In this document: one piece after another, positions 1-33,394 of the stretch
Layout of the letters: each line of letters begins with the position of its first letter
Position numbering within the stretch: position 1 is the stretch's first letter
DNA from: a virus
Reading direction: 5' to 3' (one strand)
Length of the DNA stretch: 33,394 nucleotides
Virus record (IMG/VR): IMGVR_UViG_3300006310_000002
Location: 1 to 33,394 of that record
The notes under the pieces: generated by a model
The model's database searches: none
Seen by the model: only the letters and a program-made list of their open reading frames with translations
Told to the model about the DNA's origin: nothing
Position numbers and translations under genes: made by a program

Positions 1-144
1 CTATTGAGGGTTGTAAAGATATCTTTTATATACTTAAAAGATAGTAAAAGATTGTCAACCAGTAGTTGTTCAACTATTGATTGAGATTATTCAAGGATAA
101 CTAGAGGTTGTATTAGATATATTTGAGAATGATTACTATTCGCA

Positions 145-190
145 AGATACCCCTACATACTGCCACCCCCCCTGTGTGGGGTATGTATCT
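145..190. repeat. Imperfect inverted repeat around a C7 run
   Basis: ATACCCC at 147-153 is the exact reverse complement of GGGGTAT at 178-184. AGATAC at 145-150 can also pair with GTATCT at 185-190, as an alternative register. CCAC at 163-166 can pair with GTGG at 176-179 inside. The C run at 166-172 is unusual in this AT-rich DNA. There is no T tract after it, so it does not look like a terminator. A packaging-site role is a guess. Confidence 0.45.
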
Positions 191-380
191 AATGCTTATA
201 CATTTTTAGAGAGTTTAGATGTAAACTAGATAGACTCGCCCTGCTTTAAAGACTGAGCTATATAGCTGGACTGTCCCAGATAGGAAGTAGTAGATGCTTC
301 ACCCCCTGGAGGGTGTTACCTTAGTATACACCTGTTTCTTACAGTTGTCAACGTCAACCAGGAATAATTTTAAAAAGCTG

Positions 381-409
381 TTGTCAACTAGCTGTAAACT
401 TGTTATAAT
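381..409 (+). promoter_or_regulatory. Sigma70-type promoter of the packaging operon
   Basis: TTGTCA at 381-386 and TATAAT at 404-409 are separated by exactly 17 bases. The terminase small subunit ATG is at 417, only 7 bases after the -10 box, so initiation at the usual distance would start the transcript at or next to the A of the start codon and give a leaderless message. Confidence 0.75.
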
Positions 410-416
410 AATAGTT

Positions 417-863
417 ATGAATAACAATTTTCTACCAGCATTAGATAATAAAAGGAAGTTGACAGAACAACAGCAAACCTTTCTTTCAACTCTTGCAACA
501 TCAGCTAAAGGAGACATTAATAAAGCTTTGGATATTGCAGGGTATAAAGAGACTTCATACTACAACGTAATAAACAATTTAAAAGAAGAGATTGTAGATG
601 TCGCCACAAAGATTCTAGCTAAGTCAGCACCACAAGCTTCTCAGAAATTAGTTGAGATACTTAATAGTGATGACCCAATCCCACAAGTCAATGCTAAACT
701 TCAAGCAGCCCAGACTTTGTTGGACAGGGTTGGTGTTGCCAAACGAGATAAGATAGATGTTATGCATACAGCTTCAGGTGGAATATTTTTAATACCTGAA
801 AAAGAAAAACTAATTGATGGTAAAGCAGAAGAGGTTGAAATAATAAATGATAAGAAGGAATAG
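417..863 (+). CDS. terS: Terminase small subunit
   Basis: This 148-residue protein should bind the packaging site and load the large subunit. Residues about 15-60 form a helical DNA-binding-like region (LTEQQQTFLSTLATSAKGDI, then an AGY...YNVINNL helix). A helical oligomerisation segment follows (ASQKLVEIL...AAQTLLDRVGV), then a GGIFLIPEKEK tail like the C-terminal tail of many phage small terminases. It lies directly before the large subunit. I chose the ATG at 417 over the in-frame ATG at 294 because the family-like sequence begins there. The 41 residues between look like translated non-coding DNA and are crossed by the promoter. No Shine-Dalgarno site precedes 417, in keeping with a leaderless transcript. 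Confidence 0.82.
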   Translation: MNNNFLPALDNKRKLTEQQQTFLSTLATSAKGDINKALDIAGYKETSYYNVINNLKEEIVDVATKILAKSAPQASQKLVEILNSDDPIPQVNAKLQAAQTLLDRVGVAKRDKIDVMHTASGGIFLIPEKEKLIDGKAEEVEIINDKKE

Positions 864-1116
864 TTCTACTATACCTTTTGGTTACAAGTTATCAGAAGAT
901 AACAAAACATTAGAGAAAGTTGACAAAGAACTTTCATCATTAGCAGAAATGAAAGATGGTGTTAAGTCAGGAGCTTTCTCTTTAAGAGGAGCAGTTGAGA
1001 TTTTAGAACATCAAACTGGTCGCAAGTTATCTGCTATGGGATTAAAGAAAATCATAGACAGGGATGGCTTTGAAAAACCCAAAGGATTATTAAGTAGAAA
1101 TGACGAGAGTTTATAA
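847..1116 (+). CDS. Small protein resembling a piece of the serine-recombinase 'Recombinase' domain
   Basis: This 89-residue protein sits between the two terminase genes, overlapping the small subunit by 17 bases and the large subunit by 17. The segment IPFGYKLSEDNKTL, followed by an SGAFSLRGA stretch and TGRKLSAMGLKKIIDRDG, follows the order of the Recombinase domain of large serine recombinases (PFGY.L.EDG..., then SLR.IA..L..., then a 'gk..s...v..il.n' end). The catalytic resolvase domain is absent, so it cannot recombine DNA by itself. Its place suggests a DNA-binding helper in packaging or a reused domain. The similarity is read by eye and the function is unknown. The start is weakly defined. 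Confidence 0.7.
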   Translation: MIRRNSSTIPFGYKLSEDNKTLEKVDKELSSLAEMKDGVKSGAFSLRGAVEILEHQTGRKLSAMGLKKIIDRDGFEKPKGLLSRNDESL

Positions 1117-2689
1117 TTATAGCTTTGCCCATAAAGCGAAGTTAGCTGCAAGAAAAGCAGTAAGAGATAAAGAAAAAGAAATTAAGAGACTAAGAAAGAA
1201 CTTAGAAAATAAAACAACAAGACTTAAAGTTAAGAAAGAAGCTTTAACGATTGTACAAAAAGGAGAACAGACACATGAAACAAAAAGTAAAAAAGGTTTG
1301 GTTATGGAGGAAGGGCAATATAATAGCTTACCTAAATCTGTTAAAGAACTCCTTGAAAAAGAAAAGGAAAGAATAGTATTCAAACCTAATGATGGTCCTC
1401 AAACAACATTCCTAGCTGCACCAGAGCAGGATGTTTTATACGGAGGAGCTGCAGGTGGTGGTAAATCATACGCCATGCTTGTTGACCCATTAAGGTTTAT
1501 GCACATTAAAGAACATAGAGCTTTGTTGCTACGAAAGTCTATGCCTGAATTAAGAGAACTAATTGATAAATCTAGAGAACTTTATCCTAAAGCCTTCCCA
1601 GGTACAAGGTTTAGAGAAGTTGAAAAGATTTGGAAATTTCCTTCAGGAGCAACATTAGAGTTTGGTTATTTAGATAGAGATGCTGATGTATATAGATACC
1701 AAGGTCAATCATATACCTGGATAGGTATTGATGAACTAACACAGTATCCAACTGAATTCCCACTCCAATATTTGCAATCACGATTGAGAACAACTAATAC
1801 ATTAATAAAATGCTACATTCGGTGTACTGCAAACCCTGGAGGTGTAGGAGGGAACTGGGTTAAGAAAAGGTATCTAGACCCAGCACCTCCTAACGAAAGC
1901 TTTACTGGTATTGACGAATTAACAAGAAAATTTATACCTGCACGATTAGAAGATAATCCATATTTAGCATTAGATGGTAAATATGAAAAGATGTTACAAT
2001 CTTTACCACCAGTTCAAAGAAGACAACTCTTAGAAGGTAACTGGGATGTTTCTGAAGGTGCAGCTTTTGCAGAATTTGAATATGATAAACATTGTGTAGC
2101 TCCTTATGAATTGCCTAAACATTGGCAAAGAGTTAAAGGAGTTGACTATGGTTATGCAGCAGAGTCTGCAGTTATATGGGCAGCAATAGACCCAACAGAT
2201 GAAACATTAATTGTTTATAGAGAATTATATAAAAAAGGTTTAACAGGAGAAGACTTAGCTAAACTTATTTTTATATATGAAAAAGAAGATAAGCTTTCTC
2301 CACAAGGAGTTTTAGATAGTGCAGCTTGGGCAAGGACTGGTACAACAGGTCCGACTGTAGGTGAAGTCTTAACTAAAGCTGGACATAAACTTAGAAGAGC
2401 TGATAAGAATAGAATACAAGGTAAGATACAAATACATGAAAGATTAAAGATAAATGAAAAGGGAAGACCTAGAATGATAATATTTAAAACTTGTCCAAAT
2501 TTAATTAGAGAATTACAAGCTATACCTGTAGACCCTAATAGACCTGAAGATGTAGATACGAAAGCATCAGACCATGCTTATGATGCATTAAGATATTTAA
2601 TTATGTCTAGACCTAGAAGTCTTACTCCTTATGAAAGAATGAGTCAAGTAAAGAAATGGGTTCCTGCTGATAGAGTGTTTGGTTACTAA
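1100..2689 (+). CDS. terL: Terminase large subunit (packaging ATPase/nuclease)
   Basis: This 529-residue motor protein cuts concatemeric DNA and pumps it into the prohead. The ATPase part shows a Walker A loop GGAAGGGKS at residues 115-123 (Lys122), a Walker B WIGIDEL with Asp211 and Glu212, and a TANPGG coupling motif at 243-248. The C-terminal RNase H-like nuclease shows VKGVDYGYA (Asp349), VLDSAAW (Asp406) and DHAYDALRY (Asp491, Asp495), the expected acidic residues. Residues 10-65 form a very Lys/Arg/Glu-rich coiled-coil-like extension ahead of the core. A start at Met69 (1304) would remove it and cannot be excluded, but the ATG at 1100 overlaps the previous gene and has an AAAGGA upstream. 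The gene ends TAATG into the next. Confidence 0.95.
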   Translation: MTRVYNYSFAHKAKLAARKAVRDKEKEIKRLRKNLENKTTRLKVKKEALTIVQKGEQTHETKSKKGLVMEEGQYNSLPKSVKELLEKEKERIVFKPNDGPQTTFLAAPEQDVLYGGAAGGGKSYAMLVDPLRFMHIKEHRALLLRKSMPELRELIDKSRELYPKAFPGTRFREVEKIWKFPSGATLEFGYLDRDADVYRYQGQSYTWIGIDELTQYPTEFPLQYLQSRLRTTNTLIKCYIRCTANPGGVGGNWVKKRYLDPAPPNESFTGIDELTRKFIPARLEDNPYLALDGKYEKMLQSLPPVQRRQLLEGNWDVSEGAAFAEFEYDKHCVAPYELPKHWQRVKGVDYGYAAESAVIWAAIDPTDETLIVYRELYKKGLTGEDLAKLIFIYEKEDKLSPQGVLDSAAWARTGTTGPTVGEVLTKAGHKLRRADKNRIQGKIQIHERLKINEKGRPRMIIFKTCPNLIRELQAIPVDPNRPEDVDTKASDHAYDALRYLIMSRPRSLTPYERMSQVKKWVPADRVFGY

Positions 2690-3000
2690 TGTTTAAAATT
2701 TTAATACTAGCTTATTTAATGGGAACGAATCCAGTTGATACACAACAAACATTTCAAATGGAATTAACTTTTAATACTATGTCAGAATGTAAAGCAAATT
2801 TATTAAGTCGAAATGATGATAAGACTTATCAAGTTATGAGAGAGTTTGTAGTTGATGGACAGTTTAAATGGGATTGGTTAGTAGCAGGATGTAAGAATGA
2901 TAAGACAGGAGAAGAATTTACTATTGAACCTTTTTATCCTTTAGGTAAACCTAAAGAGTTAGAAGGTATTGAATTCGATTTAAAAGAGTTAGAAGCTTAA
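2689..3000 (+). CDS. Small protein of unknown function with hydrophobic N-terminus
   Basis: This is a 103-residue protein that I do not recognise. The first about 12 residues (MFKILILAYLMG) are hydrophobic like a short signal or anchor segment. The rest is soluble with two cysteines in SECKANL and AGCKNDK, which could form a disulphide if exported. Its ATG overlaps the terminase large subunit stop by one base (TAATG), so it is probably translated by coupling. The next gene starts immediately after its stop codon. Confidence 0.7.
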   Translation: MFKILILAYLMGTNPVDTQQTFQMELTFNTMSECKANLLSRNDDKTYQVMREFVVDGQFKWDWLVAGCKNDKTGEEFTIEPFYPLGKPKELEGIEFDLKELEA

Positions 3001-3300
3001 ATGCCTATCTATACTTTTATAAATAAATTAACAAATAAGAAATATGATAAGATAATGTCATATGAAGAACTTCTTGAATATATTAAAGACCCTGATATTG
3101 AACAAGAATATAAGATGAGTATATTTAGATGTTCTGATAATAATGGTGAGAAAGACCAGATTGTAGATTGGTGTAGAGATAAAAAAATTCATGGAAATGG
3201 TAAGTTTGAAACTTATGGTAAAGTAAAAACAAACCAACACAATCATAATTATAAAGTTCTGAAAGATAGGAAACATTTTAGTGAAACGAAAGAAGATTAA
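3001..3300 (+). CDS. Small phage protein (MPIYTFINK type), unknown function
   Basis: This 99-residue protein begins MPIYTFINKLTNKKYDKIMS and continues with a helix ending in an IEQEYKMSIF stretch. The opening resembles small phage proteins that begin MPTY.F.N..TG and loosely recall the start of FmdB-type zinc-ribbon proteins. Only two cysteines are visible (FRCSD, DWCRD) and there is no CxxC ribbon, so I do not claim metal binding. It starts right after the previous stop and overlaps the next gene by 20 bases. The function is unknown. Confidence 0.68.
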   Translation: MPIYTFINKLTNKKYDKIMSYEELLEYIKDPDIEQEYKMSIFRCSDNNGEKDQIVDWCRDKKIHGNGKFETYGKVKTNQHNHNYKVLKDRKHFSETKED

Positions 3301-3595
3301 AATAAATATAAAAGCTAAAAGAGAAATTGACAAGTATCCTCTTGTTGAGGTCCATTGGTATGATATTGTTTCAGATTCCAATTGGCAAAGTATCTCAGCT
3401 TGTCAGAAAGCAAGGCTTCCTCCTTGTGTAACTAAAGGACATCTACTCTCACAAAAGAAAGGTTTAACAAGGATTTTTGGTGATTACTCCCTATCAGAAA
3501 AGGAAGAAGGGTCTATAGATGAGATTGCAAATACGACTTTAATACCTACATCTGTTATTATAGAAATCAAAAAGATTGTTGACAAACGACATTAA
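3281..3595 (+). CDS. Conserved-type small phage protein, unknown function (GTG start)
   Basis: This 104-residue protein starts with GTG at 3281, with AGGA at 3268-3271 and a nine-base spacer in front. The middle (YPLVEVHWYDIVSDSNW, CVTKGHLLSQKKG, FGDYS, then NTTLIPTSVIIEIKK) has the look of a compact beta-rich domain that I associate with small proteins near phage structural genes. I know of no assigned role. It is the last gene of the packaging operon. The portal promoter -35 box overlaps its final codons. Confidence 0.7.
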   Translation: MKRKKIKINIKAKREIDKYPLVEVHWYDIVSDSNWQSISACQKARLPPCVTKGHLLSQKKGLTRIFGDYSLSEKEEGSIDEIANTTLIPTSVIIEIKKIVDKRH

Positions 3596-3607
3596 AAAGT
3601 GTATTAT
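3579..3607 (+). promoter_or_regulatory. Sigma70-type promoter before the portal gene
   Basis: TTGACA at 3579-3584 (perfect) and TATTAT at 3602-3607 are spaced by 17 bases. The -35 box lies inside the end of the upstream gene. The expected start near 3614 gives a leader of about 32 bases with a purine-rich AAAGGTTAGGA before the portal ATG at 3646. Confidence 0.75.
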
Positions 3608-3645
3608 TATAAGTAATATACATTACTTGAAAGGTTAGGAATTAT

Positions 3646-5820
3646 ATGGCTTTACTACCTGGAGCTGAAAGAAATAAGCTTCTTATGGAACAAGAGGATG
3701 ACGTTGCTCAAGAAGTAACTGCTCTTGTTGAATCAGTTAATAAAAAATTTCAAACTTGTAAAGATTCTAGAGGTGATGATGAGAATAGATGGTTACAATC
3801 TTATCATAACTATCGTGGTAAATATTATAAAGATATTCATTTTACCCAACATGAAAAATCTAGAGTCTTTGTTAAAGTTACTAAGACTAAAGTATTAGCA
3901 GCTTATGGACAAATAATTGATGTACTTTTTGGAACAGGTAAGTTTCCATTAGTTATTCAAGAAACAAAAGTTCCAGAAGGTATTGCTGAATACGCACATA
4001 TGAATCCCCTTAAAGAACAAACAGGGGATGCAAATTTAGAACCAACTCCAAGTGTTGAAGGAAATTTAGAATATATTCCTGGTCAACCTATGAGTCCTAG
4101 TTCTAACTTAGGATTTCCTGGTGATGGAAAACCTTTAGCAAAAGGAGCTACCTTTGATTCTTTAAGTGAAAACTTTTTAGGTGGATTAACACCTGAATTA
4201 GAAAAAGCAGAATTAACAGAAGGACCTGCACATCTTCCAGAATTTCCTCAAATCAAACCTGCACAAATCGCTGCAAGAAGATTAGAAAAATTAATACACG
4301 ACCAGTTAGATGAATCTAATGGTAATATTACTTTGCGTAATTCTATTTTTGAATCTTGTTTATTAGGAACAGGAATTATAAAAGGTCCATTTACATATAA
4401 TAAAACAGTACATAAATATTCTGCAAGTGGTAATGGAAATGCAAGAGACTATAATCCTAATTTTGTTAAAGTTCCACGAATAGAATTTGTAAGTATATGG
4501 GATATGTACCCAGACCCTAATGCAAGAAATATGGATGAATGTGAATTTGTTATTCAAAGACACAGACTTAATAGACATCAATTTTTAGATTTAATTAACA
4601 GACCTTATTTCAGTAAAGAAAAAATTGAAGAATGTATAGCTATGGGTCCTGCTTATGAGAGATTATATTGGGAAACAAATATAGATTTAGAAGGAGGTTT
4701 TTCTTCAGATTTAGAAAATAATAGATATGAAGTTCTAGAATATTGGGGAACTATGGATGCTATGAGTGCTAGAGAAGAAGGATTAGCAATAGATGAATCT
4801 ATAGAAGATGCAACTGAAGTACAAGTTAATGTATGGATATGTAAAAATAAAGTAATTAGAATTGTTGAAAATCCATTTAAACCTTTTAGAATTCCTTATC
4901 AATCTTTTGCTTATGAAAAAAATCCATATAACTTTTTTGGAATAGGTGTTCCAGAAAATATGGATGATGCTCAACAAGTTATGAATGGTCATGCAAGAAT
5001 GGCAATTGATAATTTGGCATTAGCTGGAAATTTAGTTTTTGATATAGATGAATCTGCTTTAGTTAATAATCAAAACATGGAAGTTTACCCTGGTAAAATA
5101 TTTAAAAGACAGGCTGGAGTTCCAGGTCAAGCAATTTATGGAATTAAGTTTCCAAATACTGCTACAGAAAATATGCAGATGTTTGACAAGTTTAGACAAC
5201 TTGCAGATGAATCAACAGGAATACCATCATACTCACATGGACAAACAGGTGTTCAAAGTATGACAAGAACAGCATCAGGTATGTCAATGCTTATGGGTGC
5301 TGCTTCTTTAAATATTAAAACAGTTATTAAAAATATTGATGACCAATTAATTAAACCTTTAGGAGAATCTATGTTCCAATGGAATATGCAATTCTATGAA
5401 GGTGATTTACCAATCGTAGGAGATTTAGAAATTAGGGCAACAGGAAGTTCTAGTTTGATGAGAAAAGAAGTTAGGTCTCAAAGATTAACCATGTTCTTAC
5501 AAACTATACAAAATCCTGCAATTGCTCCATTCGTTAGAGTCTCAGAAGTTATTAAAGAGTTAGCATACTCTTTAGATTTAAACCCTGAAGAAATAATTAA
5601 TTCTAAAGATGAAGCAGAAATTTATGCTAAAATAATAGGATATCAAAATGCTAACAAAGCAAATGGCAGCCAAGCTGTCATCCCTGGTCAACAGCCAGGA
5701 ATGGAAGAACCTGGAGGAATACCTGAACAGAGTGCAGGACCAAACGACACAGGAAATGGCGAAGGCACAGAACCAGCAGCTACTCCACCAATGCCAGGGG
5801 AGATGGAATTTACTGGATAG
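3646..5820 (+). CDS. Portal (head-to-tail connector) protein
   Basis: This 724-residue protein should form the ring at one capsid vertex through which DNA is packaged and ejected. Its size, its position after terminase and before scaffold and capsid, and its sequence match podovirus-type portals: an opening helix with DDENRWLQSYHNYRGKYY, then a mixed core with LLGTGIIKGPF and a conserved-looking WDMYPDPNARNMDECEFVIQ, then NIDDQLIKPLGESMFQWN near the stem region. The last about 57 residues (from about 668) are a Pro/Gly-rich, apparently disordered tail. That tail is encoded over another gene in a second frame, which probably dictates its odd composition and the local rise in GC. Confidence 0.88.
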   Translation: MALLPGAERNKLLMEQEDDVAQEVTALVESVNKKFQTCKDSRGDDENRWLQSYHNYRGKYYKDIHFTQHEKSRVFVKVTKTKVLAAYGQIIDVLFGTGKFPLVIQETKVPEGIAEYAHMNPLKEQTGDANLEPTPSVEGNLEYIPGQPMSPSSNLGFPGDGKPLAKGATFDSLSENFLGGLTPELEKAELTEGPAHLPEFPQIKPAQIAARRLEKLIHDQLDESNGNITLRNSIFESCLLGTGIIKGPFTYNKTVHKYSASGNGNARDYNPNFVKVPRIEFVSIWDMYPDPNARNMDECEFVIQRHRLNRHQFLDLINRPYFSKEKIEECIAMGPAYERLYWETNIDLEGGFSSDLENNRYEVLEYWGTMDAMSAREEGLAIDESIEDATEVQVNVWICKNKVIRIVENPFKPFRIPYQSFAYEKNPYNFFGIGVPENMDDAQQVMNGHARMAIDNLALAGNLVFDIDESALVNNQNMEVYPGKIFKRQAGVPGQAIYGIKFPNTATENMQMFDKFRQLADESTGIPSYSHGQTGVQSMTRTASGMSMLMGAASLNIKTVIKNIDDQLIKPLGESMFQWNMQFYEGDLPIVGDLEIRATGSSSLMRKEVRSQRLTMFLQTIQNPAIAPFVRVSEVIKELAYSLDLNPEEIINSKDEAEIYAKIIGYQNANKANGSQAVIPGQQPGMEEPGGIPEQSAGPNDTGNGEGTEPAATPPMPGEMEFTG

Positions 5821-5872
5821 ATTAAAGAATCTACCTAGACAAGTAAATGATTTAAAAAATAGTGTTGACTAA
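5648..5872 (+). CDS. Small helical protein encoded in an alternate frame over the portal tail
   Basis: This 74-residue gene overlaps the last 173 bases of the portal gene in another frame and runs 52 bases beyond its stop. I consider it real. An AGGA at 5637-5640 lies seven bases before the ATG. The product is a well-ordered helical sequence (NSQEWKNLEEYLNRVQDQ, then LLHQCQGRWNLLDRLKNLP) like small post-portal proteins of other phages. It continues sensibly past the portal stop, and the overlapped DNA is unusually GC-rich for this genome. CTG leucine codons are common in its overlapped part although TTA dominates elsewhere. Met6 (5663) is a second possible start. The function is unknown. Confidence 0.8.
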   Translation: MLTKQMAAKLSSLVNSQEWKNLEEYLNRVQDQTTQEMAKAQNQQLLHQCQGRWNLLDRLKNLPRQVNDLKNSVD

Positions 5873-5893
5873 ACACTTTTAAATCGTTATAAT
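5865..5893 (+). promoter_or_regulatory. Sigma70-type promoter before the 5912 gene
   Basis: TTGACT at 5865-5870 and TATAAT at 5888-5893 are spaced by 17 bases. The -35 box overlaps the last codons of the small gene over the portal tail. Transcription would start near 5900, leaving a leader of about 12 bases that carries AAGGA at 5900-5904 before the ATG at 5912. Confidence 0.75.
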
Positions 5894-5911
5894 AACATTA
5901 AGGAATAGAAT

Positions 5912-6889
5912 ATGGGAAAGAAACTTGTTAACATGGCTACAGGTGGATTAATGTCTCTACCACCTTATATCAAAGCTTTAGATAAAGAAGATGAAGGTAT
6001 TACACCTTATGATGTAAATACTCCTGAATCTGCTAGAGCAGGTTTACCTCAAAGAGGTTTATCTAAATCTAGAACTAGATATTCAAAAGGTGATGGTGTT
6101 AAACCTTTAGACCCTGATGAGATTCCTATTTTAGAAGAACATGAATTAGAAAAAGGTGATATAGCTAAATTAAATAAAATAGAAACTAAAGAATATAAAA
6201 CTTTGAAAAAAGGAAAAGAATTAGATTTAAATACTCCTGAACAAAATAAAAAATTAAAAAAATTAGAACAAAAGAAAAATAAAGCAGCTCTTGGTGGTTA
6301 CATGGATAATTTTCAAATTGCTGAAGAAGAACCTTTATCTAGACAAAAATATTCAATAGGTGGAAGAACAGCTCTTGAAGAAAAATATGATAGACGAAGA
6401 GACTATAGAGCTTTTCAAGAAGGTGATTTAGTAGAAGAAGAAATTGTTGAAGAACCTTTAATGGCTCCAGTAGGAATGGAAGAACCTTTAATTGGAGATG
6501 AAATTGCTGCTGATGATTTAGCTATGGAAGAAGATGTAGCTATGGAAGATGCAGAAAGTGTTTTAGATACTTCAATGTTAAGTGAAGAAGAAGAAGTAGT
6601 CGTGGATGCTGCTATAGAAATGTATCCAGAATTAGAAGCCATTTTACCAAAAATGGTTGCAACAGAATTTACAGAAGATGAATTAGTAGAAGGACCTGGA
6701 ACAGGAACTTCAGATTCAATCCCAGCATTATTGTCAGATGGCGAATTTGTATTTACAGCAAAAGCTGTTAAAAATATCGGCATTGATAAATTAAGAAAAA
6801 TGATGGCACAAGCTGAAGAAGCTTATGATGCTGGTATGGTTAATCAAGAAGAAACTGCAGAACTTGCAGTAGATGAAACCATAGTATAA
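5912..6889 (+). CDS. Acidic virion-type protein with GTGTSDSIPALLSDGEF motif
   Basis: This 325-residue protein sits between portal and scaffold. The N-terminal half is Lys/Glu-rich and the middle (about 165-255) is extremely acidic. Residues about 261-290 read GPGTGTSDSIPALLSDGEFV and then FTAKAVKNIG. This SDSIPA.LSDGEFV motif recurs near the end of many phage virion and tail proteins. I do not know its biochemical role. Placement beside portal and scaffold suggests a head or head-tail protein. It has its own promoter and Shine-Dalgarno site. A reverse-strand frame inside it is only a shadow of its Glu codons. Confidence 0.75.
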   Translation: MGKKLVNMATGGLMSLPPYIKALDKEDEGITPYDVNTPESARAGLPQRGLSKSRTRYSKGDGVKPLDPDEIPILEEHELEKGDIAKLNKIETKEYKTLKKGKELDLNTPEQNKKLKKLEQKKNKAALGGYMDNFQIAEEEPLSRQKYSIGGRTALEEKYDRRRDYRAFQEGDLVEEEIVEEPLMAPVGMEEPLIGDEIAADDLAMEEDVAMEDAESVLDTSMLSEEEEVVVDAAIEMYPELEAILPKMVATEFTEDELVEGPGTGTSDSIPALLSDGEFVFTAKAVKNIGIDKLRKMMAQAEEAYDAGMVNQEETAELAVDETIV

Positions 6890-7025
6890 CAGAATTTTTA
6901 GAGGGGTACTCTAAGAATAGACAAGCTACCTTCTAGCAATAGAAGCCCTTGTAGCTTCGTTTAAAACATAAACCCAAATTTTAGCTACCTTCAAAAGTTA
7001 AAAGAAGCCCTATAAAGGAGGACAT
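6890..7025 (+). promoter_or_regulatory. Structured leader with two copies of an RNA-like element before the scaffold gene
   Basis: Two copies of AGCTACCTTC...AGAAGCCCT occur at 6925-6949 and 6983-7011, separated inside by different short loops. Copy 1 can fold as a bulged hairpin: AAGCTAC (6923-6929) with GTAGCTT (6951-6957), an inner CTTCT (6930-6934) with AGAAG (6941-6945), a six-base loop and a five-base CCCTT bulge. Copy 2 keeps the inner CTTC/GAAG pair (6989-6992 and 7004-7007) and runs into the strongest Shine-Dalgarno site of the window, AAAGGAGG at 7014-7021. The position suggests control of scaffold and capsid expression. That role is inferred. Confidence 0.6.
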
Positions 7026-7970
7026 ATGAAACAAGACGAAGGAACAACTAATGAAGTCGAGGCGAATCCATACAATCGCAAAAAGTATTGGCACACAGAA
7101 GATGTGATGCCGAAATCAGTACCAGATGCAGATAGTGGACCAGCTCAACCAGACCCTGAGAAGAAGACAGGATTTAGCTACGCAAGTAGTACTACAACAA
7201 ATAGTGCGAACCCAAATGTTTTATCCACTTCTGAAACAGCCACTTCGGATAAGGTCTTACAGGAATCAGCATTAAATGTTGAAGCCAAACCTTATACTAA
7301 AGTCGACTATAAAAAAAGATATGATGACCTAAAGCGTTATTATGACAGGAAACTTGGTGATTGGAATACAAAAGAAGGAGACCTTAAAGCACAGCTTCAA
7401 GCAAACCGACCTAAGTATACACCACCTAAAAGTGCTGAAGAACTTAGTGCTTTTAAAAAAGATTATCCTGACATTTATGGCGTAGTGGAAACTGTATCTC
7501 ACTTGCAGTCTCAAACTGAGATGAAAGGTTTGCAAGAGGAAGTTAGCTCTTTGAAAAAAGCTAATACAGCTTTAAGTCAAAGAGAAGCTCAATTAGAGTT
7601 ATCGAAACTTCATCCAGACTTTAATCAAATTAAAGAATCAGATGATTTTCATAGCTGGGCAGACTCACAACCCATGGAAATTAAATCATGGATTTATGAG
7701 AATAACTCCAATGGTAGACTTGCTGCAAGAGCAGTTGACTTATATAAGAAAGACCGAGGACTTGGATTAGATAAAAAAGCCACAGAAGGTAATAAGGTTA
7801 GTCAAGGTGCTGACTTGTTAGTTAAAACTAACGAACAAATTCAACCACCAACGAATAATCAAGTTATCTTTAAAAGTTCTGATTTCGAAAAGATGTCAGA
7901 TGCTGAGTTTGAAAGAAATGAGAAAGAAATTCTGATAGCTCAGAGAGAAGGTAGAATTATTAATAAATAA
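7026..7970 (+). CDS. Capsid assembly (scaffold) protein
   Basis: This 314-residue, highly charged protein lies directly before the major capsid gene. A disordered Ser/Thr/Pro-rich N-terminus (to about 90) is followed by long helical stretches (DYKKRYDDLKRYYDRKLGDW, then QSQTEMKGLQEEVSSLKKAN) with coiled-coil character. Next comes LHPDFNQIKESDDFHSWADS, and then a C-terminal helix-rich end with MSDAEFERNEKEILIAQREG, the usual capsid-binding end of podovirus scaffolds. It would direct coat assembly and leave the prohead before or during packaging. The AAAGGAGG site five bases before the ATG predicts strong translation. Confidence 0.87.
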   Translation: MKQDEGTTNEVEANPYNRKKYWHTEDVMPKSVPDADSGPAQPDPEKKTGFSYASSTTTNSANPNVLSTSETATSDKVLQESALNVEAKPYTKVDYKKRYDDLKRYYDRKLGDWNTKEGDLKAQLQANRPKYTPPKSAEELSAFKKDYPDIYGVVETVSHLQSQTEMKGLQEEVSSLKKANTALSQREAQLELSKLHPDFNQIKESDDFHSWADSQPMEIKSWIYENNSNGRLAARAVDLYKKDRGLGLDKKATEGNKVSQGADLLVKTNEQIQPPTNNQVIFKSSDFEKMSDAEFERNEKEILIAQREGRIINK

Positions 7971-8015
7971 TAATAATACTTTCATTTTATCAACCAAACA
8001 AAAAGGAGTCATAAT

Positions 8016-8975
8016 ATGGCAAATTTTGCAGGTGGTTCAACTACTAACTTTGGTGGTCAAACACCAACTGGAACTCAGGAAAACGCCTTTTGGGTACCTC
8101 AAATATACTCAAAGAAAGTTCAAATAGCACTTCGTAAAGCATCTGTTGCAGAAGCAATCTGTAACACAGACTATATGGGTGAAATTAAAAACTTTGGGGA
8201 CACAGTTAATATAGTAAAAGAACCACAAATAACTGTAAGTGATTATACTAGAGGTCTAGCGACTTCTGCTACAGCAATTACAGACGAAGAGCTTGTTCTA
8301 ACAGTAGACCAAGCTAAATACTTTCAATTCGCACTAGATGATATTGAAAAGAGATTTTCACATATCAACTTCCAATCGGTTGCATCAGATAATGCAGCAT
8401 ACAAGCTAAGAGATGCTTTAGACAGTAATGTCTTTACATATCTAGGTCTTGACGCTTCATCTATCGGTGCTACTAGACAAGGAAGTACATCAACACCTGA
8501 CACAATAGGTTTTGGAACTGGTGAAGTTGACCCTTTAAATGAGATGAGTCAAGCTGCTTTTTTTCTCGACAGACAAAATTGCCCTGAAGAGGGTCGTTGG
8601 TTTGTTGGAGCACCTGAGTGGTACGAATCTTTAGCTAACACAGCTTCTAAACTATTATCAGTTGATTACAACGCTGGTAAAGGTAGTCTTAGAAATGGAT
8701 TAGTTGCAAGTGGTCTCGTTAGAGGTTTCCAAATGTATAAATCAAATAATCTAGCAACAAATGACCTAACAGGTGCTTCACCTGCTGGGACAGCAACTGC
8801 TCCTGTGGCAACATGGGGTCAAATGAGTGCAGTTTCGTGTGCATCTCAATTGAAGATTGTTGAAAGTTTAAGAAGTACTACTACTTTCGCTGACATAGTA
8901 AGAGGATTACTTGTCTTCGGAAGAAAAGTTCTTAGAACTGACTGCGTTGGAAGAACAATTTACGTTATAGCCTAA
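8016..8975 (+). CDS. Major capsid protein (HK97-fold type)
   Basis: This 319-residue protein follows the scaffold gene. It shows features of podovirus capsid proteins: an N-arm ending NAFWVPQIYSKKVQIALRKA, an extended-loop-like region with GDTVNIVKEPQITVSDYTRG, the QAKYFQFALDDIEKRFSHIN helix typical of the spine of HK97-fold coats, and a C-terminal RGLLVFGRKVLRTDCVGRTI strand region. AAAAAGGAG six bases before the ATG gives a strong ribosome site. A strong terminator lies 43 bases downstream. I assign the family from order and sequence character, not from a search. Confidence 0.9.
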   Translation: MANFAGGSTTNFGGQTPTGTQENAFWVPQIYSKKVQIALRKASVAEAICNTDYMGEIKNFGDTVNIVKEPQITVSDYTRGLATSATAITDEELVLTVDQAKYFQFALDDIEKRFSHINFQSVASDNAAYKLRDALDSNVFTYLGLDASSIGATRQGSTSTPDTIGFGTGEVDPLNEMSQAAFFLDRQNCPEEGRWFVGAPEWYESLANTASKLLSVDYNAGKGSLRNGLVASGLVRGFQMYKSNNLATNDLTGASPAGTATAPVATWGQMSAVSCASQLKIVESLRSTTTFADIVRGLLVFGRKVLRTDCVGRTIYVIA

Positions 8976-9018
8976 TTTATTAGTCTTTACGTTATTGTTA
9001 GTATTAAACCTAACACCT

Positions 9019-9050
9019 AGATAGGGGGTTGAAATATACCCCCTGTCTTT
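9019..9050 (+). terminator. Rho-independent terminator after the capsid gene
   Basis: An 11-pair stem joins 9019-9029 (AGATAGGGGGT) to 9038-9048 (ACCCCCTGTCT) with a single G-U wobble and an eight-base loop, followed by TTTAAATT. It lies 43 bases after the capsid stop codon and before the next gene. The tail is short in T, so termination may be partial, leaving read-through into the tail genes. Confidence 0.85.
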
Positions 9051-9071
9051 AAATTAAACAAAGGATTACAT

Positions 9072-9173
9072 ATGGAACATATTAATAAAGCATGGGCTTG
9101 GGTTAAAGCCAATAAAAAAATTTCTATTATTGCAGTCGTAGTAGTAGTAGTTATATACAGTCTTGTTAATTAA
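9072..9173 (+). CDS. Tiny single-pass membrane protein
   Basis: This 33-residue frame has an amphipathic, aromatic start (MEHINKAWAWVKANKK) followed by a run of about 15 hydrophobic residues including six valines in a row. AAAGGAT lies just upstream of the ATG. It follows the capsid terminator and precedes another small gene. It would insert once in the membrane. A role in virion assembly or lysis cannot be told from sequence. Confidence 0.65.
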   Translation: MEHINKAWAWVKANKKISIIAVVVVVVIYSLVN

Positions 9174-9190
9174 TTTATAGAGGAATTTAA

Positions 9191-9355
9191 ATGAGTAAAG
9201 CTGTAAAAAAGCTTAGAAAATATTTTCAGGAACTTCAGAAGTTAGAAGCAAAAGAAGAAGTTGTTTTAGAAAAGATTGATGAAACAATTGATGAATTAGA
9301 AAATTGCGACCACTCTGATTGTTCACCTGTTCATCCATTAAAAATTAACGATTAA
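9191..9355 (+). CDS. Small coiled-coil protein, unknown function
   Basis: This 54-residue frame with AGAGGAA before the ATG encodes a basic helix (MSKAVKKLRKYFQELQKLEA), then an acidic helix, then a short tail with two cysteines and three histidines or nearby acids (ENCDHSDCSPVHP). The CDHSDC cluster could bind a metal, but there are too few residues to claim that. It ends three bases before the tail-tube gene, so it belongs to the same message. Confidence 0.62.
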   Translation: MSKAVKKLRKYFQELQKLEAKEEVVLEKIDETIDELENCDHSDCSPVHPLKIND

Positions 9356-9357
9356 AA

Positions 9358-10104
9358 ATGGCAAAGACATATTTATCACTTACTAATGAATTATTAGTAG
9401 AACTTAATGAACCAGAACTTTCAGCAGTTGCTGATGGAGTAGGAGTACAAAAACAAGTTGCTAACTGTGTAAATAGAGCTTACTCTGATATAGTAGATGC
9501 TGTAGATGATTGGTCTTGGTTAAGTGCTGGTAATCCTGATGACCCTTATTATGGTAATACTACTGTTCAAACAGTTATTGGACAAAGATGGTATTTAGCA
9601 AAAGCTTTATCTCCAGATGTAGATGGAGATTTTGATTCAGTAAATTGGGATATGTTTACTCTTGTAGATACTGCTTCTCCTTATACAATTAATAAATTAG
9701 CTTTTACAACTTTAACAGTTTGGAGAACTAATTATGCAAAATCAGAAGAAGCTTCTGCTAGAACTTCTGAATATGCAGTACCATTAAGAGTTATAAGAAG
9801 TTCTGATGGTAGAAGATTTGGATTATCTCCAATACCTGATAAAGTTTATAATATACATTTCTTTGCATATAATAGACCAACTGCTTTATCTGCAGATACA
9901 GATACAGTTGCCTTTCCAGAACAATACAAAACAGTTTTATTAGCAAGAGCTAGATATTATATTTATCAATTTAAAGATAATATAGCTCAAGCACAATTAG
10001 CATTAGACGAATACAAAAAAGGTTTACAATCTATGGCTGATAATTTAAATTCACCACAACCACAATATATGTCGGATGTAAGATTTACTTATTTGTTACC
10101 ATAA
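9358..10104 (+). CDS. Head-tail adaptor / tail tubular protein A-like
   Basis: This 248-residue protein is in the place of T7 gp11 (tail tubular protein A), between capsid and the large tube protein. It starts with a helical MAKTYLSLTNELLVELNEPE, then VANCVNRAYSDIVDAVDDWSW, as in the adaptor family. A beta-rich middle has VPLRVIRSSDGRRFGLSPIP, and a C-terminal helix (LLARARYYIYQFKDN...) follows. Proteins of this kind form the ring under the portal. T7 gp11 is somewhat shorter (about 196 residues). There is no obvious Shine-Dalgarno site and the start lies two bases after the previous stop, so coupling is likely. Confidence 0.75.
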   Translation: MAKTYLSLTNELLVELNEPELSAVADGVGVQKQVANCVNRAYSDIVDAVDDWSWLSAGNPDDPYYGNTTVQTVIGQRWYLAKALSPDVDGDFDSVNWDMFTLVDTASPYTINKLAFTTLTVWRTNYAKSEEASARTSEYAVPLRVIRSSDGRRFGLSPIPDKVYNIHFFAYNRPTALSADTDTVAFPEQYKTVLLARARYYIYQFKDNIAQAQLALDEYKKGLQSMADNLNSPQPQYMSDVRFTYLLP

Positions 10105-10117
10105 GGATTAAAAATTT

Positions 10118-11923
10118 ATGCCAACTCAAGGAGCTTCCATTACAGTTGCAGGAGGTTTAGATTTAGTTTCAAGTGCTCACGCATTATTTAGAACCCCTGG
10201 AGCAGCAACTATTTTACAAAACTTTGAATCAGCTACTACTGGTGGCTATCGAAGAATAAATGGATTTGCAAAATGGGGTGGAGCAAGTGCAACAGTTCCA
10301 ACTGGTCTTGCAACAGATGATATAACAGGATTAGTTCCATATGCTGATGGAGTTATTGCTTGTCAAGCTAATAATATTTATTGGAGTCTAGATGGTATAA
10401 GTTGGACTCAAATAAATAAAGATACTTATAAAGCTCTTACAGGTACAGTTGCAGTAACTGCAAGTTCAGCAGCAGTTGTTGGAACTGGAACAACTTTTAC
10501 AACTGAATTAGCTGTAGATGATAGAGTAAAAATTAATAGTATTAAATACAGAGTTTTATCTATTACAGATAATACAAATTTAACATTAGATATTGATGTA
10601 GTATCTACTGCTAGTAGTCAATCTATTTATAGAAGTGGAATGATAGCTAGTGAATTATCAAGTGCTACAGCAATTGTAAGAACTAATCAAACTAATAATC
10701 AGTTTGCTAAATATGAATCAAAAGGTGCTTATGGAACCTTATATATTGTTGATGATGTTAATAAAATAGCTGAATTTCAAATTACTAAATCAGGTGCTGT
10801 ATATAGTTATTATTTTGAAGAATTAGATAGGTCAGCTCCAGTTAATCCTTCAAGAGCTACTATTTTTTCAGAACGATTAGTAGTAGCAGGACAATCTGTA
10901 TCAACAAGTACTGTTGCTTATAGTGGTCGTTTAAAACCTTATGATTTTGAAGCTACTGGTTCAGGAACAATTGATGTTGGAGATATTATTGTAGGTATTA
11001 AAGTCTTCAGAAATACTCTTATTATTTTTTGTAAAAATAGTATATTTGAGTTGACAAGCCTTGATTCTGACCCTATACTTAAATCTATAACCAAAAATAT
11101 AGGTTGTATAGATGGAAATACAATTCAGGAAATAGGTGGAGATTTAATTTTTCTAGCACCTGATGGTTTAAGAACAGTTGCTGGAACAGCTAGAATTGGT
11201 GATATTGAAATTGGTTCTATTAGTAGAAAAATTTTACCAAGAATAAATGAAATATTAGATAATATTGCTGACTATACTCTTTCTAGTATGGTTATTCGAG
11301 AAAGAAGTCAATACAGATTATTTTACTTTCAATCAGGTCAAGCTAATTCAAGTCAAAGTGGAATCATAGGAACATTTAAATTTGATGAACAAGGAATTCC
11401 TGCTTTTGAATGGAGTGAATCAAAAGGATTGGTAGTTAAAACTTGTACTTCAGATTTAAATACTTCTAATGAAGAAGTTAAATTTAGTGCAGATGAAACT
11501 GGTTTTGTTTACTTGCATGATACTGGAAACAATTTTAATGGTTCCAATATTGATGCAAGATTTCAAACACCAGATATGGACTATGGGGATAATGGTTTAA
11601 GAAAAAGTCTTTACGCAGTTAAAGCAAATATTAACCCAGAAGGAACACAAGACGATTTAAAATTAAGAATTAGATATGATTTTGAATCTACAGATGTACC
11701 CCAACCTGGAGAATTTAGTGTTGGTACTTTAAATCGAGCATCTTTATATGGAACTGCTGCATATGGAAGTGGAACATATGGTGCAGTAGTTTTACCAAGT
11801 AAAAGAATGTTAGTAGTAGGAAGTGGATTTTCAAATAGTTTTAGATTTTTTAGTGATGATACAAATGCAGCTTATTCAGTTAATGGATTATTCGTATCAT
11901 TTATAGCAGGAGGAAGAAGATAA
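10118..11923 (+). CDS. Tail tubular protein B / tail nozzle-like protein
   Basis: This 601-residue protein starts GGLDLVSSAHALFRTPGAA, then NFESATTGGYRRINGFAKW, a start shared by nozzle-type proteins of podoviruses. The core is repetitive beta structure suggestive of a propeller (FSERLVVAGQ, FRNTLIIFCKNSIFELTS, GGDLIFLAPDGLRTVAGT). Residues about 106-175 contain a small insert with GTGTTFTTELAVDDRVKING-like spacing (here VDDRVKINSIKYRV), common in phage tail proteins. It would form the tip of the short tail. AAGGA precedes the ATG. Confidence 0.78.
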   Translation: MPTQGASITVAGGLDLVSSAHALFRTPGAATILQNFESATTGGYRRINGFAKWGGASATVPTGLATDDITGLVPYADGVIACQANNIYWSLDGISWTQINKDTYKALTGTVAVTASSAAVVGTGTTFTTELAVDDRVKINSIKYRVLSITDNTNLTLDIDVVSTASSQSIYRSGMIASELSSATAIVRTNQTNNQFAKYESKGAYGTLYIVDDVNKIAEFQITKSGAVYSYYFEELDRSAPVNPSRATIFSERLVVAGQSVSTSTVAYSGRLKPYDFEATGSGTIDVGDIIVGIKVFRNTLIIFCKNSIFELTSLDSDPILKSITKNIGCIDGNTIQEIGGDLIFLAPDGLRTVAGTARIGDIEIGSISRKILPRINEILDNIADYTLSSMVIRERSQYRLFYFQSGQANSSQSGIIGTFKFDEQGIPAFEWSESKGLVVKTCTSDLNTSNEEVKFSADETGFVYLHDTGNNFNGSNIDARFQTPDMDYGDNGLRKSLYAVKANINPEGTQDDLKLRIRYDFESTDVPQPGEFSVGTLNRASLYGTAAYGSGTYGAVVLPSKRMLVVGSGFSNSFRFFSDDTNAAYSVNGLFVSFIAGGRR

Positions 11924-11924
11924 T

Positions 11925-13847
11925 ATGGCAGGTTATACACGACAAACCACATTTACAACTGGTAATACAATTGAAGTTGCAGATTTTAATAATGAATATA
12001 ATCAATTATTAGCAGCATTTGTAAATACAACTGGACATAAACATGATGGTACAGCAGCCGAAGGTCCTGTTATTTCTGTACTTGGAGATAGTGGAGTAGT
12101 TACTCCTTTAAATAAAATTTTAGTTGATACTGCTAGTAATCATTTAGAATTTTATGTAGATGTTTCTAGTGCTGCAGTTCAACAATTAAGAATTCAAGAT
12201 GGAGCAATCGTTCCAATTTTAGATAATGATATAGATGTAGGTACAAATCTTTTAGAATTTAAAGATGCATTTTTTGATGGTACTGTAAATTTAGATACTT
12301 TAGTTATTGGTACTTCAACTGGTGTAACATCTGTTGATACAGATTTAACTTCTGCTTCATCAAGTGATGATACTTTAGCTTCTGCTAAAGCAATTAAAAC
12401 TTATGTAGATTCAGTACCTGTCGGAGACCTTACTGCTATTGTAGCAGGAACTGGTTTAACTGGAACATCTTTATCAGGACCAATACCAACTTTAAATGTA
12501 ATTGGTGGAACTGGTATAACTGCTAACGCAGACGATATAGCAATTGATGCTACAGTTACTACATTAACTGGTTCTCAAACTCTTACAAATAAAATTCTTA
12601 CAAGTCCAGTTATTAACACACCAACAGGTGATGTTGTAACTATAACTGGAACACAAACTTTAACAAATAAAACTCTTACAACTCCAATTATTTCTAGTAT
12701 TTCAAATACTGGAACAATAACTTTACCTACTTCAACAGATACATTAGTTGGTAAAGATACTACAGATACTCTTACAAATAAAACATTAACAAGTCCAGTT
12801 CTTAATACAACTATTAGTGGAACAGCTTTTAAAGATGAAGATACTATGTCTTCTAATTCTGCAACTGCTGTATCTTCACAACAATCTATTAAAACATATG
12901 TTGATACTCAAGTAGCAACTATACCAGTTGGAGATATTACTTCAGTTGTTGCAGGAAGTGGTTTAACAGGTGGAGGAACATCAGGTGATGTTACTTTAAA
13001 TGTTATTGGTGGAACAGGTATTACTGCAAATGCAGATGATATTGCAATTGATAGTAGTGTTGTTACATTAACTGGAACTCAAGCTTTATCAGCTAAAACA
13101 TTAACTAGCCCAGTTTTAAATGGAACACTTAGTGGTACAGCATTTTTAGATGACGATACTTTAGCAGATGATTCTGCTATAGCAGTTGCATCTCAACAAT
13201 CTATTAAAGCTTATGTAGATTCTCAAGCTCACTCTGTTACTCCAAGTAGTACAACTACATTTACAAATAAATCAATTGATTCTGATGATAATACTATTAC
13301 AAATATAGTTAATGCAGATATTAAAGCTGCAGCAGCTATTGATGCAACAAAGATTGCAGATGGTTCAGTAAGTGATACAGAGTTTCAAAGATTAGATGGA
13401 CTAACTTCAGATATTCAAACACAATTAGATTTAAAAGCAGCTTTAGCTTCTCCAGATTTAACTGGAAATCCTACAGCTCCTACACAATCAGCAAGTGATA
13501 ACTCAACTAAACTTGCAACAACAGCTTATGTTGATGGTCAAGTTGCTACAGAAAATGAATTATCAGAATTAAATGATGTAACTATTGCAGGTATTGCAGA
13601 TGCTAATTATTTAATGTATGATAATGCTGCAAGTGTTTGGAAAAATAAAGCGATAAGTGGTGCAATAACTTCTGATAATTTAGGAGTAACAACTTTATCT
13701 GCTTTAATAGATGCTACAAAAATAGCAGATGGAACTGTAACAAATGCAGAATTCCAGTATATTAATACTTTGAGTTCTAATGCACAGACTCAAATAGATA
13801 CGAAAGCGACAGCAGGTTTTGCTGTGGCTATGGCAATTGCCTTATAG
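11925..13847 (+). CDS. Tail fibre protein with repeated LTNKTLTSP units
   Basis: This 640-residue fibre has a virion-binding N-terminus (residues 1-110: ADFNNEYNQLLAAFVNTTGH, then KHDGTAAEGPVI, then VQDGAIVPILDNDIDVG-like text). A repetitive shaft follows with several TQTLTNKTLTSPV units and two closely related GLTG...LNVIGGTGITANADDIAID blocks. The C-terminal part repeats LATTAYVDGQV, QLDLKAALASPDLTGNP and IDATKIADG units typical of trimeric fibres. There is no enzymatic or chaperone domain at the end, and it stops abruptly at ATAGFAVAMAIAL. Its TAA-T-ATG junction with the upstream gene suggests coupling. Confidence 0.85.
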   Translation: MAGYTRQTTFTTGNTIEVADFNNEYNQLLAAFVNTTGHKHDGTAAEGPVISVLGDSGVVTPLNKILVDTASNHLEFYVDVSSAAVQQLRIQDGAIVPILDNDIDVGTNLLEFKDAFFDGTVNLDTLVIGTSTGVTSVDTDLTSASSSDDTLASAKAIKTYVDSVPVGDLTAIVAGTGLTGTSLSGPIPTLNVIGGTGITANADDIAIDATVTTLTGSQTLTNKILTSPVINTPTGDVVTITGTQTLTNKTLTTPIISSISNTGTITLPTSTDTLVGKDTTDTLTNKTLTSPVLNTTISGTAFKDEDTMSSNSATAVSSQQSIKTYVDTQVATIPVGDITSVVAGSGLTGGGTSGDVTLNVIGGTGITANADDIAIDSSVVTLTGTQALSAKTLTSPVLNGTLSGTAFLDDDTLADDSAIAVASQQSIKAYVDSQAHSVTPSSTTTFTNKSIDSDDNTITNIVNADIKAAAAIDATKIADGSVSDTEFQRLDGLTSDIQTQLDLKAALASPDLTGNPTAPTQSASDNSTKLATTAYVDGQVATENELSELNDVTIAGIADANYLMYDNAASVWKNKAISGAITSDNLGVTTLSALIDATKIADGTVTNAEFQYINTLSSNAQTQIDTKATAGFAVAMAIAL

Positions 13848-13852
13848 TCTAG

Positions 13853-13881
13853 TTGACAATATGGCAAAAAAATGGTATAAT
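13853..13881 (+). promoter_or_regulatory. Perfect consensus sigma70 promoter
   Basis: TTGACA at 13853-13858 and TATAAT at 13876-13881 both match the consensus perfectly with 17 bases between. It sits in the 45-base gap after the 11925 fibre gene. The expected start near 13888 is only about five bases from the ATG at 13893, so the TTAGGA at 13881-13886 would not be in the message. Confidence 0.82.
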
Positions 13882-13892
13882 TAGGATAATAA

Positions 13893-14228
13893 ATGGCTCA
13901 AAATTTTCAAAGAACATTAAAAAGAAATATCACTCTCTCTGGTTCTCCTACAGAACTAAGAGCAGCTACTACAACAAATGATGCAATTATAGGTGTTAGA
14001 TGTACTAATACTTCTGGTGCATCTGTTGACGTTTCTGTCTATGTAAAAAATACTTCAACAAACTATTTTATTATTAAAGCAGCTCCCATCCCTACAGGTG
14101 GAAGTTTGGAATTAATTGATGGTGGTTCAAAAGTTGTATTACAAACTGGAGATTCAGTTGAAGCTTATGCTTCAGCAGCTACTTCAGTTGATATTATTTT
14201 AAGTGTTGTTGATTCAATTAGTACATAA
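13893..14228 (+). CDS. Small beta-sandwich virion protein
   Basis: This 111-residue protein has no charged helix and alternates beta strands (AAPIPTGGSLELIDGGSKVV, LQTGDSVEAYASAATSVDII). This is a pattern I associate with small virion or tail-associated proteins found beside fibre genes. It is preceded by its own perfect promoter. It could be a fibre tip, decoration or adaptor protein. The exact function is unknown. Confidence 0.72.
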   Translation: MAQNFQRTLKRNITLSGSPTELRAATTTNDAIIGVRCTNTSGASVDVSVYVKNTSTNYFIIKAAPIPTGGSLELIDGGSKVVLQTGDSVEAYASAATSVDIILSVVDSIST

Positions 14229-14245
14229 TATTAAGGATAATATAG

Positions 14246-15202
14246 ATGGCATATGTTGGTGCAACTCCTGCACGAAAAGTCTTAACTTCAGATGATATTA
14301 CAGATGGTGTAATAACTGCTGGTAAAATAGCTACAGATGCAGTTGAAACTGCTAAAGTTAAAGCTGATAATATTACAAATGTTAAAACAGAATTTACACC
14401 TGGATTAGAAATCAAAGGTGATGGAGCTTCTGCAGCAGGTAAGTTAACTTTAAATTGTGAACAAAATACTCATGCAGTACATATTGCAAGTCCTGCTCAT
14501 TCTGCAGCAGCAACATATACTTTAACACTTCCTACAGGAGTTGGAACAGATGGACAAGTTTTAGCAACAGATGGAACAACTTCAAATCAATTAACTTGGG
14601 TAGATGCAGTAGAAGACAAACCTACTGTAACTGCAGTAAGTGCAATTATTCCTCCAAGTATAGCAACAAGTGTTACAATTACAGGAACAAATTTTGCAAC
14701 GGATTCTACTCATGTACCAATTGTAGAAGCAGTAAGTGCAACAAATGCATATACAAGAGCTTCAGTAGTTTCTTGGGCAAGTGCAACCTCTATCTCGGCA
14801 ACCTTCAATTTACCCCTTGGAGATTACCGAGTTAGAGTTGAGAATCCAGATGGTAATGCTGGAATGTCAACTAACGCAATTTTACAATCAAGCTCATCTC
14901 CTACATGGACAACTGCTTCAGGTTCTTTAGGAACTTTTGCAGCATTAGCAGCTATATCAGAAACAGTTGTAGCTACTTCAGATAGTGCAGTTACTTATGC
15001 AAAAACTTCAGGAACTTTTCCTGGTGGTGTTACATTAGCAACTGCAACAGGAATTATAAGTGGAACAGAAACTGGAAGTTCATCAACAACTACTTATACT
15101 TTTGATATAACTCCAACAGATGCAGAAGCTCAAGTTGGAGCAGCAAGAGAATTTACAATGACAATTTCTCATGGTGGAACTGGAGGAATGCAATTTAACT
15201 AG
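14246..15202 (+). CDS. Tail-associated protein with TIG and Ig-like domains (cassette 1, gene A)
   Basis: This 318-residue protein starts with a fibre-like N-terminus (residues 1-120; GVITAGKIATDAVETAKVKA, then a TLTLPTGVGTDGQVLATDGT stretch). An IPT/TIG-like Ig domain follows at about 125-212 (PTVTAVSA...VTITGTNF...YRVRVENPDGNAG). A second Ig-like domain of the putative He_PIG kind lies at about 216-310 (SLGTFAALA...GTFPGGVTLATATGIISGTE...TPTDAEAQ). It ends GGTGGMQFN. A related, shorter protein is encoded at 17699. Ig-like domains in phages often bind surface carbohydrate weakly. AAGGA precedes the ATG. Confidence 0.78.
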   Translation: MAYVGATPARKVLTSDDITDGVITAGKIATDAVETAKVKADNITNVKTEFTPGLEIKGDGASAAGKLTLNCEQNTHAVHIASPAHSAAATYTLTLPTGVGTDGQVLATDGTTSNQLTWVDAVEDKPTVTAVSAIIPPSIATSVTITGTNFATDSTHVPIVEAVSATNAYTRASVVSWASATSISATFNLPLGDYRVRVENPDGNAGMSTNAILQSSSSPTWTTASGSLGTFAALAAISETVVATSDSAVTYAKTSGTFPGGVTLATATGIISGTETGSSSTTTYTFDITPTDAEAQVGAAREFTMTISHGGTGGMQFN

Positions 15203-15211
15203 GATTTTATT

Positions 15212-16597
15212 ATGGCAAGTACATATATACATAGAACCCCATCTTCAGGTGGAAGTGGCACTACTTTTACAATAAGTTTTTGGATGAAAAGAGGTAGACT
15301 TTCTTTTGGTAATCAAACACCATTTATATCTCATAAAGGTGGTAGTGATTATACTTGGTTAAGATTTAACAGTTCAGACCAAATGGAGTTTCTTGGTTAT
15401 AAAGGTGGACCTGAAACTTTTGATTTAAAGACAACTAGACTTTTTAGGGATACTACAGCATGGATGCATATTTGTATCACTTTTGATTCAACAGAAAGTG
15501 TAGAAGCCGATAGACTAAAATTTTATGTTAATGGAGTTAAAGAAACAGATTTTGCTACCTCAAATTATCCTACAGAAGATAATACTATGATAATAAATGA
15601 TACTACTGCTGCTAATGCAGTAGGAGTAGGAAATAGTGGTGCAACATATCTTTCAGCCAATAATTATTGGGATGGTTGTTTATCACATTTTCACTTTATC
15701 GATGGCACAGCTTATCAAGCTAGTACATTTGGTGAAACAGATGCGACTTCAGGAATATGGAAAATTAAAACAAGCCCAACAGTTACCTATGGAACTAATG
15801 GCTTTTTCTTAAAGATGGAGGACAGAACAAATTTAGATTTAGATAGTGGAACTAATGCTTTTACAATGACTACATCAGGAACTGGAACAGCGACTTACGA
15901 TAATCCTTCAAACAATTTTTGCACAATGAATCCGTTAGATAATTATTTTCAAGGTGCAACTTTTTCAAAAGGTAATCTTTATACTGTTATGAGTACCAGT
16001 AATTATGCATGGACTAGTGGAACAATGCCTCTATTTGCTGGACTATGGTATTTTGAAACATATGTTGATGTATCAGTTCATACAGATGATTATTTATTAA
16101 TAGGAGCTGCACCTTATACAGCAAATGCAGCAAACGCAGAATTAGGAACTAACTCTGCATTCCTTCAGGATTTAGGTTATTATGGATATGGTGGAGGTTA
16201 TAGAAGAGGTGGGAGTGTTACTTCTTATGGAGATTCTTATGGAGACGGAAATTATATTGGAACCTATATAGATTTGAATGCAGAAAAAATCTATTGGTCT
16301 AAAGATGGTGTTATACAAAATTCAGGTACAGGAGTTGCTCTTACTGCAATAGCAGACACACCTTTTGGATATTGGCTTCCAGCCATGTCTCAATATGGAA
16401 GTGGTGCTACTTATTCAATTAATTTTGGAAATGGTTATTTTGGAACAACTTTGATTGGTTCTCCATCAGCAGATGAAGGTGGAATAGGAGCATTTAAGTA
16501 TGACCCAAGTGCAGGAGGTGCGTCATCATTTGATGGTGCAGCTAAAAATTTTAGAGCAATTTGTACAAAAAATATTAAACTATATGGAGCACCATAA
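15212..16597 (+). CDS. LamG-like plus SPRY-like receptor-type protein (cassette 1, gene B)
   Basis: This 461-residue protein has an N-terminal concanavalin/LamG-like domain (about 1-165: FTISFWMKRG, AWMHICITFD, KFYVNGVKET, a small-fold ending LSHFHFIDGTAY). Its C-terminal domain (about 276-411) reads GLWYFETYVDV, IGTYIDLNAEKIYWSKDGVI, YWLPAMS and YSINFGNGYFG. That is the pattern of SPRY domains, where a 'G.wy.E' strand, a 'D......g' strand and a final 'NFG' are conserved. Both folds bind glycans or proteins, so a role in host recognition is likely. The gene ends TAATG into the next. A paralogue is at 18458. Confidence 0.78.
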   Translation: MASTYIHRTPSSGGSGTTFTISFWMKRGRLSFGNQTPFISHKGGSDYTWLRFNSSDQMEFLGYKGGPETFDLKTTRLFRDTTAWMHICITFDSTESVEADRLKFYVNGVKETDFATSNYPTEDNTMIINDTTAANAVGVGNSGATYLSANNYWDGCLSHFHFIDGTAYQASTFGETDATSGIWKIKTSPTVTYGTNGFFLKMEDRTNLDLDSGTNAFTMTTSGTGTATYDNPSNNFCTMNPLDNYFQGATFSKGNLYTVMSTSNYAWTSGTMPLFAGLWYFETYVDVSVHTDDYLLIGAAPYTANAANAELGTNSAFLQDLGYYGYGGGYRRGGSVTSYGDSYGDGNYIGTYIDLNAEKIYWSKDGVIQNSGTGVALTAIADTPFGYWLPAMSQYGSGATYSINFGNGYFGTTLIGSPSADEGGIGAFKYDPSAGGASSFDGAAKNFRAICTKNIKLYGAP

Positions 16598-17697
16598 TGG
16601 CAGCATTTATTTCATATCAACCAAGCGATAATTTTACGACTGTTAAATATACTGGTGATGGTACTTCACCAAGAAGTATAACAACAGGATTTCAATCTGA
16701 TTTGCTTTGGACTAAAAATACTACTAGTAATCCCAATTTAGTATGGAATAGTGTTACTGGAAGTGGAGCAGACACAGAACTTAATCCTGATTCTAGTGTA
16801 GCTATGGGAGCAAAGGATGCTAATTTATATGGTTATCTAAGTGCTTTCGCTTCAACAACTTATGCAGTAACGACAGGTGCTACCAATGATAATTATGTTA
16901 ATGATGCTGCTTATGATTATTATGGATGGGGATGGAAAGCTGGGACAACATCAGGAATAGCAACAAATGGAAGTACAACTATTACACCATCAGCTTATTC
17001 ATTTAATCAAACTACTGGAATATCTATTATTAAGTATACAGGAAACGTAACAGCAGGTGCAAAATTAGCTCATGGATTAGGAGCTATTCCTCATACTATA
17101 TTTGTTAAATGTTTAGATAGTACAAATTCATGGTTTGTTTATCATAGAAGTAATTTTAATGGATGGGGTTCTACTAATCCACAGAATTATCATCTAGTTT
17201 TAAATAGTGATAGTGCAAAAGTAGATAGTACAAGTGGTTGGAATGATACTAAACCTGATAGTGTTAATATTACACTAGGTACTGGAGGAGAAGTTAATAG
17301 TTCAGGAGTTGATTATATAGCCTATTGTTTTACAAGTAAACCTGGATTTTCTCATTTCGGTGCTTACAGAGGTCATGCTTTAAATGCAGATGGTGCGTTT
17401 TGCCCTACAGGTTTTAGACCTAATTATTTGATAATTAAAAATAATGAAGGTGGAGACATATGGATATCTCAAAATATTGAAGGTAATACTTATAATCCAT
17501 GTACCACATATTTTCAACCTTCAGGAACTTCTGGTGGAGTAACTGCTGCTACTTACGCAATAGATTTTTGCAGTAATGGATTTAAAATAAGAAGTACTAT
17601 TAATGGTCTTAATTATACAAATCAAACTTTTAATTATTGGGCATGGGCTGAGTTCCCTATGGTTTCGTCAAATGATATCCCAGGAGTAGCTAGATAA
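16597..17697 (+). CDS. Receptor-type tail protein (cassette 1, gene C)
   Basis: This 366-residue protein contains repeated phrases common in marine phage tail proteins: a KYTGNVTAGAKLAHGLGAIP block (positions about 145-164) followed by HTIFVK, a YTSKP...AYRGHALNADGAF-type strand set, then TGFRPNYLIIKNNEGGDIWI, and an end with YWAWAEFPMVSSNDIPGVAR. I believe it belongs to the DUF7483-like group seen in phages, but cannot check. Its ATG overlaps the previous stop. The related gene at 19801 carries an in-frame stop. Host binding is inferred from the cassette. Confidence 0.75.
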   Translation: MAAFISYQPSDNFTTVKYTGDGTSPRSITTGFQSDLLWTKNTTSNPNLVWNSVTGSGADTELNPDSSVAMGAKDANLYGYLSAFASTTYAVTTGATNDNYVNDAAYDYYGWGWKAGTTSGIATNGSTTITPSAYSFNQTTGISIIKYTGNVTAGAKLAHGLGAIPHTIFVKCLDSTNSWFVYHRSNFNGWGSTNPQNYHLVLNSDSAKVDSTSGWNDTKPDSVNITLGTGGEVNSSGVDYIAYCFTSKPGFSHFGAYRGHALNADGAFCPTGFRPNYLIIKNNEGGDIWISQNIEGNTYNPCTTYFQPSGTSGGVTAATYAIDFCSNGFKIRSTINGLNYTNQTFNYWAWAEFPMVSSNDIPGVAR

Positions 17698-17698
17698 T

Positions 17699-18448
17699 AT
17701 GGCACAAACAAAAGTAACAACTCCAGGTATAACAGATAGTTCAATTTCTAATGCTAAATTAGGAACTGATATATCTGCTGATAAATTAGCAGCAGGAACT
17801 TTACCTGATGCTAGATTTCCAGCAACATTACCTGCAATATCAGGAGTTAATTTAACAAACGTAGGAGAAACAAAACCTACTATTACATCTATTGCTCCAA
17901 GTGCTATTGAAAATACTTCAACAGCAGTAGTTATTACAGGTGAAAATTTTGTAAGTGTTCCTTATGTGGATGCAATTAATTCTTCAGGAGCAATTGTTGT
18001 AGCAGATAGTGTTACATATACTTCAGGAACATCTATTACTGCAACATTTACTTTAGCAGTAGATGGAACATATTTTTTAAGAGTTGAGAATCCTGATGGT
18101 AATGCAGTAAGAAGTACTACAGCAATACTTACAGTTTCTGATGCACCTGTATGGGTTACAGCAGCAGGAAGTTTAGGAACTTTTGCTGGAGCTTCAGCTA
18201 TTGCTACACAAACTTTAACTTGTACAGATGCAACCTCATTCGCTATAACAACTGGAGCAATTGCAACAGGCTTAACATTTACAACTGGAGTTGGAAGTTG
18301 TACTATTACAGGTACACAGACTCAACATAGTTCAGCAGCAACCGATTCGTTTACAGTTACTGCAACAGACGCAGAAGCACAAACAGCCGATAGAGCATTT
18401 ACAATGACTTGGTCATTTGGAGCTTCAGGTGGAGGACAATTTAATTAG
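17699..18448 (+). CDS. Tail-associated protein with TIG and Ig-like domains (cassette 2, gene A)
   Basis: This 249-residue paralogue of the 14246 product lacks most of its N-terminal region. After a short start (GITDSSISNAKLGTDISADK) it has a TIG-like domain at about 59-142 (KPTITSIAPSA...VVITGENF...YFLRVENPDGNAV) and the second Ig-like domain to the end (SLGTFAGAS...ITGTQTQHSS...TATDAEAQTADRAFTMTW), ending GASGGGQFN. The domain order and end match the first copy, while the amino acid sequence has drifted substantially. Confidence 0.77.
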   Translation: MAQTKVTTPGITDSSISNAKLGTDISADKLAAGTLPDARFPATLPAISGVNLTNVGETKPTITSIAPSAIENTSTAVVITGENFVSVPYVDAINSSGAIVVADSVTYTSGTSITATFTLAVDGTYFLRVENPDGNAVRSTTAILTVSDAPVWVTAAGSLGTFAGASAIATQTLTCTDATSFAITTGAIATGLTFTTGVGSCTITGTQTQHSSAATDSFTVTATDAEAQTADRAFTMTWSFGASGGGQFN

Positions 18449-18457
18449 GAAATAATT

Positions 18458-19798
18458 ATGGCAGATACATATATTTATAGAGACGCAACTTCAGCAGTAG
18501 CAGTTCAAAAAGCAACAATATCTTTTTGGGTTAAAAAATGTGGACAAGGTACTTCGCAATATTGTTTCTTTGGTGGTAAGACTGGTGATTATTCCTCTTA
18601 TAGTTTTTATATGAAATTTCATACTGATGACACCATAAAAATAGTAGGAGCATCACCTGGTACTACTATAGATTATAAAACAACTAGAGTCTTTAGAGAC
18701 CCAACTGCCTGGATGCATATTGTAATTAAATTAGATATGACTGAAACAGGAACAGATAGATGTATAATGTATATTAATGGAGTTGAGGAAACAAACTATT
18801 CTACACAAACTGCTATGACAGGTACCGAATGGTATACAGGTAAAACTGGTTATAGACAATTTATTGGATATGCTCCATCAGAAGATACTTATTCAAGTGT
18901 TTTGCTATCTCATTATCTATATGTAGATGGTTTAGCATTAGCACCAACAGACTTTGGTGAAACAGATGCAACAAGTGGAATTTGGAAATATAAACAACCT
19001 GTTGTTTCTTCATATGGAACCAATGGATTTTATTTAAAAATGGAAGATAGTTCGAATATGGATTTAGACAGTTCTGGTAATGCACTTACAATGACTACAT
19101 CAGGAACTTTAACAGCGACAAAAGATAATCCTGCTAATAATTTTACCACATTAAATCATTTGGATAATTATTATCAATCTGCAACTCTTACAAATGGAAA
19201 CAATACAGTAGCAACACATTCTGGCAATATGGCATTCACTACTTCAATTTTTGGATTGTCAGCAGGTTTGTGGTATTGGGAAATAGATGTTGATACATCT
19301 GGAGGACATGACATGATTGGTATTTCACAAGTTCTAGCAGATGCTACAGGCAATTATCTTGGAGAAGATTCTGGTCAGTATGCATATTATAATGTTAGTG
19401 GAAATATTTATACAAGTGGTGCTGGTGGTGCTTACGGAGATACTTATACCACAGGAGATATTATTGGAGTTTATTTAGACCTTACAGCAAGTAAATTATA
19501 TTTTGCTAAGAATGGAACAATACAAAATTCAGGAACAGGTTATTCTATAACTGCAGTAGGAAGTACTATTAATGGATTTTATTTTCCAGCATTAGGGGAT
19601 TGGAATGCTTCAGGAAGTTCAACCTATAAAGTAAATTTTGGGAATGGATATTTTGGAACAGATTTAATTTCTTCTCCAGAAACAGATGAAGGAGGATTAG
19701 GACAGTTTAAATATAATCCAAGTACAGGGACATTTGATAGTGCTAGTAAAGATTTCAGAGCAATTTGCTCAAAAAACATTAAAGCTTACGGAGGATAA
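18458..19798 (+). CDS. LamG-like plus SPRY-like receptor-type protein (cassette 2, gene B)
   Basis: This 446-residue paralogue of the 15212 product keeps the same two-domain plan. The N-terminal LamG-like domain (ATISFWVKKCG, AWMHIVIKLDMTETG, CIMYINGVEETNY, LLSHYLYVDGLAL) is followed by a SPRY-like domain at about 271-401 (GLWYWEIDVD, IGVYLDLTASKLYFAKNGTI, YFPALGDW, YKVNFGNGYFGTDL). Both copies end RAICSKNIK or RAICTKNIK followed by a short Gly-rich tail. The pair has diverged to roughly half identity by eye. AGGAAATAA precedes the ATG. Confidence 0.77.
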   Translation: MADTYIYRDATSAVAVQKATISFWVKKCGQGTSQYCFFGGKTGDYSSYSFYMKFHTDDTIKIVGASPGTTIDYKTTRVFRDPTAWMHIVIKLDMTETGTDRCIMYINGVEETNYSTQTAMTGTEWYTGKTGYRQFIGYAPSEDTYSSVLLSHYLYVDGLALAPTDFGETDATSGIWKYKQPVVSSYGTNGFYLKMEDSSNMDLDSSGNALTMTTSGTLTATKDNPANNFTTLNHLDNYYQSATLTNGNNTVATHSGNMAFTTSIFGLSAGLWYWEIDVDTSGGHDMIGISQVLADATGNYLGEDSGQYAYYNVSGNIYTSGAGGAYGDTYTTGDIIGVYLDLTASKLYFAKNGTIQNSGTGYSITAVGSTINGFYFPALGDWNASGSSTYKVNFGNGYFGTDLISSPETDEGGLGQFKYNPSTGTFDSASKDFRAICSKNIKAYGG

Positions 19799-19800
19799 TT

Positions 19801-20862
19801 ATGGCAGAATATATTTCATTTCAACCCTCAGATTTTTTTACTCCTTTACTTTATACTGGAGATGGTGGCACTCAAGCTATTACTGGTGTTGGATTTACAC
19901 CTAACTTAACTGTTATAAAAAATAGACCTGCTGGTTGGCAATGGGTTAATTGGGATACAATGAATGGAGCTGGAGATAATACAGAGCTTTCTTGGAATGC
20001 AACTAATCCTATAGGTGGACCTGATGCATACAGTTATGGACAAATATCTGTTTTTGGAGCAGATGGATTTACTGTTGCTAAAGGAGGAAGTGCTGGAACA
20101 CCACAATTTACCAATACTTCAGGTACTACTTATTTAAGTTATAACTGGAAGGCAGCAACATCAACTGGAGTATCAGGTGGAACTATAACACCTAGTTCAT
20201 ATTTAATTGATACTACAGCAGGTTTTGGAATGTATAAATATGGTGGAAATCAAGTAGCAGGAGCTACTATAGCTCATGGACTTGGAAAAGTTCCAAAATT
20301 CATATTTGTTAAAAGAACTGATAGTGCAACATCTTGGGCTGTTCAACACGTAGGTGCAGGAGCTACTTACTATGGTACTCTCAATTCTACTGGACAATTC
20401 AATACAGCCACAAGTCTATGGAATGATACAACTCCTACAGATACAGTATTTTCTTTAGGAACTGATGGTGATGTTAATAATTCAACAGGAACTTATATGG
20501 CTTATGTTTGGTGTGATGTACCTGGGTATAGTAAAATGGGAAGTTATAAAGGAACTGCAAATGCTAATGGACAATTTGTCTAAACAGGATTTCGACCAGC
20601 ATTTATCATAACCAAAATGATTGATGGTACAAGTGATTGGTATGTTTTTGACAATAAGAGACTAGGATATAATGTTGATAATAATTCCCTATTTGCTAAT
20701 GCAACAGATGCAGAAGGTACTACCGATAGAATAGATTTAGTTTCAAACGGATTTAAATGGAGAACTGCAGGAGCAAATAATAATGCTAATACATTCATGT
20801 ATTCTGCATTTGCAGAATTTCCTATAGTTTCAAGTAATGATATCCCAGGATTAGCAAGGTAA
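19801..20862 (+). pseudogene. Receptor-type tail protein interrupted by one in-frame TAA (cassette 2, gene C)
   Basis: This is the paralogue of the 16597 product. The first part (260 residues) ends at TAA 20581-20583 after NANGQFV. The same frame continues directly with TGFRPAFIITKMIDGTSDW and runs to a normal stop at 20862, ending AEFPIVSSNDIPGLAR as in the intact copy. The intact copy reads FCPTGFRP at the same place, and without the TAA this copy would be 353 residues against 366. There is no frameshift, only one stop codon. It may be a nonsense mutation, a sequencing or assembly error, a strain variant, or a stop that is read through. The C-terminal part could restart at 20617 without a good ribosome site. 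Confidence 0.75.
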
Positions 20863-20868
20863 AAAATT

Positions 20869-22713
20869 ATGGCTTATATAGGAAGAGGAATAGATAATCT
20901 TAGTAATATTGAAGTATTAGATGTAATAACTTTTACTGATTCTGCAGGACCTTATAATATACTTAAAGGTGGTGTAGCATTTATTCCTTCAGCAACTCAA
21001 AATTTATTAATAGAAGTAGATGGTATAATTCAAGCATCTGCTAGTTATACTACAACTGGTTCAACCATTACATTTGGAGTCTCTATGGCTTCATCTTCTG
21101 TAATGAATTCATTTCTTCATTTAGCAACTGGATTAATTACAACCCCTGGAGATGGAACAGTTAGTTCTGTAAAGATTGTAGATGATGCAGTAACAACAGC
21201 AAAGATTTTAGATAACAATGTTACTGTTGCTAAACTACCAACAACATTAGATGTATCAGGTAATACAGTTACATTACCAGCAAGTGTTGGTGGATTAGGA
21301 ACAGGAATTACAAATGCTCAATTAGCAGGTTCAATTACAGATGCTAAAATTACAGGTTTAGCTTCTTCAAAATTATCAGGTTTAGTTCCAGTAGTTAATC
21401 TAGGAACAGGTACAGCTTCAGCTTCAACTTATTTAGCTGGAGACCAAAGTTATAAAGCACTTTCAGAATATGATGATGATGCAATAAGAAATGATATAGC
21501 AACTTTAGCATTACACCAAGCTACAAATGCTAATGCTGCTAAATATAATTTAGTTAATACTAATGTTGACCAGTATGAGGACTCAGCAGGAATAGCTAGT
21601 TTTACTACTTGTTCAAGAAATGCTGCAGGAGAATATGTAGCTTCTGTTGAAGCTGCTGAAGGAATTGATGAAAATACTGTAATGATGTTGCACTTTGAAA
21701 CAGCACCTGCAGCTACGATTGTAGATAGTTCTGATAATAGTGGTGATATTACAATAACCAAAAGTGGAAGTGCTGCAACAGACGCAACACAAAAGAAATT
21801 TGGTACTTATGCGTTACATACCGAACAAGCTACTGCTGATTATATTCTTACAGGAAATTTATCTTCAGGATTAACAAGAGCATTTCCAACAACAGGAGAT
21901 TTTACAGTAGATTTCTGGGCGTATCACTCTACTCATGAAACTTCCAATAGACTGTTCTCAATAGGAAATGATGGTGGCACAGGTGGTGGTCAACCTGTAA
22001 TTTGTATGGGAATAAGTGCTGGTAGTCCAAATGATATGAATTTTCATAGTGATTTTGGAAGTAACAGCCCAGCAGGAGAATCAGATTTTACAGACAATGG
22101 TGTTTGGAATCATTGGGCTATGCAAAGAACAAGTGGAAATTTGTATGGTTATTTTAATGGTAAAATTTATTGGGATAATAGTGGTTCAGGTCAAGATTTT
22201 TTAGATGGTGTTAGTTTAATGCAAAATGATGACAATGTATTTGTAGCAGCAAGGTCAGCTTCATCTGCCGAACACTTTAGAGGATATATAGATGAGTTTA
22301 GAATTTCTAATATATCAAGATATGCTGCAACAGCAGCTACTGGTACACAAGTTTTCACACCTGAAACTGCAGCTTATTCTGCTGGTTCAGTAAACGCTTC
22401 AGGAAATTATGTTTCAACAGCAACGACAGCTAATGCTTCAGTTTCTACTATGGGAGCAGTAATAACTTATAAAAATTTTGCAGGTGCAAATACTTTAAAT
22501 ACTGACATTGTTTTAGAAGTTTCTGCAAATGGAGGAACTAATTATACTACTGCAGTACTTACAGCAGGTGGAACTTTTTCAACAGGAATTTTACAAGCAG
22601 TAGCAAATGATATAGTAGTTACAGCAGGAACAAGTATTCAATATCGAATTTCATTCGCTAATCAAGATGCAGCTAAAACAGCACATATTTATGGTGCTTC
22701 ATTAATGTATTAA
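20869..22713 (+). CDS. Tail fibre protein with LamG-like domain
   Basis: This 614-residue fibre begins with a virion-attachment start known from marine phages (MAYIGRGIDNLSNIEVLDVI, then TFTDSAGPYNILKGGVAFIP, and LIEVDGIIQ). It then has short fibre repeats (DGTVSSVKIVDDAVTTAKIL, ITNAQLAGSITDAKITGLAS). Residues about 267-490 form a LamG/concanavalin-like domain (TVMMLHFETAPAATIVDSS, GDFTVDFWAYHSTHETSNRL, FRGYIDEFRISNISRYA). The C-terminal beta domain (AGANTLNTDIVLEVSANGG, then SIQYRISFANQDAAK) probably caps the fibre. Host recognition is likely. Confidence 0.82.
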   Translation: MAYIGRGIDNLSNIEVLDVITFTDSAGPYNILKGGVAFIPSATQNLLIEVDGIIQASASYTTTGSTITFGVSMASSSVMNSFLHLATGLITTPGDGTVSSVKIVDDAVTTAKILDNNVTVAKLPTTLDVSGNTVTLPASVGGLGTGITNAQLAGSITDAKITGLASSKLSGLVPVVNLGTGTASASTYLAGDQSYKALSEYDDDAIRNDIATLALHQATNANAAKYNLVNTNVDQYEDSAGIASFTTCSRNAAGEYVASVEAAEGIDENTVMMLHFETAPAATIVDSSDNSGDITITKSGSAATDATQKKFGTYALHTEQATADYILTGNLSSGLTRAFPTTGDFTVDFWAYHSTHETSNRLFSIGNDGGTGGGQPVICMGISAGSPNDMNFHSDFGSNSPAGESDFTDNGVWNHWAMQRTSGNLYGYFNGKIYWDNSGSGQDFLDGVSLMQNDDNVFVAARSASSAEHFRGYIDEFRISNISRYAATAATGTQVFTPETAAYSAGSVNASGNYVSTATTANASVSTMGAVITYKNFAGANTLNTDIVLEVSANGGTNYTTAVLTAGGTFSTGILQAVANDIVVTAGTSIQYRISFANQDAAKTAHIYGASLMY

Positions 22714-22722
22714 TTTTATGAG

Positions 22723-22869
22723 ATGTCAAAAGCTAAAGGATTATATAATAAGGAACCTCATGTACCTATTCACAAAGGAACAAGTCTTGGAAGGAGACCA
22801 ATAACCTCAACAATGAACAAGTCTAAACGAAGAAGTTTTAAAAAATATCGTGGACAAGGAAAACCTTAA
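22723..22869 (+). CDS. Small basic conserved-type phage protein
   Basis: This 48-residue, strongly basic protein reads GTSLGRRPITSTMNKSKRRS, then FKKYRGQGKP. The MNK.KRRSFK.YRGQG end is a pattern I recognise from small proteins of marine podoviruses, without known function. It lies in the gap between the fibre gene and the holin-like gene, ending one base before the latter. There is no clear Shine-Dalgarno site, so it probably depends on coupling to the fibre gene stop at 22711-22713. Another short frame starts at 22718 but encodes no recognisable product. Confidence 0.7.
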   Translation: MSKAKGLYNKEPHVPIHKGTSLGRRPITSTMNKSKRRSFKKYRGQGKP

Positions 22870-22870
22870 A

Positions 22871-23080
22871 ATGGATGATAAAGTTCAAAGCAATAGAGAA
22901 GAGATTATAGAAATTTATGGTGAGTTAAAACTCATTAAACAAGAAATTAAGAATATAAAAGAAAATCATTTATCTCACCTCGATTATAAAATTTCACAAA
23001 TACAAAGAATATTATGGATTGTATTTGCAGGAGTCGCTGCGAATTTAATCCATGTTATTAAAACAATGATGATAGGCTAA
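22871..23080 (+). CDS. Holin-like small membrane protein (coiled coil plus one membrane helix)
   Basis: This 69-residue protein has an N-terminal charged coiled-coil part (REEIIEIYGELKLIKQEIKN, then IKENHLSHLDYKIS) and one C-terminal membrane helix (ILWIVFAGVAANLIHVIKTM). That architecture matches XhlA-like and similar small phage membrane proteins involved in lysis. An in-frame ATG at 22850 would add seven residues. I prefer 22871 because it lies one base after the preceding stop and starts MDDKVQSNREE. No endolysin gene is next to it, so the lysis role is tentative. It ends TAATG into the next gene. Confidence 0.66.
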   Translation: MDDKVQSNREEIIEIYGELKLIKQEIKNIKENHLSHLDYKISQIQRILWIVFAGVAANLIHVIKTMMIG

Positions 23081-25185
23081 TGCTAACAAAAGTAAAAAGA
23101 ATTAAAAGAAAGAAATATGCAGCAGGAGATGAAGCTAGGACATTTGCAAATATCCCTACAGCTTCTCAACCTGTTCAGCAAAAAGTTGGAACAAGAGATG
23201 AGTATTTAGATAGATACGCTAAAACTCAAATTAAATCTCCTGAACTAGCTGATGCTGCAAAACAAGATTATACAACTCAAGCTGTTCAAACAGATGAACT
23301 AATAGGTGGTGCACAATTAGCAGCTCCAACTGATGTTGGTACAACTACAATAACTGGACAAACAATTGCAACACCAACTTCTTTAACAGCAGCTCAAGCA
23401 GCTACACCAACAGGTCCAACAACTACAACAATGACTGCTGGTTTAGGAACTGCAAAAACAGGAACTGCTCAAGCAGGTACAGTTGGAACTACAGCTCAAA
23501 TTGGTGCAGTAACTGGAGCTTTAACTGGGACTGTTACAGGTGCAACAGCAACTCCTACAACTTCTGCAGTAGCTCAAGCTGCTTCAGGACAATTATCTTC
23601 TGGAGCTTTAGCTCAAGTATTAAGTGGAACTGCAGCTACAGTAGCTGGACAAACTGCAACTCTACCTGGAAATATTCAGGCAGCAATTGCAACTAATCCT
23701 GCTTCTGTAACTAAAGTAATTGTTGCTCAACCAACTGATGTACAAGCACAAATTGCATCATTACCTACAGATGCTTTAGTATCTACTCAATTAACTTCTT
23801 TATTAGCTGGAATAGATACAGGTACAATACCTACATGGGCAAGAGGTGCTGTAGAAAATGTTGAAAAGAATTTAGCTCAAAGAGGTTTAAGCAAATCTAC
23901 TATTGGTAGAGATGCATTAGTTAATGCAATTATACAATCAGCATTACCTATAGCTCAATCAAATGCAACTGCATTACAACAAAGAGCTTCACAGAATTTA
24001 ACAAACGAACAACAAGCTTCTGTATTATCGGCACAACAGAGTTTTCAAACTCAGTTAGTTAATGCTGAAAATGATATGAAAGCTCAGATGATGACTGGGC
24101 AGTTTGCTCAAGAAATTACTAAGCTTAATGCTATGAGTGAGCAACAAGCTATATTGGCTGGTGCTTCTCATCAACAAGAAGTAAGATTAGCAAACTTAGC
24201 TAACATACAACAAGCTGGATTAACAGGTGCTCAGTTAACTCAGCAAATGGCTTTAGCTAATTTAAGTACAAATCAACAAACAGCTTTAGCAAATGCACAA
24301 ACAACTGCAGGGTTTGATGTTTTAAATTTAAATAATGCACAACAAACTGCAATATCAAATTCTAATTTATTTAGAACTTTTGAAATATCTAATTTAAATA
24401 ATACTCAACAAGCTACTATGCAGAATGCTGTTCAATTAGCAACTATGGATATGGCTAATTTATCCAATGCTCAACAAAAAGCTGTAGTTAATGCTCAAGC
24501 TTTTTTACAAATGGATATGGCTAACTTGTCAAATGCTCAACAATTAGAAGTTGTTAATACACAAAATAGACAACAAGGTATGTTAACTGACCAAGCTGCT
24601 ACAAATGCTGCTGCTCAGTTTAATGCATCAAGTACAAACCAAATGAATCAGTTTATAAATAATTTATCAGCTACAATTAATTCACAGAATGCTGCAAGAG
24701 ATGATGCTATGGGTCAGTTTAATGTAACGGAAGCAGATAGAGTTGCAGCTTTAAATCAGAATAATACTTTAGAAGCTGATAGATTAGAGAATACTTTAAA
24801 TACACAAATTGCACAATTTAATTCTCAACTAGATAATGAACGAAATAAATTTAATACACAGAATGCAAACTTAGTTGAACAAGCAAATGTACAATGGCGA
24901 AGACAATTGAATACTGCAAATACTGCAGGACAGAATGCAGTAAATCAAGCTAATGCTATGAACTCATTTAATATGAGTAATCAGGGTTTATCTTTCTTAT
25001 GGCAAGAAATGAGAGATGCTGCTAAATGGGAATATGAATCAGCACAAAATTATGAAGAAAGACAAGCTAATATTACAATAGCTGCTTTAGGAAATGAAGC
25101 TGCATCTGATGCAGGTAAGGCAGATATTTTAAAAACTTTAGGTGGATTTGCTTTAGATATTTGGAGAGGTAAAGACGCACCATAA
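23080..25185 (+). CDS. Large virion-type protein with 22-residue repeats
   Basis: This 701-residue protein has a basic start (MLTKVKRIKRKKYAAGDEAR). An extremely Thr/Ala/Gly-rich low-complexity region follows to about 200. A helical domain has WARGAVENVEKNLAQRGLSK, then a block of six perfect 22-residue repeats at 372-503 (NLSNAQQ...NAQ...MDMA), and then further Gln/Asn-rich helices. The end is MRDAAKWEYESAQNYEERQA. Proteins of this style occur before ejection proteins in marine podoviruses. I infer an internal virion or tail-interior role. The gene overlaps both neighbours by one base, so it is part of a coupled operon. Confidence 0.75.
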   Translation: MLTKVKRIKRKKYAAGDEARTFANIPTASQPVQQKVGTRDEYLDRYAKTQIKSPELADAAKQDYTTQAVQTDELIGGAQLAAPTDVGTTTITGQTIATPTSLTAAQAATPTGPTTTTMTAGLGTAKTGTAQAGTVGTTAQIGAVTGALTGTVTGATATPTTSAVAQAASGQLSSGALAQVLSGTAATVAGQTATLPGNIQAAIATNPASVTKVIVAQPTDVQAQIASLPTDALVSTQLTSLLAGIDTGTIPTWARGAVENVEKNLAQRGLSKSTIGRDALVNAIIQSALPIAQSNATALQQRASQNLTNEQQASVLSAQQSFQTQLVNAENDMKAQMMTGQFAQEITKLNAMSEQQAILAGASHQQEVRLANLANIQQAGLTGAQLTQQMALANLSTNQQTALANAQTTAGFDVLNLNNAQQTAISNSNLFRTFEISNLNNTQQATMQNAVQLATMDMANLSNAQQKAVVNAQAFLQMDMANLSNAQQLEVVNTQNRQQGMLTDQAATNAAAQFNASSTNQMNQFINNLSATINSQNAARDDAMGQFNVTEADRVAALNQNNTLEADRLENTLNTQIAQFNSQLDNERNKFNTQNANLVEQANVQWRRQLNTANTAGQNAVNQANAMNSFNMSNQGLSFLWQEMRDAAKWEYESAQNYEERQANITIAALGNEAASDAGKADILKTLGGFALDIWRGKDAP
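24193..24588 (+). repeat. Six tandem 22-residue repeats within the 23080 gene
   Basis: Repeats start at residues 372, 394, 416, 438, 460 and 482. Each opens N-L-(S/N/A)-(N/T)-x-Q-Q, and the later copies end M-D-M-A. The spacing is exactly 22 residues with no insertions. Twenty-two residues equal two hendecads, as in right-handed or straight coiled helices. The DNA copies are diverged, so this is a protein repeat more than a recent DNA duplication. Confidence 0.85.
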
Positions 25186-25637
25186 TGAATAAAAGTCAAG
25201 ATATACAAGATACAATACGTTTATATAAAAGTCATAATGTTTATGATAATTTATCAAAAGATGATGTAGCTCAACATATTATACCTTCTGTAGCTTTAAA
25301 TCAATATAAAGTATTTAGATATGATAATACAGGAGTTGCTTATGCATTTACTAACTGGGCATTTTTAAATAATGAAACACAAAATAGATATAAATTAACA
25401 GGAGTATTAGATAAGTTTGATTGGGATAGTGGTAAAAATTGTTGGCATATAGATACAGTTAATACTGCTTATAATAAATTAACAGAAATTTATAACTGGA
25501 CTGCAAGTTATTTTTCAAAACTTTTAACTGATGATGAATATTTTAATTGGTTAAGATTAGATAAAGAAGGACAGAACGTAAAAAGAGTAAATAGAATTAA
25601 AGCATCAAATGGAAAAAGGAAATTTTTAAAGGAATAA
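25185..25637 (+). CDS. HlyC-like toxin-activating lysine acyltransferase homologue
   Basis: This 150-residue protein resembles RTX toxin acyltransferases such as HlyC, which use acyl-ACP to acylate internal lysines of a pore-forming toxin. Visible matches in order are His17 at the place of the family's catalytic histidine, IIPSVALNQYKVF against the HlyC VLPAIRANQYALL, VAYAFTNWAFLN against VAYCSWANLS, WDSGKNCWHID (80-90) against WTSGDRKWFID, with Asp90 at the essential aspartate. An LTDDEYFNWLRLDKEGQNV segment follows, as in PDELFRAIRVDP. HlyC has about 170 residues. The family fold is GNAT-related. No RTX nonapeptide protein is in the window. Its place in the ejection block recalls T7 gp13. 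The substrate is unknown. TAATG overlap with the previous gene. Confidence 0.72.
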   Translation: MNKSQDIQDTIRLYKSHNVYDNLSKDDVAQHIIPSVALNQYKVFRYDNTGVAYAFTNWAFLNNETQNRYKLTGVLDKFDWDSGKNCWHIDTVNTAYNKLTEIYNWTASYFSKLLTDDEYFNWLRLDKEGQNVKRVNRIKASNGKRKFLKE

Positions 25638-25641
25638 TAAT

Positions 25642-26955
25642 ATGGGAAGTGTAGCAAAAGTAGTAAAAAAAGCAGCTAGAGTAATTAAGAAACCTATTAA
25701 GAAAATAACTAGAGGTATTGCTAGAGGTATTGCTAAAGTAGGAAAATCAGTAATGAAAGGTGTTGGCAGAATAACTAAAAAATTAGGACCAATAGGTATG
25801 ATTGGTTTAGCTATTGCTATGCCTTATGCTTTATCAGCATTAGGTGGAGGTGCAACTGGTGGACTGATAGGTAGAACTATGATGGGACCACATGGACAAA
25901 TGATGAGTACAGGATGGTTAAATTCATCAAATGTATTTTTAAAAAGTATTGGACAAGTTGGTAATGCTATAAGAACAGGTTATACAGCTTCAACTGGTGC
26001 TATAAGAACAAGTGTTGGAAATACATGGCAAAGTATTACTAAATCTATTGGAAATGGTTTTCAAAAATTTCAAACAGGTTCAGGAAATATATGGACTAGA
26101 ATTTCTAATGGTGCAAAAAATTTATTTACTAAAGCAAGAAGTACACTTAAACAATATACACCAAAATTTAGAGCAGGTCAACAAGGTACTGTCGGTGTAG
26201 AAGGTTGGGGTAATCCTTTTGGTTATGCTGACACAGCTACTATGACAAGTGGACAAGCTGCAGGATTAATTGATGCAGGTGCTATTCAAGGTAGTCAATT
26301 ATCTGGTCAAACATTAGGAAGTGCTGAAGGATGGTTTACTAAAGCAGGAAGTTCTGAAGCAGATAAATTAGTAACTCAAACAATTAATAATGCTATGGAA
26401 TCAAATGTTAATATGTTACAAGGTAATTCACAAAAATATTTTAATGATTTAGTTACTCATCAAAAAGAAATGGGAAGTTATGTAAATAATTCAGAAGCTT
26501 TTGATACAGTAGTAAATAATACAGGAACAAATTATAATGGTATAACAGATTTTGATGGTGCTTATAATTCAGATTTAGGTATGACAGGAGATTATAAATT
26601 AATAAATCCAAATGAACCTAATTCATATACATTTACTGGTGAAAAAACTTATAATAATCCTGTAGGTAAATCATCAATTAATAAAGCTAAGAAGAGTAAG
26701 ATTTCAAAAAATTTAAAATATGCTGCAGGTACTTTAAGTAAAAGTTTATTAACTCCAGCAAAAACTGGTCTTCAACATCCTAATGTTATGTATGCTTCTA
26801 CTGCAGATATGACTCAAGCAACTACTGGTGGATATGGTGGAACTGATATAGAAGGTGCATGGGGTGGAAGTTTATTACATGGTGCATTTGACGATAATCA
26901 AAGAGAAAGAATTATGAGTTTTTATAAAAATATGAATATTATAGGAAGTCAATAA
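25642..26955 (+). CDS. Cationic, membrane-type ejection protein candidate
   Basis: This 437-residue protein has a striking N-terminus. Residues 1-47 contain 16 Lys/Arg in amphipathic spacing (VAKVVKKAARVIKKPIKKIT and on), followed by a hydrophobic, glycine-rich segment at 48-78 (GPIGMIGLAIAMPYALSALG, GGATGGLIG) able to enter a membrane. The first acidic residue of the whole protein is Glu187. The C-terminal half is polar, Asn/Thr/Gly-rich. It lies four bases after the acyltransferase-like gene and before small basic proteins and giant virion proteins. Similar cationic-plus-glycine-rich starts occur in other phage structural proteins. I infer a role in DNA ejection or membrane channel formation; it is also the most plausible substrate for its neighbour. 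Confidence 0.72.
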   Translation: MGSVAKVVKKAARVIKKPIKKITRGIARGIAKVGKSVMKGVGRITKKLGPIGMIGLAIAMPYALSALGGGATGGLIGRTMMGPHGQMMSTGWLNSSNVFLKSIGQVGNAIRTGYTASTGAIRTSVGNTWQSITKSIGNGFQKFQTGSGNIWTRISNGAKNLFTKARSTLKQYTPKFRAGQQGTVGVEGWGNPFGYADTATMTSGQAAGLIDAGAIQGSQLSGQTLGSAEGWFTKAGSSEADKLVTQTINNAMESNVNMLQGNSQKYFNDLVTHQKEMGSYVNNSEAFDTVVNNTGTNYNGITDFDGAYNSDLGMTGDYKLINPNEPNSYTFTGEKTYNNPVGKSSINKAKKSKISKNLKYAAGTLSKSLLTPAKTGLQHPNVMYASTADMTQATTGGYGGTDIEGAWGGSLLHGAFDDNQRERIMSFYKNMNIIGSQ

Positions 26956-26983
26956 TAACAATAATTAATAAAAGGAAAACATA

Positions 26984-27139
26984 ATGGCAAAGAAACAAGG
27001 ATACAATGCAAGAAAAGACGAACAACTAGGAATGACTAGAGGCAAACAATCTGGTAAAAAGATGTCTATGGCTGGTCGTAGAAAAGTAGCTAAAGCTACA
27101 AGAAAACCTAAAGGTTCATACGGATTCGGCAAAAAATAA
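26984..27139 (+). CDS. Small very basic protein
   Basis: This 51-residue protein has about a third Lys/Arg (MAKKQGYNARKDEQLGMTRG, KKMSMAGRRKVAKATRKPKG, ending GFGKK). AAAGGA precedes the ATG. It overlaps the next gene by TAATG. Such proteins often bind nucleic acid, but no family is claimed. Reverse-strand frames over it are shadows. Confidence 0.75.
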   Translation: MAKKQGYNARKDEQLGMTRGKQSGKKMSMAGRRKVAKATRKPKGSYGFGKK

Positions 27140-27303
27140 TGCCTTTTAAGTCCGAGAAGCAACGTAAATTTTTATGGGCTAATGAACCCAAAGTTGCAAA
27201 AGATTGGACTCAAAGATATAGTAGCAGAATTAAAAAAGAGAAAGGTGGTTGCATATCAATAATGATAGTAACCCCTAGTAAGAAACCTAAGAAGAAAAAA
27301 TAA
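27139..27303 (+). CDS. Small conserved-type phage protein (FKSEKQRKFLWANEP type)
   Basis: This 54-residue protein begins MPFKSEKQRKFLWANEPKVA, then KDWTQRYSSRI. This is a short motif I recognise from many phages (FKSEAQRR.MWAN.PE.A..W...YG) as a stand-alone small protein without known function. The Lys-rich tail may bind DNA. It is joined to both neighbours by TAATG, which strongly supports the start and stop. Confidence 0.78.
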   Translation: MPFKSEKQRKFLWANEPKVAKDWTQRYSSRIKKEKGGCISIMIVTPSKKPKKKK

Positions 27304-27857
27304 TGGCTGAAAGAGTACAACAAAATAAATTTGAAAAAGCAGGTGTTAATCCCTTTAATGCTCCTGTACCTGGTGAATCGCTAACTGCGTCTCCAGCTAC
27401 ACAGCAACCTTGGGAAACTCCTTCAAGATATACAGAGCAAGACAAAGCTATGGAAGCTGTATATATGGAATTAACTTCTCCAGATAATTTAGAGAAATTA
27501 GTAGATATAATAAATGAAGGAACTCCTTTAGATGACATAGCTCAAGTTATTTTATATAAAGGTTATTCAGAAGGATTGTTTAGTCCTGATTTAATGTTAT
27601 TATTAATTGAACCTACTTTATATCTATTAATTGCTATTGCTGATTATGCTGATATAAAAGATTATGTTTTATATGATGGTGAAGATACAGACCCTGAAGC
27701 TGAAATTCATGGTGATGATGTTGAACCTGTTGAATGGGATGAAGAAGAAGAAGAAATAAAACCTAAACCTAAAAAAGAAAGTTTGGGTGAAAGTCTTTTA
27801 GCAAAAGTAGAATCCGAATTACCTGAAAAGGTTGCAGAAATTAAGGAGAAAGAATAA
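27303..27857 (+). CDS. Marine-phage virion-type protein with NPFNAPVPGESLT start
   Basis: This 184-residue protein contains AGVNPFNAPVPGESLTASPA, then WETPSRYTEQDKAMEAVYME, then two hydrophobic helices (DIAQVILYKGYSEGLFSPDL, MLLLIEPTLYLLIAIADYAD). A strongly acidic C-terminus follows (from about 125). The first two motifs match a protein family I know from both podo- and myoviruses of marine bacteria, of unassigned function. Membrane-adjacent helices in the middle fit an internal or ejection protein. The acidic tail could pair with the cationic proteins upstream; this is inference. TAATG at both ends. Confidence 0.75.
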   Translation: MAERVQQNKFEKAGVNPFNAPVPGESLTASPATQQPWETPSRYTEQDKAMEAVYMELTSPDNLEKLVDIINEGTPLDDIAQVILYKGYSEGLFSPDLMLLLIEPTLYLLIAIADYADIKDYVLYDGEDTDPEAEIHGDDVEPVEWDEEEEEIKPKPKKESLGESLLAKVESELPEKVAEIKEKE

Positions 27858-29629
27858 TGGGAATTAATCTTTGGGATATTGGAGCTGTTGCAACAGGAGC
27901 TATTGAAAGAGATAGAGAACATACTGCTGAGAATTTAAAAATTCGTGCTGATGAATTATCAGCAAAAAGAAATGCTCTTATTCAAAGAAAGAATAAAAAA
28001 TATGATGCAGAAATTAAATCCTATTATAAAGAAAAAGGCACTATGGATAAAATTAATTCTTTGAATTCTGAAGCTGCAGCTTTCAATGAAGCTAATAAAG
28101 GTAAATTAAATACTGCTGGAGATGAGATTACTTATGACCAAAAATTATATGCAACTAGATATTTATTAGCAACTGTAGATGGATTTAAGGATTTAGATAA
28201 AACTGAAAGAGATACTATGATTAAAGGGTTTAGTAAATCTGGTGCTAATTATCAAATGCAAACAAAAGACCCTGATAAATTAGCTGCATTACAAAGTAAA
28301 GAAGAAGATATTATTCTTTCTAATTATGCAAGTCAATTAAAAAATGCTAAAGATGATAGTTTCTTAATTAATAAAATATTAGGAAAAAAGACAACAGTTA
28401 GTTCGTCAGCAGATTTAGAAAAGGCAGTTAATGCAGATGTTAAAGCTTCTGAGATTGTTACTAAAATTGATAATGCAGAAAATCCTGATAAAACAGATGG
28501 AACTTCTATACAATTAACTGAAACTATTAAAGCATTTAGTCCTTCTAAAGATTGGAGAAGTGCATATAAAGATGCTTTTGGAAATACTAAGTATGATATG
28601 AAAAATACTCAAGTTATTTCTTACTTAAATACATTAGGAGTTCATGGTGGTAATGATGAATTAAGTTTAAAATTTAATAAAACAGATAGTGAAATTGCAG
28701 GACATAATGCTAATTCTATGGCTAATATAGGTTTTATGAAACATATGTTTAATCAAGTTAAAGATTCAAAAACTGTAGGAGTTGTTGGAGCTATAACTGG
28801 TCCAGATAATTTTGAACAAGTTGGTAGTGTTTTAAATACTGATAAAGTTTTAAGTGAAATGACTTCTATCTTAGACCAAAATAGGTCAGGAAATATTAAA
28901 GAAGATATTAAAATTGGATGGGGTGGTGATATTAGATTAACAACATTTGTTCCTTTAAATGTGGCTGATGCTCAAGGTAATTTAATTATTAAAGGTACTA
29001 CAGTTGGTGGTTTAAATGAAGCTCAAATGGGAACAATTAATGGTTTATTGAATGATTTTATTATCGCACAAGTTAAACTTAATCCAAGAAAAGATATAGA
29101 TGCAGAAGGTAAAGCTGTTGGAGTTTATCGTAAGTTATATAAAAATCAAGATGCAGCTATGTTAAATTCTTTTAATGAATATATGTTAGATAATAATAAA
29201 GATTTAAAAGCTAGTTATGAAAAAAAATTAAAAGAAGAAGATACAGAAAAGAAAACTACTGATGAAACTAGCACAGAAGTTACTACAACAGAAGGTGTAG
29301 ATACACCTCCTAAATTTAAAATTAGTACAACTAAAGATGGTAGTGCAGCAGTAGAAGTAGATGGTGAAGCTTTTAAAATTAAAGATAATCTCGATTATTT
29401 AAAATCAATACCTGATGAGGACTTACAAAAAGCAATTTCTGAAGCAATAAAATTTGAAACAGACATGGAGAAAGCACCTATAGTTGGTACTCCAAAAAAA
29501 TATTTAGACCAAAAAGGAAAAAGAGGCGTTAAAAAAATAAATCCTGAATGGCAAAAACTACAAGATATGAACAAAGCTATAGTAGCGTCTAATGTAAAAC
29601 CAGTTATTCCAAAAAGAAAAATTAGATAG
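27857..29629 (+). CDS. Internal virion protein candidate, 590 residues
   Basis: The protein starts MGINLWDIGAVATGAIERDR with a helical coiled-coil-like N-terminal region to about 80. It continues as a Lys/Asp/Asn-rich soluble protein (DKLYATRYLLATVDGF-like helix, KDWRSAYKDAFGN, NEAQMGTINGLLNDFIIAQV) with a low-complexity Thr/Glu linker at about 470-490 and a basic end. I recognise no catalytic domain. Its place just before the giant final gene matches T7 gp15 before gp16, so I infer an ejected internal core protein. The start is fixed by TAATG. Confidence 0.68.
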   Translation: MGINLWDIGAVATGAIERDREHTAENLKIRADELSAKRNALIQRKNKKYDAEIKSYYKEKGTMDKINSLNSEAAAFNEANKGKLNTAGDEITYDQKLYATRYLLATVDGFKDLDKTERDTMIKGFSKSGANYQMQTKDPDKLAALQSKEEDIILSNYASQLKNAKDDSFLINKILGKKTTVSSSADLEKAVNADVKASEIVTKIDNAENPDKTDGTSIQLTETIKAFSPSKDWRSAYKDAFGNTKYDMKNTQVISYLNTLGVHGGNDELSLKFNKTDSEIAGHNANSMANIGFMKHMFNQVKDSKTVGVVGAITGPDNFEQVGSVLNTDKVLSEMTSILDQNRSGNIKEDIKIGWGGDIRLTTFVPLNVADAQGNLIIKGTTVGGLNEAQMGTINGLLNDFIIAQVKLNPRKDIDAEGKAVGVYRKLYKNQDAAMLNSFNEYMLDNNKDLKASYEKKLKEEDTEKKTTDETSTEVTTTEGVDTPPKFKISTTKDGSAAVEVDGEAFKIKDNLDYLKSIPDEDLQKAISEAIKFETDMEKAPIVGTPKKYLDQKGKRGVKKINPEWQKLQDMNKAIVASNVKPVIPKRKIR

Positions 29630-29642
29630 TGAGCTATGACTT

Positions 29643-32600
29643 ATGGCAGAACAAATCTCAACAATCATAGACAAATCCAAATTAGTTGGTGGGGAAGTCA
29701 TCAACGAACAAATTCTTGAATCTCAAGAAGAAGAAAAAAATAAAGAAAAAGAAACAGAAGTAATTTCAGAAACATTAATTGATAAATCAAAATTAGTTGG
29801 TGGCGAAAAAGTTGAAGAACCTACCCAAATAACTTTCACAACAGACTCTATAATAGACAAATCCAAATTAGTTGGTGGCGAAAATGTCATAACTGGTGAG
29901 GAATATACTGAACCTACAAATTTAGAAAGATTAGAATATGGTTGGGATAAAGAAACCATGGTTCTAGGAAATGTATTTAGAATAGGTAAAGCTAAAGTAC
30001 AAGATTTATTTGATGATGATAAATCTTTTAAAGATTATATTTTAGAAAATGAAAAGAAAAGATTAGAAGCTCTAGATAAAGAACATTGGAAATTTCGTGG
30101 TCGTGAAGATGAAGGTGGAATAACAACAGTTGGTTCTATCGCTTCAATGATTTTAGACCCTTATTATTTAGCTGGATATTTAAATCCTGTTAGTTTAAAA
30201 GCTATGACAAATCCTGTTAGTGCAGGTACATTAAATGCTTTATTAATATCAGGTGATGTTATCATAGATAATTTAGCAAAAACTGGTGAAGTAGATTGGG
30301 GAAGTGTTGCTTTAAGTGGAGCAACTGCTGGAGCAATCGGAGCAGTAATTCCTATTGGTGGAAATATTATTAAAAAATATGCTCCTAAATTTATTGAATC
30401 AGAAGTTAAATTAGTTGCTGATTTTATAGATAGAAAACTTGCTAAATCTAATAATATTTCTATATCTCAATTAAAGAAAATTCAAAATGTTTCTAAATCA
30501 GCACAAGTAAAAGCTGCTGATAATGAATTAATTAAATGGACTAGAAATTTTGTTCATCCTATTACAGCAGAAACTAAAAAGTTTAGAGCTTTAGAAAAAA
30601 CATTATTAGAAAAAAGAAATCTATTAATCAAGATTAGAAAATTAAAAGGTAAAAAGAAACCTATACCAGGTAAATTATCTGGTATGTTGACACAAGAATC
30701 TCCTGGTAAACAAATCATTAATATTAGACAACAAATTATTGATGCTAAAAAAGCATCTGAAGCTGTTAAAAAGAATTTAATAACAAAACAACAAGGTAAA
30801 TTAGAGAACTGGGCTGAATTAATTTCTAATAGAAATGTAAAAATTCTAGAACAATTAAGAAAAAATGAAACAACAATTGACTGGGCAGCTAGAAGTTTAT
30901 TTTCAGTTGCTGTAAGACCATTAGTAGGTGCTGGAATGGGTACTGTTGGTGGTATTTTATTTGGTGATGAAGAAACAGATTTAATGTATTGGGCTACTGC
31001 TGGTGCTGTTGCAGGTCAAATGCAAAAAATGATAGCGAGAAGTGCTAAGTTTGGAACTAAATTAGAGAAAGGAAAAATTTTAGGAGTTATTGATAGAGAG
31101 TTAACTCAATTAACTTTACAAAAAGTTAGAGATTTAATGTCAGCAACAAGTGCTACCAAATTAGATTCTTATGGTGGTGCAACTAGGGAAATTGGCAAGA
31201 TGTTATTTAGAGAAGTAGATTCTCCTGTTTCTCAAAAATCTGCAATCGCTATCGCTGACCAAATGCAAAGACATTTCTTTAGAAAAGTTGATAAAATTTT
31301 TAAACCTTATAATAATGATGAAATAGCTTGGGCTATATCTATTAATAGAGGTAAACAATTAACAAAAGAAACACCAAAAAGAGTAGAAGAGTTATCTATT
31401 CAAGTTAAAAATTATATAGATGAATTTAAAAATTTATCTGAAGGAGCAGGATTCTTTCCTAAAAAAGAAATTGATGATTATTTCCCTAGAGTTTTAGATT
31501 GGGATGCAATTAAGAAAGATGAAAAAGCTTTTTTAAAAACAGTTCAAGGAATTTATGAAAGCCTAGGTATGAAAGGTAAAGTAGCTTCTGGACCAAATAA
31601 AGGTAGATTAAGGTCTGAAGTTGCAGCCGAAAGTTATTATGCTGGGCACAAAACTTCTGGTGATAGTGTATTTAATGCTCAAGTATTGAAAGAGATGTTT
31701 GAAAAATCTACATCAGGTGTTTCAAAATCTGGTAAGAAATTTATTTATGCTCCAGTTAGTGAGCATATTATTCATCAAAGAGCTTTACAAGGTCCTTATA
31801 AATTAGTTGAAGAAGTTTTAGAAAAAAAAGGATATTTAGTAAATGATGGTAAAAATATTTTAACTAGAATTGCAAATGATTCAGTTAAATCTATTGCATT
31901 TGCTAGACAATTTGGAACTCATGGAGAATTACTACAACCTTTCTTTCAAAGAATTAAAGATAAATATTTAAAATCAGGATTAACAACTGAAAAAGCTTTG
32001 ACTGCTGCAAATCAAGAAATGAAGTTAGTAGTTAATAGTATTGATGCATACTTTGATAGATATGGTGTTGCCATGACTGGTGCAGCTAAATCGTCAGCAG
32101 GAATTATTGCAACTTTAGGTAATGCAAATATGCTAGGTAGAGTTACTATATCATCTTTAGGTGATATAATTCAACCTTTACAAAACTCTAGTAATTGGAC
32201 AGTTATTCTTAATGGTTTTAGAAGAACTGCTATAAGACAAGCAAAAGAAACTGGACCAGCTAGAGAATTAGGTTTAGATATATCTAATTCAATTCAACAA
32301 GGACTTCAAAGGTCGGCTGGTTTTGAAGGTAAAAATCTATTATTAAATAATAGTTGGATGGGTAAAACTCCTACAGAAACAGTTAATAATATAATGTTTA
32401 AAGCATTAGGATTACAATGGTTGACTGGTTATGCTAGAAGATTTGCTTATAATGTAGGTGTATCTGATGCTTATTATTTATCTAAAACTTTAAAGAAATT
32501 AACTGCTAGAGGATTAGAAAATTCTGGTAAAGCAAAAAGAATTAAATTTTTTTTAAATAATAATTATGAAATAACTACTAGACAAGCTTTACAACTAGGT

Positions 32601-33394
32601 TCAGCTAAAAATTTTGATGATGCAATCCTTAATAAATTAAATAAAAAAGCTATTAATGATGCAGGAGTTAAAGCTGCTAATAGAGATGCATTAATTCCTC
32701 AAGCAGATAATAGATTGTTATTTACTCAAAGTAATAATCAATGGGTTAGATTAATGGGTCAGTTTTTATCATGGGCACAAGCAAAATCTGCACAAACAAA
32801 TAAAATTCTAATGAGAATAGAAAATGGTAGTGCTAAAACATTAATTAAAACTTTAGCAGTATTACCAGTTTATAGTGGAGTTCAATCATTAAGAGAGATA
32901 GCAAAATATGGAGAAATTATAACTGATTATGATGCAAATAATAATAGATGGTGGGCAGAAGGTGCAAGACTATCAGGTATGTTTGGTTTTTTACCAGAAC
33001 TAATTGCTAATAGATTTATTGGACCAGGAGCAAGAGAACCATGGTATTTATTTGCACCTGCTTTTACAATTATAGGAGCACCAGGAAGAGCAGCAAAACA
33101 ATTTTGGGATGGAGATACTGATAAAGCATTAGTAACTCTTAATGAAAAATTTTTTCCTTTACCTAATTGGAGACGAAGACTTTGGCAATTATTTACGTCT
33201 GGACCTCAACCTTTAAAAATAAAAGGAACTACTATGGGTAGTAAATTAGAATGGAATTTAGGTGGATTAGTTCTTAGAAAAAGATTTAAAAAAGGAGATG
33301 CAGTAGAAGCTGCTGCTATGGAAGATATAAATTTAAATGCAGCTATTACTCCTCATGTAGAAGAAAAAACTCAATTACCTAAAAAAGAAATTGT
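29643..33394 (+). CDS. Giant internal virion (gp16-like) protein, 3' end outside window
   Basis: The frame is open from ATG 29643 to the window end, at least 1250 residues. The N-terminus carries three copies of an IDKSKLVGGE motif (residues 9-18, 46-55, 71-80). The rest is mostly helical with hydrophobic or glycine-rich stretches (SVALSGATAGAIGAVIPIGG at about 221-240; VAVRPLVGAGMGTVGGILFG at about 422-441) and a FFPKKEIDDYFPRVLDWD segment. No lytic transglycosylase motif is evident at the N-terminus. Its size, its place last in the virion block and its membrane-type segments fit a T7 gp16-type ejection protein. No Shine-Dalgarno site is clear. Confidence 0.75.
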   Translation, partial: MAEQISTIIDKSKLVGGEVINEQILESQEEEKNKEKETEVISETLIDKSKLVGGEKVEEPTQITFTTDSIIDKSKLVGGENVITGEEYTEPTNLERLEYGWDKETMVLGNVFRIGKAKVQDLFDDDKSFKDYILENEKKRLEALDKEHWKFRGREDEGGITTVGSIASMILDPYYLAGYLNPVSLKAMTNPVSAGTLNALLISGDVIIDNLAKTGEVDWGSVALSGATAGAIGAVIPIGGNIIKKYAPKFIESEVKLVADFIDRKLAKSNNISISQLKKIQNVSKSAQVKAADNELIKWTRNFVHPITAETKKFRALEKTLLEKRNLLIKIRKLKGKKKPIPGKLSGMLTQESPGKQIINIRQQIIDAKKASEAVKKNLITKQQGKLENWAELISNRNVKILEQLRKNETTIDWAARSLFSVAVRPLVGAGMGTVGGILFGDEETDLMYWATAGAVAGQMQKMIARSAKFGTKLEKGKILGVIDRELTQLTLQKVRDLMSATSATKLDSYGGATREIGKMLFREVDSPVSQKSAIAIADQMQRHFFRKVDKIFKPYNNDEIAWAISINRGKQLTKETPKRVEELSIQVKNYIDEFKNLSEGAGFFPKKEIDDYFPRVLDWDAIKKDEKAFLKTVQGIYESLGMKGKVASGPNKGRLRSEVAAESYYAGHKTSGDSVFNAQVLKEMFEKSTSGVSKSGKKFIYAPVSEHIIHQRALQGPYKLVEEVLEKKGYLVNDGKNILTRIANDSVKSIAFARQFGTHGELLQPFFQRIKDKYLKSGLTTEKALTAANQEMKLVVNSIDAYFDRYGVAMTGAAKSSAGIIATLGNANMLGRVTISSLGDIIQPLQNSSNWTVILNGFRRTAIRQAKETGPARELGLDISNSIQQGLQRSAGFEGKNLLLNNSWMGKTPTETVNNIMFKALGLQWLTGYARRFAYNVGVSDAYYLSKTLKKLTARGLENSGKAKRIKFFLNNNYEITTRQALQLGSAKNFDDAILNKLNKKAINDAGVKAANRDALIPQADNRLLFTQSNNQWVRLMGQFLSWAQAKSAQTNKILMRIENGSAKTLIKTLAVLPVYSGVQSLREIAKYGEIITDYDANNNRWWAEGARLSGMFGFLPELIANRFIGPGAREPWYLFAPAFTIIGAPGRAAKQFWDGDTDKALVTLNEKFFPLPNWRRRLWQLFTSGPQPLKIKGTTMGSKLEWNLGGLVLRKRFKKGDAVEAAAMEDINLNAAITPHVEEKTQLPKKEI
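29667..29882 (+). repeat. Three IDKSKLVGGE repeats at the N-terminus of the giant protein
   Basis: Copies lie at 29667-29696, 29778-29807 and 29853-29882. Copies 1 and 3 share 26 identical bases starting at ATAGACAAATCC. Copy 2 differs only at synonymous or near-synonymous positions within the motif. The linkers between them are acidic and unlike each other. Confidence 0.85.

Follow-up and report, generated by a model that had tools for sequence, protein, structure and literature searches.

A second reading frame in the portal tail and its signals

The window, that is, the entire 33,394-base virus fragment analysed here, contains a structural module of the HMO-2011 type, with genes for large terminase, portal, coat and adaptor; its closest named phages are the Pelagibacter phages HTVC104P and HTVC103P, which are 83% identical to it in DNA around the end of the portal gene. 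The portal gene (3646–5820, + strand) encodes a 724-aa protein with matches to PHROG 332/1216 and Pfam SU10_portal, and from about residue 668 on this protein has a Pro/Gly-rich tail that shares its DNA with a small gene embedded in the +1 frame (5648–5872, + strand). As an earlier note on this DNA had described, the small frame spans 74 residues, runs across the last 173 bases of the portal gene (5648–5820, + strand, readable as coding sequence in both frames) and continues past the portal stop, which it exceeds by 52 nt; 77% of it lies inside the portal gene. The GC content rises from about 0.31 to 0.455 at 5600–5799, in agreement with the compositional shift noted for the overlap. The change in codon use reported with it is best read as codon-position constraint passing to the other frame.

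The AGGA that had been placed seven bases before the ATG is found at 5637–5640 (+ strand), where this Shine-Dalgarno sequence falls on the portal codons ATA GGA. These codons show no synonymous variation among 58 distinct sequences, yet elsewhere in these portals ATA makes up ~30% of Ile codons and GGA ~38% of Gly codons. Ribosomes would start inside the portal coding sequence at this AGGA/ATG and would read a 74-residue helical protein from the portal mRNA, past the portal stop. The probable source of an mRNA carrying both the portal and the small gene is a sigma-70 type promoter upstream of the portal gene (TTGACA-17-TATTAT, 3579–3607, + strand, 11/12 match).

Another sigma-70 type promoter (TTGACT-17-TATAAT, 5865–5893, + strand, 11/12 match) forms a third layer at this locus, with its −35 box on the last codons (Val-Asp) and the stop of the small gene. 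Such a promoter is present at the small-gene end in all 111 window-clade loci (97 with a perfect −10 box), and in 55 of the 111 the −35 box lies on the C-terminal Val-Asp codons at the window's position; none was found in 888 portal-internal control pieces, and at the small-gene end it is absent from other clades. Of the conserved C-terminus, the Ser-Val-Asp part is explained by this −35 box and not by the protein. The window has further strong promoters of the same form, some of them shortly before the portal gene and the gene at 13893, so these are probably real host-type promoters. The one before the 13893 gene is a perfect consensus (TTGACA-17-TATAAT, 13853–13881), and others are located at 381, 3579 and 11051. 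The 5865–5893 promoter, at the small gene's 3′ end, would start another transcript for the downstream structural genes and presumably drives the next gene (5912–6889, + strand, 325 aa). The C-terminal 50–60 residues of the product of that gene (GPGTGTSDSIPALLSDGEFV...) match a stretch that is common to an endolysin family and numerous tape measure proteins, here found within a podovirus-type module. About 250 nt would carry two proteins and a promoter.

Conservation and selection in the overlap

The window portal and those of HTVC033P, HTVC115P and HMO-2011 were used for scans that yielded 331 usable loci, and the small gene was located in 327 of them. Among the other four, one (L020) has a portal frame that is broken early, and in three (L284, L289 and L299) the sequence ends within 131 bases of the portal stop, which cuts off the small gene; no locus with a sufficiently long contig had two copies or none. 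The gene is present as a single copy in each of the 327 loci, deeply embedded in 231 and downstream or slightly overlapping in 96. The deep-overlap loci have a portal overlap of 173–224 nt, and in 231 of 231 the small frame is intact, with no internal stop, and starts with ATG.

The +1 frame might be open as a non-coding by-product of portal-tail composition in closely related sequences, and an open frame by itself is in fact unremarkable in the window, since 63% of synonymous recodings of its portal tail keep this frame open; the relatives, moreover, are not independent. Conservation across relatives nevertheless exceeds chance. In five of them, synonymous recoding left the +1 frame open in 4–10% of cases for four and in 65% for the fifth. 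The by-product explanation is also opposed by the conservation of the sequence and of its start, by its homology to separate genes, and by codon-position variability and dN/dS patterns that point to the small frame; we regard it as extremely improbable. Variability at portal codon positions 1/2/3 among the 58 distinct window-clade sequences is 0.09/0.06/0.27 upstream of the small ATG and about 0.30/0.2–0.28/0.13 past it. The pattern flips at this ATG, and the quiet position is the second position of the small frame.

Selection was estimated by a site-class count (NN, NS, SN, SS), using our own implementation modelled on published overlapping-gene methods. The first count gave a small-frame dNN/dNS of 0.31 (0.22–0.44) in the overlap and of 0.68–0.72 upstream, where the interval includes 1; for the same two regions, the portal-frame dNN/dSN was 0.99 and about 0.1. 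When the count was repeated per clade, the window clade had a small-frame dNN/dNS of 0.33 (95% 0.23–0.46) in the overlap and 0.73 upstream, with a portal-frame dNN/dSN of 1.01 and 0.11, respectively. Purifying selection on the small frame, with the portal frame near neutral, is strongly supported in the window-clade overlap, and the pattern is repeated clearly in the 033P sister clade (small frame 0.26 and portal frame 0.49 in the overlap, 0.82 and 0.08 upstream) and weakly in the 115P clade. The last of these (small frame 0.35 and portal frame 0.72 in the overlap) adds little, because its small-frame upstream control is 0.45 (0.30–0.67) and comprises only 36 pairs.

The substitution patterns in the two frames, like the codon-position flip, place the constraint mainly on the small frame, as the earlier note had anticipated. 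Its expectation of a low-complexity Pro/Gly portal tail beneath a constrained second frame needs refinement: the tail is relaxed but not free, since protein-level conservation over the whole deep-overlap set is 49% in each frame and since the Gly/Pro motif is kept across clades whether the small gene lies beneath it or not. Judged by these comparisons of sequence, the small ORF is almost certainly coding.

Instead of a separate protein, a frameshift could give an alternative portal with a helical C-terminus in place of the Pro/Gly tail, and the overlap of the two frames and the continuity of the portal core up to the site agree with this. An in-frame TAG just before the small gene (5636–5638, + strand), which shares bases with the Shine-Dalgarno sequence, leaves only 9 nt, from TAG to ATG, for any shift into the small frame. 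The adjoining TAG, the ATG retained in 231 of 231 loci, a Shine-Dalgarno sequence without synonymous variation, and relatives in which this protein has an ORF and a start of its own all oppose such a shift, and no slippery site was noted; we consider it very improbable.

A post-portal protein family and the history of its overlap

The resemblance to small post-portal proteins of other phages that had been suggested for the product is borne out by a profile built from embedded copies only, which matches every one of the 96 copies that are separate or overlap only slightly, at 17.9–56.4 bits, with controls at no more than 9.7 bits (1,920 shuffles) and 8.3 bits (maximum of 222 other ORFs). An unrestricted search of the window protein against 50,697 phage records matched eight, all at the portal end or directly after it, and a 13-sequence family alignment contains an invariant Gln-Gly. 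Homologues are found in the named phages HMO-2011, CRP-1, RHph_N3_13, CHOED and Slicky01, and the family extends over phages of SAR11, SAR116, roseobacters, Rhizobium, Vibrio, Aeromonas and Pseudoalteromonas. Besides sequence homology, the window copy shares with the family its length (74 aa, against about 60–80 aa), its place at the portal 3′ end, its strand and its single copy. It is not a separate gene downstream of the portal stop, as family members otherwise are, but the embedded position is a difference from the family and no bar to homology. At the level of sequence homology, these results show that the small ORF is an embedded member of a post-portal family of about 60–80 residues (HMO-2011 gp50/CHOED_090 type).

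AlphaFold2 predicts four helices for the window protein with a mean pLDDT of 94, giving the embedded member an all-helical fold and agreeing with the helical product originally proposed. The top four matches in a BFVD fold search are 70–76-aa phage proteins without known function (probability 0.99–1.00); two of them have the same lengths as the Rhizobium and CHOED proteins and, from this, appear to be those family members. No function match was obtained in Pfam, PHROG, NCBIfam or by PDB sequence or PDB fold, and no significant match to a solved structure by PDB sequence and fold. Weak Pfam matches (NEW1_HB, SAT and others) were far below the cut-off and were rejected.

The nearest annotated counterpart is HMO-2011 gp50 (AFV50589, hypothetical), which, with the matching roseophage CRP genes, encodes a homologous small helical-type protein after an HMO-2011-type portal, as in the window. 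The portal overlap is about 74 nt in HMO-2011 and 1–104 nt in the relatives measured, in contrast to 173–224 nt in the deep-overlap clade, and the HMO-2011 gene is annotated whereas the copies in the pelagiphages checked are not. HTVC104P, HTVC115P and HTVC033P have no annotated coding feature at the small-gene site, and the match in HTVC103P is covered by the portal annotation only. The gp50 annotation in HMO-2011 begins at 2540; an ATG 39 nt earlier, at 2501, gives a full-length member (2501–2716) with the 74-nt portal overlap. The gene is also present yet unannotated in CRP-1 (L086), CRP-345 (L090) and Aeromonas phage 1233 (L100), and in ctYwJ313 (L089) it is annotated from an internal start, adjoining an unrelated short ORF. 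In HTVC115P the portal is followed by gp73 (3773–3910), a very basic 45-aa peptide rich in Lys, Gly and Met that is unrelated to the small gene. Further homologues are CHOED_090 of a Vibrio phage (17.9 bits by profile), WGH49988 of the Pseudoalteromonas phage Slicky01 (46.5 bits) and EVB79_104 of a Rhizobium phage (23.9 bits), each present as one copy directly after the portal. All three are hypothetical, separate genes with little or no portal overlap, unlike the embedded window copy; in CHOED and Slicky01 the small gene follows the portal and is set apart from the coat gene by one gene.

The locus resembles overprinted viral genes in general in that one stretch yields two proteins, with the constraint mostly in one frame. 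It differs in that homologues of the more constrained frame also exist where there is no overlap, which makes the small gene more than just a young novelty restricted to the embedded clade. A search of the literature found nothing on this portal/small-gene overlap. In a portal-core tree rooted on phages with separate genes (Slicky01, CHOED and Aeromonas 1233), deep overlap, in which the portal frame covers most of the small gene, is confined to one clade (support 100) that includes HTVC033P, HTVC115P and the window, and its sister clade (the Rhizobium phage, the CRP phages and HMO-2011) has overlaps of 1 to 104 nt. Nested within the deep-overlap clade are three environmental contigs, L217, L222 and L244 (support 100), whose small gene is separate and downstream, which indicates that embedding was undone at least once. 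Similarity between L244 and its embedded sister L212 drops from about 0.8–0.9 to about 0.5 at the start of the overlap.

The tree and the portal tail point in different directions with respect to origin. Tree parsimony favours a separate ancestor of the small gene. An old overlap is favoured by the tail peptide common to HTVC033P and HMO-2011, which is nearly identical in the two (DPSGAGGGNIGTGDVPMPGEAGFSA / DPTGAGGGNIGTGQVPVPGEQGFSA) although the small gene lies beneath it in the former and after it in the latter. L217, with its downstream copy, keeps the portal tail motif GNIGTG..P.PGE..F, and the two frames have compatible motifs, small-frame Tyr-Arg-x-Gln-Gly-Lys corresponding to portal-frame x-Pro-x-Pro-Gly-Glu. 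The small gene could have been born by overprinting in the portal tail and have moved out downstream later in several lineages, in which case the motif in the tail would be a fossil of the former overlap; we consider this doubtful, but if true, it would represent the birth of a gene inside a virion gene, followed by its release. Two weak tests detected no relic in the portal tails of separate-copy phages: when the tails were translated directly in +1, the real sequences averaged −0.6 bits vs −1.1 for synonymous recodings, and when the most favourable coding of the tail peptide was taken, the mean z was 0.17 vs 6.0 for embedded tails, the latter test having low power for short segments.

Possible role and significance

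We conclude, with a probability of roughly 0.8, that the small ORF is a real gene that is translated separately and belongs to the family, and for which assembly is the leading candidate role. Beside the portal and ahead of the scaffold and coat genes, phages of several host bacterial orders keep exactly one copy of the gene, and the adaptor role is already taken, which suggests, at somewhat better than even odds, a small assembly accessory. A head-tail adaptor of the SU10/T7 gp11 type was rejected for the small protein itself, which has no adaptor-domain match; that slot is filled by the gene at 9358–10104 (Pfam SU10_adaptor). The protein probably acts in head morphogenesis as a small accessory that serves portal or scaffold assembly and is produced in parallel with the portal, as its position and strict single-copy retention would suggest, and the overlap would tie its synthesis to the portal mRNA.

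The main rival for its role is a real gene with no part in assembly, encoding a small host-takeover, anti-defence or regulatory protein merely sited in the structural operon. Host-directed phage genes are usually more variable in presence and place, and the strict single copy beside the portal at 327 loci, in phages infecting hosts from SAR11 to Pseudoalteromonas, counts against such a role, which we judge unlikely in spite of the lack of a functional match in any library. Escherichia phage SU10 is distant but has its genes in the same order, and the window portal and adaptor match the Pfam SU10 families. In the corresponding slot SU10 has gp7, a 78-aa hypothetical protein between portal gp6 and scaffold gp8. 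The absence of gp7 from the published mass-spectrometry protein list (PMC4281155) also speaks for a non-assembly role, but this is offset by the failure of the gp7 sequence to match the small-protein family. As a homologue, gp7 was rejected; SU10_07 scores no better with the family profiles than shuffles do.

Phages of the HMO-2011 type rank among the most abundant viruses of the ocean, and the pelagiphages checked, like some roseophages, are annotated without a gene that all 327 loci keep. This gene represents a conserved but uncharacterised protein family of the morphogenesis module. The series of separate, slightly overlapping, embedded and again released copies provides a natural record of how overlapping genes form and dissolve, in which selection can be measured in both frames.
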